Positions 1 through 64,000 of a stretch of DNA of 64,000 bases are shown here, in pieces. Both the position numbers and the translations under genes were made by a program. Every line of letters starts with the position of its first letter. Within the stretch, counting starts at the first letter, position 1. Under the pieces are notes generated by a model. The model ran no database searches and was not told where the DNA came from. It worked only from the letters and a program-made list of their open reading frames with translations. The DNA is from Methanosarcina sp. MTP4. GTDB taxonomy: Archaea > Halobacteriota > Methanosarcinia > Methanosarcinales > Methanosarcinaceae. The stretch lies in the NCBI RefSeq assembly GCF_000970045.1, contig NZ_CP009505.1, forward strand, positions 1,736,001 through 1,800,000, given 5' to 3'.

Positions 1-1102
1 CCGGCGTTTGCTTAAATAGTTCCTGGGCGTTCGAGAATGTTTGGAACAGCTGACCATCCAGGTCATTGCGATCTGTTACCACTACTATGGTAGGGTTATT
101 CATCTCCGGTTGCTGCAACAACTTACCGACATAACAACACATGGAAATGCTCTTACCCGAGCCCTGGGTATGCCAGACCACCCCGGCCTTTTTGCTGCCA
201 GGCACCACCTCATCGCCAAAGCTTGCCCGCTTTTCTGCCACCCCCAGCGACTCCTGTGCAGCAATTATCGTGACTCTTACAGCTTCTCGAACCGCATGGA
301 ACTGGTGGTAACCGGCAATTTTTTTGATGATTGCTCCACCATCATTTTCAAAAAGCACAAAAAAGCGGATGTAGTCAAGCAACATCTCACGGTCGAAAAA
401 ACCCCGCACCAGGGTTTCCAGCTGCCATTCTAACAGTGGCTTATCGTCTTCGTTCTTAACAGCACGCCAGGGTGAAAAGCGTTCCTGGTTTGCCGTCAAC
501 GCGCCAACACGGGCGTTATAGCCATCACTTATAACCAGTGCTTCATTAAACACAAAAAGGTCGCTGATTTCATCTTTATAAGTTTGTAACTGATTAAACG
601 CATCCCAGATATCGACGTTTTCATCTTTGGGACTTTTAAGTTCCAATACCGCAATAGGCAATCCATTTATAAAACAGACTATATCAGGGCGACGTGGCTG
701 TTTTGTTCCTTGAATGGTGAACTGGTTGACCGCCAAAAACCTATTATTGGTCAGATTTTCAAAGTCAATTAAAAAAGCACGGTCATAAATTGTCTTTTCA
801 TCTTTGCGATGTTCGATAGGTACACCTTCCAATAACAGGCGGTGAAATGCGTGGTTATTGGTTTTTAAATCCAGGCTATCGGACTTTAAAACAAGAGCTA
901 CGGCCTGCTCAATGGAACTTTTGGGCAGGTGTGGGTTAATGCGCTCAAGGGCTTCTTGCAGATAACGATTTAGCACCACCTTGTGGTAATCACTGCGTTC
1001 GGGTTTGTCTGAATCGGGAGCAATGTCAGGGCCATATAAAACATCCCAGCTGTTCTCGTGGAACCAGTCGAGGCAGAGTTGTTCTAGTTGGTCTTCGTTC
1101 AT
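1..1102 (-). CDS. hsdR: Type I restriction enzyme R subunit HsdR, N-terminal part (cut by window edge)
   Basis: About 367 codons are visible from the ATG at 1102 to the edge. HsdR is the motor and nuclease subunit of type I restriction complexes: it translocates DNA with ATP and cleaves it. The HSDR_N nuclease domain is seen in RPDIVCFINGLPIAVLELK (about residues 138-156), which gives the PD-(x)n-ExK triad. The Walker A motif HTQGSGKS lies near residue 315 and starts the SF2 helicase domain. The start lies one base after the stop of the SIR2-like gene, so the two are probably co-transcribed and translationally coupled. The C-terminal half of the motor is outside the window, so whether the gene is intact cannot be judged. 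Confidence 0.95.
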   Translation of the reverse strand, partial: MNEDQLEQLCLDWFHENSWDVLYGPDIAPDSDKPERSDYHKVVLNRYLQEALERINPHLPKSSIEQAVALVLKSDSLDLKTNNHAFHRLLLEGVPIEHRKDEKTIYDRAFLIDFENLTNNRFLAVNQFTIQGTKQPRRPDIVCFINGLPIAVLELKSPKDENVDIWDAFNQLQTYKDEISDLFVFNEALVISDGYNARVGALTANQERFSPWRAVKNEDDKPLLEWQLETLVRGFFDREMLLDYIRFFVLFENDGGAIIKKIAGYHQFHAVREAVRVTIIAAQESLGVAEKRASFGDEVVPGSKKAGVVWHTQGSGKSISMCCYVGKLLQQPEMNNPTIVVVTDRNDLDGQLFQTFSNAQELFKQTP

Positions 1103-1103
1103 T

Positions 1104-2141
1104 TTATATTCTCCCCTCTCCCAATTTATATAACAGGGCTTCGATGCATTCGTCATGACCCTCATCAGCATGATACCAAATCGGGAAAATATTGGCTTTT
1201 ACTAACTCATCCCGCCGTCTTAGTCGATCTTCTTCTTCGCTAATGCTGAGAAAAGCATAATGTCGAGGTATGATATCATGTCCTCTATCCTCTACCAGTT
1301 GGGTTAAAGTCTGAATTGTACGGTCAACGCCCAAACTGCATCCTAAAAAAAGAAGTGTTGTTTTAGTGCTAATTGCCTCGATTACATTTTGAATACGCGG
1401 TGGAGTTCCATAGTGTTTCTCATACTCTAAATAGGTTAGTACCCGATGACGGCCAGAATTGGCTTTACCATGTAATTTAACCAGCACTTTATTTCCTTTC
1501 CCAAGGTATCTTGGTAGCTCACAAGCATCTGTTCCCAACAAAATTTCTAAAAAATATGAATCTGTGGCTTCATAGCAACGTTTTATAACATCATCAAAAT
1601 TAGTGGTAATAACACTGGTATCAAAAATATAAGGCAATAGTTGTATCGGACCTTCTAAATCTTTATCATCACCAAAAGCGTTCTCTATGGCTTCATCGAA
1701 ACTTCCTGCGGGCATGTCGTCAGCCAGGGTTTGTGCAGCTTCCTCGTATTTCCCCTCAGATAGTAAAGTGCTTAAACACTCTTCAGAAACTCGCGTTTCA
1801 TTACGAAGGTTATTTAGAAATTTCGTCCACCCCGAATAACCACATGGTACCGACATTCCAGCACCAATAAAAGGAATGACAGCCCCCCGCCGATAGGATT
1901 CTCTCAGTCGATTAAAACGTGGCCGGTTGTCATGTAATTCAAGAATCTCGTCAGCTTTTGCTAAACACATTTCTTTTCTTTGCTCAAGCCAGTCAGAAAA
2001 TGCCGCATCGTAACTTGTAGGGTCCATTTCCTTTAAAAATACGTCAGGGGTACACGAATAACCTGCCACTTTCACCTTACCGTTTTTGGGATTAATCTCA
2101 GCGGCGAGCTCTTCATTAAATTTTGGTTTTAGAAAATCCAT
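1104..2141 (-). CDS. SIR2-like domain protein inside the type I R-M operon
   Basis: This 345-residue protein has the hallmarks of a SIR2 Rossmann fold: VIPFIGAGMSVP at 88-99 (nucleotide-binding GAG loop), ITTNFDDVI near 178-186, VKLHG at 221-225 with the probable catalytic His, and LLFLGCSLGVDRT near 263-274. It begins with about 85 residues unlike SIR2. Related bacterial SIR2 domains act as NAD-depleting effectors in anti-phage systems such as ThsA, DSR and SIR2-HerA. That this one is an NADase is inference from the family. It lies 2 bases after hsdS and 1 base before hsdR, so it looks like an integral part of the operon rather than a chance insertion. No DNA-binding or membrane segment is seen. 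Confidence 0.85.
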   Translation of the reverse strand: MDFLKPKFNEELAAEINPKNGKVKVAGYSCTPDVFLKEMDPTSYDAAFSDWLEQRKEMCLAKADEILELHDNRPRFNRLRESYRRGAVIPFIGAGMSVPCGYSGWTKFLNNLRNETRVSEECLSTLLSEGKYEEAAQTLADDMPAGSFDEAIENAFGDDKDLEGPIQLLPYIFDTSVITTNFDDVIKRCYEATDSYFLEILLGTDACELPRYLGKGNKVLVKLHGKANSGRHRVLTYLEYEKHYGTPPRIQNVIEAISTKTTLLFLGCSLGVDRTIQTLTQLVEDRGHDIIPRHYAFLSISEEEDRLRRRDELVKANIFPIWYHADEGHDECIEALLYKLGEGRI

Positions 2142-2143
2142 TT

Positions 2144-3541
2144 TTAACCCTCCGCTTCATTAATAGCATTTACTTCAAGCTCACCGGAGAGAAGTTTTGG
2201 GAGAAGGATGTCACTGAGATTTCTTAAACCTTTAATCTCTTCCTCATCATTTCTCTTAAATGCATAGAATGGAGCTATCGAGAAGTAAAAGGCATCATTA
2301 ATAGGTTTACCAGCATTAATAAACGGAATGCTGTTCATGTTCTTTTGGTTTAACTTCAACTGAACTGCGCCTGTTACATAAGCAGTTATATTCTGGCTTT
2401 GCATAAACAGCATCAGATGTTCAGTAGATACACCATTAGCCCCTTGCAACACATGCGCATGATTATTTACCCAAGATTTCCCCCAAATATATTGAATAAA
2501 TGGCGAACCATCATCTTTTAGAACTGAACCGTCTTCACCAAGTAAAAGGTAAATATCATCAAATATAGATTCATCGACATAATCCATTACGGATGTAGCA
2601 CCGTAATATGGAATTAAGCCTTTTTTTTGCTCTCTCTGCCTTTTCGAAAGTGGTATCCGATTTTTGTCAAAGCATGTAGACACTTTTCCAAAATTTGAAA
2701 TTTCCCATCCATCAGGAACTTTTCCTAATTCCGAATCCTGCATGGCGGAGGGAAAGAGTTCGGCGGTGGTTTTGAGTTGGGTGTAGTGTTCTGGCTGTTC
2801 GGCTTGCAGTTGGTCTAACTCTTCATCGGTCTTGCCGGAGATGGCACTCATGGCGGCGCGGATTACACCCTCTGCATCTTCACCTGCTTCAATGGCGGCG
2901 ATTTTGGCTTTGACCGGCTCAAAATCCACAAACCAGCTTTTGAACATAGCTTGCGCCATGGTTTCGAGGGTTTGGTTGATTTGGCGATTTTTGTGAATTT
3001 TAGTATCCAGACCGAGGATAATTTCTACGACTTTATTTTGAATTTCCTTTTCAGGATAAGGAACCATAATACTTTTCACTGACGTCGATGCTTGTGCTAT
3101 GGCAGGCACCCCAACTTGAGAAGCATTCATTAGTAAACGATGCTGACCCACCGGAGAGCGTAAAAAATAATAGATAAAATAAGGGTTAACTTTTTCTTGA
3201 TCCAAAGTGACTTTTAATTGGCTTTGAGAAACAACGTAACGCTCAAACTTAGAATCATCAGGAATAATCCCTACCTGACCTATTGTGCCACGGTGTGTTA
3301 TTACGATATCTCTACGAAATGCATTTGATGCTTTTAATTCATCGGCCTTTTCTTCAGTTAAAAAATCGAATTTATCTTCTACGATAAAATCTCCTGTTAA
3401 ATTTCCCCCTTTAATTACGGGAACCCCATCTTCAACGAAATTTTCCACTTTAATACGAGAACCAAATGGTCCCATTGCAATAGCATTCTTTGAAGAAGCT
3501 TTTAGCTCGTCAATCGAAACCTCTGGCCAATTAGAATCCAT
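2144..3541 (-). CDS. hsdS: Type I R-M specificity subunit HsdS
   Basis: HsdS recognises the two halves of the target site and holds the HsdM subunits. The 465-residue protein has two target-recognition domains (about 1-190 and 290-440) joined by a conserved helix (ETMAQAMFKSWFVDFEPVKAK, about residues 207-227). It ends with the second helix, LLPKLLSGELEVN. The ATG at 3541 is chosen because it gives the typical HsdS opening and overlaps the end of hsdM by 11 bases, as usual in these operons. A longer frame starting at 3598 exists, but its extra residues are a shadow of HsdM. The two recognition domains differ from one another, which predicts a bipartite asymmetric target. Confidence 0.93.
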   Translation of the reverse strand: MDSNWPEVSIDELKASSKNAIAMGPFGSRIKVENFVEDGVPVIKGGNLTGDFIVEDKFDFLTEEKADELKASNAFRRDIVITHRGTIGQVGIIPDDSKFERYVVSQSQLKVTLDQEKVNPYFIYYFLRSPVGQHRLLMNASQVGVPAIAQASTSVKSIMVPYPEKEIQNKVVEIILGLDTKIHKNRQINQTLETMAQAMFKSWFVDFEPVKAKIAAIEAGEDAEGVIRAAMSAISGKTDEELDQLQAEQPEHYTQLKTTAELFPSAMQDSELGKVPDGWEISNFGKVSTCFDKNRIPLSKRQREQKKGLIPYYGATSVMDYVDESIFDDIYLLLGEDGSVLKDDGSPFIQYIWGKSWVNNHAHVLQGANGVSTEHLMLFMQSQNITAYVTGAVQLKLNQKNMNSIPFINAGKPINDAFYFSIAPFYAFKRNDEEEIKGLRNLSDILLPKLLSGELEVNAINEAEG

Positions 3542-5261
3542 AACCCAACCCCGCCAAATTCTTTTTAATCTGGTCCTCCAGTTTGTCATTATCTTCAAAC
3601 TGAGTTTTCAACTGGCTGGTGAGTGAGTTCATTTTATCGGCAAAGGGAATGCCGTCATCTTCCTCCGCTTCTACGCCCACATAACGGCCGGGGGTGAGTA
3701 CAAAGTCGTTCTTTTGAATCGTCGCTAAATCTGCCGAAAAACTAAAGCCAGCCTGGTTATCTTCCTCTGACCATTCTCTTTGCCAATTATGGAAGGTACT
3801 TGCGATTTGCTGGATATCTTCAGCCTTAAAATCCCGCAGTACACGGTCTTTCATGTAACCCAGGTTACGGGCATCAATAAACAGTATTTCACCGCTTCTG
3901 TCTCTTTTACCGTCCTTTGCACTCTTATCTTTGGTTAAAAACCAGATACATGCAGGTATTTGGGTGTTGGTAAAGAGTTGTCCCGGTAGTGCTACCATAC
4001 ATTCTACCAGGTCTAGCTCGACCAGAGATTTACGGATTTCACCTTCATTATTGGCGTTACTGCTCATAGAACCGTTGGCCAATAACAGCCCCATGCTGCC
4101 GGTGGGTCTCAGGTGGTACAGCATGTGTAACATCCATGCGAAGTTAGCGTTACTCGCCGGTGGGGTGAGAATGCGTTTTTCGCCGTTGTGATTAACGGTC
4201 CAGCGCACGTCGTCAGCCAGCTTTTCGTGCCACCATTCCTTCATATTAAAGGGTGGGTTTGCCATCACGAAGTCCGCGCGCAGGTCGGGGTGCTGGTCGT
4301 CTAAAAAGGAGTCGGCGTTCTTTTTGCCAAAGTTAAAGTCAATACCACGAATGGCCAGGTTCATGGCAGCGAGTTTCCAGGTGGTGGGATTGGATTCCTG
4401 GCCGTATATGGAAATTTGTTTTCTCTGTTCGGCAGCTTTGTAGTGTTTTACTCCGGCGTGTTCTTCAATGAATCTGTCACTGGAAACAAAAAAACCGCCG
4501 CTGCCCATGGCTGGGTCGAATACACGGCCTTCGTAAGGTTCCAGCATTTCCACGATCAAGGTAACAATGGCTTTGGGTGTGTAATATTGACCACCCTGCT
4601 TGCCTTCGGCAAGGGCAAATTGACCCAGAAAGTATTCGTAAACGTGGCCGAGTATGTCTTTGGACTTCAGGCTAAGTTTTTTGCCTTTGTACTCCGGGTT
4701 ATGAAAACTGGTAAGGCTAAATCCATTGATCAGGCCAATAAGTTTGTCGTCATTCAACTGGTATTGGCTGATGCGGTTGAGAATACCTTTGAGCTTTGGG
4801 TTGGCTTTTTCTATGTCGTCGAAGGCGTTATCAATCAACCATGCCACGGAGCGCAGTTTGACATCTTCACCATTTTCGTCTTGCCAGAGCACACTGCTGG
4901 TGGGAAGGGTGGCTTTTTCTTTAAGGATGTTCCAGCGGGCGGTTTTGGGTACCCAAAAAACGTTTTTTTCGGTGTAGTAGTCGACAATTTCCAGCTCGGC
5001 TTCTATGGCTTCCTTGTATTCTTCGTCGCTGTCGTAATCTTCGCGGGGCAGATAATAGATGTTGTCTTCATCGTCTTTTTTAAACAGCTCGATAAGTTCT
5101 TGCTGGCGCTCTTCGAAGGCATCGGACACGTATTTAAGGAAAATTAGCCCAAGCACTATGTGTTTGTAGTTGGCGGCATCCAGGTTAGATCGCAATTTGT
5201 CGGCGGCCTTCCAGAGCTGTTTGTCGAGATCATTTAAAAAATCCTTTTCAATATTGGTCAT
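3531..5261 (-). CDS. hsdM: Type I R-M DNA methyltransferase HsdM
   Basis: HsdM is the adenine-N6 methyltransferase that marks host sites and forms the core of the R-M complex. The protein has 576 residues from the ATG at 5261. An N-terminal HsdM_N helical domain (about 10-165) precedes the catalytic domain, which carries SAM motif I FDPAMGSGGFF (248-258) and motif IV NPPF (335-338). This is the first gene of the operon and hsdS overlaps its end. Its protein sequence and its base composition look more like bacterial hsdM genes than like the neighbouring archaeal genes. Horizontal arrival is therefore likely, but this is inference. Confidence 0.95.
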   Translation of the reverse strand: MTNIEKDFLNDLDKQLWKAADKLRSNLDAANYKHIVLGLIFLKYVSDAFEERQQELIELFKKDDEDNIYYLPREDYDSDEEYKEAIEAELEIVDYYTEKNVFWVPKTARWNILKEKATLPTSSVLWQDENGEDVKLRSVAWLIDNAFDDIEKANPKLKGILNRISQYQLNDDKLIGLINGFSLTSFHNPEYKGKKLSLKSKDILGHVYEYFLGQFALAEGKQGGQYYTPKAIVTLIVEMLEPYEGRVFDPAMGSGGFFVSSDRFIEEHAGVKHYKAAEQRKQISIYGQESNPTTWKLAAMNLAIRGIDFNFGKKNADSFLDDQHPDLRADFVMANPPFNMKEWWHEKLADDVRWTVNHNGEKRILTPPASNANFAWMLHMLYHLRPTGSMGLLLANGSMSSNANNEGEIRKSLVELDLVECMVALPGQLFTNTQIPACIWFLTKDKSAKDGKRDRSGEILFIDARNLGYMKDRVLRDFKAEDIQQIASTFHNWQREWSEEDNQAGFSFSADLATIQKNDFVLTPGRYVGVEAEEDDGIPFADKMNSLTSQLKTQFEDNDKLEDQIKKNLAGLGYGF

Positions 5262-5545
5262 TTTTAACAACTTCCATTATCTAAATTGTAATCGCTTTGA
5301 TACATGGTGCAAGTCCATCATCTTTGCAACACCTTTCCTTCACCATATAATATCTATGCTTGTGACAGACTCCATTTTCTCGGCTTTCCTCTGCAACACT
5401 ATACAAATTTTCCATTAAATTTGTTTCGCTATTTTTTGAGAAGTTCTTTTGTGGATCTTTACCGCAAATTGTATCGAAAAGAAAGTTTTTTAAAAAAATG
5501 TGCTAGTTGACTATCAAAATTAAGAACTGTAGAATTAATTATAGT
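5262..5545. other. Promoter-side spacer of the hsd operon
   Basis: This AT-rich stretch lies upstream of hsdM (minus strand). No coding frame with convincing content and no RNA gene was seen. A purine-rich ribosome site for hsdM is weak, and no clear TATA box was picked out. Confidence 0.4.
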
Positions 5546-6420
5546 TCAATTTCGTCATTTTTGATGAAAACATGTTTGGGAAACCTATTGAAATGCAGAA
5601 AAGATGTTAGAGGTTTGGATTATAGGGTTTTTGGGGACGGTAAGCGGGGAAGTTGGAGAGCAGTCCGCCGGAGAAATATAATAAAACAGTTATGCATTAG
5701 TCGGTTTTCCCCTCTCTTTTCCCCTCTCTTTTCCCCTCTCTTTTCCCCTCTCTTTTCCCCTCTCTTTTCCCCTCTCTTTTCCCCTCTCTTTTCCCCTCCC
5801 CCGAATTTTCAAAGGTTTCGCAACCTACAACAGCCCCTCCTGCGAACGAAACTTCCCCAAACACAAAACCAGGCACAACTTAAAATTTCCCGGTTCAATT
5901 CCGAGCTGCCTTTCAATCGGTTCTACTCCAGGCAGTTCGGAGAGCCCGGGGATAGGAATTGCTATGTGATCAGGACCGGAAAGGGCAATTTCCCTATTTT
6001 TGATGAAAACAGGTTCGGGATAGCTATTGAGGTGCGGGAGTGAGGCTCAGGGTTCCGGGTTTTTCGAGGTTCCGGTTGTTGGAGAGGACGGTAGGTGGGG
6101 AAGTAAGGGAGCAGTCCGCCGGCTAAATATAATAATACAGTTATGCATCAGGCGTGATTCTCCTCCCTCTTTTCCTCTACCCTCGAATTCCTCAAAGAAC
6201 TCTCCACCCACGACCCCTTCCACGAACGAAACTTCCCCATACACAAAATCAGGCACAACTTAAAACTGCCCGGTCCCACTCCGAGCTGCCTTTCAATCGG
6301 TTTCTACTCCAGGCAGTCCGGAGAGCCAGGGGATAGGGTTCGGGTTTTGGAGGACGGTACTCGGGGAAGTGGGAGAGTAGTCCGCCGGCGAAATATAATA
6401 ATAAAGTTATGATTCTTGCG
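5546..6420 (+). repeat. Degenerate direct-repeat block (three partial units)
   Basis: A unit of roughly 350-440 bases occurs at about 5546-5985 and again at 5986-6335, with a third partial copy at 6336-6420. Shared landmarks are ATTTTTGATGAAAACA (5557, 5998), GCAGTCCGCCGG-like (5660, 6110, 6378), AACGAAACTTCCCC (5841, 6225) and GAGCTGCCTTTCAATCGG (5903, 6282). A fourth, more distant copy lies at about 7360-7530. In the second unit one frame reads smoothly (for example FHERNFPIHKIRHNLKLPG). The units may therefore be remains of a once-coding element, but no family was recognised and all frames are broken. Confidence 0.7.
5705..5800 (+). repeat. 12-bp minisatellite, 8 units
   Basis: The unit TTTTCCCCTCTC is repeated eight times head to tail, the last ending CCCTCCC. 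It sits inside the first degenerate unit, where the second unit has only a short related run, so it expanded after the units were duplicated. The strand is strongly pyrimidine-biased. Confidence 0.97.
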
Positions 6421-6632
6421 GGTTACAATAATTCAGGCATATCTCAACCCCCTCACATCTCCATTCTACCTCCCCTTCACCCCCTCTACTTCTCCATCAG
6501 ATCGTCCCTCCACAGGTGTAAATAACAATGGTCAAAATTTTAGGTACTAAATTTAAGGCAGATCTCCAGATTAACACCCAAATCCCCAAGTGATATAATT
6601 TTTATACAAAGTTAATCATAACTGTACTAGAT

Positions 6633-6778
6633 AGCGTCGGAAAAGTCCATAATTTCCTAAAATTTGCCCAATTTGATCATTGTACATATATTTAATAATT
6701 CCGCATGATGTCGGTTTACTACTTTAAATTTCAATGACTGTGTGCAATAAGTTATAGATTTCAGACTTTTCCGACGCT
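6633..6778. mobile_element. MITE-like element with 15-bp terminal inverted repeats
   Basis: The 15-mer AGCGTCGGAAAAGTC at 6633-6647 is matched by its exact reverse complement at 6764-6778, giving a 146-bp non-coding AT-rich element. No clear target-site duplication was seen in the flanks. The size and perfect ends fit a miniature inverted-repeat element or the ends of a deleted insertion sequence. Confidence 0.55.
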
Positions 6779-6802
6779 CTCGTATTATGTTTGAATTCAA
6801 TC

Positions 6803-6922
6803 GTGGCATGTAGGTTCTGTAGGGAAGCGTGGCGGGTCCCCATTGAGGACGTGCTCGATTTCATCAGGGATGAAGAACTGAGAAAAAGGATAAAGGTGTA
6901 TGTAGAGGAAGAAAAGCAGTGA
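6803..6922 (+). CDS. Small CxxC protein, 39 residues
   Basis: A GTG-started frame encodes 39 residues beginning MACRFCREAW and continuing with a charged helix rich in Glu, Arg and Lys. The CRFC pair may bind a metal. Its stop is followed at once by GAGGAGG and, 12 bases on, by the ATG of the next gene, so the two look like one transcription unit with coupled translation. The frame runs partly into the right end of the MITE-like element upstream, and no ATG is present, so the exact start is uncertain. No family is recognised. Confidence 0.4.
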   Translation: MACRFCREAWRVPIEDVLDFIRDEELRKRIKVYVEEEKQ

Positions 6923-6934
6923 GGAGGAAGTGAA

Positions 6935-7423
6935 ATGACAGATAGATCAACGGTGTGTACATGTGATAACCCGAGATATGACAAGTCTTGGTGTTTTGGG
7001 CGGTGGACAGGGCTCGGATGCCATACAAGGGGCAGGCTCTGGGACATAGATAAGGACGGAGAGCCTTTCATCATTCCGCAGGATTGGGAACTGACCTGTG
7101 AAAACTGCGGAACAGTCCATGCAAAGCGGGAGCAGAAAACCCGCAGACCCCGGAAAATCGTACTCTACGGTCCCTGCCCTGTGTGCGGGGGAGACAACGA
7201 ACAGATCAAATGGGTCAGAATCGAAGGAGGGAAGCACTCTTCTCTAAAGATCGAGACGTTTGAGTCGGAGTGTTGCCCGGACTGCGAAGAGGCGGAAAAC
7301 TGCGGGTATCCGAAGCGGTTTGACTGTCCGAAGTTCAAGGGATGGGAAAAACAGCAGGAAAAAATCATAAATCAGAAATTTGCCAAATTACGGAATTGCC
7401 TGCGAAAATTTCAGACAGTCTGA
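6935..7423 (+). CDS. Cys-rich hypothetical protein with zinc-ribbon-like knuckles
   Basis: A 162-residue protein starts at an ATG preceded by a strong GAGGAGG site. It contains CTC near residues 8-10, CENCG near 54, CPVCG near 87, CCPDC near 112 and two more Cys near the C-terminus, a pattern expected of several zinc knuckles. No enzymatic motif was recognised. It follows the 39-residue CxxC gene closely. Its last ~20 codons lie in a copy of the dispersed repeat seen at 5546-6420, so the C-terminus may have been replaced or cut by the repeat. Confidence 0.6.
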   Translation: MTDRSTVCTCDNPRYDKSWCFGRWTGLGCHTRGRLWDIDKDGEPFIIPQDWELTCENCGTVHAKREQKTRRPRKIVLYGPCPVCGGDNEQIKWVRIEGGKHSSLKIETFESECCPDCEEAENCGYPKRFDCPKFKGWEKQQEKIINQKFAKLRNCLRKFQTV

Positions 7424-7530
7424 AGAACCAGGGGATAGAGTTCGAGTTTTAAGTGAACGGTACTTGGGGAAGTTAGGGAGTTGCATACAGGATAAGTATA
7501 ATAAAAAATTTATAATTCTTGCAGGTCATA
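7360..7530 (+). repeat. Fourth copy of the 5546-6420 repeat family
   Basis: This segment shares AACCAGGGGATAGAGTTCGAG, GGTACTTGGGGAAGTTAG and TATAATTCTTGCAGG-like stretches with 6317-6430. The copy spans the stop codon of the Cys-rich gene at 7423. Confidence 0.6.
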
Positions 7531-8035
7531 ACAGACAGATAACAGGCAGGATCAGTTCAAAAAGCAAGTGCCATATCGGGCCCAGGGGAAACAAGAACTC
7601 CGTTTTTGACGTGCATTTCAAAAGTGAGAATCAAAAAACACTCGCTCATTTCTATATGTTGCCAATGATGAAAACGGGTGTGCGTGGGAAGCGCAAAAGC
7701 GTTCAAAAAATTCGCCTTACCTATATCCCCAAAAAGTTCTACAAAGAACGAGATCCAATCCCACAAATCCCTTCAGTACCGAACACCTCAAGAAAAGCAT
7801 ATATAACCAATCAAATCTATTTTCCACTACCTGATCTGAAAATCAAAAAAGGGGATTAAATCAAACACTTTAAAAGCGTTTAATCATTAACCTGAGGTCA
7901 GGGACCGGACAGTTCACCCTAAATAACACTAAAGTTTTTCCCGAAGCTGCCCGGAATCTTATACCAGTTAAAAAATTGACTCTTCATAAATATCCTGAAT
8001 GGGGTAGGATAGGATTATACAGGAAAGGATGATAA
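7531..8035. other. Spacer before GAPDH
   Basis: An open frame runs on to 7859 but begins inside the previous gene and has no recognisable protein character. The last 170 bases are AT-rich, include a TATA-like run (ATAAATAT, about 7987), and end with the AGGAAAGGATG ribosome site of GAPDH. Confidence 0.4.
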
Positions 8036-9043
8036 ATGTCAAAAGCTAAAATTGCAGTAAACGGATACGGGACCATCGGTAAGAGAGTAACTGATGCTGT
8101 CCAGGCACAGGACGATATGGAGATCATCGGGGTTGCCAAGACCAGGCCTAACTATGAGGCTGCGGTGGCTGCCCAGCTCGGCTATGATATTTACACCCTT
8201 GCCGACAGGGTGGAGTCTTTTGAAAAGGCCGGGATCCCGGCAGCAGGGACTCTTGAGGACATGATCGGGAAAGTCGACCTGGTCGTGGACTGCACCCCCG
8301 GAGGGGTGGGGGAAAGTAACAAGGCGGTGTACGAAAAGGCAGGCGTCAAAGCTATCTGGCAGGGTGGGGAAGACCATGAACTTACCGGTTTTTCTTTTAA
8401 TGCGGTCTCCAACTATGAAGGGGCTTTCGGGCTTGACTTTGTGAGGGTTGTTTCCTGTAACACAACCGGGCTTTGCAGGGTCATATACCCGATAGACCGG
8501 GAATTCGGGGTAAAGAAGGCGAGGATCACTCTGGTGCGCAGAGCCGCTGACCCCAATGATGCAAAGAAGGGGCCGATCAACGCAATTGTCCCGAACCCCA
8601 TCAAGCTGCCTTCCCACCACGGGCCTGACGTAAAGAGCGTGCTTCCGAATATCAACATCAGCACGATGGCCATGAAGATCCCGACAACTCTCATGCACCT
8701 GCACACCATAAATATGGAACTTGAAAAGGACTGCACGGCTGAGGACGTCAAAGAAGTGCTGGGAGCCCAGTCCAGGGTCCGCTTTGTCGGGCAGGGCATT
8801 ACTTCCACTGCCGAGATCATTGAAGTTGCAAGGGACCTGAAACGCCCCAGGAACGATATGTGGGAAAACTGTGTCTGGGACGAGTCCATAACCATCGACG
8901 ATGGGGAACTCTACTTCTTCCAGGCAATCCACCAGGAATCCGATGTTGTCCCCGAAAACGTGGACGCAATCCGGGCCATGATGGAACTGGAAAGTGAAGG
9001 TGCAAAGTCCATTGCGAAAACGAATAAGGCAATCGGACTCTGA
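8036..9043 (+). CDS. gap: Glyceraldehyde-3-phosphate dehydrogenase, archaeal type II
   Basis: This enzyme converts glyceraldehyde 3-phosphate to 1,3-bisphosphoglycerate with NAD(P), mainly in gluconeogenesis in methanogens. The 335 residues match the archaeal family length. The dinucleotide loop NGYGTIGKRV is at residues 9-18, and the nucleophile is Cys141 in VVSCNTTGLCR. It has a good ribosome site (AGGAAAGG, 8 bases before the ATG). A hairpin with a T-run follows the stop directly. The next gene is a fructose bisphosphatase-type enzyme, which also fits gluconeogenesis. Confidence 0.96.
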   Translation: MSKAKIAVNGYGTIGKRVTDAVQAQDDMEIIGVAKTRPNYEAAVAAQLGYDIYTLADRVESFEKAGIPAAGTLEDMIGKVDLVVDCTPGGVGESNKAVYEKAGVKAIWQGGEDHELTGFSFNAVSNYEGAFGLDFVRVVSCNTTGLCRVIYPIDREFGVKKARITLVRRAADPNDAKKGPINAIVPNPIKLPSHHGPDVKSVLPNINISTMAMKIPTTLMHLHTINMELEKDCTAEDVKEVLGAQSRVRFVGQGITSTAEIIEVARDLKRPRNDMWENCVWDESITIDDGELYFFQAIHQESDVVPENVDAIRAMMELESEGAKSIAKTNKAIGL

Positions 9044-9067
9044 GCCCCCTTCCGGGGCTCCTTTTTT
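9042..9067 (+). terminator. Hairpin plus T-run after GAPDH
   Basis: The stem GAGCCCC/GGGGCTC has a 5-base loop and is followed by CTTTTTTC. The stem begins in the GAPDH stop codon. Confidence 0.75.
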
Positions 9068-9105
9068 CGGAACCCGAAACTCCGAAAACGAAAGGTCTGA
9101 CCCGG

Positions 9106-9246
9106 TCCTGACAGATATAAACTCTGACAGAAATGAATCCTGGGATATGAGTCCTGGGATATGAGTCCTGGGATATGAATCCTGAGATATGAATCCTGAG
9201 ATATGAATCCTGACGGATATAAGCCCTGACAGATATGAATCCTGAT
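9106..9246 (+). repeat. 14/16-bp tandem repeat running into the next start codon
   Basis: About nine head-to-tail units of the form TGGGATATGAGTCC or TGACAGATATGAATCC are present. The last unit supplies the ATGAATCCTGA that begins the FBPase/IMPase gene. Neither 14 nor 16 is a multiple of 3, so unit changes shift the upstream frames. Confidence 0.9.
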
Positions 9247-10038
9247 TTCCATTTTTTAAAACTTTGCAGAGAATCTTTTAAAGCCGCCTCGGACGCCACC
9301 TGCGACCTTGCCGGGACCGAGGCTGCAGGCAAGTATGTCTGCATGGGAGCCGACGGGACCCCCACAACGAAGATCGACATTGCGGCCGAGGACGCTATCG
9401 TGGAGGTTCTTAAAGCCGACGGCAGGTCCATGAGAATACTCAGCGAGGAACTGGGTGAGCTGGTAATAGGGAAGTCCCCGGAATTTGCCCTTGTCCTGGA
9501 CCCCCTGGACGGGACCTACAACGCCTCGACCGGGATTCCCTTCTACAACGTTTCGATAGCCGTGGCTACCCCGGACCTTTCGGATCTAAACTTCGGCTAT
9601 GTAAAGAACCTGGCAATTGATGAGGAATACTATGCCCAGGCCGGGAAAGGGGCATACCTGAACGGAAAACCTATCCGGGCTTCCGGGAACTCCGACCTGA
9701 AAAAATCCTGCATCAGTGTTTACGGCTACCGGCAGAACTCGGAAAAGACGTTTAACCTCTACAGAAACGTCCGGAGGGTTAGGCTTCTGGGCAGTGTGGC
9801 GCTTGAACTCTGTTATGTGGCGTCCGGAAAGCTGGATGCCTTTGTAGACGTCCGGCAGGCCCTTCGCCTGACTGATGTGGCTGCAGGGCAGCTCATTTTG
9901 ACGGAAGCCGGGGGGCTTGTTACGGACGGATACGGAGAGGATTTAAATCTTCCGGACAATGTTATGAACAGGGTGGATATGGTCGCTTCCAACGGACATG
10001 TGCATGGGAAACTTTTAAAACTGATTTCAAGGGGATAA
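9235..10038 (+). CDS. Fructose-1,6-bisphosphatase / inositol monophosphatase family
   Basis: This Mg-dependent phosphatase of 267 residues carries the metal ligands Glu71-Glu72 in LSEELGE, the signature LDPLDGTYNAS (88-98), and a C-terminal LTDVAAGQLILTEAGG motif. Archaeal members often hydrolyse both fructose 1,6-bisphosphate and inositol 1-phosphate, and the gluconeogenic neighbour GAPDH favours the first. The ATG at 9235 lies in the last unit of a tandem repeat and has no clear ribosome site, so the true start might be slightly different. NAD kinase follows after one base, and in several archaea these two activities are linked or fused. Confidence 0.92.
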   Translation: MNPDFHFLKLCRESFKAASDATCDLAGTEAAGKYVCMGADGTPTTKIDIAAEDAIVEVLKADGRSMRILSEELGELVIGKSPEFALVLDPLDGTYNASTGIPFYNVSIAVATPDLSDLNFGYVKNLAIDEEYYAQAGKGAYLNGKPIRASGNSDLKKSCISVYGYRQNSEKTFNLYRNVRRVRLLGSVALELCYVASGKLDAFVDVRQALRLTDVAAGQLILTEAGGLVTDGYGEDLNLPDNVMNRVDMVASNGHVHGKLLKLISRG

Positions 10039-10039
10039 T

Positions 10040-10864
10040 TTGTCTATCAAAAAAATAGGGGTCGCATCCCGCTGTGACAGGCCTGAAGTGCTGGGGATGG
10101 TCAGGAAAATCCTGGACGGTTTCAGCCAGAAAGTGGAAATACTCGTCTCCACTGCCACTGCGGACGTCCTGGGCATCCCAGGGGTCTCGGTTGAAGATAT
10201 GAGGGCCGAGGGAGTGGAACTGCTCATAAGCGTAGGGGGAGACGGGACCGTTCTCCGGAACATTGCCAAAATGAAAGACCCTTTGCCCGTCCTTGGTATC
10301 AATATGGGCACTCTCGGCTTTCTGGTGGATGTGGAACCCGAGGACGCGATTGAAGCTATAGAAGAAGTACTTTACGGTTTTTCCTATATCGAAAGAATGC
10401 GGGTTGACGTCTACCTGAACGGAGAAATTCTCGATACCGCCACCAACGAAGTCGCAATCATGTCCGCAAAGCCCGCAAAGATCATCCAGTTCGAAGTAAA
10501 CGTGGATGAATGCCCCCTGGGAGAAATGCGTGCGGACGGCGTGGTTTTTGCAACCCCCACCGGTTCCACCGCCTATGCCATGAGCGCCGGCGGCCCGATC
10601 GTAAACCCCAGGGTAAATGCCATCGTTGTCGTACCTGTGGCTCCTTTTAAACTTTCCTCAAGGCCCTGGGTCATCCCTTCGGACAGTGAGTTCACCGTGC
10701 GCCTTATAGCCTCAAAGGAAGCTGTCGTCGCTATCGACGGGCAGAAGTCCTACAGGATCCGGCCGGAGGATGTGGTGAAACTGAAAAAGTCGAAGTTTCC
10801 GGCACGTTTTGTGAAGGTCTCAGATACCTGCTTTTATGAGCGGGTACAGCGGAAACTGTCCTGA
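10040..10864 (+). CDS. nadK: NAD kinase
   Basis: NAD kinase makes NADP from NAD with ATP or polyphosphate. The 274-residue protein has the family motifs SVGGDGTVLRN (GGDGT at 66-70), NMGTLGFL, and TPTGSTAYAMSAGGPIV. It uses a TTG start, chosen because AAGGGG lies six bases upstream and the next residues match the usual N-terminus. The start is one base after the stop of the phosphatase gene, so the two are surely one operon. Confidence 0.95.
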   Translation: MSIKKIGVASRCDRPEVLGMVRKILDGFSQKVEILVSTATADVLGIPGVSVEDMRAEGVELLISVGGDGTVLRNIAKMKDPLPVLGINMGTLGFLVDVEPEDAIEAIEEVLYGFSYIERMRVDVYLNGEILDTATNEVAIMSAKPAKIIQFEVNVDECPLGEMRADGVVFATPTGSTAYAMSAGGPIVNPRVNAIVVVPVAPFKLSSRPWVIPSDSEFTVRLIASKEAVVAIDGQKSYRIRPEDVVKLKKSKFPARFVKVSDTCFYERVQRKLS

Positions 10865-11181
10865 TAAAAGGCCTTTTTTCTTCCCTTTTATTTCATTTTG
10901 ATTTCATAATGTACGTTTATGCTGTTAACTGGCTGTAAAAGGGTCCTTTTTTACTTCCTTTTCACTTCCTTTTCACTTCGTAATGTACGTTTATGCTGTT
11001 GCCGGAAATTACTTTCCCCTCGGGATAACGTTTATATACATGCAGGTTAAGCTATCCTTAATCTTACTAAAATAGTACATTTTTTGCCTTTAAAAGAATT
11101 TTCCAGCCCTGAAAGGTTTCCACTCAAGCATTAGGGCGATAGCAGGGGCAAATTGCGATCTATCATTAAAATTAATTAAAT
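10865..11181 (+). promoter_or_regulatory. nadK-aksA spacer with TATA box
   Basis: A T-run (GGCCTTTTTTC) after nadK may end transcription. AATGTACGTTTATGCTGTT occurs twice (about 10907 and 10981), a direct repeat 74 bases apart. A strong TATA box TTTATATA lies at 11031-11038, giving a leader of about 120 bases for the homocitrate synthase. Confidence 0.7.
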
Positions 11182-12441
11182 ATGTCCTCACAAGCAGCAA
11201 AAACAAGCACAGGAATCAGTACCATGTCAGAGAGCGAGCAGTACTCCAGAAACACGCTGATGGACTTCATCGATCACCGCCCCCTTGATATAGAAATCTG
11301 TGATGTTACCCTCCGCGATGGAGAGCAGACCCCGGGAGTCGTATTTGACCGGGAGCAGAAGCTGGCGATGGCCAGTGAGCTGGATTCGATGGGAATCGAG
11401 GTTATTGAAGCAGGTTTTCCCGTAGTTTCAGCCAACGAAAAGGAGATTGTCAGGGAAATTGCAAACCAGGGGTACGATTCAAGAATCTGCTGCCTCTCCA
11501 GGTCCGTAAAAGGGGATGTTGACGCTGCTCTGGAATGTGACGTTGACATTGTTAGCATTTTTATCGCCATGTCCGATATGCATCTCCAGCACAAGTACCA
11601 CCGGAGTCTTGAGGAGATGCTGGGCTGTGCTAAAGAAACTATCGAATATGCAACCGATCATGGGCTGAAAGTGCGTTTTGCAGCCGAAGATGCTACTCGG
11701 ACCCCCGTGGACCGGCTCAAACAGGCTTTCCTGGAAGTTGAGAGGGACTACAAGGTGGCTTACGTAAGCCTTGCCGATACCATAGGCATCCTGAACCCTT
11801 CCAGTACCAGCTACCTGGTAAGTGAGATTTTCAAGACGGTCAAAACCCCAATCTGCATCCACTGTCATGACGACCTGGGCATGGCCACCGCAAACACCCT
11901 TGCCGCCGCCGAAGCCGGGGCAAAACAGCTCCACACAACCGTTAACGGAATCGGGGAACGGGCGGGCAATGCCTCTCTTGAAGAAGTGATGGTAGCCCTC
12001 AGGGTGCAGTACGGCATCGACCGCTATGACACTACCAAACTGACTAAACTTTCCAAACTGGTCGCGGAATACTCCGGCATCGCTCCCGCCATAAACAAGT
12101 CTGTGGTCGGGGAAAACGCCTTTACCCACGAGTCCGGGATCCACGTTGCTGCAATCCTGGAAGAGCCCAGGACCTACGAACTCTTCCTCCCCGAAATGGT
12201 GGGCGGAAAGCGCAACCTGATCGTCGGCAAGCACACCGGCACAAAAGCCCTCAAAGGCATAATTAACAGCATCGGTTTCTGCCTTGAGCGGGATGAACTC
12301 TGTGCCCTGATCGATAAGGTCAAGATCTGTACCGAAGAAAAGCACAAGAGTATCCCGAGAGATTACCTTGAAAAGATGATAAATGAAGTAAAGCAGGAAA
12401 AAGTCCACACGATTAAGGAAGAAGGGAAGGTTTCGATCTGA
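11182..12441 (+). CDS. aksA: Homocitrate synthase family, AksA type
   Basis: The enzyme condenses acetyl-CoA with 2-oxoglutarate and longer homologues for the 7-mercaptoheptanoyl chain of coenzyme B. The 419 residues carry DVTLRDGEQTPGV (41-53), the metal-binding HCHDDLGMATAN (about 227-238), GIGERAGNASLEE and HESGIH. It lacks the long C-terminal leucine-regulatory domain of LeuA, which supports AksA over isopropylmalate synthase. An alternative ATG at 11224 (MSESEQ) has a slightly better ribosome site. NifV and CimA relatives cannot be fully excluded. Confidence 0.88.
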   Translation: MSSQAAKTSTGISTMSESEQYSRNTLMDFIDHRPLDIEICDVTLRDGEQTPGVVFDREQKLAMASELDSMGIEVIEAGFPVVSANEKEIVREIANQGYDSRICCLSRSVKGDVDAALECDVDIVSIFIAMSDMHLQHKYHRSLEEMLGCAKETIEYATDHGLKVRFAAEDATRTPVDRLKQAFLEVERDYKVAYVSLADTIGILNPSSTSYLVSEIFKTVKTPICIHCHDDLGMATANTLAAAEAGAKQLHTTVNGIGERAGNASLEEVMVALRVQYGIDRYDTTKLTKLSKLVAEYSGIAPAINKSVVGENAFTHESGIHVAAILEEPRTYELFLPEMVGGKRNLIVGKHTGTKALKGIINSIGFCLERDELCALIDKVKICTEEKHKSIPRDYLEKMINEVKQEKVHTIKEEGKVSI

Positions 12442-12817
12442 AATGCATAAGAAATGAGAATTTCTCTAACTCTTCTTCATTACTTATTTCTAACATTCAG
12501 CATAGGTAAAACAGAATCTTTAGACTGATTTTGGATGTGCTGAACAATCCCTTTTCATTGTTATTTTTAGAAGTGTTATTTTTAGAAGTGTTATTTTTAG
12601 AAGTGTTATTTTTAGAAGTGTTATTTTTAGAAGTGTTATTTCTATAATTATTTTTAAGCTTTCCTAATATAAATTAAATAGAAGTTACGCACTTGAGAAG
12701 AAAAACAAGCACTTGATACCTTCCCATGAACATTATTGGTTAGATAGTTTGGTGTCTCATGCCACTGGTTTTTGCTTCAACTGCGTAAGTCCTATAAACA
12801 AAAATAAGTTACGTTTT
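12442..12817. repeat. Spacer with 15-bp tandem repeat (12561-12635)
   Basis: TTATTTTTAGAAGTG occurs five times head to tail at 12561-12635, then decays. The rest of the spacer is AT-rich, and no gene or RNA was seen. Confidence 0.9.
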
Positions 12818-13051
12818 TTAGGAGGGAACCCCGATGTAAATTTTATGAAGTTCCTCGGCGACATCCTCAGAGTTATTGTATTCCTTGTCCGGAAGCATGC
12901 CAAGTCCCCTTAGTATGTCCGGGATTGCTCCACTCTTCCTTGCCTGCTCAATAATGCCGTTTCTTTTTACAGGAAAATCTGTATTTTTTAATATCTTCTG
13001 AGCTTCCATAGGAAGTTCTGTAATAAATCCGCCTTTACCCTCAGTTTCCAT
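12818..13051 (-). CDS. DUF2795-like small protein
   Basis: The 77-residue protein ends with PDKEYNNSEDVAEELHKIY and has FPVKRNGIIEQARKSGA before it. This matches the DUF2795 pattern of a short helical domain ending in LPDxEYxSPxDVxxA. Function is unknown. An AGGGGAAAT ribosome site lies before the ATG. A decayed second copy of the same family is directly upstream on the same strand. Confidence 0.7.
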   Translation of the reverse strand: METEGKGGFITELPMEAQKILKNTDFPVKRNGIIEQARKSGAIPDILRGLGMLPDKEYNNSEDVAEELHKIYIGVPS

Positions 13052-13073
13052 GATATTTCCCCTTTACTTTTGT

Positions 13074-13240
13074 TTAGTCTCCTTTCAATTCCCTGGCAAC
13101 ATCTGCAGCGTTTGTATACTCCTTTTCCGGAGATTATTTATTTCCGCAGAATGCCGTCTCTAGCGTTATTATTCTTAGCGCTTAACAACATCTTCCTTCT
13201 TTGCAGGAAAATCGATACTTTTTGGAGCTTTCTGAAGAAA
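13074..13240 (-). pseudogene. Decayed DUF2795-like copy
   Basis: On the minus strand one frame reads KSIDFPAKKEDVVKR and a second frame reads PEKEYTNAADVARELKGD before a TAA at 13074-13076. Together they give the full family pattern, but stops and at least one frameshift lie between them. It is a broken paralogue of the gene at 12818-13051. The 5' end is not definable. Confidence 0.65.
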
Positions 13241-13792
13241 GCCAAACTTTTTTGTCAGTATGAATATAAATGACGATTTACTATTTAAATCTTAACATGA
13301 TTTTATCAATATATGTTAAATATTAATACTTTTCTGTAATTAAGTATTAATTTATTATGTTTATTAGTAATAGTATATGATTTAATTAACAAAAAAGAAC
13401 CCTAAATTCAAAAATAGATGTACTTAAAAGAAATGGTCTCCGGTATTATTCGGTTGATATTTTTTATTAAAAAAGTAATGGCTTGCTCTGAATCCTTAGT
13501 CATGTCCCATACAACCGGAACTGGCCACCCCTCATCTTTTTTTTCGTTATTGTCCCCGGGCGCCGAAGGCGACCGGCTTTTGCAGAATAAAGAGTAGACA
13601 GATAAAATGATGAGAAAAAAGGCAAAAAAGAGCGGTTGGAAGAGGAGATAAATCAAAAAAATAAAAGTAGCCTAAAAACCTGTAAGTGCAAAAAAGAAAT
13701 AAATGCAATCTGCAAATACTGCTTTTTCATATCTCTTTATTATTTTTTTGTGTGAGGGCCGCCAGGCAAGCTGGCGGAGGCATTTTTACAAT
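13241..13792. other. AT-rich spacer with two hairpins
   Basis: The hairpin at 13556-13581 (CGCC-GAA-GGCG core, then CTTTTG) is related to the AAAAGCC hairpin family. A second hairpin at 13759-13777 has stem CCGCCAG/CTGGCGG and is followed at 13782 by a T-run. An 82-codon minus-strand frame at 13408-13656 was judged unsupported. Confidence 0.5.
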
Positions 13793-13946
13793 CTATAGTC
13801 AAAGACCCAAATTCCTTCCCCGATCTCAAATGAAAGTTTAACCACAGAAAGCACTGAAAACACTGAATAAAGGAAATAGGGGTACAATCCTTCCGTGCTT
13901 TCCGTGTCTTCCGTGGTTAGTAAGTGTAAATATTTACGTCCGGGAC
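13793..13946 (-). repeat. Dispersed palindromic element, copy 1 (inverted)
   Basis: In minus orientation it begins with GTAAATATTTACACTTA and has long inverted arms (AACCACGGAAGACACGG and its near complement). It ends in TTGACTATAG-like sequence. The other copies are at 23470 and 35295. It is non-coding. Confidence 0.85.
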
Positions 13947-14124
13947 CATAATTGAAAAACGGTTTTCTGGGACAGTGAAATATTTCTCTGACCAGGCGAG
14001 CATTCCTCGAGCTTATAAGGGCAAGGAAGATGCAATTTTTGGGAATTTTGGGAACAACATCAACCGATGGAACAACATCAACCGATAATGAGGGAGCACC
14101 GTTTTTTCATTTTAATAAAAAAAG
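13947..14124. other. Spacer downstream of first DUF3160 gene
   Basis: A tandem doublet of GGAACAACATCAACCGAT lies at about 14049-14085. Nothing else was recognised. Confidence 0.5.
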
Positions 14125-16479
14125 TTAAGAAATGTATGTGGAGGTCCACTCCGGCCTCTCAGGCGGGTTTTCCTCCAGCATTTCTCTCCATTTTTCATCG
14201 GTCAGGCGGTCGTCCATGGGCTGCTTGAACTCGTAGTGGCTCATTACGGGGCCCGCGCCAACAAGGATGCGGCCGTCGGGGAGTTTGTATGCGACCACCG
14301 TCATGTCCACGTAGCCTACGCCTTCTTCGAGCACCATGCCGCTGTTCCCTTCGGTGTGGACGTCAGCCACTATGGTGGTTTTCCGGGCTTTTTCATCTAC
14401 TTCTGCTATGACGCCTTCGAGCTGGTCTCCGAAGGTCTTTATGAACTCGTAGTCGCTCTCGGTGAGCTCTTCGTTTTCAAGTTCCTTTTCCGAGATTTTT
14501 AGCAGCCTTTCCAGGACGGATTCAAGGTTTGTGAGCCTGTGTCTTGAGGCGGAATCGAGGACACCCATTTCGTCCAGTCCCTGGTTCGTCATCCTCGTCA
14601 AAGCCAGCAACCGGGCGTAAAACTCAGGCACGGGTTCTACGTAGCCCACGACAGGTTTTTTTTCTTCGGGGCGCGGGGGTGCTGCTGTAGAGCGCATTAT
14701 GTAGCTCTGTTTGGCATAGAGGATTGTGTCGTGGCGGAGTTCGGTCCAGGAGGCAAGAGAGGTTGCAAGCTCCTTATCCTGCCAGCCTTCGGTCTGCATG
14801 AAGGTCGGGTAGCCCTCCCCGTGGTTTTTCAGGAGGGGCCGGAGGGAGTAGAGCCAGGCCCAGTAAAGGTTTCGGTTCCAGTCGCTTTCGTTGAAGGAGG
14901 AAAATTCGGCATTTAGCTCAGCATACCTGGCGCTGTAGTCTTCGTAGTCCGAATCGTCCAGTTCGTCCAGCCAGTAAATAGCTCTCTCCGAGCCGAGCAG
15001 GGCCATGACATCAAGCCCGCGGGGAAAACCCCTGATAGGCCGGCCTGCTTCCGAGATTACAAGGGTGAAAGGCGGCTGTCCTGTATCTTTCCGGTATTCT
15101 CCGGTATATGCCCCAACAAGGCTTGAGAACATGTAGGAGTCCGGGATAAGGCGCTGGCCCATGAAGCGGAAACCCCGGGTATCGTTCAGGCACTCGTTGG
15201 CCTGTTCCGGGGAATAAGGGGGAGGTATGGTGCAGTTTCCTGTGCCTCCGTAGATTTCAGGGCCCTGGAATTCGGCAAGCTTTGCTTTCATTTCCGCAAC
15301 ACTAACTTCATTTAGCTTTCCGGGCTCGAAGTCCCCGGCAAATACGGTATCAAGGGCTTCAACGTACTCATAGGGCCCGAGGTCATCGGAAAAGCCCACA
15401 TAGAACGCCGTAACCGTGTAGATGCGGTCCCATTTTCCAAAGAGTTCCGGGTCTGATTCAAACTCCGAGGCTATCAGGCTTGCCTGCATGGTCTGGATCC
15501 TGGCTTCCTTTTCGGGGTCTTCGGCCCGGATAAGCTCGCCCTTAAGCAGCATGCTCATCCGACCGTGCCACATGAAGGTCCTGAAATAATTTCTCAGCAT
15601 CTCCGAACGGGTATAATGGCCTCTGGGCACGTACTGGGAATAGTCCTCCTGGTACAGGAAAATCGGGGAGGCTGCAAAGCCAGCGTGCCCTTCGATAAGG
15701 GCCAGTTCGGAAGCAACTTCTTCTTTTACAAACCCGGGGACCTCAAACTGATACCGTTCTTCTGCCCCGGCAGGGAAAAGGGACTCATCGTACTCGAAAG
15801 AAAAGAGTTCATCGGCCTGTCGGACCTGTTCAGGCTTCGGCTGGAGAAGGCTCAAAGCCACGGAAAAATAGGCCGCATTTCTTCTCGCGGCTTCCTTTAC
15901 CTCTTTCGATGAGCTTGCGTTATTGTACTCTGCCACGGAAGCATTCAGGAGATCCCTGTCGATTTCCCAGAGCAGACCGTAAAATTCCTGTTCCTCGATC
16001 CTGCGCAGGGCCTCGTCAAACTGGATGTGGTAGAGGTGTAGCAGGGAGTCGGTGGTGATAAAGATCGGGACTCCCTCTTTCTCAAGGCTGGAATACATCC
16101 CTGTTATATCCTCTCCCCCGGAGTTGTAGGGGTTTTCGATTACCACAAAACCGTTAGTTTTCAGCTTTTCAAGTGCCTGTGCGTCCAGCTGGATTTTACC
16201 TGAAAAGTTTTCATAGTTGGAGATCTCAGCTTTTTCCAGGGGCAGTTCATAGGGAGGCACTTTTAATTCTATATCAAGGGCTTCCAGGTGGTAGTTTTTT
16301 GTGAGTGGAAAATCCCCTGCCCCTGAGCCGGAAAAGCTTACTGCTTCGGTCTTCAGGTGCCCTGTGGTGGTATTTCCATTCCTATCTCCATTCTCTTCCA
16401 GGCAGCCACCTACAAAAATGGAGACTGAAAATATTATGCAAATAACGATTGTTTTAATTCTGCGATTCATTAGTTTCAT
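14125..16479 (-). CDS. DUF3160 lipoprotein (copy A)
   Basis: The 784-residue exported protein has an N-terminal lipobox, IFVGGC, with Cys26 as the lipid anchor, so it should sit on the outer face of the membrane. The remainder is one long DUF3160 domain (from about residue 70), with landmarks FITTDSLLHLYHIQFDE, YVPRGHYTRSEML, MWHGRM and RGFPRGLDVMALLGSERA. The function of DUF3160 is not known. A paralogue of 804 residues lies immediately upstream on the same strand. The last ~80 residues of the two are nearly identical also at DNA level, including the bases after the stop, which suggests recent gene conversion or a young duplication. Confidence 0.85.
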   Translation of the reverse strand: MKLMNRRIKTIVICIIFSVSIFVGGCLEENGDRNGNTTTGHLKTEAVSFSGSGAGDFPLTKNYHLEALDIELKVPPYELPLEKAEISNYENFSGKIQLDAQALEKLKTNGFVVIENPYNSGGEDITGMYSSLEKEGVPIFITTDSLLHLYHIQFDEALRRIEEQEFYGLLWEIDRDLLNASVAEYNNASSSKEVKEAARRNAAYFSVALSLLQPKPEQVRQADELFSFEYDESLFPAGAEERYQFEVPGFVKEEVASELALIEGHAGFAASPIFLYQEDYSQYVPRGHYTRSEMLRNYFRTFMWHGRMSMLLKGELIRAEDPEKEARIQTMQASLIASEFESDPELFGKWDRIYTVTAFYVGFSDDLGPYEYVEALDTVFAGDFEPGKLNEVSVAEMKAKLAEFQGPEIYGGTGNCTIPPPYSPEQANECLNDTRGFRFMGQRLIPDSYMFSSLVGAYTGEYRKDTGQPPFTLVISEAGRPIRGFPRGLDVMALLGSERAIYWLDELDDSDYEDYSARYAELNAEFSSFNESDWNRNLYWAWLYSLRPLLKNHGEGYPTFMQTEGWQDKELATSLASWTELRHDTILYAKQSYIMRSTAAPPRPEEKKPVVGYVEPVPEFYARLLALTRMTNQGLDEMGVLDSASRHRLTNLESVLERLLKISEKELENEELTESDYEFIKTFGDQLEGVIAEVDEKARKTTIVADVHTEGNSGMVLEEGVGYVDMTVVAYKLPDGRILVGAGPVMSHYEFKQPMDDRLTDEKWREMLEENPPERPEWTSTYIS

Positions 16480-16842
16480 CTCAGCCGCTTTGCAATTCTT
16501 TCTTGACCGGAGTTATGTTTCTCCTGAATAGGTGGTTCTTACCTTCTCAGCCTTATTGGGCCAGTGTAATTCCGGATTTGCGACCGAAAGTGCGGGTATG
16601 GGGGATTTATAGAGTGATAAGTTTTTATGAGTGGGATTTTTTTATATTTCTTCAAAATATCAAATTTTTTATACATATTTCTCCAATAATCCATAATGTA
16701 TTAAAATTTTTCCACCTGTTCGCCAACAAAACCTGTTTCCTATAAATTTCTCCTGCCAGGAATCTATCTGTCAGGAACCCTATAACAGTCTCTAACTAAA
16801 GATGGAAATTAAAAATGGAAATAAAAACTAAAAGAAAAAAAG
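16480..16842. other. Spacer between the DUF3160 genes
   Basis: The stretch is AT-rich with no gene. The AAAAAAAGTTAAGAAATG sequence at the 3' end of copy B is shared with copy A. Confidence 0.5.
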
Positions 16843-19257
16843 TTAAGAAATGTATGTGGAGGTCCACTCCGGCCTTTCCGGCGGGTTTTCCTCCAGCATT
16901 TCTCTCCATTTTTCATCGGTCAGGCGGTCGTCCATGGGCTGTTTGAACTCGTAGTGGCTCATTACGGGCCCTGCGCCCACAAGGATGCGGCCGTCGGGGA
17001 GTTTGTATGCGACCACTATCATGTCCACGTAACCTACGCCTTCCTCGAGCACCATGCCGCTGTTCCCTTCAGTGTGGACGTCAGCCACGATGGTGGTTTT
17101 CCGGGCTTTTTCGTCGACGTCCGAGATGACGCCTTCCAGCTGGTCCCCGAAGGTCTTTATGAACTCGTAGTCGGCTTCGCTGAGCTCTTCGTTTTCAAGT
17201 TCCTTTTCCGAGATTTCCAGCAGCCTTTCCAGGACGCCTTCTAAGTTATCGAGCCTGCGTTTTGAGGCGTGGTCGAGCACTTCCATTTCGTCCAGGCCCT
17301 GGTTCGTCATCCGGGTAAGGGTGAGGAGGCGGGCATAGAACTCGGGCACAGGTTCCACATAGCCCACAACCGGTTTTTCTTCAGGAGGCATCGGGGCTGC
17401 GGATTCTACCATGGTATAGCTCTGTTTGGCGTAGAGGATGGTATCGTGCCTGAGCTCGGTCCAGGAAGCAAGGGCTGTGTTCAGTTCTTTGTCCTGCCAG
17501 CTTTCGGTCTGCATGAAAGTGGGGTAGCCTTCCCCGTGGTCTTCGAGCAGGGGCTGGAGAGAGTAGAGCCAGGCCCAGTAGAGGTTCCTGTTCCAGTCGC
17601 TTTCATTGAAAGCGGAAAATTCGGCGTCCAGCTCATCATAACGGGCGCTGTAGTTTTCGTAGTTCGAATCGTCCAGTTCGTCCAGCCAGTAGCCTGCCCT
17701 TTCCGAGCCGAGCAGGGCCATGACATCAATTCCGCGGGGAAAACCCCGGATAGGCCTGCCTGCTCCCGAGATTACCAGGGTGAAAGGCGGCTCTACATCT
17801 CCCTGATTCCCCGCATCTCCCCGGTATTCCCCGGTATAGGCTCCCACAAGGTTCGAGAACATGTAGGAGTCCGGGATAAAGCGCTGCCCCATGAAGCGAA
17901 AGCCCCTGGTATCGTTCAGGCACTCGTCAGCCTGTTCCGGGGTAAAGGGTGGTTCAAGCACGCAGGCTCCGGTTCCGCCGTAGATTTCAGGGCCCTGGAA
18001 TTCGGCAAGCTTTGCTTTCATTTCCCCAACACTGGCTTCGTCTAGCTTTTCGGGCTCGAAGTCCCCGGCAAACACGGTATCAAGGGCTTCGATGTACTCA
18101 TAGGGCCCGAGGTCATCGGAAAAGCCTACATAGAACGCCGTAACCAGGTAGATCCTTTCCCAGTTTCCAAAGAGTTCCGGGTCCGATTCAAGCTCCGAGG
18201 CGATCAGGCCCGCCTGCATGGTCTGGATCCTGGCTTCCTTTTCGGGGTCATCGGCCTGGATAAGCTTTCCTTTCAGGAGCATGGTCATCCTGCCGTGCCA
18301 CATGAAGGCTTTGAAGTAGTTTTCCAGCATCGCAGAGCGGGTATAATGGCCGCGGGGCACGTACTGGGAGTAGTCTTCCGTGTACATGAAAATCGGGGAA
18401 GGTGAAAAACCGGCATGGGCTTCGATCAGGGCAAGTTCGGCTTCGACCTCCTCTTTTACGAAAGAGGGGACTTCAAACCGGTAGCTTTCTTCTGCCCCGG
18501 CAGGGAAAAGGGACTCGTCCTCCATGCCGTAGGGGTCTTCCGCATCCTGTACCTGGTCGGGTTTAGGCTGGAGCAGGCTCAAAGCAACGGCAAAATAGGC
18601 TGCGTTTCTCCTTGCGGCTTCCTTCACTTCCCCTGAGTTGCCATTATACTCCTCGACTGAGGCATCCAGCAGGGCTTTATCGGTTTCCCAGATCGCAGCA
18701 TAAAATTCCTGTTCCTCGATCTGGCGCAGAGTCTCGTCAAACTGGATGTGGTAGAGGTGCAGCAGGGAATCGGTGGTAATAAAGATTGGGACTTCCTCTT
18801 CTTCCAGGATTGAGTACATCCTTGTTATGTCCTCTTCCCCGGGGTTGTAGGGGTTTTCGATCATAACAAAGCCGTTTTCCTTCAGTTTCTCAAGGTCCGA
18901 AGCCTCCAGGTTTATCTTTCCCGAAAAATCCCCGTAATTCGCAATTCCCGACTCGCTGAGAGGCAGGGAGTAGGCAGGGACCTTCGCTTCGAATTCAGCT
19001 TTTTCGGGACTATAATATTTTAAAAACCCCGCACTTTTATCCTCAAGTTCAGGCAATGTGGGTCCCTCTTCCCCGGAGGGCTTTTCTTCCCCGGAACCTT
19101 CCCCGTCTACCTCATCAACCTCTTCCCCTGCTCCTCCTTCCCCTGTTTCATCTTCATCCTCAGCCGGCTCCTGGTCAACACAGCCGGCAAAAAGAGTAGA
19201 GATGAGGAGCATCAAACATACTGCAGTAATCCTGATCTTCCGTTTCATAAGTTTCAT
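16843..19257 (-). CDS. DUF3160 lipoprotein (copy B)
   Basis: The 804-residue paralogue of copy A has the lipobox TLFAGC with Cys26. After the anchor it has an acidic Glu/Gly/Asp linker of about 45 residues (EDEDETGEGGAGEEVDE) that copy A lacks; such linkers usually lift a domain off the membrane or cell wall. The DUF3160 domain is otherwise colinear. Sequence between the copies varies in the N-terminal half and is almost fixed at the C-terminus. The substrate is unknown. Confidence 0.85.
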   Translation of the reverse strand: MKLMKRKIRITAVCLMLLISTLFAGCVDQEPAEDEDETGEGGAGEEVDEVDGEGSGEEKPSGEEGPTLPELEDKSAGFLKYYSPEKAEFEAKVPAYSLPLSESGIANYGDFSGKINLEASDLEKLKENGFVMIENPYNPGEEDITRMYSILEEEEVPIFITTDSLLHLYHIQFDETLRQIEEQEFYAAIWETDKALLDASVEEYNGNSGEVKEAARRNAAYFAVALSLLQPKPDQVQDAEDPYGMEDESLFPAGAEESYRFEVPSFVKEEVEAELALIEAHAGFSPSPIFMYTEDYSQYVPRGHYTRSAMLENYFKAFMWHGRMTMLLKGKLIQADDPEKEARIQTMQAGLIASELESDPELFGNWERIYLVTAFYVGFSDDLGPYEYIEALDTVFAGDFEPEKLDEASVGEMKAKLAEFQGPEIYGGTGACVLEPPFTPEQADECLNDTRGFRFMGQRFIPDSYMFSNLVGAYTGEYRGDAGNQGDVEPPFTLVISGAGRPIRGFPRGIDVMALLGSERAGYWLDELDDSNYENYSARYDELDAEFSAFNESDWNRNLYWAWLYSLQPLLEDHGEGYPTFMQTESWQDKELNTALASWTELRHDTILYAKQSYTMVESAAPMPPEEKPVVGYVEPVPEFYARLLTLTRMTNQGLDEMEVLDHASKRRLDNLEGVLERLLEISEKELENEELSEADYEFIKTFGDQLEGVISDVDEKARKTTIVADVHTEGNSGMVLEEGVGYVDMIVVAYKLPDGRILVGAGPVMSHYEFKQPMDDRLTDEKWREMLEENPPERPEWTSTYIS

Positions 19258-19555
19258 CCCGAATCAAATCTTAACTTTCGTCCGGAATCCTGTCTTGAAT
19301 CTGAAAAATAACTTGAAAATAACTTGAAAATAACTCCGGGAAACGACTGTAGCAAACAACTCCTGGAAAACAACTCTTTAATTATTCTGTAACAACTACG
19401 AAATAATCTGGAATAACTCTGAATAACTCTGAAGAATAATCCTGAAAACTACTACTAAAGGTTAAACGGGGGTATTTACATTAAATTTTCAGGGGTAAAA
19501 GTCCCGTCTCTTTCTCTTTCTTTCTCTTCCTCTCTTTTCTTCCCCGTTCTTTCTC
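19258..19555. other. Spacer upstream of DUF3160 copy B
   Basis: The spacer contains short reiterations of AATAACTTGAAA and AACTCTGAA, and a pyrimidine-rich run (CTCTTTCTCTTTC). No gene was seen. Confidence 0.5.
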
Positions 19556-19723
19556 TCATTTTTCTTCAGGGCTGAGAGGGTCTATCCTGAAAAGTAAGAC
19601 CATAAAAAGCACAGCGACGGCTCCCGTTCCCCACAGCAGAGGGTTCTGGGTGAAATACGTGAATGCTCCGACAAATAGCAACAGAGCTACAACTGCCAGT
19701 AAAATCTGAAATTTCTTATCCAA
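19556..19723 (-). CDS. Small two-helix membrane protein, 55 residues
   Basis: A short frame starts with TTG at 19723, eight bases after GGGGGAG, and ends at TGA 19556-19558. It encodes a Lys-containing N-terminus, a hydrophobic segment (ILLAVVALLLFVGAFTYF), a short turn with QNPLLWG, a second segment (TGAVAVLFMVLLF) and the tail RIDPLSPEEK. This is a coherent two-helix membrane protein. No family was recognised. It stands alone between larger genes on the same strand. Confidence 0.6.
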   Translation of the reverse strand: MDKKFQILLAVVALLLFVGAFTYFTQNPLLWGTGAVAVLFMVLLFRIDPLSPEEK

Positions 19724-20181
19724 TATATTTTCTCCCCCTTTTCTGTCCCATATTTGAGTTCAGATGTCCCATAGTATTGTTTCCCGGTACAAATATAAAC
19801 ATTCTTCGTCTAAACATTCTTAGTCTGTTTCTTAGTCCGTTTGATAGAATATCCCGGTTCCATTATTTTTCAGAAGGGTTCCATTTATACTAGTTTTTGC
19901 AAGGGATTTATATTTTTATTAAGCTTCAAAATGGTTCGAAGTTATTTTTTAGGGAGCTGTTTTTCTCTAACTTTGGGAATAAAGGGAATGCTTCCTTTTT
20001 TCTGCGTGAAAACTGTGGAAGAAACAAAATTTGGGAAAAGGGGACGTTTTGGGAATGAATAAATTTGAAAGAAATGGCCCAAAGTTAAAATGGATAATCC
20101 AGTCGAGGAAAAAAGGCTAAAAAAGGATAGATTAGGTTAGAAAAGCCTGGAAAATGCCGGATCAGGGAAAGATCCCTGAAA
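19724..20181. other. Spacer, nothing recognised
   Basis: The stretch is AT-rich, and its short open frames have no protein-like composition. It separates the small membrane protein from the end of the IorA-like gene. Confidence 0.5.
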
Positions 20182-21816
20182 TCAATACTTTGTGCATTTT
20201 CCTTTGACAAAAATAACTGAAACTCCGGGAAGGGCAAGTTTTTCGGAGATCAAATTCGAAAGTTCCGAATTAGGACTTTTGTTTTCATTTTCTCTTTCAT
20301 GTCCATTTTTGTTTTCGCTTTCGTCACCTCTTTCATTTTCCCCGTTTTTCCCGTCAAGGTCGATAAGCGAAACATCCGGCACTATAGCTTCAACGGCTTT
20401 AGTGAGGTCCGGGACTTCCTGTCCTCCGGTCATGGCTGCGACCTCGTTCAGGAGTACGAGCGCGAGCACGTCATATCCGGAGTTCACGGCAGTGAGCAGC
20501 CCCAGGATGCCGGAATGCGCCAGGGCAAAGTCCCCGATCACGGCTATTCCTTTTTTCTCGAAACCGCAGGCAACCGAGATTGCGGAACCCAGGGCAAAAC
20601 TCACGTCCACTGCCGCAAGGGGTTCGGGGGCGCTCCGGATGGAACAGCCCATGTCTCCCGCAACCCTTACATCGAGGGAACGGAGGAAGCGGTAGAGGGG
20701 GAGGTAGGGGCAGTCTTCGCAGATGGAAGTCCTGCTCTGTTTCCGGGTTTCTGAAATTCCGCTCTCCCCGGGTTTTGAAGGTTTTTCCTCCCCGATATGC
20801 TCAAGGGCAAATTCGATATCTTCCGCAAGGACCTGCCCGTAAGGGACGTGCCCGGTGTTTTTCCCGTATACTTTTCCTGCGATACGGAGCTGGTCTTCAA
20901 TAACGGGCTCTGACTCCTCGACCACGAGTACTCTGTCGTTTTCTTCCAGAAAGGCTCCGATTTTCCGGAGTGGAAGCGGGTTTACGAGGTTCAGAGATAA
21001 GTGCGAAACCGTGTTGCCTTTGTTTGATTTTCCCAGGACTTCTTCCACCACGGTTGAAGCAAAACCCGAGGAAATGATACCCATACTTGTCTTTTCCGAA
21101 AGCTTCCCTGCTTCTTTTTCTTTTCTTTTTCCTTTTTTGAGGATATTCAGTTCCGTAGTTTCGGCTTCTTCTTCCAGCAGGGGGTACACTTCTTTATGGA
21201 AGCGCTGGTGCTTTTCCCGCATCCGTATGTTCCAGGCCGAGCGGTCGAATTCGGGGTGGGTTTTTCCAGAAGGTGGGAGGCGGGTAACCCCTCCTGTAAT
21301 TTTATCGAGCCCTGCGGTGACCCGGACGATGACCGGAGTCTTTGTTTTTTCCGATAGCTCGTATGCCTCCCTGAGAACCCGGTAAGCGGTCGTCGGGTCA
21401 TGCGGGTCAAACACTGCGACCTCGGCAATTTTGCCGTACCAACGGGAGTCCTGTTCGTTCTGGGAACCTTTCACGCCGGGGTCGTCCCCTGCAATAATCA
21501 CAAGGCCAGCCCCGATAGTGTGCGTGACCGAAGTGATAAGGGGGTCCGAAAGGAGGTTCATGCCCACATGTTTAACAATCACAAGGGACCTTCGGCCCGA
21601 AGAAGAGGCTCCGAGGGCTATTTCCAGGGCAACCTTCTCGTTCGTAAGCCATCTGGCATCAAAATGTGCATTTTCCAAAAAAAGTTCCATTAGGGAGGTG
21701 ATAGGGTAGCCGGGGACGGCTGTTATGAGTTCCACGTCGCTGTCAAGGGCTGAAAGGTAAAGGGCTTCGAACCCGGTGCATTCGGGTCTTCCTGTTTCTT
21801 TGCTCACGTCTCCCAT
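20182..21816 (-). CDS. IorA-like TPP-dependent 2-oxoacid oxidoreductase, without ferredoxin domain
   Basis: The protein (544 residues) resembles the alpha subunit of indolepyruvate:ferredoxin oxidoreductase. The N-terminal pyrimidine-type domain has AVPGYPITSLMELF. The C-terminal TPP domain has VAGDMGCSIRS, AVIGDFALAHSGILGLLTAV and the TAMTGGQ-like AAMTGGQ. True IorA ends in a 2[4Fe-4S] ferredoxin domain, but here the protein stops at KGKCTKY with no CxxCxxC cluster. A charged Asn/Glu-rich insert (GENERGDESENKNGHEREN) lies near residues 493-511. No iorB partner is in the window. It may use a separate electron carrier or have another substrate. Confidence 0.8.
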   Translation of the reverse strand: MGDVSKETGRPECTGFEALYLSALDSDVELITAVPGYPITSLMELFLENAHFDARWLTNEKVALEIALGASSSGRRSLVIVKHVGMNLLSDPLITSVTHTIGAGLVIIAGDDPGVKGSQNEQDSRWYGKIAEVAVFDPHDPTTAYRVLREAYELSEKTKTPVIVRVTAGLDKITGGVTRLPPSGKTHPEFDRSAWNIRMREKHQRFHKEVYPLLEEEAETTELNILKKGKRKEKEAGKLSEKTSMGIISSGFASTVVEEVLGKSNKGNTVSHLSLNLVNPLPLRKIGAFLEENDRVLVVEESEPVIEDQLRIAGKVYGKNTGHVPYGQVLAEDIEFALEHIGEEKPSKPGESGISETRKQSRTSICEDCPYLPLYRFLRSLDVRVAGDMGCSIRSAPEPLAAVDVSFALGSAISVACGFEKKGIAVIGDFALAHSGILGLLTAVNSGYDVLALVLLNEVAAMTGGQEVPDLTKAVEAIVPDVSLIDLDGKNGENERGDESENKNGHERENENKSPNSELSNLISEKLALPGVSVIFVKGKCTKY

Positions 21817-21909
21817 CTCTGTTCAGGATGTTTCCGAATGTTAAGGATATTTAAGGATGTTTCCGAAGGTATCCGAAGGTATCCGAATATTTCCGGTACT
21901 TTTTAAATT
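21817..21909 (-). CDS. No gene; short spacer between IorA-like and marker 11 ends
   Basis: This 93-base spacer holds only reiterations of GATGTTTCCGAA and GGTATCCGAA. It is not coding; it is listed because the upstream IorA-like start has no better alternative here. Confidence 0.1.
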
Positions 21910-22839
21910 TTAATCGATAAGCGGTTTGATTTCGGTACCCGGAACGATTGATTCCTGTGGCCTGGCAAACCAGGGCAGAGCACCCAGGGCTCCGATTACG
22001 CCGTTCCCGTCCAGGACGACTTCCACGCCGTTTTCTTTGGCACAGCTAAGGGCATATTCTTTCGAGACCCGTTCTGTCCGGCAGCGGTTGCTGTATTCGT
22101 AGAGGCCTTTAGCATAAAAGTCAGTGAGGACAACCATCCCGGTTTCGCTGGAAGCGCTGTATTTTTCGAGGGCTTTTTTGAGGGCTTCGACAAGCTGTTC
22201 TTTTGCTTTTTCGTCCTTGCAGCCAAACTCCAGGACCGTTGACATGCAGTTCTGGGTCTTTTCAGGGACCGGGAAGAGCTGTACAAGGGCGTGGGAGAGG
22301 TATACGGCGTCCGGGCAGTCGAGTTCGCTTGCGATGTTGTGGGTCAGGGTCCAGGTGGCTCCCGTTTCCTTGGAATCCGTGTCATCAATGCCGATCAGCA
22401 CTCGGTTCCGCCTCGGGATAATGATAGTGCCTTTTGCGCAGCGTTCCCCTCCGGATTCGGTCAGATTATAGCGTAAAACCCCGTCTGCAAAAGCCCGGCA
22501 GCGGGTCGCACCGACTCCTCCGCCTCCGAGTCCGGCGTATGTGACCTGAACCTCATCCCCTTCCACGATTACGGATTCGATGCCTGCGGCGGCAACTGAG
22601 GCCTTGAGTTCGAGATTCGAGGTTCCGGTTTTCACGAAGTAACGGATCATGTTCCCGTTCGAACGGGCTTTAAGGATAAGAGGAGCTTTTGCATAGTGGT
22701 AAAGGGACCAGGAAGCCCCGCTGTAGCAGTTGGAGTGCTCAATGATCTCCGCATATTCGTTCTTCGCGTCGCAGACTGCGTATATGCCCCTGTAAGGTAC
22801 GGTATATGGATCGTTCAGAGTAATATCTCCAGTCTGCAT
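21910..22839 (-). CDS. Methanogenesis marker protein 11
   Basis: The 309-residue protein contains RVLIGIDDTDSKETGATWTL (IDDTDS at 151-156), the nucleotide-binding signature shared with the TiaS agmatidine synthetase. It also has the marker-11 extras: an N-terminal domain with GLGGGGVGATRCR and a C-terminal region with GNGVIGALGALPWF. TiaS itself begins with the IDDTDS motif, so this is not TiaS. Marker 11 occurs only in methanogens; its biochemical role is not established, and RNA or nucleotide ligation is possible from the motif. A TATA box lies about 130 bases upstream. Confidence 0.8.
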   Translation of the reverse strand: MQTGDITLNDPYTVPYRGIYAVCDAKNEYAEIIEHSNCYSGASWSLYHYAKAPLILKARSNGNMIRYFVKTGTSNLELKASVAAAGIESVIVEGDEVQVTYAGLGGGGVGATRCRAFADGVLRYNLTESGGERCAKGTIIIPRRNRVLIGIDDTDSKETGATWTLTHNIASELDCPDAVYLSHALVQLFPVPEKTQNCMSTVLEFGCKDEKAKEQLVEALKKALEKYSASSETGMVVLTDFYAKGLYEYSNRCRTERVSKEYALSCAKENGVEVVLDGNGVIGALGALPWFARPQESIVPGTEIKPLID

Positions 22840-22967
22840 GTTATCAAGTGCACAAGCGTTTATGTGTTTTGTAATGCCGAATACCTCCTTTTTTCCGCAG
22901 GGATGAAATGGTGAAAAGTGAAGTCATGAAGTGAAATCTTGATTTAATCCGAAATGCCCATTTCTTG

Positions 22968-22980
22968 TAGATATATATAG
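22968..22980 (-). promoter_or_regulatory. TATA box upstream of marker 11
   Basis: CTATATATATCTA on the minus strand, about 130 bases before the start codon, implies a leader of roughly 100 bases. Confidence 0.5.
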
Positions 22981-23469
22981 TTATCGTGGATTTAGCAAGT
23001 TGACAGAGAGCAATTACCCATAAGTATTTAAATATATATGATTCCCCCCTTCAGGGACATGGGCTCTGAAGAACAGCGTTTCCTGTACATCCATGCCTGT
23101 TTTTAAGCTAAATGCAGGATAAACAAATATCAAAGTTCACACTGTTATTAAATATTTGTCTTTTTCCTTTAATCCGCTCATCTGTTTTTAACTTATCTTT
23201 ATTAACCTGTCTTAACCTGTCAAATGGACGCCTAAAAACAGAATGGTCGGAAAAATAACGTCTGAAGACAGAAAGCTCAAAAATAACGCCCAGAAACAGA
23301 AAGGGCAAGAATAGAACACTCAAAAATAAAACACCAAAAAATAGAACGCTCAAAAACAGAAAGCTCAAAAACAGGATCCTGGAAGAATGGAATCCTTTCT
23401 GGAAAATCCTCCGCTTAAATTCTTTGTTTAAATTTTCAATTTTAATCCTTCGTGTAAATCTTCAATTTA
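22981..23469. repeat. Spacer with degenerate repeat (23220-23390)
   Basis: Imperfect reiterations of ACGCTCAAAAACAGAAAG occur about eight times between 23220 and 23390. They create a long hydrophobic but meaningless minus-strand frame. A second TATA-like run is at 23029-23040. Confidence 0.6.
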
Positions 23470-23626
23470 TAGTCCTGAACGTAAATATTTACACTTAGTT
23501 TAAACCACGGAAGACACGGAAAGCACGGAAAGATTGTACCTCCTTTTTCTTTATTCCGTGTTTTCCGTGCTTTCTGTGGTTGAATTCTCACCTGAGATTT
23601 ATGAAAGAATTTGGGTTATTGACTAT
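23470..23626 (+). repeat. Dispersed palindromic element, copy 2
   Basis: The element starts TAGTCCTGAACGTAAATA, includes the perfect palindrome GTAAATATTTAC, then has inverted arms at 23512-23541 and 23558-23582 that can fold into a long hairpin. It ends TTGACTAT. It is nearly identical to 35295-35451 and lies just beyond the 3' end of radC. Confidence 0.88.
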
Positions 23627-23650
23627 GAATCCGCAGTTCAACCCCGTCCC

Positions 23651-24340
23651 TTACCTGACGAACCCTTCGTCTTTCAGGCTCACGTACCTGCCGTCCCCTA
23701 TGATGATGTGGTCGAGGACGTCGATTCCCAGGAGCTTTCCCCCCTCAACCAGCTTTTCCGTGACCATGATGTCTTCCCTGCTGGGGCTTGGGTCCCCGGA
23801 GGGGTGGTTGTGGATCATGATGACGGATGCCGAGGACTCCATCAGGGCTGATTTGAAAACTTCCCGCGGGTGCACGATGCTTGCGTTCAGGCTGCCTATG
23901 GATACGGTCTCTTCTTTCAAGATCTGGTTTTTCGTGTCCAGGTACAGGGTTATGAATCTCTCTTTCTTCTGCTCACGCATTTTAGGGTACATGAGGGTAT
24001 AGACGTCTTTCGGGGAACGGACTTTTCTCTTAGGTTCCTCCACAAAAGTCTCAAGCCTCCTTGCCAGTTCAAAGACTGCGGAGATCTGTGAGGCCTTTGC
24101 CTCCCCTATGCCATGGATCTGCATGAGCCTCTTTATGTTTGCAAGGCTGAGCTGCTTGATGCTATACTCCGATAAAATCCGGCTGGACATGCTAACAACA
24201 TTCTCTGCCCGCGACCCCGTCCTGAGGATGATCGCCAGCAGTTCGGCGTTGGAAAGAGACTCCGGCCCGTTCTGGACCAGCCTCTCCCTCGGTCTTTCTT
24301 CCTCGGGAAGGTCATGAATCCTGACCTTAGCTACCTCCAT
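23651..24340 (-). CDS. radC: RadC family JAB-domain protein
   Basis: The 229-residue protein has an N-terminal helix-hairpin-helix region (MQIHGIGEAKASQI, about 73-86) and a C-terminal JAMM metal site HNHPSGDPSPSRED (His177, His179, Asp190). This is the full-length RadC architecture. The fold is that of zinc metalloproteases or nucleases. The old link to DNA repair is doubtful, and the physiological role is unknown. Confidence 0.93.
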   Translation of the reverse strand: MEVAKVRIHDLPEEERPRERLVQNGPESLSNAELLAIILRTGSRAENVVSMSSRILSEYSIKQLSLANIKRLMQIHGIGEAKASQISAVFELARRLETFVEEPKRKVRSPKDVYTLMYPKMREQKKERFITLYLDTKNQILKEETVSIGSLNASIVHPREVFKSALMESSASVIMIHNHPSGDPSPSREDIMVTEKLVEGGKLLGIDVLDHIIIGDGRYVSLKDEGFVR

Positions 24341-24692
24341 AATGGCACTCCCATCTTATTTTCCCCCTTGTTTCCCATCTGGTATTCCCCCTGGTCCAGC
24401 TTTCTGGATGGATAATCAATTCCGGATGGATAATCAATATTAGTATCAATATTATTATCAAAATTTATATTATCAAAATTTGTTTTAATGTGAATATGTA
24501 ATATCGACTTTTTGATATTTGAAAATTTCTAACAATGGTGAAACTTGTTTATTTTTAGAAAGAAGTTCGTCTGAGGATTTGCCTCTTTTTCCACTTCTAC
24601 TCTTCCCCGGAGCCCTTGTCTGGCTTTTCGGCCCGGTTTACGACCTGACCTTCCGGCCCTTTCTTATACCGGGAAATTCATAACGCTCCCTG
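24341..24692. other. Divergent promoter region of radC and mobB
   Basis: The AT-rich block at 24415-24540 contains reiterated GGATGGATAATCAAT and AAAATTTATATTATC, which may serve as TATA elements for either side. No gene was seen. Confidence 0.5.
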
Positions 24693-25526
24693 ATGAAGGT
24701 CATTTCCGTAGTAGGCTACAAGAAATCAGGCAAGACAGCTCTCGTCTCCGCCCTGGTCCAAAAACTTTCCGGCTTTGGCTCGGTGGGCACGGTAAAGCAC
24801 ATGGGGGAATTTCGCTACAACCCCGAGGACACGGACACTGGCAGGCACTTTGATGCGGGTGCGGACACGGTAATCGGGCTTACTGAAACCGAGATGGTCA
24901 GCTTCTCAGGAGACCCCGACCTTGAGCGGGCTCTTGACGCCCTCTGCGACCGGGGCCTTGATTTTGCGGTAGTCGAAGGCTTTAAGGAGAGCAAGCTTCC
25001 GAAAATAGTTCTCGGAGACCTTGAAGACCTCTCCAATGTCCTGATAAGGCTTCCGGAAAACCCGGACCTGCACGAGACCCTTTCAGCTTCCATTTTCGGC
25101 CTGATCCTGGCCCAGCCCGACCGCTACACCCTTGACGACCTCATAAAACGGATCCGCCAGGAACCGCAAATAAGAAACGCAGGCGCAATTGGCACCTTCA
25201 CCGGCATCGTCCGCGAACTTGAAGGGGACACGAAAACCGACAGGCTCGAATTCGAGAAATACGAACCCGAAGCCTCAAAAGTCCTGGAAAAGATCCGGGA
25301 AGACCTCAAGCAAAAAGAAGGCATCCTTGAAGTCCTCATCCACCACAAGACCGGCGTCCTCGAAGCCGGAGAAGACATCGTCTACATCGTGATCGCATCC
25401 GCCCACAGGACCGAACTCTTCCCCGCCCTCAGCGAAGCCATAGAACGGGTAAAAGCCGACGCCCCGATCTGGAAAAAAGAATTCACGGAAAAAGAAGAGT
25501 TCTGGGTCCACGACCGGGAACACTGA
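24693..25526 (+). CDS. MobB-MoaE fusion protein (molybdopterin biosynthesis)
   Basis: The first ~135 residues are MobB: the P-loop VVGYKKSGKTALV (residues 6-18), the VKHMGEF turn and VVEGFKES. MobB is a GTP-binding adaptor that aids guanylation of the molybdenum cofactor. From about residue 145 it becomes MoaE (GAIGTFTGIVRE, LEFEKYEPEA, HKTGVLEAGEDIVYIVIASAHR, WKKEF), the large subunit of molybdopterin synthase. Both parts keep their key motifs, so the protein probably works in two steps of one pathway, needed for formylmethanofuran dehydrogenase in methanogens. MobA follows after 156 bases. Confidence 0.92.
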   Translation: MKVISVVGYKKSGKTALVSALVQKLSGFGSVGTVKHMGEFRYNPEDTDTGRHFDAGADTVIGLTETEMVSFSGDPDLERALDALCDRGLDFAVVEGFKESKLPKIVLGDLEDLSNVLIRLPENPDLHETLSASIFGLILAQPDRYTLDDLIKRIRQEPQIRNAGAIGTFTGIVRELEGDTKTDRLEFEKYEPEASKVLEKIREDLKQKEGILEVLIHHKTGVLEAGEDIVYIVIASAHRTELFPALSEAIERVKADAPIWKKEFTEKEEFWVHDREH

Positions 25527-25682
25527 AACCGGGAGCACTGAAGGCTGTAAATGAGAGTGGATATAAAGGGCAGAAGTAGGGTAGAAGTAGAGCAGAAATA
25601 ATAATTAGAAATTAGGATCAGAAATTAAGATCAGAAACAAAAAGCGGAAACAAAAAGCAGAAAAAACCGGGCTGGGTATTAA

Positions 25683-26348
25683 ATGAGTGAAAAAACAGAA
25701 AAAAAAGCATCTAGAAGCGCAATCGTCCTTGCAGGAGGCAGGGGCCGCCGGATGGGCATGGTCGAAAAAGCCCTCCTGGAATTTGAAGGAAAAACAATCC
25801 TCGAACGCCTGCTCGATTCCCTTTTCCAGGCTGTGGACGAGGTCATAATCTCGGTCAGGGACCGAACCCAGGAAGCCCGCCTGAAGCCCGTAATCGAAAA
25901 ATTCCCGGACCGCGAGATCCGCTTCTGCTTCGACACCAGGGAAGACTTCGGCCCCCTTGAAGGCATCCGCGCTGGCCTGCTCGAAGCAAGCTCCGAATAT
26001 GCCTTCGTCTGCGCCTGTGACATGCCTTTCGTAAACAGCAAGGCTGTGAATTTCCTTTTCGAAAAAGCCGAAGGACATGATGCTGCCCTCCCGAAGCAGG
26101 AAAACGGCAGGTTCGAGACCCTCCATGCGGTTTATTCCAGAAAGATGGTTCCTGAGATCGAGAAGGCTTTCGAGAAAGGGGAAAGGTTTGTGCTTGCACC
26201 GATTTATGCGATGGGGGATGTGGTGCAGGTCGAGGTTTCGGAGATCAGAGGAATTGATCCTGAGCTGGTGACTTTTGAGAATATTAATACGGTTGAGGAT
26301 ATTGAGAGGATAATGGGGTCAGCAGCGGGGGAGAAAGTGGGGTTGTGA
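25683..26348 (+). CDS. mobA: Molybdenum cofactor guanylyltransferase MobA
   Basis: MobA attaches GMP to molybdopterin. The 221-residue protein has the nucleotidyltransferase signature IVLAGGRGRRMGMVEKALLE (14-33), FGPLEGIRAGL and the metal-binding CDMPF. It lies just after mobB-moaE in the same direction. Residues 133-221 and the following spacer are duplicated at 29307-29830, where no intact gene remains. Confidence 0.93.
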   Translation: MSEKTEKKASRSAIVLAGGRGRRMGMVEKALLEFEGKTILERLLDSLFQAVDEVIISVRDRTQEARLKPVIEKFPDREIRFCFDTREDFGPLEGIRAGLLEASSEYAFVCACDMPFVNSKAVNFLFEKAEGHDAALPKQENGRFETLHAVYSRKMVPEIEKAFEKGERFVLAPIYAMGDVVQVEVSEIRGIDPELVTFENINTVEDIERIMGSAAGEKVGL

Positions 26349-26620
26349 GAGATTCCGGTTAACCGTAGTTTTTCTGTTTTTTTAGTGGTCAGAGTAACCG
26401 GAATGGTGTATTCTGTCGTTATTGTTCCGCGCCTCGGCGCGGCTTTTCCAGTGTAATTTCTTAAAATCGAAAGTTATTTAGTCAGCAACACCCTCTATTT
26501 TTCAGATTTAATTATTTTTTTATGTAGGGACTATCTCCGGATAGCGGCTGCAATATTGTATTGAATTTTTCATTGGATATAATGGCAAACTCGTGAAGAC
26601 AGTGAGGCAGGGATATATAG
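26349..26620 (+). promoter_or_regulatory. mobA terminator hairpin and roco1 upstream region
   Basis: The hairpin CCGCGC-CTCG-GCGCGG at 26427-26442 with CTTTTCC ends mobA. The remaining AT-rich stretch, ending GGGATATATAG, precedes roco1. The whole spacer is repeated at 29577-29842 with moderate divergence. Confidence 0.6.
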
Positions 26621-29236
26621 ATGGAATCGAACGAGATTAAGGATCTGATTAGAGAAGCTCAAAGAAATAAAGTAACCACATTAGACCTGTCATACAAAAA
26701 TCTTACTTCGCTGCCGCCGGAAATCGCAGAGTTGAAAAATCTTACTGAACTTGACATATCTGATAATCAATTGAGTTCGCTGCCGCCGGAAATCTCAGAG
26801 TTGAAAAATCTTACTAAACTTGACATACAACATAATCAATTGACTTCGCTTCCGCCGGAAATCTCAGAGTTGAAAAATCTAACTCAACTTGACATATCTG
26901 GTAATCAATTGAGTTCGCTGCCGTCTGAAATCTCAGAGTTGAAAAATCTTACTCAACTTTACATACTTAGTAATCAGTTGAGTTCGCTTCCGCCTGAAAT
27001 ATTAAAGTTGAAAAATCTTACTCAACTTGACATGCGTGAAAATCAATTGAGTTCGCTGCCGTCTGAAATCTCTGAGTTGAAAAATCTTACTGAACTTAAC
27101 GTATCTTCCAACATATTGAGTTCGCTGCCGTCTGAAATCTCTGAGTTGAAAAATCTTACAACATTTGACATATATGATAATCAATTGACTTCTCTGCCGC
27201 CTGAAATCTCAAAGTTGAAAAATCTTACGACACTTGTCATATTTTATAATCTATTGACTTCGATACCGCCTGAAATCTCCGAGTTGAAAAATCTTACTAA
27301 ACTTGACATATCTGGTAATGAATTGACTTCTCTGCCGCCTGAAATCTTCAAGTTGAAAAATCTTACAACATTTAACATATATGATAATGAATTGACTTCT
27401 CTGCCGCCTGAAATCATAAAATTAGATCTGGCTATAATGTGGGAACATCAATTCGGAAAAGAAGGAATAACTTTAGGAGAGAATCCTCTTGAAAATCCTC
27501 CTGTGGAGATTGTGAAACAGGGCAGGGAGGCAGTTTTCAATTATTTCAAGTCGCTAAAAGGTGAAAAGAAGCCATTAAACGAAGTTAAAGTTTTGCTGGT
27601 AGGAGACGGCGGTGCAGGCAAAACTTCACTGGTAAAAAGGATCCTTGGTGAAGGTTTTGATGGAAATGAGCATCAAACCCAGGGGATTAATATCAAGGGA
27701 TGGGAATTCAAAAATAAAGATAAGAAAATAAAAGTTAATTTCTGGGACTTTGGTGGCCAGGAAATAATGCATGCCACCCACCAGTTTTTTCTTTCCAAGA
27801 GGAGTCTTTACATTCTTGTTTTGAATTCAAGGAGGGATGAAAAAGCCGAGTACTGGCTCAAGCATATACGGAGTTTTGGAGGAGATTCACCGGTACTGGT
27901 TGTTTTGAACAAGATTGATGAAAATCCTTCTTTTGAGTTGAACAGGAAGTTTTTACAGGAGAAGTATCCCTCAATAAAAGGTTTCTTCCGAATTTCATGT
28001 AAGGATAACAAGGGAATTGAGGTCTTTTCCAGAAAAATAAAAAAAGAAGTTTCAAAAGTTGAACATCTGCAAATAGAATGGGCTAAAAGCTGGTTCAACG
28101 TGAAGACCAGATTAGAGAATATGAATTGTGATTTCATTACTTATGAAAAATATAGAGATATGTGTATGGAAGAAAACGTGGGTGATAAATCATCCCAAAA
28201 TACCCTTGTTGATTTTCTTAATGATCTGGGAGTAATTTTACACTTTAAGGATATATCATTGCTTGATACGCATGTGCTTGAGCCTAGATGGATTACTGAC
28301 GGCGTATACAAGATCATAAATTCGGAGACTCTGGTGAATAGAAAAGGAGTTCTTCAGTTCGGTCTGCTGGATGAAATTCTAAAGCAGAAAAATGAAAATG
28401 ACTATTACTATCCCCCAACTCGCTATAATTACATTATCAATTTAATGAAAAAATTTGAGTTATGTTATACAATTGATGAACAAACCGTGCTCCTTCCTGA
28501 CCTGCTGGCGGTTCCTGAGCCCAATTTTGCTTTTGACTCTAACGGAGCCCTGAAGTTTTTCATCGAATACGATTTTCTACCACGTTCAGTTATGCCCCGC
28601 TTTATAGTGAAGATGAACAGGGACATAAAAGATAATTTGCAGTGGAGAACAGGTGTGGTTCTGGAAAATAAGGACTTTAATTCCTGTGCGGTGGTTAAAT
28701 CTGATAATGAGGCAAAGAGAATCTACATTAGTGTGAATGGCGGCCAGAAACGCGATTATTTTTCAAGTATATTGTTCAATTTACGGGAAATTAACCGGAG
28801 TTTTGAGAAGTTAAAAGCTGTCGAAAAAATTCCTGTTCCTGATGAACCCGATGTAGCTGTCAGTTACGACCATCTGGTTTACTTGGAAGAGGTTGGTGAA
28901 GAGAAGTATAGGCCTGAAGGATCAAGAAAAGCATATACCGTTAGGGACTTGCTTGGAACGGTTAACAATGGGAGTAAACAAGAAGAATTGTTGGAAGAAA
29001 TCCTGCACATTCTTAAGAAGAGAAATGAAGAAGATAAAATGGAAGAGATTGTCCTAATTTTGAGTAATCTAACAAAGACTCAAGCAAGAGAATCTGACGA
29101 CAGGGCAACTTTATCAAGGAAATTAAATAAAACTATCACACTTCAACCTAACGTGATGGGATTTGGATTCGATTTTAATGCAGCTATTGACGAAGCATTG
29201 GATCGATATTACGATTGGAAGAATAAAAAGATGTAA
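26621..29236 (+). CDS. LRR-Roco GTPase 1
   Basis: The 871-residue protein has about 11 leucine-rich repeats of 23 residues (LPPEISELKNLTxLDISxNQL, about 20-280). The ROC GTPase domain follows, with P-loop GDGGAGKT (328-335), the DFGGQE switch II and NKID specificity loop (near 427). A COR dimerisation domain (about 480-790) and a helical tail come after. Roco proteins are the family of LRRK2; the LRR probably binds a partner and the GTPase acts as a dimerisation-controlled switch. The gene is clearly more AT-rich than mobA. It is one half of a segmental duplication with roco2. Confidence 0.92.
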   Translation: MESNEIKDLIREAQRNKVTTLDLSYKNLTSLPPEIAELKNLTELDISDNQLSSLPPEISELKNLTKLDIQHNQLTSLPPEISELKNLTQLDISGNQLSSLPSEISELKNLTQLYILSNQLSSLPPEILKLKNLTQLDMRENQLSSLPSEISELKNLTELNVSSNILSSLPSEISELKNLTTFDIYDNQLTSLPPEISKLKNLTTLVIFYNLLTSIPPEISELKNLTKLDISGNELTSLPPEIFKLKNLTTFNIYDNELTSLPPEIIKLDLAIMWEHQFGKEGITLGENPLENPPVEIVKQGREAVFNYFKSLKGEKKPLNEVKVLLVGDGGAGKTSLVKRILGEGFDGNEHQTQGINIKGWEFKNKDKKIKVNFWDFGGQEIMHATHQFFLSKRSLYILVLNSRRDEKAEYWLKHIRSFGGDSPVLVVLNKIDENPSFELNRKFLQEKYPSIKGFFRISCKDNKGIEVFSRKIKKEVSKVEHLQIEWAKSWFNVKTRLENMNCDFITYEKYRDMCMEENVGDKSSQNTLVDFLNDLGVILHFKDISLLDTHVLEPRWITDGVYKIINSETLVNRKGVLQFGLLDEILKQKNENDYYYPPTRYNYIINLMKKFELCYTIDEQTVLLPDLLAVPEPNFAFDSNGALKFFIEYDFLPRSVMPRFIVKMNRDIKDNLQWRTGVVLENKDFNSCAVVKSDNEAKRIYISVNGGQKRDYFSSILFNLREINRSFEKLKAVEKIPVPDEPDVAVSYDHLVYLEEVGEEKYRPEGSRKAYTVRDLLGTVNNGSKQEELLEEILHILKKRNEEDKMEEIVLILSNLTKTQARESDDRATLSRKLNKTITLQPNVMGFGFDFNAAIDEALDRYYDWKNKKM

Positions 29237-29246
29237 AAACTTCCAA

Positions 29247-29306
29247 TTCCTCGATAAAGACCCTCTACCCTTCTACGTGCGTATAATGCAACTCCTCAAC
29301 CCTCCT
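29247..29306 (-). pseudogene. Fragment of the TudS-like gene at a duplication junction
   Basis: About 60 bases (CTCGATAAAGACCC and the following CTACCC..TGCGT..CTCAACCC) match 33137-33196, inside the TudS-like gene on the same strand. The match stops exactly where mobA sequence begins. Confidence 0.75.
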
Positions 29307-29576
29307 GACGCTGCTCTCCCGAAGCAGGAAAACGGCAGGTTCGAGACCCTTCACGCGGTTTATTCCAGAAAGATGGTGCCTGAGATCGAGAAGGCTTTCG
29401 AGAAGGGGGAACGGTTTGTGCTTGCGCCGATTTATGCGATGGGGGATGTGGTGCAGGTTGAGGTTTCGGAGATCAGAGGAATTGATCCTGAGCTGGTGAC
29501 TTTTGAGAATATCAATACGGTTGAGGATATTGAGAGGATAATGGGGTCAGCGGTAAGGAAGAAAGTGGGTTTGTGA
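29307..29576 (+). pseudogene. 3' fragment of mobA (duplicate)
   Basis: These 270 bases align with no gap to codons 133-221 plus stop of mobA at 26079-26348; only scattered substitutions are seen. There is no start codon or catalytic N-terminus, so no working MobA can be made. Reading frame and stop are preserved, which points to a fairly recent event. Confidence 0.92.
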
Positions 29577-29842
29577 AAGATTCCGGTTAACCGTTGTTGA
29601 TTCTTTTTTTAAGTGCCGGAAAGACCTGAATGGTGTATTCTGTCGTTTTTGTTCCGCGCCTCTGCGCGGCTTTTCCAGTGTAATTTCTTAAAATCGAAAG
29701 TTATTTAGTTAACAACACTCTCTATTTTTTAGTTTTAATTATTTTTCTATGTAGAGATTGTTTCAGGATAGTGGTTGTAATACTGTATTGAATTTTTCTG
29801 GTCACTATTATAGTTGATATTTAAGGAAAGGGTAGAACAAAA
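29577..29842 (+). promoter_or_regulatory. Duplicated spacer before roco2
   Basis: This is the second copy of 26349-26620, with the hairpin CCGCGC/GCGCGG at 29654-29669 followed by CTTTTCC. An AGGAAAGGG ribosome site precedes the roco2 ATG. Confidence 0.6.
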
Positions 29843-32842
29843 ATGGATACAAATGAAGTTAAAGATCTTATTAGAGAGGCTAAAAGAAGCAAAAAAACTG
29901 TATTAATTATCTCAATTAAAGAACTAACCTCTCTGCCGCCTGAAATTTCAGAATTGAAGCACCTCACTGAACTTTCAATATACAATAATCAACTTGCTGT
30001 CCTTCCATCTGAGATTTCGGAGTTGAAAAATCTTATTAAACTTTCCATCTGTGGAACTCAACTTACTTCCCTGCCACCAGAATTTTCAGAGTTAATAAAT
30101 CTTATTAAACTTGATCTCTCAGGAAATCGATTTGCTTCGCTACCACTTGAAATCTTTGAGTTGAAAAATCTTACTGAATTATCCATTTCTTTTAATCATT
30201 TGACTTTTCTGCCACCTGAAATTTCAGAATTGAAAAACCTTACTGAATTGTCAATATATAATAATCAACTTACTTTCCTTCTGCCTGAAATCTTTGAGTT
30301 GAAAAATCTTATCAAACTTAACATATATAATAACCAATTGACTTCGTTACCTCCCGAAATCTCAAAGTTGAAAAATCTTACTCAACTCGATATATCTGGA
30401 AATCAGTTAACTTCATTGCCACCTGAAATCTCAAAGTTGAAAAATCTTACTACACTTAACATATCTGGTAATCAATTGACTTCGCTGCCTCCTGAAATCG
30501 CAGAGTTGAAAAATCTTACTCAACTCTCCATATATAATAATCAATTGACTTGGCTGCCTCCTGAAATCGCAGAGTTGAAAAATCTTACTCAACTCTCCAT
30601 ACGTAACAACCAATTAACCTCCATACCACCTGAAATCAGCAAGTTGAAACATCTTACTATGCTCGACATCTCTTTCAATCAACTTACTTCGCTACCTTCT
30701 GAAATATCTAAGTTAAAATACCTTGCTGAACTTTACATATCAGGAAATCAATTGACGTCTTTCCCTTCTGAAATCTTGGGACTGAAAAATATTGAGAAAC
30801 TTGATTTGTTTGGCAATAAATTAAGTTCTCTACCTTCTGAAATCTCCAAGTTGAAAAACCTTGCTGGACTTGACATCTCTGGAAATCAATTGACGTCTTT
30901 ACCTTCTGAAATTTCCAAATTGAAATATCTTACTATACTTAACATCTCTGGAAATCAATTAACTTCTTTACCTCCTGAACTCTTGTTATTAGGTTTGGAT
31001 ATAGAGTGGATGTTAGGTCTGGATTTGGAGGGAGAATTTGGGTTGAAATCCAAAACAGTACTTTTAGAAAATAATCCTTTTGAAATCCCTCCAGTGGAGA
31101 TTATAAAACAGGGTAGAGAGGCAGTTATTAATTATTTCAAGTCGCTAGAAGGTGAAAAAGAACCGTTAAATGAAGTTAAAGTTTTGCTGGTTGGTGAAGG
31201 AGGTGCAGGCAAAACTTCACTTGTAAAGCGGATTTTTAGGGAAGACGTTGATGGAAATGAACCACAGACACAGGGCATCAATATCAGTAAATGGGCAGTG
31301 AAAAACGGGGGGCGGGAAATCAAAGCTAATTTCTGGGATTTTGGCGGGCAGGAGATCATGCACGCCACTCATCAGTTCTTTTTGTCCAAAAGAAGTCTTT
31401 ATATCCTGGTGCTCGACGGGAGGAAGGATGAAAAACCTGAGTACTGGCTCAAACTCATAGAAAATTTTGGTGGTGATTCTCCGGTTCTGGTTGTGATTAA
31501 TAAGATCGATGAAAACCCTGCTTTTGACCTGAACCGGAAGTTTCTGCTGGATAAGTATCCTTCAATCAGGGGATTTTACCGGCTTTCCTGCAAATCGGAC
31601 GAGGGAATTGAGGATTTTTCGAAAACTCTGGATGAGGAATTGAAGGCAGTTAAGCATCTTGAAATCAAATGGCCAAAAAGCTGGTTCAATGTAAAAAGAA
31701 AACTTGAAAAAATGTGCCCGAGTTGCACTTCTTATGTTGCAGATGAGGAGGAGTGTGCACACTGCAATTTCATCCAGTATGATGATTATAAAATGATGTG
31801 CGATGAAGAAGGGATAAGCAGCGAATCAGAACAGAATACTCTTGTTGACTTTCTTCATGATCTGGGAGTAATATTGCATTTCAAAGATATCCCTCTCCTG
31901 AATACGCATGTTCTTGAACCCGAATGGGTTACTAATGCGGTGTATAAGCTGGTTAACTCAAAGGAGCTTGCCGAGTCCAGAGGAATTCTGAAACTTGATA
32001 TGTTCGCTGAGATTTTAAAGAAAAGTACTGAAAAGGATTTCCATTATCCTCCTCATCAGTATGGTTTTTTTATCAGTTTGATGAAGAAATTCGAACTTTC
32101 CTATGACCTTGATGAAAGCACTGTGCTCCTCCCAGGTTTACTGGAAATTCAGGAACCAGATTTCGAGTTTGATTATGAAGGGGCTTTGAGATTTGTAATT
32201 GACTATGATTTCCTTCCACCTTCCGTAATGCCCCGTTTTATCGTGAAGATGAACAGGGACATAAAAGATGATCTGCGCTGGCGTACCGGGGTGGTTCTGG
32301 AGGACAGAGGTTTCAATTCTACTGCTGTAACCATAGCAGACATTGAAGCAAAACGAATAAGCATTTATGTAAATGGAGATCAAAGAAGGGATTATTTCTC
32401 CGTTATCCTCCAAAGGTTCCGGGAAATAAACGGCAGTTTTGAGAAGTTGAAAGCCATCGAAAAAATTCCGTTGCCTGATGAACCTGAAATAACTGTTGGT
32501 TATGAACATCTTATTAAACTGGAGTTAAGGGGAATTGAAACTTACATGCCCGACGGTTCTGATAATGAATACAAAGTAAGTGAGTTACTTGGAACGGTCA
32601 TCGGTGGAAATGGTTTGATGGAAATTTTGAAGGAGCTACTGCAAAAAACAGAAATGAATGAAAAGGAGATCCTGAAGATCCTTCCAAATCTGCAAAAAAT
32701 TGAATCTGGATCTGATATTAGCGATTCTTTATTGGAAAAAATTAATCGAAGTTTTACAATGAACCCTAACATTTGTGGTGTAGGGCCGAACTTTACTGAA
32801 ATGATCAATTTATATTTGGAGAAAAAGAAGAGGCGGTCTTAA
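29843..32842 (+). CDS. LRR-Roco GTPase 2, with a CxxC-CxxC insertion
   Basis: This 999-residue paralogue of roco1 has about 16 leucine-rich repeats (roughly 25-395) against 11. ROC has P-loop GEGGAGKT (451-458), DFGGQE and NKID. Between ROC and COR it carries CPSC and CAHC (Cys625, 628, 638, 641), a possible zinc knuckle missing from Roco1, which has only a single Cys there. COR and the tail follow. The two proteins may form homo- or hetero-dimers, since Roco proteins dimerise by COR. The difference in LRR number suggests different ligands. Confidence 0.92.
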   Translation: MDTNEVKDLIREAKRSKKTVLIISIKELTSLPPEISELKHLTELSIYNNQLAVLPSEISELKNLIKLSICGTQLTSLPPEFSELINLIKLDLSGNRFASLPLEIFELKNLTELSISFNHLTFLPPEISELKNLTELSIYNNQLTFLLPEIFELKNLIKLNIYNNQLTSLPPEISKLKNLTQLDISGNQLTSLPPEISKLKNLTTLNISGNQLTSLPPEIAELKNLTQLSIYNNQLTWLPPEIAELKNLTQLSIRNNQLTSIPPEISKLKHLTMLDISFNQLTSLPSEISKLKYLAELYISGNQLTSFPSEILGLKNIEKLDLFGNKLSSLPSEISKLKNLAGLDISGNQLTSLPSEISKLKYLTILNISGNQLTSLPPELLLLGLDIEWMLGLDLEGEFGLKSKTVLLENNPFEIPPVEIIKQGREAVINYFKSLEGEKEPLNEVKVLLVGEGGAGKTSLVKRIFREDVDGNEPQTQGINISKWAVKNGGREIKANFWDFGGQEIMHATHQFFLSKRSLYILVLDGRKDEKPEYWLKLIENFGGDSPVLVVINKIDENPAFDLNRKFLLDKYPSIRGFYRLSCKSDEGIEDFSKTLDEELKAVKHLEIKWPKSWFNVKRKLEKMCPSCTSYVADEEECAHCNFIQYDDYKMMCDEEGISSESEQNTLVDFLHDLGVILHFKDIPLLNTHVLEPEWVTNAVYKLVNSKELAESRGILKLDMFAEILKKSTEKDFHYPPHQYGFFISLMKKFELSYDLDESTVLLPGLLEIQEPDFEFDYEGALRFVIDYDFLPPSVMPRFIVKMNRDIKDDLRWRTGVVLEDRGFNSTAVTIADIEAKRISIYVNGDQRRDYFSVILQRFREINGSFEKLKAIEKIPLPDEPEITVGYEHLIKLELRGIETYMPDGSDNEYKVSELLGTVIGGNGLMEILKELLQKTEMNEKEILKILPNLQKIESGSDISDSLLEKINRSFTMNPNICGVGPNFTEMINLYLEKKKRRS

Positions 32843-33068
32843 CTAGACGTCTATTTGAAGTTTTTTGCGTGGAAAATAAGTCCGATCAACTGCAAGGTTG
32901 CAATGTTCATTTTTCACGTTTCTTTCTACAAATTTTCATGGAAAAGCCGGTCAGCAAGCTGACCGGTGAGAGCCCGGGGTTCTGAAATCCATTCGAAACC
33001 CGGCTATTCCGGATCGAGTAAAAAACCGATCATTCTTTTCCACACCGGGCTTTCTTCTTAATTTCTCC
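32843..33068 (-). terminator. Hairpin after the TudS-like gene
   Basis: On the minus strand, stem CCGGTCAGC/GCTGACCGG (32947-32966) is followed by CTTTTC, a terminator-like arrangement for the gene at 33069. Nothing else was seen in this spacer. Confidence 0.6.
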
Positions 33069-33578
33069 TCACTTTCTTCCCCTGCGGGCGTCTTCTATTT
33101 CAAAAATCACTTTCCTTCTTTTCAGCTCCTTCTTTATCTCCTCGATAAAAACGCCCGACCCTTCCACATGCGTGTGATGAAAATCCTCAACCCTTCCGGG
33201 TTCGCCGCCGACACTGGTTACTTCCACTCCGCAGGAGGGGCTTTTCGGGACGCCGAGGATTTTGATTTTTGCGCCGTTTGCTGCGAAGTCTTCGAGGAGG
33301 TCGGCGTAGTGCCTGAAGATTTCCCGGCAAAAGCGCCTGTAGGCGGGGTGGTCGAGCTGGTCTTTAGTGATTTCCCTTCGCCTCATGCCGAAGAACATGG
33401 CTTCGGGGCAGGGGAGCTGGATTACGTTCATTCCTGTGACGTCAAGGGGCTGTACGGGCTTTACTCCTTTGATCCTTGCGGGGGGGTTCAGGAGGCAGTG
33501 GCCGAGGACGAGGATTTCTTCGGGGGTGGTGGGGGTTTTTGGGGTTGGAGTTTCGTTATAGGTTTCCAGGTTTTTCAT
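33069..33578 (-). CDS. TudS-related putative desulfidase (CD3072/DUF523-like)
   Basis: The 169-residue protein has GHCLLNPPARIKGV (Cys28), VIQLPCPEAMFFGMRR (Cys57) and KSPSCGVEV (Cys116). Three Cys in these contexts are the expected [4Fe-4S] ligands of the TudS family, which removes sulfur from thiouracil. Members of this sub-branch have not been tied to a substrate, so the reaction is inferred. The first 20 residues are Thr/Pro-rich and poorly conserved; an internal start is possible. A ~60-base piece of its 3' half is also present at 29247. Confidence 0.75.
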   Translation of the reverse strand: MKNLETYNETPTPKTPTTPEEILVLGHCLLNPPARIKGVKPVQPLDVTGMNVIQLPCPEAMFFGMRRREITKDQLDHPAYRRFCREIFRHYADLLEDFAANGAKIKILGVPKSPSCGVEVTSVGGEPGRVEDFHHTHVEGSGVFIEEIKKELKRRKVIFEIEDARRGRK

Positions 33579-34198
33579 GTTTTCACGCTCGGTGGTTTTT
33601 TAGGGGCATTTCTGGATATTTCGGGGTTTTTCGGGATATTTCTGGATATTCCGGGATGTCAATCTCTTTGTTGAAAGGTTTGTCAGCTTGAAATAATTTA
33701 CCTGATTTGTGCTGAAGTTATTTTTCGGGTGTTTATGGGTTTTTGTTTTTTGGGGGTTTATGTGGTTGGATTCGGCTCGCGGTTGTTTGGGGAGTTCACG
33801 CAGGTGACCCGAGACTGGCTAAAAATAAAAATTCAGATTTGAAAACCGGCAGCTTTATAGCATCAATTGATCGGTTTTGTTTTAATCCCTAACCTGCGCC
33901 ACTATTTCAGGTTTAATCGGATCAGAACAAGAGAATATATATTTACCCTCTGCATATTATCAGAAAATAATGCAAGTGGTTCTGCAGTCTATCTCAAATT
34001 CTGCATCCGGTCAGGTGCAGTATTCTCTGTTGCAGGATGCTGCTTTCGTCCGACAGTTGTCTCTGTCAGTTCCTCTTTACGGATTTTGCTGAGGCGTCGG
34101 GATTTTCAAGTCATCTTGCAGTTTCAAGTCATCTTGCAGTTTCAAGTATCTTGCAATTTACTATTCAAAGTCAGCTTTTAATCAGAAGGTCCTGTCAC
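33579..34198. promoter_or_regulatory. Spacer with TATA box and 18-bp repeat
   Basis: Reiterated TTTCTGGATATT and TTTTCGGGATAT lie at about 33609-33655. A TATA box, AATATATAT, is at 33934-33942, and TTTCAAGTCATCTTGCAG is repeated 2.9 times at 34104-34156. Frames covering 34037-34198 were not accepted as coding. This leaves a leader of about 230 bases for the next gene. Confidence 0.6.
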
Positions 34199-35125
34199 AT
34201 GCCTGAAGATATAGGAACAATAATCAATAAAGGATTCAAAACGTGGGTTCGAAATCTTAAAATAAGTACCCCATTTGTACTTAATTCGATCGTGGGAGGA
34301 ATAATTTCTTTCTTTTTCTTTGCCCTGATAGGTCTCCTGCTCCTGGGTCCCGAATTTGAAAGTGGGGTTGACCCTACCCTTCTTCCGCCAGAACAGCTTT
34401 TCAGTATTATGGGGGCTGCGGTTCTTGAAAATATAAGCACGGTGCTGCTGCTGGGGCTCATCTTTTACCTGCTGGTCACTTTCGTGCAGGCTTTCTTTAC
34501 GGCAGGGGCGATCGGGATGGCAAAGAAGGCTGCCGAGACCGGGGATACTGGCCTTTCGGACATGGTCAATGCGGGGAAGATAAACGCTTTCAGGCTCTTC
34601 CTGGTCTCGGTGCTGATGGCCCTCCTGGCCCTTGTGGGAATCGTATTTGTTGTTCCCGGAGCCCTGGCTGTGGGAGACCTGAGCCTTTTCCTGGACAACC
34701 CGGAGGCTTCGCTCAGGGGGGCAGGGATGTTTTCCCTTGGCATTCTGGTCTGGGTGCTCTATCTCCTCATCCTCAATCTCAGCCTCTCCCTGGTTGGGTA
34801 TGCGCTGGTAGTGGACGAGCTCGATCCTATTGAGGCTATCAGTATGGGGCTTCGGGTCTTCATGGGCAACAAGCTTGACGTCATCATCCTCTGGGTGCTT
34901 TCCCTTTCCCTCTCTTTCGTGGCCAGTTATGCTCAGGAGTTCATAGGTTCTGACAGCGGTTTCGTTTTAATCCTGACAACCCTCTTTTCGCTCATAGTCA
35001 TCGCCCCGCTTACGGCTGTCTGGTGGACGCGCCTCTACCTCACCAAAACCTGCAGGAACCTTTACGACCACACCGAACTGCTCTGTGACCCAAATGAGTT
35101 CATGAACAACAACAGGGGTTTCTGA
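34199..35125 (+). CDS. Predicted integral membrane protein, about six helices
   Basis: The ATG at 34199 is chosen over an earlier one at 34037 because it follows AGAAGG and begins a coherent protein, MPEDIGTIINKGFKTW. The 308 residues hold an N-terminal amphipathic part and about six hydrophobic segments, for example GGIISFFFFALIGLLLLG, VLLLGLIFYLLVTFVQAFF, FLVSVLMALLALVGIVFVVP and ILVWVLYLLILNLSLSLVGY. No transport or catalytic motif was seen. Function is unknown. Confidence 0.75.
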   Translation: MPEDIGTIINKGFKTWVRNLKISTPFVLNSIVGGIISFFFFALIGLLLLGPEFESGVDPTLLPPEQLFSIMGAAVLENISTVLLLGLIFYLLVTFVQAFFTAGAIGMAKKAAETGDTGLSDMVNAGKINAFRLFLVSVLMALLALVGIVFVVPGALAVGDLSLFLDNPEASLRGAGMFSLGILVWVLYLLILNLSLSLVGYALVVDELDPIEAISMGLRVFMGNKLDVIILWVLSLSLSFVASYAQEFIGSDSGFVLILTTLFSLIVIAPLTAVWWTRLYLTKTCRNLYDHTELLCDPNEFMNNNRGF

Positions 35126-35294
35126 ACCGCATTTGAGAGGGATTCCGAACAGCTTCGGATGTAAAATCAGAGAATTGGAAAATTAGAGAATCAAAAAAAT
35201 CAGCAAATCCGAAGAAAAGAAATTCAGGGAGAAGGCTTCAGGACCGAATCCCCTAAATTTCATCCTAATTTTTATTTATTTTCATTTGTTCTTG
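35126..35294. other. Spacer, nothing recognised
   Basis: Short A-rich sequence between the membrane protein gene and the dispersed element. No terminator hairpin was seen. Confidence 0.4.
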
Positions 35295-35451
35295 TAGTCC
35301 TGAACGTAAATATTTACACTTACTTTATAACCACGGAAGACACAGAAAGCACGGAAGGATTGTGCCTTATTTCCTTTATTCCGTGTTTTCCGTGCTTTCT
35401 GTGGTTAAACTTTCACTTGAGATTGAGAACAGAGTTTGGGGCATTGACTAT
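35295..35451 (+). repeat. Dispersed palindromic element, copy 3
   Basis: This copy is nearly identical to 23470-23626: TAGTCCTGAACG, GTAAATATTTAC, and inverted arms around ACCACGGAAGACACAG and CCGTGCTTTCTGTGGTT. It ends TTGACTATA. As at radC, it lies at the 3' end of a minus-strand gene (ncsA). Confidence 0.88.
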
Positions 35452-35492
35452 AGTTATTTCCACTTCCTCTTTCAAATGCTGTTCAAACCCTT

Positions 35493-36401
35493 TCAGGCTC
35501 TGCCAAGCAGTTTGCAGGCCTGGCAGACGTCTTCGGTGCAGGTTTCTCCGCAGATCCGGCATTTTTCGATTTTTGCGGGGGGAAGTTCTTTTGCAAGGGC
35601 TCCGACCAGCTTGTCAAAGCCGCGGAGCAGGGAGTGCCTGGTTCCTGGGTGCTTTGCCTCAAAATCGTTTAGCATTTCCCGGATTTCTTTTCTCATGGCT
35701 TCTCCCACGTAGGGGCATTCGCTGAAGTCCACGGGCAGGTCGTTTACCAGGGCGTAGAGGGCTACTTCCTTTTCAGGGATGTTCCTGAGGGGTTTTGCCC
35801 GGAGCACCAGCCCTTCCACGGCAGCCGGGGGGGCAAGCCTTACCATGCGCTCCATATCTCCCCTGAAGTGGTTCAGGAGGATGGTCTGGGCTTCGTCGTC
35901 CAGGTTGTGCCCGGTGACAAGCTTTGTTGCCCCGATATCCAGGGCTACCCTGTTCAGGATGTTTTTCCGGAGCACCCCGCAGTAGGAACAGGCTCCTTTT
36001 TCCCTTTCCTGCAGGGCGATCTCGTCCATGGTGGTCCCGTGCTCTTCTTTGAAGGACTTGATGATATGGCGCACCCCTAGCTGTTCGGTCAGTTTCTTTG
36101 CGGCCTCAAGGGACTGCGGGCGGTAGCCGTGGATTCCCTCGTCCACGGAGATTGCCACAAGCTCGATGTCGGGCCTTTCCCCGAGGATCTTGTGCATTAT
36201 ATAGAGGGCCGCCGAACTGTCCTTTCCGCCGCTCAGGGCCACGGCGATCACGTCATTTTTCCGGATGCTGTAGCTTTTCCGGATGGTAAGCTTTATCTTC
36301 CGCTCAACGTCCTCCACAAAATGCTTCTTGCAGAGGTGCATCCCTGAATATTTTTGAAAAATGATTGCTTCACTGTTGCATTTCTTGCATTTGATAGTCA
36401 T
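35493..36401 (-). CDS. tRNA 2-thiolation protein, NcsA/TtuA-like
   Basis: The 302-residue PP-loop ATPase has SGGKDS (57-62) for tRNA adenylation and GHNLDDEAQT. Zinc sites are at the N-terminus (Cys5, Cys8, Cys24, His27) and C-terminus (CRICGETCTEDVCQAC). Cys138-Ser-Tyr-Cys141 and a Cys in SECPY (about 228) are the three ligands of the [4Fe-4S] cluster typical of TtuA/NcsA. These enzymes place sulfur on tRNA uridine (position 34 or 54). Which position is modified here cannot be read from the sequence. Confidence 0.9.
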   Translation of the reverse strand: MTIKCKKCNSEAIIFQKYSGMHLCKKHFVEDVERKIKLTIRKSYSIRKNDVIAVALSGGKDSSAALYIMHKILGERPDIELVAISVDEGIHGYRPQSLEAAKKLTEQLGVRHIIKSFKEEHGTTMDEIALQEREKGACSYCGVLRKNILNRVALDIGATKLVTGHNLDDEAQTILLNHFRGDMERMVRLAPPAAVEGLVLRAKPLRNIPEKEVALYALVNDLPVDFSECPYVGEAMRKEIREMLNDFEAKHPGTRHSLLRGFDKLVGALAKELPPAKIEKCRICGETCTEDVCQACKLLGRA

Positions 36402-36752
36402 GCGAAATCCTTTTTTCTTCCGGGTCCCCGGTATGGATGTGAAAAACGGGAAAACGTGTTAAGAAGTCCGTATTGAATAATCCGTTTTGATGGGTTTTCC
36501 GGTACTGAGATTTTTCTTTATGATCGATATTTTACTAGGAAAAGGACCGATTCTATATATGGCTTATTATGTTCTATTCCTCATCTTTCTATTCCTCATC
36601 CTTATTCTCTTTACTTCATCCTATGGCTTATTATGTTCTCTTCACTTCATCCTTATTCTCTTCATCCTGCAAATGTTCTTCAAGTATTGGGGCAATCTTA
36701 TAGTATTGAAGGAGTAACGTCAATTTTGTAAGCAATTAACAGGGGTCATTTT
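36402..36752. other. Spacer before pirin
   Basis: The region holds a TATA-like TCTATATATGG at 36552-36562 and imperfect repeats of TTATTCTCTT and TTCATCCTATGGCTTATTATG. A 76-codon frame here is repeat-derived and not accepted. Confidence 0.5.
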
Positions 36753-37523
36753 ATGCTCAGAATAATTCCGGCAGAGATGAGGCATTTTTCGGATTTCGGC
36801 TGGCTGAAAAGTTACTGGCTCTTTTCTTTTTCAAACTATTATGACCCGGACAATACCAGGTTCGGAGATCTCCGGGTGTTCAATGACGATACGGTGAAAC
36901 CGGGCAGGGGTTTTCCACCCCATAGGCATTCAGAGATGGAAATCGTAACGGTAGTGCTCGAAGGGGAGATTACCCATGAGGACAGCAGGGGCAATTCAAC
37001 GGTCCTCCAGGAGGGAGAGGTGCAGTGCATCTCCGCAGGTCCCGGGATCGAACACTCGGAGTTCAACCTGGGCAGCAAGCCTCTGCGCTTCTACCAGATC
37101 TGGATCTGCCCTGTCCGGAGCCTCCCGGAGCCGGCATACTCCCAGAAAAAGTTCGAGGCTTCGGAATGGAAAAACCGGTTTTTGCCCCTGGTTTCGGGAC
37201 AGGGACTTCCGGACGTCATGCCGATGAACGCCGATGCGACAGTTTACAGGGCAGGGCTCGAACCGAAAAAAACCCTTCATTATGAGACCAGCGAGTGCCG
37301 CCGTATTTTCATCTACCCTGGTTCGGGAGAACTCCTCATCAACGGGCAGAGGCTCAGGCAGGGGGACCAGGCCCGCGCAGACCTTGTAAAGACCCTCCAC
37401 ATTGAAGCAGTAAGTTCCGGAGAAGAGCCTGCGGATTTTATTTTGATTGATGTCCCGTCCTGCAAAGGCTGGGGACTTGACGAAAAAACGCTTATGGGTG
37501 GGAGATACAGCGTAATAAAATGA
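36753..37523 (+). CDS. Pirin family cupin protein
   Basis: The 256-residue bicupin has the pirin metal site: His57 and His59 in PPHRHSEME, then His101 and Glu103 in GIEHSEF. The C-terminal cupin (about 160-256) is shorter and without ligands. Bacterial relatives (YhhW type) can act as quercetin dioxygenases, and others interact with regulators. The role in methanogens is not known. AGGGGTCA lies before the ATG. Confidence 0.9.
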   Translation: MLRIIPAEMRHFSDFGWLKSYWLFSFSNYYDPDNTRFGDLRVFNDDTVKPGRGFPPHRHSEMEIVTVVLEGEITHEDSRGNSTVLQEGEVQCISAGPGIEHSEFNLGSKPLRFYQIWICPVRSLPEPAYSQKKFEASEWKNRFLPLVSGQGLPDVMPMNADATVYRAGLEPKKTLHYETSECRRIFIYPGSGELLINGQRLRQGDQARADLVKTLHIEAVSSGEEPADFILIDVPSCKGWGLDEKTLMGGRYSVIK

Positions 37524-37800
37524 GCTCCCCCTCCCTAAAACCTTCGTCTGACGGCTCAAGTTTTTGAGAAAGGGGTCTTCCCACCTTCGGAGAAAGGCCG
37601 AGTGTGAGTTTAGACTGGATTGAGGATTGTAGAAGAGTTAATGCAGAGTTGTAGACTGGATTGAAGATTGTAGAAGAGTAATGCAGAGTTGTAGACTGGA
37701 TTGAAGATTGTAGAAGAGTAAAATGGAGTAGAAGTGAGAGGGAAAAAAGTTTGAGAGAGGGTTGTCTCACTTCTACTACGGGTTTTGACGATTTTCGGAT
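37524..37800 (+). repeat. 40-bp tandem repeat (37611-37731) in spacer
   Basis: Three head-to-tail copies of a 40-41-base unit starting TAGACTGGATTGAAGATTGT. The remainder of this stretch is a purine-rich spacer with no gene. Confidence 0.9.
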
Positions 37801-37960
37801 CGGAGAGTAAGGATATGGCAAACCTCATCTTCCCGGTTTCCGCCTTGAGTCCATCTGACTTTGGGGGGCAAGGAATGGCACACCTAGCCAGCCCCTCATC
37901 AGGGACTTAATCGCCTATGGAGGTAAGGGGTTGAGGAATGGCGAACCTCATATTCCCTTA
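37801..37960 (+). repeat. Three ~60-bp units each with an initiation-like motif
   Basis: AGGAATGGCACACCT-like sequence occurs at 37811, 37871 and 37934, each preceded by a G-rich purine run. The first and third both read ATG then ANLIFP. None opens a frame longer than about 31 codons. Confidence 0.6.
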
Positions 37961-38394
37961 TTCTGCTGTTTTTCAGCTAAAATGCTCTCATGAACCCCTT
38001 CAATAATAGCATTTAAAACTGTATTTAATACTTTATCTATAAGATATAAAACATAAATGGAATTAATTTTTCTTTTTCCTTGATGTGATAAATCGCATTC
38101 AAAATTTTCAAGTCACTGATCTGATCCGGAAACTTAAATTGTTTGCTGTTACAAATATTATTATTTATATATGTGGGGCAGAAAGGCATCGGGTTTGGAA
38201 AACCTTCCTGAACAAATCGAAAACTTTTTATACACAAAAAATTCCCTAAATCCTCCGGATTTCCGGTTTTATTCAAATTTACTTTACTTGCCAGAATCAT
38301 TCCAGCGCCTGTCTTTTTCTGTCACCCGATATGCATTTTTTTGTCACGGGACCAAGTATAATTTATTCAAGTATCACTTCACAATGTCATAAAT
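37961..38394. other. AT-rich spacer, nothing recognised
   Basis: Short frames on both strands lack protein character. No RNA gene was found. Confidence 0.4.
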
Positions 38395-38408
38395 AACTAT
38401 ATATAGAA
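38395..38408 (+). promoter_or_regulatory. TATA box of the TctA-like gene
   Basis: AACTATATATAGAA is a strong archaeal TATA element. Transcription would begin near 38425-38435, leaving a ~280-base leader. Confidence 0.65.
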
Positions 38409-38424
38409 AAAAACTTGAATATGT

Positions 38425-38708
38425 TTGGCGCATATTCAGGCAAATTGCTTTTCAGCCGGGTCCTGCTCCTCCCTATAAGGCGGAGTTGCGGCAGCCGGGG
38501 ACTTAATTCCAGGGCCGCAGGGCTAAGGTTGAACTGATACCGCAGCAACGGGGTGCCGCGCGAATGATTGACGCAACGATCTAACATTTACATGGGGGAC
38601 CAGCAGGCAGGCCTTAAGGGGGTACAGCTTTGCAGGCAAGCCTTAAGGGACATAGCTTTGCAGGCAGGACCTCAAGGAGGTACATGCTTGATCGGGGGTA
38701 TAAACTAA
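38425..38708 (+). promoter_or_regulatory. Long GC-rich 5' leader with possible structured RNA
   Basis: Between the TATA box and the ATG the sequence is GC-rich, unlike the AT-rich spacer before it. GCGGCA near 38489 can pair with TGCCGC near 38554, and inner segments can pair further. Then 29-bp units (CAGGCAGGCCTTAAGGGG..) are repeated at 38604-38632, 38633-38660 and 38661-38690. The last unit has AAGGAGG followed by an ATG that opens only a short frame out of phase with the gene. No known riboswitch class was recognised. Confidence 0.5.
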
Positions 38709-40124
38709 ATGCCGGAAATTTCTTTTGCTTTGCTTTTTATCGCTGTTTTCGGGGGCTACCTGCTCGGGATCTTTTCGGGACTTCTCCCGGGGGTTCACAC
38801 GAATAACTTCGCCCTTGCTCTTGTAGCCTTTGCCCCCTTCCTGGCAGACCAGGGCATTCTTCCCTTTTACATCGTAGTCATTGTCCTTTCGAATGCCATC
38901 TCCCATACTTTCCACGATATCATCCCCTCCGTCTTCCTGGGAGCTCCCGACGGGGACACAGCCCTTGCTGTCCTCCCGGGACACAGGCTGCTCCTCGAGG
39001 GCGCAGGGGCGGAAGCGGTCCGGCTCTCAGCCCTGGGAAGTGCGGGTTCTGTAGCCGCTTCCCTCCTCTTCGTACTGCCCCTCTCCTTATTTTTCAAAGC
39101 TGCATACCCTTTCCTGGAAGAATACATGGCCTGGGTCCTGCTCTCGGTTGTGTTCATAATGCTCGCCGGGGAAAAAGGGGAGCAGGTGCCAGGGCAGGGC
39201 CTCTTTGCAAAATACAGGTACAAAATCTCCGCTCTCTTTCTGTTTTTGATCACAGGTTTCCTGGGACTCTTTGCCTTTGCCCGGGAGGGTCTCCTTTCCC
39301 CGGTCATCAATTTCGGGACAGCAACCGTACTCCTGCCCCTCCTCAGCGGGCTTTTCGGATCTTCCCAGCTGGTCATAAGCCTGTTTACGGGTTCGGAAAT
39401 CCCCGAGGAGTCCACTTCAGGGTTGAAGCTTTCCCGAAAGAGAATCATGAGGGGAATTTTTACGGGCAGCGCCGCAGGTTCCCTGGTCGCCTGGCTTCCA
39501 GGGGTCTCTTCCTCCATTGCTGCTCTTCTGGCACGGCTTTTCGTAAAAGAGGATTTCGACCGGAAAGATCTTGGCCTGGAAGGTTTGGGTCCGAAAGGCG
39601 TTAAAAAAGCTGCAGAAACCGGAAAAAGCGGGACATCTCTCTTCTGGGACCCCGAAGCCGATCCTGAGCTCCTTGACAGCTCAAAGGAATTTATCGTCTC
39701 GGTCTCCGGGGTAAACACTTCGAATGCGATTTTCGGACTGGTCGCCTTCCTGGTCATAGGAAAGACCCGGAGCGGGGCAATGGCAGCAGTAAGTGAAATC
39801 CTGGGTGTAGGAGCTTTCGACCTTCCGACCGTACTCCTCTGTTTTTTTGCAGTTCTCCTGGCTTCCCTCTTTTCCTACTTTTCCACGGTTTACATAGGAA
39901 ACAACGCCCACCGGGTGCTCCGGAAACTCGATTATTCGAAACTCTGTGCAGGCGTCCTCTTCGGGCTTGCCGTTATGGTCTTGCTCTTTACAGGCCCCTT
40001 CGGGTTTTTCCTCTTCCTGATCGCGACCCCGATCGGGATGCTCCCCTCTTTCATGAAAGTCCGAAAATCCCATGCCATGGGCGTTATTTTGCTGCCTGTG
40101 ATCCTGTATTTCCTGGGGTACTAA
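38709..40124 (+). CDS. TctA-like (DUF112) integral membrane permease
   Basis: The 471-residue protein has about ten hydrophobic segments. It carries the TctA/DUF112 signature near the N-terminus (GLLPGVHTNNFALALVAF, then IIPSVFLGAPDGDTALAVLPGH) and a repeated half in the middle (AAGSLVAWLPGVSSSIAALL, VSGVNTSNAIFGLVAFL). Bacterial TctA works with a periplasmic TctC protein and TctB for tricarboxylate uptake. Neither partner is here, as is usual for this archaeal branch. The substrate is unknown. GGGGG lies about 10 bases before the ATG. Confidence 0.88.
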   Translation: MPEISFALLFIAVFGGYLLGIFSGLLPGVHTNNFALALVAFAPFLADQGILPFYIVVIVLSNAISHTFHDIIPSVFLGAPDGDTALAVLPGHRLLLEGAGAEAVRLSALGSAGSVAASLLFVLPLSLFFKAAYPFLEEYMAWVLLSVVFIMLAGEKGEQVPGQGLFAKYRYKISALFLFLITGFLGLFAFAREGLLSPVINFGTATVLLPLLSGLFGSSQLVISLFTGSEIPEESTSGLKLSRKRIMRGIFTGSAAGSLVAWLPGVSSSIAALLARLFVKEDFDRKDLGLEGLGPKGVKKAAETGKSGTSLFWDPEADPELLDSSKEFIVSVSGVNTSNAIFGLVAFLVIGKTRSGAMAAVSEILGVGAFDLPTVLLCFFAVLLASLFSYFSTVYIGNNAHRVLRKLDYSKLCAGVLFGLAVMVLLFTGPFGFFLFLIATPIGMLPSFMKVRKSHAMGVILLPVILYFLGY

Positions 40125-40277
40125 GACTTCCGGAGTGCTAAAGTTTCCGGGGTACTAAAGCTTCCGGGGTGCTAAAGTCCAGAATTTGTGTTCCAGGATT
40201 TTGCTGCCGGCCTATGAGATTTTTTAAACCATGGACTGTTTTACGGCATTGTGTGAGAAAGAATTATACGGGGCTGA

Positions 40278-41000
40278 TTATTTCGGCCCCGGGCCTTCCC
40301 CGACAACCGCTCTCAACCCCTCAACCAGGTCTTTGAGAAGTTTGGCAGGGAGACCCACGGTCAGTTCGGAGTCCTCTATATTCGTGTACCTCCGACTCCC
40401 GCTGCAGCCCACGGTTATTCCCATCTTGCCGGTAAGGTAAGGTTCGGCAACGGCATCGGAGCAGATGCTCTGTTTGCCCGCAAACTCAGCTTCCACCCTG
40501 CCTCCTTCGTTGTAGAGGATTGCCTGGGTCAGGAGCATCATCTGTTTCGGAGAGCAGATTATCACCACCACGTCCGGCACGAAACTTGCGCTTTCCAGGG
40601 GTGCGTAAATTGTCCCTACCATGGACTCTGCTTCGAGCATCGGAATTCCCTCAATTGTCTTTTGGGCGGCTTCCAGGGTCCTGAAATGTTTCAATTTTTC
40701 GTAGTAAAAATCCCCGCTGGCAAGTTTGGGGGGCATGTGCCCGAGGCCCAGGGCAGCAGCGCCTCCTTTGCAGGTCTGGTCGTCCAGCAGGGCATAGAAC
40801 TCTTCTCCGGAACTTCGTACCCGGTCGACCATCTGGCAGTGCTTCATTCCCCCTTCGGTCCTTTTGATCCCCTCGGGGATTTTCCCGTCTTTCGGGACGA
40901 GCCCCACCGCAACAGGAGAGGTCTCAAGTTTCAGCAGCTTTATTATCTCTTTTCCGTATCCGTTTATTTCCTCGATTTGCTCAGGACTTGCAGCTTCCGT
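40278..41000 (-). CDS. DUF169 protein with an apparent ACG start
   Basis: The DUF169 family has MKHCQMVDRVR, DDQTCKGGAAALGL, AKQSICSDAVAEPYLTGK and ITVGCSGSRRY here, with several conserved Cys. Function is unknown. The first standard start (GTG at 40907) would drop about 31 residues that the family has (EIIKLLKLETSPVAV). The frame stays open up to a TAA at 41013-41015. In it, AAGGGGG lies seven bases before an ACG at 41000-40998, followed by EAASPEQIEEIN. The start is therefore probably this ACG, or an ATG changed by mutation or sequence error. Confidence 0.75.
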   Translation of the reverse strand, partial: TEAASPEQIEEINGYGKEIIKLLKLETSPVAVGLVPKDGKIPEGIKRTEGGMKHCQMVDRVRSSGEEFYALLDDQTCKGGAAALGLGHMPPKLASGDFYYEKLKHFRTLEAAQKTIEGIPMLEAESMVGTIYAPLESASFVPDVVVIICSPKQMMLLTQAILYNEGGRVEAEFAGKQSICSDAVAEPYLTGKMGITVGCSGSRRYTNIEDSELTVGLPAKLLKDLVEGLRAVVGEGPGPK

Positions 41001-41012
41001 ATTGTAACCCCC

Positions 41013-41484
41013 TTATGAAAATGACTGGAATGTGGAATTTTGAGTGGCGACATGGTGGAATTTGAGCGACGTATGCTGCCTTCTCCTATAGCGCTCTGTC
41101 CTGATCAAATAAAAAGAAATCAGAAGCAAAGGTTCTTTTTTATTTCCTCCTTTACCTGGACTATTAGTTGGATTCGTTGGATTCGTTGGATTCGTTGGAT
41201 TCGTTGGATTCGTTGGGATAGTTGGGCTTCAGGGGGTGTTCTGACTGGTGCATAAAAATATAAAACTTAAAATGGGTTGGATGATAAGGAAGTATAGCGG
41301 ATAGAATCAAAAGGGTTGAATAAAAAGCCGAATTATTGAATAAAACTAATAGTTTGATAAGAGGCTCAACCGGAATGTATCAAAATTTGAATTTACCAAA
41401 ATTTGAAATTATCAAGATTCGAATGTACAAAATTCGAACTTATCAAAATCTGAATTTACCTAAAATAGAGGGGTTCGTAAGAAT
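41013..41484 (+). repeat. Spacer with 9-bp tandem repeat (41167-41211)
   Basis: GTTGGATTC is repeated five times exactly at 41167-41211. Because 9 is a multiple of 3 it gives a Trp-Ile-Arg repeat in one frame, but no gene is supported. At 41385-41460 TATCAAAATTTGAATTTACC recurs in degenerate form about four times. Confidence 0.9.
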
Positions 41485-41985
41485 ATGAAGGCGCAGCTGG
41501 AACAGCGTTTAAAGGAACTCAAGAACGAATACGGGTCCGGGCAAAAAACCCTGGGCAACATTGAAACAGCTCTTGCTGAGCTCGAAGCCCGGAAAGAGAA
41601 ACTGAATGAAACTCTTCTCCGGATCAGTGGCGCGATCGAGGTGCTGGAAGAGGTGCTGGGAGTGGAAAGTGAAGTCAGCGCTCCGGAAACCTCAGGAACC
41701 GGGGAAACCGAGTCGGAAAACAGCGTTGAAGTTCCCAGTGTTATAAGGAAACCTCTTGACCATGCCCGGAAAATATTGGAAGATGCCGGGTTGACCGTTG
41801 GGGAAGTTACCGAAAAGAGCATTTTTGTAGCCGGGATTCATTTCGGGGACGTGGTTCAGCAGGAACCTAAAAGGGAAACGAAAGTGAAACCCGGTTCAAC
41901 CGTGAATCTTGTTATAGCGGCAAAGGGAAAATTCAAACCCGATTTAAGTGCGGATTCCACACTATGTCCTTTTAGCAAGCACTGA
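41485..41985 (+). CDS. Coiled-coil protein with one PASTA domain
   Basis: The 166-residue protein begins with a Lys/Glu/Leu-rich coiled coil (about 1-60), then a Ser/Thr/Glu linker (60-80). A PASTA domain (about 82-148) follows: VPSVIRKPLDHARKILEDAG, then VVQQEPKRETKVKPGSTVNLVIA. PASTA domains usually bind peptidoglycan fragments and sit outside the cell. Here no signal peptide or transmembrane helix is seen and the host lacks peptidoglycan, so the domain must have another job. GAGGGG lies about 11 bases before the ATG. Confidence 0.8.
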   Translation: MKAQLEQRLKELKNEYGSGQKTLGNIETALAELEARKEKLNETLLRISGAIEVLEEVLGVESEVSAPETSGTGETESENSVEVPSVIRKPLDHARKILEDAGLTVGEVTEKSIFVAGIHFGDVVQQEPKRETKVKPGSTVNLVIAAKGKFKPDLSADSTLCPFSKH

Positions 41986-42258
41986 AAATCACTAAAATGT
42001 ACTGAATGATGTTGAAAGGCACTGAAAGGGACTGAATGAGACTGAACAGAACTGGGCCGAACTCAACCTAATTGGATCGTACTGAACAGGACTAAACAGA
42101 ATTAAACCTGACAGAATAGATCTGAACAGAACTGTGCAGCTCTTAAAATATCTTTCAATTGCCTTTTTTACCTGAACTTAATTTGTTGTTTTCAAATACG
42201 TTTTATCCGGAATAAGGGAAATTATTTCCGAATAATCCGGAAAGAGAGGAAGTGAACC
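41986..42258. repeat. Spacer with degenerate ACTGAAC reiterations
   Basis: Between 41986 and 42140 about 12 imperfect copies of ACTGAACAGA-like sequence occur. An AGAGAGGAAG ribosome site precedes the TPR gene. Confidence 0.6.
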
Positions 42259-43476
42259 ATGAACGATGGAAAGGGGACAGGAACGGGGGCAGCAGCAGGT
42301 AAAGCCGGTCCAAAATCAGAAAGGTATCTGGAAGACCTCAGGGAACACTGTGCAGCTGCACTTGGAGCCTTCAGGGAGCTGAACATTCCTGCAGGTTCCC
42401 GGAATACCTGTGAAGCAGTCCGCAAATTCTGTACCGAATTCAGGCAAATCTCAGGGGTATTCTGGGTTAGGAATAATAAAAAGCAGCGGAAAGAAATTAG
42501 GTATGTACTTTCGATCGCGGAAGAATCCCCTTTCAACCTGAAAGCGCTTCCCTGGCTTGATTCTTTTTTTCAGGAGTTTCTGGACAGGAAAAATAAATCT
42601 GTCGACGAGGCTTCCGGAGAACCTGTGCCGGATACCTGCACCTATGAGGCTTCCACTGGCATTTTTACGTTTAACGGCAAAGAATACGGGCTTGCGCCCC
42701 TTTTCCGGGCTGTCAGGGACCTCTACGCTTCCCTCCCGCTTTACGGGGAGCTGAAAACCTGCTCTGAAATCCTTCAAGAAGACCCGGAAAACGCCACCGC
42801 CCTTTTCCAGAAAGCCGTGTTGCTCGACAGGGCCGGAAGGTTTGAAGCTGCCCTGCAGCTAACAGGGGAAGTGCTGGAAATCGTTCCTGACGACTACAAG
42901 GTCTGGTACAACAGGGGAGTAATCCTCGGGAAGCTGGGCAGGCTGGAAGAAGCGCTTGAGGCTTATGACCTGGCAATCAAACTCGAACCGGCTTTTGAGA
43001 TAGCCTGGGACAACAAAGGAGTTATCCTGACGAGACTTGGCAGGTATGAGGAAGCCCTGGAAACCTATAGCCGGATCCTCGGGAGGAACCCGGACTATGC
43101 CGAAGCCTGGGCAGGGAAAGGCTCGGTTCTTTTAACCCTCGGCCGGAAAGAAGAAGCCCTGGAAGCCTATACCTCGGCTCTTGAAATCAGGCAGGACTAC
43201 CTGGAAGCCCTTGCGTGCAAAGGTACTCTTCTCTCCGGGCTCGGGCGTTTCGAGGAAGCTCTGGATGTATACGACCTTGCTCTCGAGTCCGTGCCTGCCG
43301 AGCCCGGGCTCTGGTACAACAGGGGGCTTGTCCTTTCCGAAATGTACAGGTATGGGGAAGCTCTTCAAAGTTACAATAAGGCCCTGGAAATCAAACCGGG
43401 TTTTCTTCCTGCCCAGGAAGCCAAACTCAAGGCCCTTTCAGAAATCAGCCGGGAAAAAAGAAAAGCTCAGGAATGA
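42259..43476 (+). CDS. TPR-repeat protein 1
   Basis: The 405-residue protein has an N-terminal helical part (1-165) of no known family. About seven tetratricopeptide repeats follow, with the typical AW/G/Y/A/F/A/P pattern, for example YKVWYNRGVILGKLGRLEEA and AWAGKGSVLLTLGRKEEALE. TPRs form a superhelical scaffold for protein partners. No enzyme domain or signal peptide is present. A second TPR gene follows. Confidence 0.88.
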   Translation: MNDGKGTGTGAAAGKAGPKSERYLEDLREHCAAALGAFRELNIPAGSRNTCEAVRKFCTEFRQISGVFWVRNNKKQRKEIRYVLSIAEESPFNLKALPWLDSFFQEFLDRKNKSVDEASGEPVPDTCTYEASTGIFTFNGKEYGLAPLFRAVRDLYASLPLYGELKTCSEILQEDPENATALFQKAVLLDRAGRFEAALQLTGEVLEIVPDDYKVWYNRGVILGKLGRLEEALEAYDLAIKLEPAFEIAWDNKGVILTRLGRYEEALETYSRILGRNPDYAEAWAGKGSVLLTLGRKEEALEAYTSALEIRQDYLEALACKGTLLSGLGRFEEALDVYDLALESVPAEPGLWYNRGLVLSEMYRYGEALQSYNKALEIKPGFLPAQEAKLKALSEISREKRKAQE

Positions 43477-43560
43477 ATTTTTGTAAGCATTTCCAGGCAG
43501 CGTTTCGAGACCAGGGTTTTGTGCTCGAAGTTTCCCTGCCCCCACGGGAATCTTGGACCT
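43466..43560 (-). pseudogene. Possible gene remnant (minus strand)
   Basis: A minus-strand frame reads GPRFPWGQGNFEHKTLVSKR then CLEML and a TGA at 43466. This has the look of a protein C-terminus but continues into nothing coherent upstream. No family was recognised. Confidence 0.25.
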
Positions 43561-43880
43561 GCGGCCTGTGCACCACAGGTCGTTAAACACACGGATTGCT
43601 CTGCTTCAGGTCGTTAACCCCGAGGTCGCTGCACCTGCAGGTTGGTCTTCATTTACGCTGTACCGGGAATCTGCCTCAATATTCCGGTTTTCAAACTATG
43701 CTATTATAAGACATGACCGATATAATTCAATATTAACTGAATCGGGAATGTATAAGCCTAAGGAAACATGAGTTAAAGCCTCTATTCATATTCCAAAAAC
43801 AGTATGAAAAATGGAAAATGGAAAATGAATTTTACGGGGGTCCTGATAGAACTCAATTCGGGAAACATGAGGGTTGCACA
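43561..43880. other. Spacer between TPR genes
   Basis: CAGGTCGTTAA recurs at about 43576 and 43606. The later part is AT-rich. No gene is supported, though an in-frame ATG for TPR 2 lies at 43818. Confidence 0.45.
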
Positions 43881-44483
43881 ATGACAGAAGATAATTCAAT
43901 GGATGAACAGGACCGGATTGAACAAAGCCGGACAAATGAGACAGGGAAAACTGCCTCAGAGTGGGAATCCGAGGTCGGGTCCAGGGTAATGAGTCCCCCC
44001 CAGCTGTTAAAAAAGGCAGGGGAAGCCGATGATTACGATGAAAAGCTCAGGCTCTATGATGAAGCCCTGAAATTAGATCCTGTCTGTACCGATGCCCTGC
44101 TCCAGAAAGGTTTTTCTCTGGACAGAATAGGGAAATCCGAAGAAGCCTTAGACTGCTACAACAGGGCGCTTGAGATCGATCCTGATAATATGGGTATCTG
44201 GTGCCTTAAGGGGTTCGCCTTCAACAATTTAAAGAATTTCGAGAAAGCAGTAGAATGCTATGATGAGGTTCTTAAAATCAACCCCAGGGACGTTTTTGCC
44301 TTGTGTCAGAAAGGCATTTCTTTCGAAGCTATGGGAAAGTTAGAAGATGCGGTTGAGTGTTACGACAAGGCTCTAGAAATCGATCCGACTGATGCCCTTA
44401 TAAGGGAGAAAAAGCTGAAACTCCTGTCCATCCTTTATAGTGAAGGTGGAACAGGGGATTCTCCTGATAAGTATTTTAATTGA
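43881..44483 (+). CDS. TPR-repeat protein 2
   Basis: From the ATG at 43881 (GAGGG seven bases upstream) the protein has 200 residues: a charged N-terminus of ~50, then about three to four TPRs (LLQKGFSLDRIGKSEEALDC, IWCLKGFAFNNLKNFEKAVE, FALCQKGISFEAMGKLEDAV). An earlier ATG at 43818 in the same frame would add 21 residues. It is a scaffold protein like its neighbour; the partner is unknown. Confidence 0.85.
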   Translation: MTEDNSMDEQDRIEQSRTNETGKTASEWESEVGSRVMSPPQLLKKAGEADDYDEKLRLYDEALKLDPVCTDALLQKGFSLDRIGKSEEALDCYNRALEIDPDNMGIWCLKGFAFNNLKNFEKAVECYDEVLKINPRDVFALCQKGISFEAMGKLEDAVECYDKALEIDPTDALIREKKLKLLSILYSEGGTGDSPDKYFN

Positions 44484-44521
44484 ATCTCGACGAACTCTCA
44501 ACTGAATCGCACCCAAATTAT

Positions 44522-44636
44522 CTTTGGTCAGTTTCGACTTTGGTCAGTTTCGACTTTGGTCTAATTCGGCTTGAAACAGGTTAAAAAAGAAGGATTAAAA
44601 AAGAAGGATTAAAAAAGAAGGATTAAAAAAGAAGGA
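44522..44636 (+). repeat. Two short tandem repeats after TPR 2
   Basis: CTTTGGTCAGTTTCGA is repeated 2.5 times at 44522-44561, and TTAAAAAAGAAGGA exactly four times at 44581-44636. Confidence 0.95.
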
Positions 44637-44655
44637 CCGGAATCTTCCAGTCTTT

Positions 44656-45474
44656 TCACTTCACTTCACTTCGCTTCTTTTCCTCTTCCTTCTCTTTCTT
44701 TTCTTTCGCTTTCTCGGCCCGGATTTCTTCAACGATTACCGTCAGCTTTTCTTTGATCTTGCCGATGGCTTCCACGGCTTCGCCGCCTACTTCAATGGGG
44801 GCTTGCTTTTCCAGGTCGGCATGCATGAGCTGGGTGTCAAAGGGGATTTCCCCGAGGACCGGGATACCGAGCTTATTGAGCATTTCAATAACTTTTTCGG
44901 ACCCGCCTTTGTTTATAACGGCGAAGAGGTTAGTTACCCCTATTTCAGAGGAGAGCTTCTTTATCCTCTCTGCGGTTTCCAGGGACCTGGCCCCGGGTTC
45001 CACAACCACGATCATAAGGTCCATGCCCCGGGTTGTGCCTCTTCCCAGGTGCTCGATTCCGGCTTCCATGTCCAGGATCACGGCGCTCTTATCCTTGAGC
45101 ATCAGGTGGCGCAGGAGGGCTCGCAGGAAAGCTGAAGCCGGGCACATGCACCCGCTGCCTCCACGGTCCACCGTGCCCATGACGAGCATCCTGACCCCGT
45201 CAGGCCCGATGACGCCGTATTTGCTGGCAATGTCGTCGACCTTTGGGTTGTAGATAAAAGCTCCTCCCTCCTCCCCGGCCCGTTCCTGGATCAGGTCCTT
45301 GTACTCTGCCAGGGGTCTCGGAGGGGTCTCGACTCCAAGTGAGGACGCCAGGTTCATGTCCGGGTCCGCGTCTATTGCCAGCACTTCGTATCCGTCCCTC
45401 GCAAGCATTCTTGCCAGGGTACCCGAAAAAGTTGTCTTTCCAACGCCGCCTTTTCCAGTAATTGCTATTTTTAT
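44656..45474 (-). CDS. CooC-like nickel-insertion ATPase, with an apparent ATA start
   Basis: The MinD/CooC family P-loop GKGGVGKTT lies before the first ATG (45408), so the protein must start earlier. The codon in the family start position is ATA at 45474-45472, followed by KIAITGKGG. AGGGGG sits eight bases upstream, and a TAA closes the frame further up. From there the protein has 272 residues, with IDADPD, GCMCPAS (Cys109 and Cys111, the metal-binding CxC of CooC) and DMEAGIEHLGRGT. The role is probably ATP-driven nickel insertion into CO dehydrogenase. The tail is Lys/Glu-rich. Confidence 0.85.
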   Translation of the reverse strand: MKIAITGKGGVGKTTFSGTLARMLARDGYEVLAIDADPDMNLASSLGVETPPRPLAEYKDLIQERAGEEGGAFIYNPKVDDIASKYGVIGPDGVRMLVMGTVDRGGSGCMCPASAFLRALLRHLMLKDKSAVILDMEAGIEHLGRGTTRGMDLMIVVVEPGARSLETAERIKKLSSEIGVTNLFAVINKGGSEKVIEMLNKLGIPVLGEIPFDTQLMHADLEKQAPIEVGGEAVEAIGKIKEKLTVIVEEIRAEKAKEKKEKEEEKKRSEVK

Positions 45475-45692
45475 AAGGAATTCCCCCTGATATCTTGATT
45501 ATAAATCTAATGTGATAATTTTCTATGCAGAATATAACAATTAAACTGTTTATAGTTATTGATTTGCTTCTGCTTTTTCACTGATGCCTTGAAAAATTAA
45601 AATTGTTTCGGTATTCCGGTCCCTGGACTACAACTCCCGTTTTTTTCTGCAGTTTAAACTCCGGTTAAATTCTGGTTAAGCTTGAAAATCGG
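45475..45692. other. Spacer between CooC-like gene and asparagine synthetase
   Basis: AT-rich sequence with TTTATAGTTATTG near 45549; no gene. Confidence 0.4.
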
Positions 45693-47216
45693 TTAAAGCT
45701 CGAAACCCTTTTCCCTGGCGACCGTGACCAGGTATTTTTCTATGTGCTTCCCTTCTTTTTTTGGAAATCCCGCATCCCGGGCAAGCTTATCCAGGACTTT
45801 CTGGACCCCGGTCCCGTATTGCATAGCTTTCTTTTCCTTCCGGAGAAGTTCGGGAGAGAGGAGCCCTTCAGCCGCTTTTCTCAGGACGTGTTTCCTGCTG
45901 TATCCTTCGTCCGTTTTCAGGACCTTCAGTTCAGGGCGGATTGCAAGCCCCACTTTTATCACTTCCCTGTCCAGAAAAGGTACCCGCAGTTCCACGGCGT
46001 TTGCCATGGTGACCATGTCGTCCCTTTCGAGGTTGATCGTGGAAATGTTTTCAAGGTCAGAACGGATCTCCCTGTCAAGCAGATTCGCGCCCTTTTCAAG
46101 GAAAGCCTCATGCCGCCTGTATCCGCCAAAAAGCTCGTCGGCTCCCTGTCCTGTAAGGAGCACCTTCACCCCGTTTTCCCGCGCAATTTTTGAGACTATG
46201 TAGAGCGGGAGCCCGATGGAAATTTTCATGGGGTCTGTGGATTCGGTTGCGTAAATTACCTGCGGGACGGCAGCTTCGATTTCCTCAGGCGAAAGGAGAT
46301 GGGTTATAAGGGTCTCTTCCAGTCCCAGGGTTTCTGCCGCGTACTCTGCCTGTTCTATATCATGGGAACCCGGAAGCCCCACCGCATAGAGTGGAAGGTC
46401 CGGCTTTCTTTTCCTTGCCAGGGCAGCCAAAAGGGCACTGTCAATGCCGCCGGAAAACGCAATTCCCGAATGGGGGGTGAGGCGGAGTCCCACCGCTTTT
46501 TCAAGGGCTTCTCTGAGGCTTGTAACAGCTTCCTTTTCTTTGGAAATCCGCCTTTCAGGGGGCCGGATTTTCAGGGATCTCTCAGCGGTTACCCCGCTTT
46601 CGGTATTGGTGCTCAGGACAAGCCCCGGGGGAAAAGGTTTGAACCCGAAATCTTTCCCCTCTGTCCCGGAAGCCAGGGCATGGTGTGCCTTTTTTTCGGA
46701 CGCAAAGACAATTTCAGGTATCCTCGTGTTCCCGGTGTTTCCAGTGATCTCGCTGCTTTCGCTGTACTCAATATTGTTCTTGAAGCAGTAAAAAAGAGGT
46801 TTTACCCCAACGGGGTCACGGGCAAGAACCAGCTCGTTTCCGCAGGCGTATGCCAGGGCAAAGTCCCCGTTTACACGGGAAAGGACGGAATAAACGGCTT
46901 CAATGTGAGTCTTTCCCTCTCCTACCCGGGCTTCTATCATTGAAAAAAGCAGTTCGGTATCAGAATCGGTTCTGACTCCTTCTTCGGATGCCAGTTCCCG
47001 GAAATTAAAAGCCTCCCCGTTAAGCACAAAGGCTCCTCTTCCAACCAGGGGCTGGGGCATATCCCCTGTAATTTTTAGCAGGGTGTTCCCGATGCTGATC
47101 TTTCCTGCAGTATGGATTCCGCAGGCATCAGGTCCCCTGTGGCCGAGGATTTCAAGCATCTTTTTTACTCCGGACCTGCTATCCGGGATTCCTGTAGCGC
47201 CGGCAATTCCGCACAT
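45693..47216 (-). CDS. Asparagine synthetase-like glutamine amidotransferase
   Basis: The start is set at 47216 because the class II amidotransferase nucleophile must be Cys2, as in MCGIAGATG; a GTG nine bases earlier is rejected. The protein has 507 residues: a glutaminase domain (1-200, with LGHRGPDACGI, LNGEAFNFRE and DPVGVKPLFY) and a synthetase domain with P-loop AFSGGIDSALLA (about 252-263) and GQGADELFGGY. These fit AsnB, which makes asparagine from aspartate, glutamine and ATP. It lies next to repeats that end just before the start codon. Confidence 0.88.
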   Translation of the reverse strand: MCGIAGATGIPDSRSGVKKMLEILGHRGPDACGIHTAGKISIGNTLLKITGDMPQPLVGRGAFVLNGEAFNFRELASEEGVRTDSDTELLFSMIEARVGEGKTHIEAVYSVLSRVNGDFALAYACGNELVLARDPVGVKPLFYCFKNNIEYSESSEITGNTGNTRIPEIVFASEKKAHHALASGTEGKDFGFKPFPPGLVLSTNTESGVTAERSLKIRPPERRISKEKEAVTSLREALEKAVGLRLTPHSGIAFSGGIDSALLAALARKRKPDLPLYAVGLPGSHDIEQAEYAAETLGLEETLITHLLSPEEIEAAVPQVIYATESTDPMKISIGLPLYIVSKIARENGVKVLLTGQGADELFGGYRRHEAFLEKGANLLDREIRSDLENISTINLERDDMVTMANAVELRVPFLDREVIKVGLAIRPELKVLKTDEGYSRKHVLRKAAEGLLSPELLRKEKKAMQYGTGVQKVLDKLARDAGFPKKEGKHIEKYLVTVAREKGFEL

Positions 47217-47231
47217 TGTTTGCACCTTTAT

Positions 47232-47348
47232 GGGGATCAGTTTTTTGAGGATCAGTTTTTTGAGGATCAGTTTTTTGAGGATCAGTTTTTTCAGGTTCCT
47301 TTTTTGAGGATCAGTTTTTTCAGGTTCCTTTTTTGAGGATCTGTTTTT
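47232..47348 (+). repeat. 15-bp tandem repeat turning into a 29-bp repeat
   Basis: GAGGATCAGTTTTTT is repeated four times (47232-47291), followed by two units of CAGGTTCCTTTTTTGAGGAT-type. The array starts 16 bases upstream of the asparagine synthetase ATG and so lies in its leader. Confidence 0.93.
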
Positions 47349-48124
47349 AGGAACAGGATCTTATGAGGGTGCAATAAACTCTAATTCCATATTTATTACT
47401 TTGCTTCAAATGAGCTTACGGAATATGATATATAACTTACATTTTTCGTCAGAGGAATAATCTTTAAGGGGCAACCGTGTTCCTGGCATTTACTTATCCA
47501 ATAAACCTTTTTTGATCCGCTTTTTAGATACCGACACTCTCACCGGTCAGCTTGCTGACCGGCTTTTTCAACATTGAAAATTGAGTTTAAGTGCAGTAAC
47601 GTTTTGTATTTGAAGATAAATCACAGCACAGTTCAATTTTGCATTAAAATACCAATCATGGAAATCATGGCACAGTACAATTTTGCATTAAAATACCAAT
47701 CATGGAAATCATGGCACAGTACAATTTTGAATTTAAATTCCAACCACGGAAAAGTATAATTTTGAATTAAATCTCCTCTTTTCTACTCATGAACTTTATG
47801 AAAAAGCCGCTCGTGCAGGCACGAGCGGTGAGAGGTCGGGGTTTCGCGAAGCTATTAATTTACGGAGGTTTCGGTTTTCTCCCCTAAACTTCCTTACCTG
47901 AAGGAAAATCTTTTGATCAGTGGAAAAGAGGAAATTTGAATTTGAATTTGAATGATAAGCAGAAAAGAGGGATTTTGGACTTGAATTGCATGCGGGTTAC
48001 TTTTCGGAACTTTCCGGAGGGCATATGAACTATAAAAAAAAGATTCCGTTTTTATTCGCTTTAATTTTGGTATATTTTTGATTCCTTTTATCGGGCTGTG
48101 AAACCAAATCCTGCCTCAACTTCT
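47349..48124. repeat. Spacer with 44-bp repeat and two AAAAGCC hairpins
   Basis: The 44-bp unit TACAATTTTGCATTAAAATA.. is repeated almost three times at 47632-47760. Hairpins lie at 47543-47568 (CCGGTCAGC/GCTGACCGG, then CTTTTTC) and 47801-47828 (CCGCTCGTGC/GCACGAGCGG, with the A-run before it). No coding frame was accepted in this stretch. Confidence 0.8.
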
Positions 48125-48349
48125 TTAACCCGGGGACTTTTCCCGAACCACCTCAACAGCATAGGTGGGGTCGCTCGCCAGGGCTGCGAAGGGGTTCCTC
48201 GCGCTTTTCTCGTCCCCGAGCCAGATAGAATTTGCACAGTACTGGCAGCAGCAGCGAGTGGTGTACAGGTTGTTTTCTGGCCTGTACTTCCGGCAGCAAT
48301 TACTGCCCCGCAGGACGCCGTGTTTGCAGAGCACGAGCTGCCTGGTCAA
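48125..48349 (-). CDS. Small Cys-rich protein
   Basis: A frame of 74 residues from a TTG at 48349 contains CKHG, NCCRKYR and the cluster RCCCQYCANS, suggesting a zinc or iron site. It ends ASDPTYAVEVVREKSPG. AGGA lies about eight bases before this TTG, and a TATA box (ATATATATAAA on the minus strand, 48404-48414) lies about 55-60 bases upstream. Both support a real gene. A slightly earlier TTG at 48355 is the alternative start. No family was recognised. Confidence 0.5.
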   Translation of the reverse strand: MTRQLVLCKHGVLRGSNCCRKYRPENNLYTTRCCCQYCANSIWLGDEKSARNPFAALASDPTYAVEVVREKSPG

Positions 48350-48403
48350 ATGCAAATCCTATTCCCAGTTTTCCTTTTCACCTGAGTCCAGTATATCACC
48401 CCG

Positions 48404-48414
48404 TTTATATATAT
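48404..48414 (-). promoter_or_regulatory. TATA box of the small Cys-rich gene
   Basis: ATATATATAAA reads on the minus strand about 55-60 bases before the putative TTG start. Confidence 0.45.
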
Positions 48415-48853
48415 GGGCTATATACTCTTAAAACTTTCTATTTCTGTACATCCCTTTTATAATAACTCTGACTTGAACCCCCAGGGCAGGAGGAGCAGGT
48501 TAAAAACTTTGGAGCTGAACCCTCGGGTAAAGGAAGCTTTTTATCTCTGCCCTCCAATATACGCAACGTTTTTAAGCAACGTATATTTATTATGGTGCAA
48601 CCGGTAATTGCTTACCTATAAATTACCTGCAGAAGCTCATCACTTTCAAATGATCCTCGCATCACAGAGATTATCCAATAACGATCCTTAAATGACGATC
48701 TCGAAATAATGATCATTAGATAAAGGATCATTAAATATCTCAAAATAAAGATCTTTAAATAAATATCTTCAAATAATTAATAATCCAGTAAAAGATCATC
48801 AATAAAAAATCACATAGATCATAAAATAACTCAGAATATTGAGGCTTACAAAA
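48415..48853 (+). promoter_or_regulatory. Upstream region of purS
   Basis: A TATA-like GTATATTTATTATG lies near 48579. A long AT-rich leader follows, with degenerate reiterations of AATAACGATC, AAAGATC and AATATC. No gene or known riboswitch was seen; in particular no purine-riboswitch core was recognised. Confidence 0.45.
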
Positions 48854-49105
48854 ATGCAGTACCAGGCAACAGTGACCATTGAACAGAAGGCAGGCATGCT
48901 TGACCCCGAAGGCACAACCATCAAAAGAGCACTCGACCACCTTGGCTATGCAGCCGAGAGCGTGAAGACCGCAAAGCTGTACACAATCGTGCTCGAAGCC
49001 GAATCTGCCGAAGCTGCGGAGCAGAAGGTCGATGAGATGTGCCAGAAGCTCATCGCAAACCCCATCGTCCAGAACTACAGAATCGAGCTCGAAGAGCTGA
49101 ACTGA
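48854..49105 (+). CDS. purS: Phosphoribosylformylglycinamidine synthase subunit PurS
   Basis: PurS joins PurL and PurQ in the ammonia-channelling FGAM synthase of purine synthesis. The ATG at 48854 gives 83 residues beginning MQYQATVTIEQK, the usual family length; a TTG 15 bases earlier is not needed. The motifs DPEGTTIKRALDHLGY and NPIVQNYRIELEEL are typical. purQ follows after 91 bases in the same direction. purL is not in the window. Confidence 0.93.
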   Translation: MQYQATVTIEQKAGMLDPEGTTIKRALDHLGYAAESVKTAKLYTIVLEAESAEAAEQKVDEMCQKLIANPIVQNYRIELEELN

Positions 49106-49196
49106 GCAGGTCACGGATAGTACAAAAGAAGTGCTTAAAGGGTCCAAATGCTGAGAAGGCTTTGAAAAGGCTGAAAGTAAGATTTGAGGGAAAAAG

Positions 49197-49895
49197 ATGA
49201 AGATTGCCATTGTTCAGTTCGGAGGCACTAACTGCGACCTGGACGTCCTGCACGTCCTGAAAGAGGTCATCGGTGTGGATGCCGAGACTGTCTGGTACAA
49301 GGAAGAAGACCTGAGCGGTTTTGACGGGGTTGTGGTCCCTGGCGGCTTTTCTTACGGGGATTACCTGAGGGCGGGAGCCATTGCCGGCCGTACCCCTATT
49401 ATGGATTCCGTAAAAAAACTGGCAGCTGAAGGAAAACCCGTGCTCGGGATCTGCAACGGCTTCCAGGTACTCACCGAAGCCGGGCTTTTAAAAGGAGCCC
49501 TTACCACCAACGAATATCCCAAGTTCAGGTGCCACGGGTCCTATCTCAGGGTCGAGACCGCGGACACTCCCTTTACCTCGAAATTCAGGAAGGGCGAGGT
49601 CGTCAGGATGCCGATTGCCCACATGGAAGGCCAGTTCTACGCCGAAGAAGCCACCCTTGCAGACCTTGACGACAACGAAAGGGTCGTATTCCGCTATGCT
49701 GATGAAGCAGGAAAGGTGACGGACGAGGTCAACCCCAACGGCTCCCTTGAAAACATCGCAGGTATCGTGAATGAGAGCAGAAATGTCCTCGGACTCATGC
49801 CCCACCCCGAAAGGGCATCCGAAGCCGTGCTCGGCTCCGATGACGGACGCAAGATCTTCGAGTCCATGGCTGACTACATAACCGAAAAATTCTGA
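49197..49895 (+). CDS. purQ: Phosphoribosylformylglycinamidine synthase subunit PurQ
   Basis: PurQ is the glutaminase subunit that feeds ammonia to PurL. The 232-residue class I amidotransferase has VPGGFSYGDYLRAGA, the nucleophile Cys86 in GICNGFQ, and the His-Glu pair in MPHPERASE near 200. It lies downstream of purS. GAGGGAAAAAG precedes the ATG. Confidence 0.96.
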   Translation: MKIAIVQFGGTNCDLDVLHVLKEVIGVDAETVWYKEEDLSGFDGVVVPGGFSYGDYLRAGAIAGRTPIMDSVKKLAAEGKPVLGICNGFQVLTEAGLLKGALTTNEYPKFRCHGSYLRVETADTPFTSKFRKGEVVRMPIAHMEGQFYAEEATLADLDDNERVVFRYADEAGKVTDEVNPNGSLENIAGIVNESRNVLGLMPHPERASEAVLGSDDGRKIFESMADYITEKF

Positions 49896-50306
49896 AATAA
49901 CTTTTTTTCTTTTCTTATTTTTTTCATTTTTCTTATTTTTACATTTTTCTTAACATTTCTTCACGTTTCTTCATTTCTATTTTTACATTTTTTTTCTTTA
50001 TTCATTTTTTCATTTTTCTTAACATTTTTTCATCTTGAATTTTAATTTTCCAAGACTATTTTTTAATATTTTTTCAGTATTTTATTTTGTCCTACCGGGC
50101 ACTTTTCAGCCAGCTTTTGACAGAGGAAATAGGTGAAGGGGGATACAATGAATCATGTTCAGGCACACTTTTCAGGAATTAAAATTCGAAGTCTTTTTAT
50201 TGTCATAAATTATTATTATCTCACGTTATTATATATATTAAATTTATTTTTACACATGAATACTATTTTATTGTATGTATTAAATAAGTAATTTCAGGGG
50301 AGTTTT
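49896..50306 (+). promoter_or_regulatory. T-rich terminator after purQ and promoter of NosD-like 1
   Basis: Immediately after the stop is TTTTTTTTCTTTTCTT, with many TTTTTCATTTTTCTT reiterations up to 50010. This is the oligo-T type of archaeal terminator. Further on, TATTATATATATTAAATT near 50227-50244 is a candidate TATA element. No gene was seen. Confidence 0.6.
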
Positions 50307-51488
50307 ATGAATAGAAAATGGGTTCAAAAAATTTGTTTAGTTTTTCTTTGCTTGTTCGTAACGGCTGTAATTCAGGTAGAAGCTGCCTTTATAGCCGTTG
50401 ACGATGACGGAGCCGGGGACTTCAGTTCGATTCAGGAAGCTGTGGATAATGCGCAGGAAGGGGACACAATTCTTGTGAATCCGGGAATATACCGGGAAAA
50501 TGTGGAAGTGTACAGGGAGCTGGCCATTGTTGCCGATTCCTCGCTTTCAGGCGATGACGGGAACCGTACTTATGTTATAGGGGACGTTCCGGAATATAAC
50601 GTCTTTAACGTAAATGCCAGCAATGTCACAATAGACGGCTTCTACATCACAGGAGGCCCTTCCGGTATGGAATGGTACGAGGTGGGAATATATCTCGAAG
50701 GGGCTGAGAACTGTTTCTTGAAAAACAACACCCTTGTGCTTAATGATATGGGAATTGTTCTCAATGATTCCGAAGGAAACTATCTTGAAAATAATAACGT
50801 AGCCCTTGGATACTATGGAGTCGCCCTTTTCAACTCCGAGGAAAACACCATTTTAAATAACCGGGTTCTGACAAACGGACAGGGCATCGTCCTCCAGGGT
50901 TCTGTAAACAATACTCTTAAGAATAACACCGCAAGTTCAAACGGAATGGGTTTCATTCTCTCTAGCTCCGTGGGAAACGTATTAGCCAACAACCAGGTTT
51001 CAAAGAATGAGTGCGGGATCTACGGTCAGATGGCAGAATCCAATGCTCTTATTAATAACATCATATACCTCAACCGTGTGGGACTCTACCTTAACGAATC
51101 CGAAAACAATATGATCTACGCAAACCGTTTTTACAACTTCCGTAACGCCGTGGATGAAGGCTTCAACATCTGGAACAACTCCGTGGGCAACTTATGGAGT
51201 GACTATTCCGGAGAAGATACCAACGGAGATGGTATAGGGGATCTCCCGTACAGCATCAACGAAAGCACGGGGAGCATAGACTACAAACCTTTGGTCCCCC
51301 AGCCTTCTTCCGGGGATTCGGAGAACATGAGCAGCATTTCCGGAGTGGAAGTCTCTCTGGCGAATAAGGTTAATAAAAAAGATAAGGTAGATAAGGAGAA
51401 TAAGGGGGGTATACCCCCTATAGAAGATGCCGAGTATTTCAAGATAAATAATGTGCTTTTTATCTTTAAAGACAACAAGTTCCTTTGA
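50307..51488 (+). CDS. Exported NosD-like beta-helix protein 1
   Basis: The 393-residue protein starts with a signal peptide (KICLVFLCLFVTAVIQVEAA). Then comes AVDDDGAGDFSSIQEAVDNAQEGDTILVNPG, the opening of the pectate-lyase/NosD right-handed helix, followed by repeated NxxNNNxxxxN turns (LKNNTLVLNDMGI, LENNNVALGYYG and so on). It closes with NLWSDYSGEDTNGDGIGDLPY. Such proteins are abundant on the Methanosarcina surface, perhaps binding or cutting polysaccharide. The Lys-rich tail contains a 14-bp perfect palindrome (GGGGGTATACCCCC, 51405-51418). A close relative follows. Confidence 0.85.
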   Translation: MNRKWVQKICLVFLCLFVTAVIQVEAAFIAVDDDGAGDFSSIQEAVDNAQEGDTILVNPGIYRENVEVYRELAIVADSSLSGDDGNRTYVIGDVPEYNVFNVNASNVTIDGFYITGGPSGMEWYEVGIYLEGAENCFLKNNTLVLNDMGIVLNDSEGNYLENNNVALGYYGVALFNSEENTILNNRVLTNGQGIVLQGSVNNTLKNNTASSNGMGFILSSSVGNVLANNQVSKNECGIYGQMAESNALINNIIYLNRVGLYLNESENNMIYANRFYNFRNAVDEGFNIWNNSVGNLWSDYSGEDTNGDGIGDLPYSINESTGSIDYKPLVPQPSSGDSENMSSISGVEVSLANKVNKKDKVDKENKGGIPPIEDAEYFKINNVLFIFKDNKFL

Positions 51489-51702
51489 TCCTTTTTTCTT
51501 TTATGGATCTTCTCTATTTTTCCGGATTTCTTTAATTCATTTTTCAGGATCTTTCCTATTTTCAGAGGGTCTTTAATTCAGATCCATTTATCCGAAATTT
51601 TGATTCAAAATCTATATTATGATCTAATATAATTATAAAATATATAATTATTTTTAGCGGAGCATAAAGTTTTTTACATGAACTCGTCGGGGGAATTTAA
51701 TT
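51489..51702 (+). promoter_or_regulatory. Spacer between NosD-like genes
   Basis: The T-rich part just after the stop may end transcription. AAAATATATAATTATT near 51636-51651 is a TATA-like element for the second gene. Confidence 0.45.
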
Positions 51703-52755
51703 ATGAAAATCACTAAATTGCTGTTGAACCTTTTTGTGATCCTGTTTTTCCTGGGAAGTGCTGCAGCCCCGGGGGCTGGAGCAACGCTTACCGTAGATGA
51801 CAGCGGCGATGCAAGTTATACAACAATTCAGGAAGCTATTGACAACGCAGAAGATGGAGATACAATTCTCGTTTATCCCGGAATATATGCCGAGAATGTG
51901 GAAGTTTACAAAGAGCTGAGTATAGTTTCCGAGTCCGGGGAATCTGAAAATACGTTTATCATATCCAATAGTCCTGAAGCTGATGTACTCTATGTGGTTG
52001 CTGACAATGTAACCATTGAAGGTTTTTCCGTGCTTGGCTTACTGAGCGATACCGGTAGCATCTCCGATGCGGACTGGCCCGATGTCTTGGCAGGAGTTTT
52101 CATTGACGGGGCTGAAGGTTGCAGGGTGTCCAACAGTACCTTCATATCAAATGATGTGGGCATATTCCTTCAGGAAGCTGACAACACTGTCCTGTACAAC
52201 AATGTTTTGACCCTTAACTATTGGGACGGGATAGACCTGATTGACTCCAGCAACTGTGTGCTGTCAGGCAATGTTGTTGCAAGAAATGACTGGGGAATCC
52301 ATATCGAAGGTTCGGTTGACAACGTTCTGCTGAATAACATCATATCTGCCTGCACCAATAAAGGTCTCACTTTACTGGAATGCAGCAACAGTACGCTTGA
52401 AAACAACATGATATCCGGGAGTGAACTGGGGATATATTTCGAGGGCTCTGATAGCAACATAATGAGCAATAGCACTGTAGAATGGAATTATGAGGGAATC
52501 TTCCTGAGCAATTCTACTGAAAACCTTTTCTACGGAAACGAGTTTGCAAACGATGTCAACGCCGTGGATTACGGAACAAATTCCTGGAACACTACAGTGG
52601 GCAACTCATGGAGTGATTACGCAGGTGAAGACGCGGATGGGGATGGAATAGGAGATACCCCTTACGTCATCAACGAAAGCACGGAAAGTATTGATTACCT
52701 GCCCATAACGGGACTGCCCGTATCGGATCTTTTGCCTGGAAACAATTTAACGTAA
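51703..52755 (+). CDS. Exported NosD-like beta-helix protein 2
   Basis: This 350-residue paralogue has a signal peptide (LLLNLFVILFFLGSAAAPGAGA), the same opening (TVDDSGDASYTTIQEAIDNA, then DGDTILVYPG) and the same closing motif NSWSDYAGEDADGDGIGDTPY. About eight coils with NxxxxN turns lie between. It lacks the Lys-rich tail of protein 1. No transmembrane or sorting anchor is seen, so it may be released or held by the S-layer. Confidence 0.85.
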   Translation: MKITKLLLNLFVILFFLGSAAAPGAGATLTVDDSGDASYTTIQEAIDNAEDGDTILVYPGIYAENVEVYKELSIVSESGESENTFIISNSPEADVLYVVADNVTIEGFSVLGLLSDTGSISDADWPDVLAGVFIDGAEGCRVSNSTFISNDVGIFLQEADNTVLYNNVLTLNYWDGIDLIDSSNCVLSGNVVARNDWGIHIEGSVDNVLLNNIISACTNKGLTLLECSNSTLENNMISGSELGIYFEGSDSNIMSNSTVEWNYEGIFLSNSTENLFYGNEFANDVNAVDYGTNSWNTTVGNSWSDYAGEDADGDGIGDTPYVINESTESIDYLPITGLPVSDLLPGNNLT

Positions 52756-52972
52756 CTTGCAGCAGACAACTTAGCGGCGGAAATGGAGCCAGGTTAGAGA
52801 AATTAGTCAGCTCTTTCCCGGCTCCATCTCTGGAAAGTTTTTCTGCCCGCAGATTGAGAAAAATAACTAAGTGAATAACTAAGTAACCGGGTAATACCCC
52901 AACTAGCCAAATATTTTTTCCGCTCTTTACATTTTTACATTTTTTGTTTGTTATTACTTTAGATCCGGCTTT

Positions 52973-53854
52973 ATGGATCAGGTTTTATACTTCAGTAACA
53001 AATATCCGGGTATGAAGCTTACAGTCCTGGTCGACAATAACACCCTGATAGACAGGTACTTCCTGGCTGAACCCGGGCTCTCCTTCCTGATTGAGGATTC
53101 CGGTTTGAAGGTCCTTTTCGATGTGGGCTACTCAGACATTTTTATTACGAACGCCCGGAAAATGGGCATCAACCTGCTGGACATAGATTACCTTGTTTTG
53201 TCCCACGGGCACCTGGACCATACCTGGGGACTTGACCCGCTGGTCAGGCATTTTACGGAAGCCCGTATAGAAGGCCTTCCCCAGGGGTCCCCGGGCCTGG
53301 TCGCACACCCCCTGGCTCTCAGGAGCAAACGGATGGATGGGGTAGGAGAAATCGGAAGCCTCCTTTCCCGTGAAAAACTTAAAGAGCATTTCGAACTCCG
53401 GCTTTCTTCCCCACCTCTCTGGCTGAACGAAAACCTCGTGTTTCTGGGAGAAATTCCCAGGAGATACGTTTTTGAGGGCAGGGACGCCCTCGGGGATGTG
53501 CTGAATGCCGAAGGGTGCGAGGAACCTGACCTTCTTTTTGACGACACTGCTTTGGCCTGCAAGACCCGAAAAGGCCTGGTGGTCATCACCGGCTGTTCCC
53601 ATTCCGGCATCTGCAACATAATCGAATATGCAAAAGAAGTTTGCAGGGAAGAAAGAGTTCTTGACGTCATTGGAGGCTTTCACCTGCTGGAACCTCCTGA
53701 GATACAGGTACAGGGGACCCTCGAATACCTGCAGAACCTGAAACCTGAATGCGTTCACGCCTGCCACTGCACGGACCTTTCCTCGAAAATCGAACTTGCA
53801 AAAGTTGTCAACCTGAAAGAGGTAGGGGTGGGACTGCAGCTGGAATATGGCTGA
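52973..53854 (+). CDS. Metallo-beta-lactamase-fold protein, MJ0301-like
   Basis: The 293-residue protein has LSHGHLDHTWG with His78, His80, Asp82 and His83 as metal ligands, and later VVITGCSHSGICN and VIGGFHLL. This arrangement is that of archaeal MBL proteins annotated as dihydropterin/beta-ribofuranosylaminobenzene phosphate-related. A role in tetrahydromethanopterin metabolism is possible but not shown. A start at 53015 (MKLTVLVDNNTLIDR) would match family N-termini better than 52973. No signal peptide is seen, although the neighbours are exported. Confidence 0.8.
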   Translation: MDQVLYFSNKYPGMKLTVLVDNNTLIDRYFLAEPGLSFLIEDSGLKVLFDVGYSDIFITNARKMGINLLDIDYLVLSHGHLDHTWGLDPLVRHFTEARIEGLPQGSPGLVAHPLALRSKRMDGVGEIGSLLSREKLKEHFELRLSSPPLWLNENLVFLGEIPRRYVFEGRDALGDVLNAEGCEEPDLLFDDTALACKTRKGLVVITGCSHSGICNIIEYAKEVCREERVLDVIGGFHLLEPPEIQVQGTLEYLQNLKPECVHACHCTDLSSKIELAKVVNLKEVGVGLQLEYG

Positions 53855-54074
53855 ACTCTTTAATAAGTCTCAATGATCAGAAACAGTTTTCAGAACATGT
53901 ACTTCAAAAACGTTATCTCTTTTAAGCTAAGAATTTATAGTATTTATATTAATTTTTTTATAATTTAAAAAATTTGTAGCCGGAACTCTGCTTCTGGTTT
54001 GGGGGAATTCAGGACCCGGAGTTTCTGCTAACCGGGTATCTGGAAAACAAAATCGCATTTGGAGGGTTAGAGGG

Positions 54075-56495
54075 GTGATTTCCGGAAAACGCCGTACTTT
54101 TTCAGTCATACTTTTTGTTTTTTTGCTTTCAAGCATTCCCTGCACTGCAGGGGTATATCTAAATACGGAAAATAGAAATGTTACCGGATCGGCTGCAGCC
54201 GATGGTCCATTTGTAGCTATTGAATCACCTGTTCCCCGCGGATTCCCTGCAGCCGATATGGAGAATTACACGGGCTCTTCAGATCTGATTTTAGATCCGG
54301 GTGTAATTAACCCTGGCACAACAAACCTATCATCCCTTACGGAAGCCAGGAAAAAATTGTCAACGGACCTGCTCCAGTTAACTGATGATAGTTTCCTGCC
54401 TCCCGGCATGACCCGCGAAGCCCTGATAGAGCAGATGGAAAGCTTAAACCAGATAACCCGTGTTGACGAGCAGCCCATCTATGCCAATGACCATTTTGTC
54501 TATTCTGATGACTATAATGCCAGTGTTAACGATATGCACATTGAAGGAAATGTCGAAAACGAATCTGCTGAGGGCGAATCTGTTGATGGTGGACCTGTTG
54601 AAGGAGAAACAGATCCGGGGCTTCAGGGAGACGACCTGGTCCATGTCTATGTGCGCTTCTATCCGGGAAACGGGACTGACAGCGCTGACTCTTATGTGGA
54701 GATGGTCACGGGCAGGGACGAAGAAAACCACCTTATGGCGGCATGGGTGAGGGTTGATTCCTTTGAACAACTTGCTTCTCTGGAATCCGTGCAGTGTGTA
54801 AGGACGGTTATGCCTCCGGTTATAAGGACAGGTACGTACACCACGGAAGGGGATGCAATCCTCAACTGTGATGAGTTAAGAGTCCTCCACGGCCTGACAG
54901 GAGAGGGGGTCAGGATCGGGATTATTTCTAACGGGGTTGACAACCTTGCGGATGCCGTGGCTTCCGGGGACCTGCCGGCCAATGTAACCGTTTTAAGCAA
55001 TTCCGAAGGAGGGGACGAAGGCACGGCCATGCTTGAGATCGTGCACGACATAGCTCCCGGGGCAGAACTGTATTTCCATGATTCCGGAAATAATGTCATA
55101 GCGTTCAATAATGCGGTCGATGCCCTTGCAGGGGCGGGCTGTGATATCATCTGCGACGATATCGGCTGGATTTTCGAACCTTTTTTTGAGGACGGGGTTG
55201 TTGCATCGCATGTACGGGGCGTGGTCGAAAGCAATGATACCCTGTATGTGAGTGCTGCGGGGAACGATGCCCTTACTCATTACCAGGGAGAGTTCGCTCC
55301 TGTAGGGACAAATTTCAATGATTTCAGCGGAGGGACCGGGGAGACGGAATGGCTGTACGGCTTTATCCCCCCTGGTGGGTCGATTATCATTGTCTTTCAG
55401 TGGAACGATGAATGGGGAAAATCCGAAAACGATTACGACCTCTATCTGGGTGACATGGTTAGCGGGAGAATTATTTCCTGGAGCACTGATATACAGGACG
55501 GAAACGACCTCCCGATAGAGGCATTGACCTACCTGAACACGGAGCAGACAGGAAAAAACGTTGCAGTGCTTGTCCAGAAAGTTACCGGGGACCCCGGGGT
55601 GCTTGAAGTCTTTGTCTATCCTTTTTCCGGGGCTTTCCTGTATGCCAACAACCTGGTTGCGGAAGACTCCGTTTACGGGCACCCCGCAGTGCCCGGGGTT
55701 GTAAGCGTGGGGGCGATCAATGCTGCTGACCCGGGAAATGACAACATACAAAGATCCTCTTCCCGGGGCCCGGTTTCGATCTATCACAGTTCTTTCGAAC
55801 TCCGGGAAAAGCCGGATATCGCAGGCATTGACGGGGTGCAGGTCTCGGGAGCTGGCGGTTTTCCTCCTGTTTTTTTTGGGACAAGTGCAGCAGGTCCTCA
55901 CATTGCAGGACTTGCAGGGCTTGTCTGGAGTGGGTTTCCGGAAAAGCCGGGAAGTGAGATCCGGACAGCCCTCCTTGAGAGTTCGGTGGATCTCGGGGAG
56001 CCCGGAAAGGACGGAAGCTTCGGGTACGGTCGGGCGGATGCTCTTGCCATGTACGAGTTTTTGCTTCCTGCCGTGCCGCCGCCGGTCGCCAACTTTACTG
56101 TAAATCGGACGGGAGGACCTGCGCCTCTTAAGGTCCAGTTCACCAGCCTTTCGGAAAATGCAAGCTCTCTTTCCTGGGACGTCAACGGAGACAACGTTAT
56201 CGATTATACCGACCCGAATCCGGTGCACACCTACACTGAACCCGGCCTGTACACGGTCACCCTGACCGCCAATAACAGTGCAGGTTCGGATACCCTGACA
56301 AAACCCGATTTAATCAATATCATGAAACCCCGGCCTGTGAATACCGGAACCCGTGGAATGATCCTGCCTCTCCCGGGGGAGCCATCATTACGCTTACCTA
56401 AACTCCAGGTTGCGATGAACGCCTGGATGGCCGGTACGCCCGTGCCCGGGACAGGAGCAGAACTAAATCAGGAAATACTGCAGGAACTGAACTGA
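54075..56495 (+). CDS. Exported sedolisin/subtilase-like protease with PKD domain
   Basis: From a GTG after GAGGGTTAGAGG, the 806-residue protein has a signal peptide (FSVILFVFLLSSIPCTAG) and a propeptide-like region to ~260. The catalytic domain begins GVRIGIISNGVDN. The S53-like pair Glu321/Asp325 lies in LEIVHDIAPGAEL and the nucleophile is Ser604 in GTSAAGPHIAG. A PKD domain (about 675-755) follows. In classic S8 subtilases an Asp stands where GIISN has Asn, and no HGTH is present, so the S53 type fits better. It probably degrades protein outside the cell. Confidence 0.82.
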   Translation: MISGKRRTFSVILFVFLLSSIPCTAGVYLNTENRNVTGSAAADGPFVAIESPVPRGFPAADMENYTGSSDLILDPGVINPGTTNLSSLTEARKKLSTDLLQLTDDSFLPPGMTREALIEQMESLNQITRVDEQPIYANDHFVYSDDYNASVNDMHIEGNVENESAEGESVDGGPVEGETDPGLQGDDLVHVYVRFYPGNGTDSADSYVEMVTGRDEENHLMAAWVRVDSFEQLASLESVQCVRTVMPPVIRTGTYTTEGDAILNCDELRVLHGLTGEGVRIGIISNGVDNLADAVASGDLPANVTVLSNSEGGDEGTAMLEIVHDIAPGAELYFHDSGNNVIAFNNAVDALAGAGCDIICDDIGWIFEPFFEDGVVASHVRGVVESNDTLYVSAAGNDALTHYQGEFAPVGTNFNDFSGGTGETEWLYGFIPPGGSIIIVFQWNDEWGKSENDYDLYLGDMVSGRIISWSTDIQDGNDLPIEALTYLNTEQTGKNVAVLVQKVTGDPGVLEVFVYPFSGAFLYANNLVAEDSVYGHPAVPGVVSVGAINAADPGNDNIQRSSSRGPVSIYHSSFELREKPDIAGIDGVQVSGAGGFPPVFFGTSAAGPHIAGLAGLVWSGFPEKPGSEIRTALLESSVDLGEPGKDGSFGYGRADALAMYEFLLPAVPPPVANFTVNRTGGPAPLKVQFTSLSENASSLSWDVNGDNVIDYTDPNPVHTYTEPGLYTVTLTANNSAGSDTLTKPDLINIMKPRPVNTGTRGMILPLPGEPSLRLPKLQVAMNAWMAGTPVPGTGAELNQEILQELN

Positions 56496-56587
56496 TCTAT
56501 CTCTGGCTAGGCAGCGGGTGATGGTGAATAAAGGGACGTGATACGTGAATAAAGGAGAGAAAGCTGTGGATAAAGGGGGGGTGAAAC

Positions 56588-57439
56588 GTGAATAAAGTTG
56601 AAAATGGGAGAAAAGCCGAAGATGAGCATAAATCTGGAAATTGGAGAAAAGCAGGACAGACAGGGGGGAAAAGGAGAGGAAGAAGAAGGGCAAAGTTTGT
56701 AATGGGATTTTTCCTGCTCTTTACTTTCGTATTTTCAATTCTGCTTCTGGCCGTTCCCGGACTGGCTCCAGGAGAAATTAGTGCTAACAGGAGCATGTCC
56801 GCAAACTACCTGGCCCCCGGGGACACTTTCAGGGTTACTGTTAACATGACTGCAGGCGCTGAACTGGTTGCCCCGGCTCTGGACGAAAACCTTCCCGGAG
56901 GCTTGAGCATAACTGAGGTCGAGGGTGGCGGAGCTATTTTCAAACCTCTCACAGTGCAATGGGTCTGGATAGGGAGCTTTGCAGCCGGAGAAAGCCGTTC
57001 TGTGGCCTATGAAGTGGAACTGTCCCTGAAGCCGAGCGAGGACACATACTCCATCAATGCGAATGTCTCGGCTATCGAAGCGGAGCCGATTCCTATTCAG
57101 GGGGACAGCGAGGTAACTGTTTCAGAGCCTGTTCCAGAACCCGTGTCAGAACCTGTTCCGGAACCCGTGTCAGAACCTGTTTCTGAACCTGTTCCAGAAC
57201 CTGTTCCAGAACCTGTTCCAGAACCTGTTTCAGAGCCTGTGTCAGAACCTGTTTCAGAGCCTGTTCCAGAACCTGTTTCAGAGCCTGTTTCAGAGCCTGT
57301 TCCAGAACCTGTTTCAGAGCCTGTTCCAGAACCTGTTTCGGAAGAGGACGGAATCCTGCTCTATCCTGACTGGAGCTTCATATCCATCCCTTACCCGAAC
57401 AATACCTCAGTGAACAATGGACTTGACGGGGCAGTATGA
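56588..57439 (+). CDS. Exported protein with Ser-Glu-Pro-Val-Pro repeats, possibly truncated
   Basis: The 283-residue protein has a basic N-terminus, a hydrophobic segment ([18 protein letters not shown]) and a beta-rich domain (60-165, with a DUF11/COG1361-like look). About 17 tetrapeptides of EPVP or EPVS follow at about 175-250, encoded by a 12-bp DNA repeat (57121-57340). The end reads [17 protein letters not shown], which resembles the start of another extracellular domain but stops shortly afterwards, so the C-terminus may be lost. A later Met (56702) could be the start, as the first 38 residues are unusual before a signal peptide. Confidence 0.7.
57121..57340 (+). repeat. Coding 12-bp repeat
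   Basis: GAACCTGTTTCA and GAACCTGTTCCA alternate about 17-18 times. Such arrays change length easily by slippage without changing frame. Confidence 0.92.
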
Positions 57440-57528
57440 ACTACCCCTCCTTGCCTCCTTCGGAGTCAAGGAAGAGAACTTCCCGCCTGCAAAGTAAAAA
57501 AGTTTGGGATTATTTTTAATATAAGAAT

Positions 57529-58188
57529 TTAACCCTTCTTCAGCTCAGCCCTTATATTCTCCACCGTCTTCCAGGACTGCCTGACAATTTCCGGGAACTC
57601 GCCCCCATGTTCTTTTCCCCATTTAAGCAGGAAAGCTTTTGTTTTCGGGTCAGAAGGGTATCCACTTCCGAAATCCGCTCCCCATTCTGTTTTGAGTTCT
57701 TCGATCAGTTCATCCCGGCGGACCTTTGCGATAATGGATGCTGCTGAGACCACGGGGTAGACGGCATCGGCCTGGTGCCTGGAAATTATTTCGATTTCCT
57801 TCGCTTTTCCCGGGCAGCTTTTTGCGTACTGTTTGCGCAGGTTTTCGCCAAAACGTTCGGCTTTTACGTCAGCGGCATCGGCGTAGACGGTATCAGGCTG
57901 GAGTTTTTCAAGGACCTTTGAAAAGCAGATGACCATTATCTCGTTCATGGTAAAGAGCTTCCGGAGTTCGTCGATCTGGGAGGGGCTGACTTCCAGGACA
58001 AAGCATTCATCGGCATACTTCCTGATCTGGGTTGCTAGCTGCTCCCTTTTTTTCGGGGTCAGTTTCTTGGAATCCGCAACCCCGAGCACTTTCAAAGCGT
58101 GAGCTCTGGATTCATCTATTTTGACGCCCCCTATGCACATGGGCCCGATTACCGGGCCTTTTCCGGCTTCATCGATTCCTGCAATCAT
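57529..58188 (-). CDS. rnhB: Ribonuclease HII
   Basis: RNase HII cuts RNA in RNA-DNA hybrids, including single ribonucleotides in DNA. The ATG at 58188 gives the family start MIAGIDEAGKGPVIGPM, with the first catalytic Asp and Glu in GIDEAGKG; a longer frame upstream to 58407 is not protein-like. Other motifs are ADSKKLTPKKRE, YADAADV, HQADAVYPVVSAASIIAKVRRD and GSGYPSDPKT. The protein has 219 residues. GGAGGCAG lies about 11 bases upstream. Confidence 0.94.
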   Translation of the reverse strand: MIAGIDEAGKGPVIGPMCIGGVKIDESRAHALKVLGVADSKKLTPKKREQLATQIRKYADECFVLEVSPSQIDELRKLFTMNEIMVICFSKVLEKLQPDTVYADAADVKAERFGENLRKQYAKSCPGKAKEIEIISRHQADAVYPVVSAASIIAKVRRDELIEELKTEWGADFGSGYPSDPKTKAFLLKWGKEHGGEFPEIVRQSWKTVENIRAELKKG

Positions 58189-58533
58189 CAAAGGTATGCT
58201 GCCTCCTGAATAGGGGGAAAAGAAGGTTTTGTTTATTAAAGATGTTTCCCTTCCGGAAACGTGTATTATATATCTGTCATATATCTGTCCTTCTTCCTTC
58301 CTCTTCCACCCTGTCTCCTGAAAAACTACAATATATTTTACAACAAAATTTATATCTGGGTATCCATATTCTATATATAAATATATACGGAGTCTCCAGC
58401 AGTACAATATTCAAATTTTCAGAAGGTTGTCGATAATCTTACCTTTGGTGATATCGATTATATTTTTTTCCATCTTCTGCTTTTGATTCCAAGAGGCGGC
58501 AATATCAATAATTTATTCCCAAGGTGATGGCTC
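58189..58533. promoter_or_regulatory. Divergent promoter region of rnhB and histidine kinase
   Basis: TTCTATATATAAATATATAC at 58369-58388 holds overlapping TATA elements readable on both strands. AAGGTGATG precedes the kinase ATG. No gene was seen. Confidence 0.5.
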
Positions 58534-60033
58534 ATGGGCAACATGGCTCTGGAACTTATAAGTGCTTTAACTCTCTTATCCATCATATTTTATTTATGGA
58601 GTTTTGGGAAGAAAAGTGCGGAAATTTCCAGAAGTGGGTGTCTCCTGATTATCACAGGTTTTTTCCTTATCTTCGTCGGCCGCCTGGTGGACGCAGGTGA
58701 TGATTTCTGGCTTCTGGAAGAATACCTGGAAGGCACCGTTTATGAAACTTTTCTGGAAGATGTCCTGGGGGGGATAGTCAGCTACCTGTTGATCGGAGCC
58801 GGACTGCTTAAATGGATGCCCACGCTCTCAAGTGTTGAAACGTTGAAAAACGAAGTTTTGGAAAGGGAGACCGCTCAGGAGAAGCTGGGCAGGGAAAGGT
58901 CGCTTTTGTCCGGGCTGTTAAAATCAATTCCGGATGCTGTTTTTTTTAAGGACGCTGAGGGGACTTACCTGGGATGCAACCCTGCTTTTTCAAAGCTTGT
59001 GAGGAGGCAGGGAGAAGAGGTTGTGGGAAGGAAGGCCCGCGACCTTTATCCTGAAAGTATGGCGAACTTTATCGGGGACGTGGATAAGGAATGCTTCGAA
59101 AAGGGGAAGGTCAGCACGGTTGAAAAATGGGTCGATTCCCCGGATAACAGCCACGTCTTCCTGCAGACTGTCAGGGCCCCTCTTTATGATGAGGCGGGAA
59201 GCTTTATCGGGATTGTGGGGGTTAGCCGGGATATTACCGGTAAGAAACTGGCAGAAGAGGCGGTGTTAAAAGCCAGGCTTGCCGAAGATTCCAGCAAGAC
59301 TAGGAACGAGTTCCTTTCCACAATGAGCCATGAATTGAGGACACCCCTGAATTCCATCATAGGTTTTTCGGATCTGCTACTTGAAGGCTCTTTCGGGCCC
59401 CTAAATGAACGCCAGACCAAATATATTCAGAACGTACACAACAGCGGAAAGAGGCTCCTGAAAGTTATAAATGATATCCTTGACCTCTCCAAGGTTGAAG
59501 CCGGAAAAACAGAACTTGAACCCGAGACCTTCAGGGTTGCAAATGTACTGGACGAAATTAATAGAGTTTCCGGATCGCGGGCATCCGCAAAGAAATTGAC
59601 CCTGAAGTTCAGGGTTGACAAAAGGCTCACAACCATCACCGCGGACAAAATGAGGTTCAAACAGGTCCTTTATAATCTCATGAGCAATGCCATCAAGTTC
59701 ACGCCCGAGGGAGGGAACGTGACCGTCTCGGCGGAAAAGGCAGGCAATATGCTGCGGGTCTCAGTAGCGGATACCGGGATAGGGATCTCTAAAGAAGACC
59801 AGGAATACCTTTTCCAGCCTTTCAAGCAGCTCGACTACTTCCTGAACCGCCGCTATGAAGGGACAGGACTCGGCCTGGCCCTGGTCAAAAGGTTTGTTGA
59901 AATGCACGGGGGAAAAGTCCGGGTGGAGAGCGAACCCGGAAAAGGTTCTGTTTTTACCTTCGAATTGCCTGTGGACGGGGTTGTTTCTCCGCAGAACGCT
60001 TCCGGTTCACAGGCTCCGCTAAATTTCTCATGA
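58534..60033 (+). CDS. Membrane histidine kinase with PAS domain
   Basis: The 499-residue protein has about three N-terminal helices (residues 4-22, 36-52, 79-95), a coiled linker and a PAS domain (about 125-238, SIPDAVFFKDAEGTYLGCN). The HisKA box STMSHELRTPLNSIIGF has the phospho-acceptor His266. The ATPase domain has motifs NLMSNAIKF (N), ADTGIGI (G1) and GTGLGLALVKRF (G2). It should autophosphorylate in response to a signal, perhaps redox or a small ligand via PAS. No response regulator gene lies nearby. Confidence 0.93.
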   Translation: MGNMALELISALTLLSIIFYLWSFGKKSAEISRSGCLLIITGFFLIFVGRLVDAGDDFWLLEEYLEGTVYETFLEDVLGGIVSYLLIGAGLLKWMPTLSSVETLKNEVLERETAQEKLGRERSLLSGLLKSIPDAVFFKDAEGTYLGCNPAFSKLVRRQGEEVVGRKARDLYPESMANFIGDVDKECFEKGKVSTVEKWVDSPDNSHVFLQTVRAPLYDEAGSFIGIVGVSRDITGKKLAEEAVLKARLAEDSSKTRNEFLSTMSHELRTPLNSIIGFSDLLLEGSFGPLNERQTKYIQNVHNSGKRLLKVINDILDLSKVEAGKTELEPETFRVANVLDEINRVSGSRASAKKLTLKFRVDKRLTTITADKMRFKQVLYNLMSNAIKFTPEGGNVTVSAEKAGNMLRVSVADTGIGISKEDQEYLFQPFKQLDYFLNRRYEGTGLGLALVKRFVEMHGGKVRVESEPGKGSVFTFELPVDGVVSPQNASGSQAPLNFS

Positions 60034-60143
60034 AATCTCTCATGAGCAGTTTTGTACTTTATTGGGGTTGGGGGAACAAAAACATTAAATCTGAAGTTGA
60101 TTATTTTTGGGGTTAAGTTAGCTAGAGACGAGATGAATTCCAC

Positions 60144-61772
60144 ATGCCGATAATAACCTTGCATTACGAAGACCTTGAAAAACTCACAGGAACCGATAAG
60201 GAAACCATCATCGAAAGGGTGCCCATGATTGGGGCCGATATTGAAAGGATCGAAGACGAGTCCATTGATATCGAGTTCTTCCCGGACAGGCCGGACCTCT
60301 ACAGCGTGGAAGGGGTTGCCCGGGCCATGCGGGGTTTCCTGGGCCTCGAGACCGGGCTTCCCGAGTACGGGGCAAAGCCTTATGAGGTCTCCATTACCGT
60401 CAGCGAGGAGATTTTAAAGATCAGGCCTTTCCTTGGCTGTGCTATTGTCCGGGGCGTTAAGTTCAATTCGGAATCCATAAAGTCTCTGATGGACCTGCAG
60501 GAAGACCTGCACTGGGGGCTTGGCAGGAACCGGAAAAAGGTTTCTATCGGGGTGCACGACCTTTCGAACGTGACCCCTCCATTCAGGTACACCGCTGTTG
60601 AGCCGGGTTTCGAGTTCGTGCCCCTGGATTACACCGAAAAAATGAGCATGACCGAGATTCTGGAAAAGCACCCCAAAGGCACGCGCTTTGCTCATCTCGT
60701 AAGGGACTTTGAAAAATACCCCATCATCTTTGACTCCGAGGACAATGTCCTTTCCTTCCCACCCATCATTAATGGGACCCTCACCAGCGTGACCGAAGCC
60801 ACAACCGAGCTTTTCATCGACGTAACAGGGCTTGGGGAAGCCGTCTACACGGCCCTTAACATCGTGGTCACAGCCCTTGCCGAGCGCGGCGGACAGGTCG
60901 AGTTTGTCAGGGTCATCCGGCCTGATGGCGAAGAAATGGTCCTCCCGGACCTCTCCCCCGAAGTCAGGACCCTTACCCGAAGTGAGGTAAACTCCCTTAT
61001 TGGCATGGACTTTTCCGTGGAAGAGATCGTAAAGCAGCTTGAGAAGATGCGCTGCGGGGCAAAAGCCCTGGACGACGAAACGATCGAGGTAAAGGTCCCC
61101 GCTTACAGGGCTGATATCTTGCACAACTTCGACCTTATCGAGGATATAGCAGTTGGTTTCGGCTACGGCAACATAGAGATCAAGGTCCCTGAGACTTACA
61201 CCGTTGGAAAATCCCATCCCATATCCCTCATGCGTTCCGCATTGAACGAGATCATTGTGGGGCTTGGTTACTACGAGGTTATGCCTTTCACCCTAACCAG
61301 TGAAAAAATCCACTTCGAAAACATGCGCAGGCCAAAGACCGATGATGTGACCTATGTCCTCCATCCCATCAGCGAAGATCAGACCCTGGTCAGGACAACC
61401 CTGCTCCCGAACCTAATAGAAATCCTCTCTCTGAACCAGCACCGGGAACTTCCTCAAAAGATCTTTGAGGTCGGAGAAGTCGTGGTCAACGAAAAAACCG
61501 GGCAGCACGTGGCAGCCGTCTCTATCCACCCACAGGCGAACTTCACGGAAATCTACGAGGTCGTGGACGCCCTCATGCGGGAACTGATGCTTGAGTACGA
61601 AGTAAAAGAGTCCGAAGACCCGGCTTTCCTGGAAGGCAGAAGAGCTGATGTCTATGTCAAAGGCAAAAAGATAGGAGTTTTCGGGGAATTCCACCCCGAG
61701 GTCATAACCAACTTCGAACTCGGTTATGCCGTTGTCGGTTTCGAGCTCGAGCTTGAGGACCTTATTTCTTAA
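60144..61772 (+). CDS. pheT: Phenylalanyl-tRNA synthetase beta subunit
   Basis: The 542-residue protein is the archaeal/eukaryal-type beta subunit, much shorter than the bacterial one because it lacks the N-terminal EMAP and C-terminal anticodon domains. Landmarks are [41 protein letters not shown] and [15 protein letters not shown]. It joins PheS to charge tRNA-Phe; pheS is not in the window. Confidence 0.96.
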
Positions 61773-61848
61773 ATTTTTTAATTTTTTTGATTTCTTTATT
61801 TTTTGATTAAAAAATTGAGAAATCAACTCAACTTTTTTCTTTTTTACT

Positions 61849-62484
61849 TCAACCTATTGTTTTCTCCCTCAGCAGTTTTTCCATCTCTGTCGCGATCAGT
61901 TTTGCTTTGGAAAGGTCATCCGTTTCCAGCAGCCGGACCAAAAGCTCCTGCAGCTGCTCCCTCAATAATTCAAGGTCTTCGAGGACAAGGGCGAGTTCGT
62001 AGTGAAGGGTCCCGAGGCTTTTTATTTCCATGAAGCCGGCAATCTTTTCCTTGCTGGCCCTGACCCGGAGGAGGGTTTCGGGGGAGTTCAGGTCAACGTC
62101 GTATTCTTCTTCGAAGTCCCCTTTCAGAAGCGTTTTCAGCCACCTTACATTCCGGACATGGCTCATAAAGGGGCTGACTTCCCTGTACTCGTAGTCTCCG
62201 CTAACCTTCCCGACAATCACTTCGTTCCGGGTCTTGAGCGGGACGGCTACAAAATCCCCCAGCCTGAGCTCTTTTATGAAGGTGTTTATTTCCCCTGCCC
62301 ATGTTTCGCAGCGTTCTTCCTGCATTCCGGGGTATTTTTCAAGCATTACCTGTTTTACCTGTGCTTTATTTTCGGTACGTGATAAATCCGGAAATTCGGA
62401 CCACCCTATGGTTATCACGTTGTTTTCCAACATCGCTTCTTCGTCTTCTAACGTGCCTGCGGCTTTGAGTAACCAGAGATTCAC
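61849..62484 (-). CDS. EVE/PUA-like domain protein (Mrr N-terminal type) without nuclease
   Basis: Residues 1-115 match the domain found in front of Mrr-like restriction endonucleases: MNLWLLKAAGTLEDEEAMLE, VITIGWSEFPDL, WAGEINTFIKELRLGDFVAVP and GDYEYREVSPFMSHVRNVRWL. Such domains read modified bases. Instead of a nuclease, residues 120-211 form a helical region rich in Leu and Glu (LVLEDLELLREQLQELLVRLL), probably a coiled coil. It may bind modified DNA or RNA without cutting, or pair with a nuclease made elsewhere. Confidence 0.7.
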   Translation of the reverse strand: MNLWLLKAAGTLEDEEAMLENNVITIGWSEFPDLSRTENKAQVKQVMLEKYPGMQEERCETWAGEINTFIKELRLGDFVAVPLKTRNEVIVGKVSGDYEYREVSPFMSHVRNVRWLKTLLKGDFEEEYDVDLNSPETLLRVRASKEKIAGFMEIKSLGTLHYELALVLEDLELLREQLQELLVRLLETDDLSKAKLIATEMEKLLREKTIG

Positions 62485-62666
62485 ATTTTACCTCCCCTTT
62501 CCGGGTTTTTTCCTGATCTGATATGATTCCCGAATACGTTTGTACTGGTAATTAATTATTTCTCTCCCACAAGGTCTCCCACATCCCACAAGGTCTCCCA
62601 CATCCCACAAGGTCTCCCACAAAATGCCCCACAAATCCTGAATAAATCTTTAAACAGGAATCCCCT
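62485..62666 (+). repeat. Spacer with 19-bp tandem repeat (62565-62621)
   Basis: TCCCACAAGGTCTCCCACA is repeated exactly three times, followed by a shorter CCCCACAAATCC echo. It lies in the leader of the DUF429 gene and upstream of the EVE-like gene. Confidence 0.95.
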
Positions 62667-63608
62667 ATGAAACCTGTAAGCATGAACAAAAAGGTCTTTG
62701 TGGGTGTGGACGGCTGCAGTGCGGGCTGGTTTGCCGTATTTCTGGCAGAGCCGGATGCTGATGAATATGATCGGGACAACTGCAATTCGGAGAAATGGAG
62801 CTGGGAACCGGGCGTTTTCCCCGAGTTTTCCGCTCTCTGTGCCTTCCTGAAAAGCAATTATGAAGCTTATGAGCCCCTAATCCTGATCGACATCCCCATC
62901 GGGCTGAAAGCCGGGGGTACCGGGGAGCGACTCTCGGACCTCGGAGCCCGGAAAATCCTGAAGGCCAGGAAGTCCAGCATTTTCCCCGTACCCTGCCGGG
63001 AGGCGGTTTATGCGGAAACGTACGGGCAGGCCTGTGAGATTAATGAGAAGCTTACGGGCAAGCGCATCTCGAAACAGGCCTGGAACATTCTTCCCAGAAT
63101 CCGGGACGTTGACGGTTTCCTTATCAGCAGCCTGGAAAGTAGAGGTAAGAGTGCGGGTGCGGATGAGAGTGGGGGTGAGGGTGTGGACATCAGGGACTTA
63201 ATATGGGAGACAGGGCCGGAAATCTGTTTCCAGGCTTTTGCCGGCCGGCCTATGAAGTATTCGAAGAAGAAAGAAGAGGGTTTTCTTGAGAGAAAGGAGG
63301 TCCTGAAAAAGATCGAGAAGACCCTGAAAAATATCGGGCCTTTAGCTGATAAAACTTTTTCGGGTGAGGTACCTTTTTATGAGGTACCTGTTGATGAGAT
63401 TATCGAAACTGCCCTTTCAAGGTACAGGCGAAAAGACCTTGCAAAAGATGATATTCTGGATGCTCTTGTAGCGGCCTTCACGGCAAAAATAGGGCACAGG
63501 TATGGGTTTGAGTATGTGCCTCCTGAACCGGACACGGATGCTGAGGGGCTAAAGATCCAGCTGGTTTACTGCAGCCATTTTGAGAGGGATACGGACTCCG
63601 AAGGCTGA
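62667..63608 (+). CDS. DUF429 predicted RNase H-fold nuclease
   Basis: The 313-residue protein has VFVGVDGCSAGWFAVFL (residues 10-26, first acidic site), LIDIPIGLK, SIFPVPCREAVY and KDDILDALVAAF near the C-terminus (last acidic pair). These are DUF429 motifs, with an RNase H-like fold and probably metal-dependent nuclease action. A Ser/Gly/Asp-rich insert near 150-172 (GKSAGADESGGEG) is unusual. Start could also be MNKK at 62682. Confidence 0.85.
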   Translation: MKPVSMNKKVFVGVDGCSAGWFAVFLAEPDADEYDRDNCNSEKWSWEPGVFPEFSALCAFLKSNYEAYEPLILIDIPIGLKAGGTGERLSDLGARKILKARKSSIFPVPCREAVYAETYGQACEINEKLTGKRISKQAWNILPRIRDVDGFLISSLESRGKSAGADESGGEGVDIRDLIWETGPEICFQAFAGRPMKYSKKKEEGFLERKEVLKKIEKTLKNIGPLADKTFSGEVPFYEVPVDEIIETALSRYRRKDLAKDDILDALVAAFTAKIGHRYGFEYVPPEPDTDAEGLKIQLVYCSHFERDTDSEG

Positions 63609-63643
63609 AAATTCAGAAAGGATTGGCAGGAAATTCGGTTGCT

Positions 63644-64000
63644 TCAGCCCGAAGTTTTTGACATTAATTCTTTTTCGTCCAGCGGTTCCGAAATTTCCAT
63701 GTAGTGGGTGAAAAGTTCCTTTCCCCACCTTAAAGCCTCTTCCTCGAAGCACAGGAGTATCTGGTCCCTTAATTTTCCGTCATTTTCCATAAGCTTGAGG
63801 GTCATGAACCGGTCTGTCACGACTATGGAGGGCAATTTTACCGGCTTGCGGCAGATAAGGAGCTTTGAATTTTCCATCCCTGCCAGCTTTCCGGCTTCTT
63901 GCGGAAAATCCTTAAACAGGCGTTCTGCAACGATTTCCGTCATGCAAAGGGTCAGTTCCGCATATTTCTCCACAAGGCTTGCATAGAGTTCGGGGGATTC
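63644..64000 (-). CDS. DUF1724 winged-helix regulator, C-terminal part (cut by window edge)
   Basis: The frame is open to the right edge. The visible ~118 residues (ESPELYASLVEKYAELTLC, KLLICRKPVKLPSIVVTD, LLCFEEEALRWGKELFTHY) match the C-terminal effector domain of methanogen regulators such as the Msr group of Methanosarcina. The N-terminal winged helix lies outside the window. The effector is unknown. Confidence 0.75.
   Translation of the reverse strand, partial: ESPELYASLVEKYAELTLCMTEIVAERLFKDFPQEAGKLAGMENSKLLICRKPVKLPSIVVTDRFMTLKLMENDGKLRDQILLCFEEEALRWGKELFTHYMEISEPLDEKELMSKTSG

Follow-up and report, generated by a model that had tools for sequence, protein, structure and literature searches.

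Two Roco genes, roco1 and roco2, stand head to tail between a mobA-like gene and a TudS-like gene in Methanosarcina sp. MTP4, and truncated copies of both border genes lie between them. The question raised by this locus is how the pair arose, i.e. whether the duplication still visible at the junction also made the genes that flank it. The window is the whole stretch of 64,000 nucleotides analysed here (contig NZ_CP009505.1, positions 1,736,001 to 1,800,000), and coordinates are counted from its first letter. The comparison set comprised 112 Methanosarcinaceae genomes overall, with three congeners of genus g1 (G001-G003).

The Roco slot and its scar

The slot is bordered on the left by an intact mobA-like gene (NTP_transf_3; 25683-26348, forward strand), whose orthologues in the three congeners are 90-93% identical, and on the right by an intact TudS-like gene (33069-33578, reverse strand). 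On the forward strand, a first spacer (26349-26571) and a genus-typical leader (26572-26620), 92% identical to that of the congener G003 and to that of Methanosarcina G081 and unlike the leader of roco2, precede roco1 (26621-29236), which encodes 10 leucine-rich repeat (LRR) units and a type-1 Roc-COR module devoid of a Cys-rich insert. It is followed by a tudS fragment (29248-29303, reverse strand), the remnant of a TudS-like gene once located 3' of roco1, then by the join (29304-29306) and by a mobA fragment (29307-29576, forward strand), which is truncated at its 5' end, still in frame and has retained its stop codon. Further on the forward strand come a second spacer of the genus type that ends abruptly at 29798 (29577-29798), the foreign leader of roco2 (29799-29842), which is like that of the Methanosarcina metagenome-assembled genome (MAG) G100 and has no match in congeners, and roco2 itself (29843-32842), with 15 LRR units and a type-2 Roc-COR module. 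The hallmark of type 2, a Cys-rich insert in COR-A, is 17 residues long in roco2 (CPSCTSYVADEEECAHC; 31715-31765, forward strand). Besides, a MobB-MoaE fusion gene lies upstream of mobA (24693-25523), and a third and more distant roco (40% identity in Roc-COR) is found in the same genome beyond the window (G000:C1:2170242-2172281).

Three repeats, all beyond chance, define the scar. The 3' end of mobA (26079-26348) recurs gap-free over 270 bases at 29307-29576 (94.1% identity, E 9e-119), the first spacer (26350-26571) matches the second (29578-29798) at 87% over 223 bases (E 4e-72), and the tudS fragment (29248-29303) matches 33139-33194 within the TudS-like gene over 56 bases (82%, E 2e-11) as well as the tudS of relatives, with up to 86% identity to congeners. 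The original prediction had called the gap-free recurrence of 270 bases of mobA with a copy of the spacer, a piece of tudS of about 60 bases just to its left and a join at about 29306/29307; the first two are borne out by these alignments, and the join is real and can be placed at 29303-29307. Its account of the unequal length of the two units is likewise correct, the difference coming from the LRR units (15 in roco2 vs. 10 in roco1), from the 17-residue Cys-rich insert of roco2 and from a shorter gap after roco1 (about 12 bases to the matching tudS point vs. about 297 after roco2).

Homology between the spacers stops at 26571/29798 and the last 45-50 bases or so before either roco start codon are unrelated, so that the repeated copy stops short of the roco genes. 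At the join, as read from the sequence, the tudS and mobA pieces are separated by three unassigned bases and neither shared sequence nor microhomology is evident. The join was found once in this genome and is absent from the three congeners (four genus genomes compared), the slot of G003 being seen only in part as its contig ends inside the LRR. A second, truncated mobA beside an intact copy was found in none of the other 111 of the 112 family genomes, partial hits being due to the edge of a contig in G008 and to a split gene in G075.

Two ancient Roco types in one slot

In their Roc-COR part, roco1 and roco2 share about 63% identity and their synonymous divergence is saturated (dS 2.05), a gulf that the original prediction overlooked. 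In the Roc-COR tree, roco1 falls in a type-1 clade (10 rows, support 100/99) and roco2 in a type-2 clade (12 rows, support 100/100), both of which also include Methanosarcina genes. Type-2 proteins carry a Cys-rich COR-A insert of about 15 residues, with an incomplete set of cysteines in some, which is absent in type 1. Forcing roco1 and roco2 into one clade costs 371 log-likelihood units (p-AU 1.6e-59). Regarding roco1, its dS to an off-slot type-1 gene of G002 (0.36) is normal for that species pair, for which the median is 0.40. Regarding roco2, its sister is a Methanosarcina gene (G097; 99/96) from genus g13, a genus that we take to be Methanosarcina, apart from the type-2 genes of congeners; grouping with the latter is rejected (p-AU 8e-4), and the dS of 0.80-0.95 to them is too large for vertical descent. 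Moreover, roco2 is a mosaic, as 29793-29958 is 84.5% identical to a type-1 gene of the MAG G100; the foreign part starts at about 29,798, and the match spans the leader and the first 115 or so coding bases.

The members of the pair are thus much older than the scar, and therefore the duplication that left the scar did not create them. The central claim of the original prediction, that in-place doubling of a mobA-spacer-roco-tudS unit made both genes, is refuted by the tree, the AU test and the dS values, unless one of the genes was replaced afterwards, as in the two-step route discussed below. Such a doubling would account for the head-to-tail arrangement, the repeated flanks with their junction and the weak grouping of the mobA copies, but it calls for parts of equal age that are mutual closest relatives, and here Roc-COR dS reaches 2.05 vs. 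0.25 in the flank, the AU test speaks strongly against it and either roco has closer relatives in other species than in its neighbour; we give it next to no credence. More generally, genes next to a recognisable duplication junction can differ in age from the junction itself.

Relatives do show the single-copy order mobA-roco-tudS that was expected of them. It is found on one contig in eight genomes (G001, G002, G104, G100 in two versions, G088, G076, G097 and G096) and apparently split across two contigs at the LRR in G086, G089 and G102; in seven others mobA is followed by tudS with no roco found between them (G092, G074, G084, G080, G077, G082 and G095), and roco remnants occupy the slot in G103, G079, G083 and G075. 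In Methanosarcinaceae the slot is usually either empty or occupied by a single roco, which may belong to type 1 or to type 2. As for the idea that two unlinked rocos with the same fragments would point to a different origin, it is matched in part by G002, which has two unlinked rocos and a shared spacer (type 2 in the mobA slot, type 1 elsewhere with about 200 bases of the same spacer) without the mobA/tudS scar. The off-slot type-1 roco of G002 lies in two pieces (L125 on G002:C59, 7187-9064; L126 on G002:C23, 1-398), which would belong to one gene; L126 is a contig end with the matching N-terminus and the spacer, followed by transposase-like open reading frames (535-1666) and a predicted NTPase-TPR gene.

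Tandem rocos or remnants thereof occur in G094, G087, G093 and G078. In G078 (L128, flipped, 11217-11872), a 3' piece of tudS and then part of another roco come after a type-1 roco, an arrangement that may be an older stacking scar of independent origin. In G094 (L138, flipped, 6762-12512), the type-2 roco has an LRR array of 23 units or more and is directly followed by a very divergent second roco with tudS on its 3' side, and a mobA relic is absent between the two rocos.

Exchange within the slot is seen directly in two close relatives, G104 (L131) and G076 (L135), both assembled in two contigs. Identity between them is mostly 88-97% from mobA through the whole LRR, with one window at the start of the LRR at 85%; it drops to 68% in Roc-COR, because one is of type 1 and the other of type 2, then returns to about 90% at the gene end and 92% in tudS. 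The Roc-COR half was swapped in the slot between the two, the LRR and flanks being common to both. Across the family, each class of leader and N-terminus is paired with both Roc-COR types, and the tree of three neighbouring genes requires at least three switches of type, or at least 10 changes when three states are distinguished (type 1, type 2 or off).

Age of the mobA copies and origin of the pair

Between the two mobA copies there are 13 synonymous and three nonsynonymous changes (dS 0.25, dN 0.015). Since this dS equals the interspecies median of neighbouring genes (0.246 to G001 over 15 genes, 0.232 to G003 over 16 genes), the copies resemble one gene taken from two species. When simulated as neutral since the split, with matching on synonymous changes and on the presumption that the mobA fragment is functionless, the fragment accumulated 20-26 nonsynonymous changes on average, and none of the 600-800 runs per setting gave three or fewer; a simulation with both copies constrained fits the observed counts. 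A stricter branch-wise test on the six changes specific to the fragment is marginal (p 0.03-0.08). Being neither near-identical nor decayed, the copies fit neither a recent nor an old local duplicate, and the simplest reading is that both worked in separate lineages until a recent joining, the fragmentation of mobA being recent. The repeat segments are short (270 + 223 + 56 bases), and so are those on which the mobA fragment appears slightly nearer to congeners (dS to G003 of 0.24 vs. 0.34 for the intact copy) and on which intact mobA and tudS diverge from congeners more than most neighbouring genes. The two mobA copies are weakly supported as mutual closest relatives (90/90 and 82/84), as simple duplication would predict too.

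An ancestral tandem of type 1 and type 2, with one partner lost nearly everywhere and the mobA fragment kept similar by gene conversion, would be in line with the wide occurrence of both types in the slot and with the tandem rocos or remnants of four relatives. Yet 111 other family genomes are devoid of a comparable mobA fragment, roco2 groups with genus g13 and not with congeners, and a fragment dS of 0.25 implies that conversion ended long ago, after which neutral decay would be expected; this history is very improbable. Also very improbable is an assembly artefact fusing the slots of two strains: the divergence of the flanks does equal that between species and assemblers can be misled by repeats, but the genome is a single contig of 4.21 Mb, 99.9% complete with 0.24% contamination, and a chimera could hardly be expected to have tudS and mobA both cut short at its join.

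The best explanation of the scar is that it marks the recent end-to-end joining of two long-separated alleles of the slot, and roco1 and roco2 are better described as alternative alleles of a single slot that now sit stacked. We consider it probable that alleles were stacked here at a polymorphic Roco slot, leaving the scar, through recombination that was homologous at one end and illegitimate at the other. A donor piece from a diverged congeneric lineage, comprising the mobA 3' end, the spacer, a roco and part of tudS, would have recombined with the resident slot through a homology anchor at one border (mobA or tudS), while at the opposite border, at 29303-29307, the fragments of tudS and mobA would have been joined illegitimately. 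Neither roco would have replaced the other, so that both were retained, the cut tudS after roco1 abutting the cut mobA before roco2; at an earlier stage, a Methanosarcina-type source would have supplied the roco2 unit with its leader and the body of the gene. Homology to mobA, spacer and tudS is available on both sides of the acquired segment, and the crossover may lie on either. Two features expected of illegitimate acquisition are present, namely a join with little or no homology, as read from the letters, and DNA from another lineage, as indicated by the constraint on mobA and by a roco2 unlike the genes of congeners. We infer the one-ended mechanism, the donor and any benefit of holding two genes. 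Homology-facilitated illegitimate recombination is known from bacteria with natural competence and from conjugation in E. coli (PMC3240628), and has been invoked for the type VI secretion (T6SS) immunity arrays of Vibrio (PMC5361080).

The main rival to one-step stacking supposes two steps, a recent tandem duplication of the resident unit that left the scar and then ordinary homologous recombination, within the mobA, spacer or tudS homology, that swapped one unit for a diverged allele. The end structure would be identical, replacement within the slot does occur (G104/G076) and roco2 has an internal breakpoint at about 29798; it nevertheless requires two events where one would do, and the intermediate, a scar with two like rocos, was not seen among the relatives examined, so that we hold it to be rather unlikely. 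Recombination between the direct mobA copies, 3.2 kb apart, could delete roco1 again.

The Roco proteins and the possible role of the slot

Both proteins match the Pfam Roc, COR-A and COR-B models above cut-offs, with COR directly after Roc, N-terminal LRR arrays of 10 units (roco1) and 15 units (roco2) of 23 residues each, and intact G1 (GDGGAGKT in roco1, GEGGAGKT in roco2) and G4 (NKID) motifs. From these domains, they are likely ligand-binding LRR sensors on a dimeric Roc-COR GTPase switch. The closest solved structure to roco1 is 4WNR (682 bits, vs. 524 bits for roco2). The LRR-Roc-COR order, the P-loop and NKID are shared with group 1 Roco proteins (Chlorobium Roco and Methanosarcina barkeri Roco2, PDB 4WNR), from which roco2 is set apart as a member of another archaeal type, one whose COR-A contains a Cys-rich insert. 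Two other assignments were rejected, i.e. a defence system, for which PADLOC gives only an unconvincing hit in the P-loop region, to mads_3 (E about 0.001), and the LRR effector/internalin families of NCBIfam, whose hits are far below cut-offs and reflect a generic LRR signal; a limited literature search found no paper linking Roco to anti-phage defence. Rocos from bacteria and archaea are used in biochemistry as models of human LRRK2. A 2019 review (PMC6337361) describes knowledge of their physiological role as very scant.

LRR counts in the slot range from 4 to 23 units. Among within-gene repeats, the highest pN/pS values are at positions 13 (3.5), 22 (1.4), 18 (1.4), 3 (1.3) and 12 (1.3), most scaffold positions lying at 0.04-0.35, values that are suggestive at most, since the repeat pairs pooled for them are not independent; positions 12, 13 and 18 lie beside the leucines of the beta-strand and are expected to face outward. 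Two ancient types, recurrent loss, changes in LRR length and module swaps suggest adaptation to changing ligands or opponents and not housekeeping. More tentatively, and with considerable doubt on our side, the mobA-tudS slot may be an archaeal recognition locus whose polymorphism is kept by selection. Species would then trade the two ancient Roc-COR signalling types, reshuffled leaders and LRR arrays that span 4 to 23 units and vary at concave-face residues, and the genome studied here may have gained a two-receptor genotype by stacking both types.

In the T6SS immunity arrays of Vibrio cholerae (PMC5361080), a homologous anchor and an illegitimate join stack alleles and leave relics, at a locus where alleles otherwise swap, as proposed for the Roco slot; there, a new module displaces the effector and orphan immunity genes stay, whereas the archaeal slot has retained both of its genes complete, they are from an unrelated family, and the mechanism is putative. 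Rhs loci and contact-dependent toxins (discussed in PMC5361080) have, as here, a constant 5' part and an exchangeable 3' part, except that the module exchanged in the Roco slot is a GTPase switch and not a toxin domain. Natural chimeras of the G104/G076 kind offer test material.
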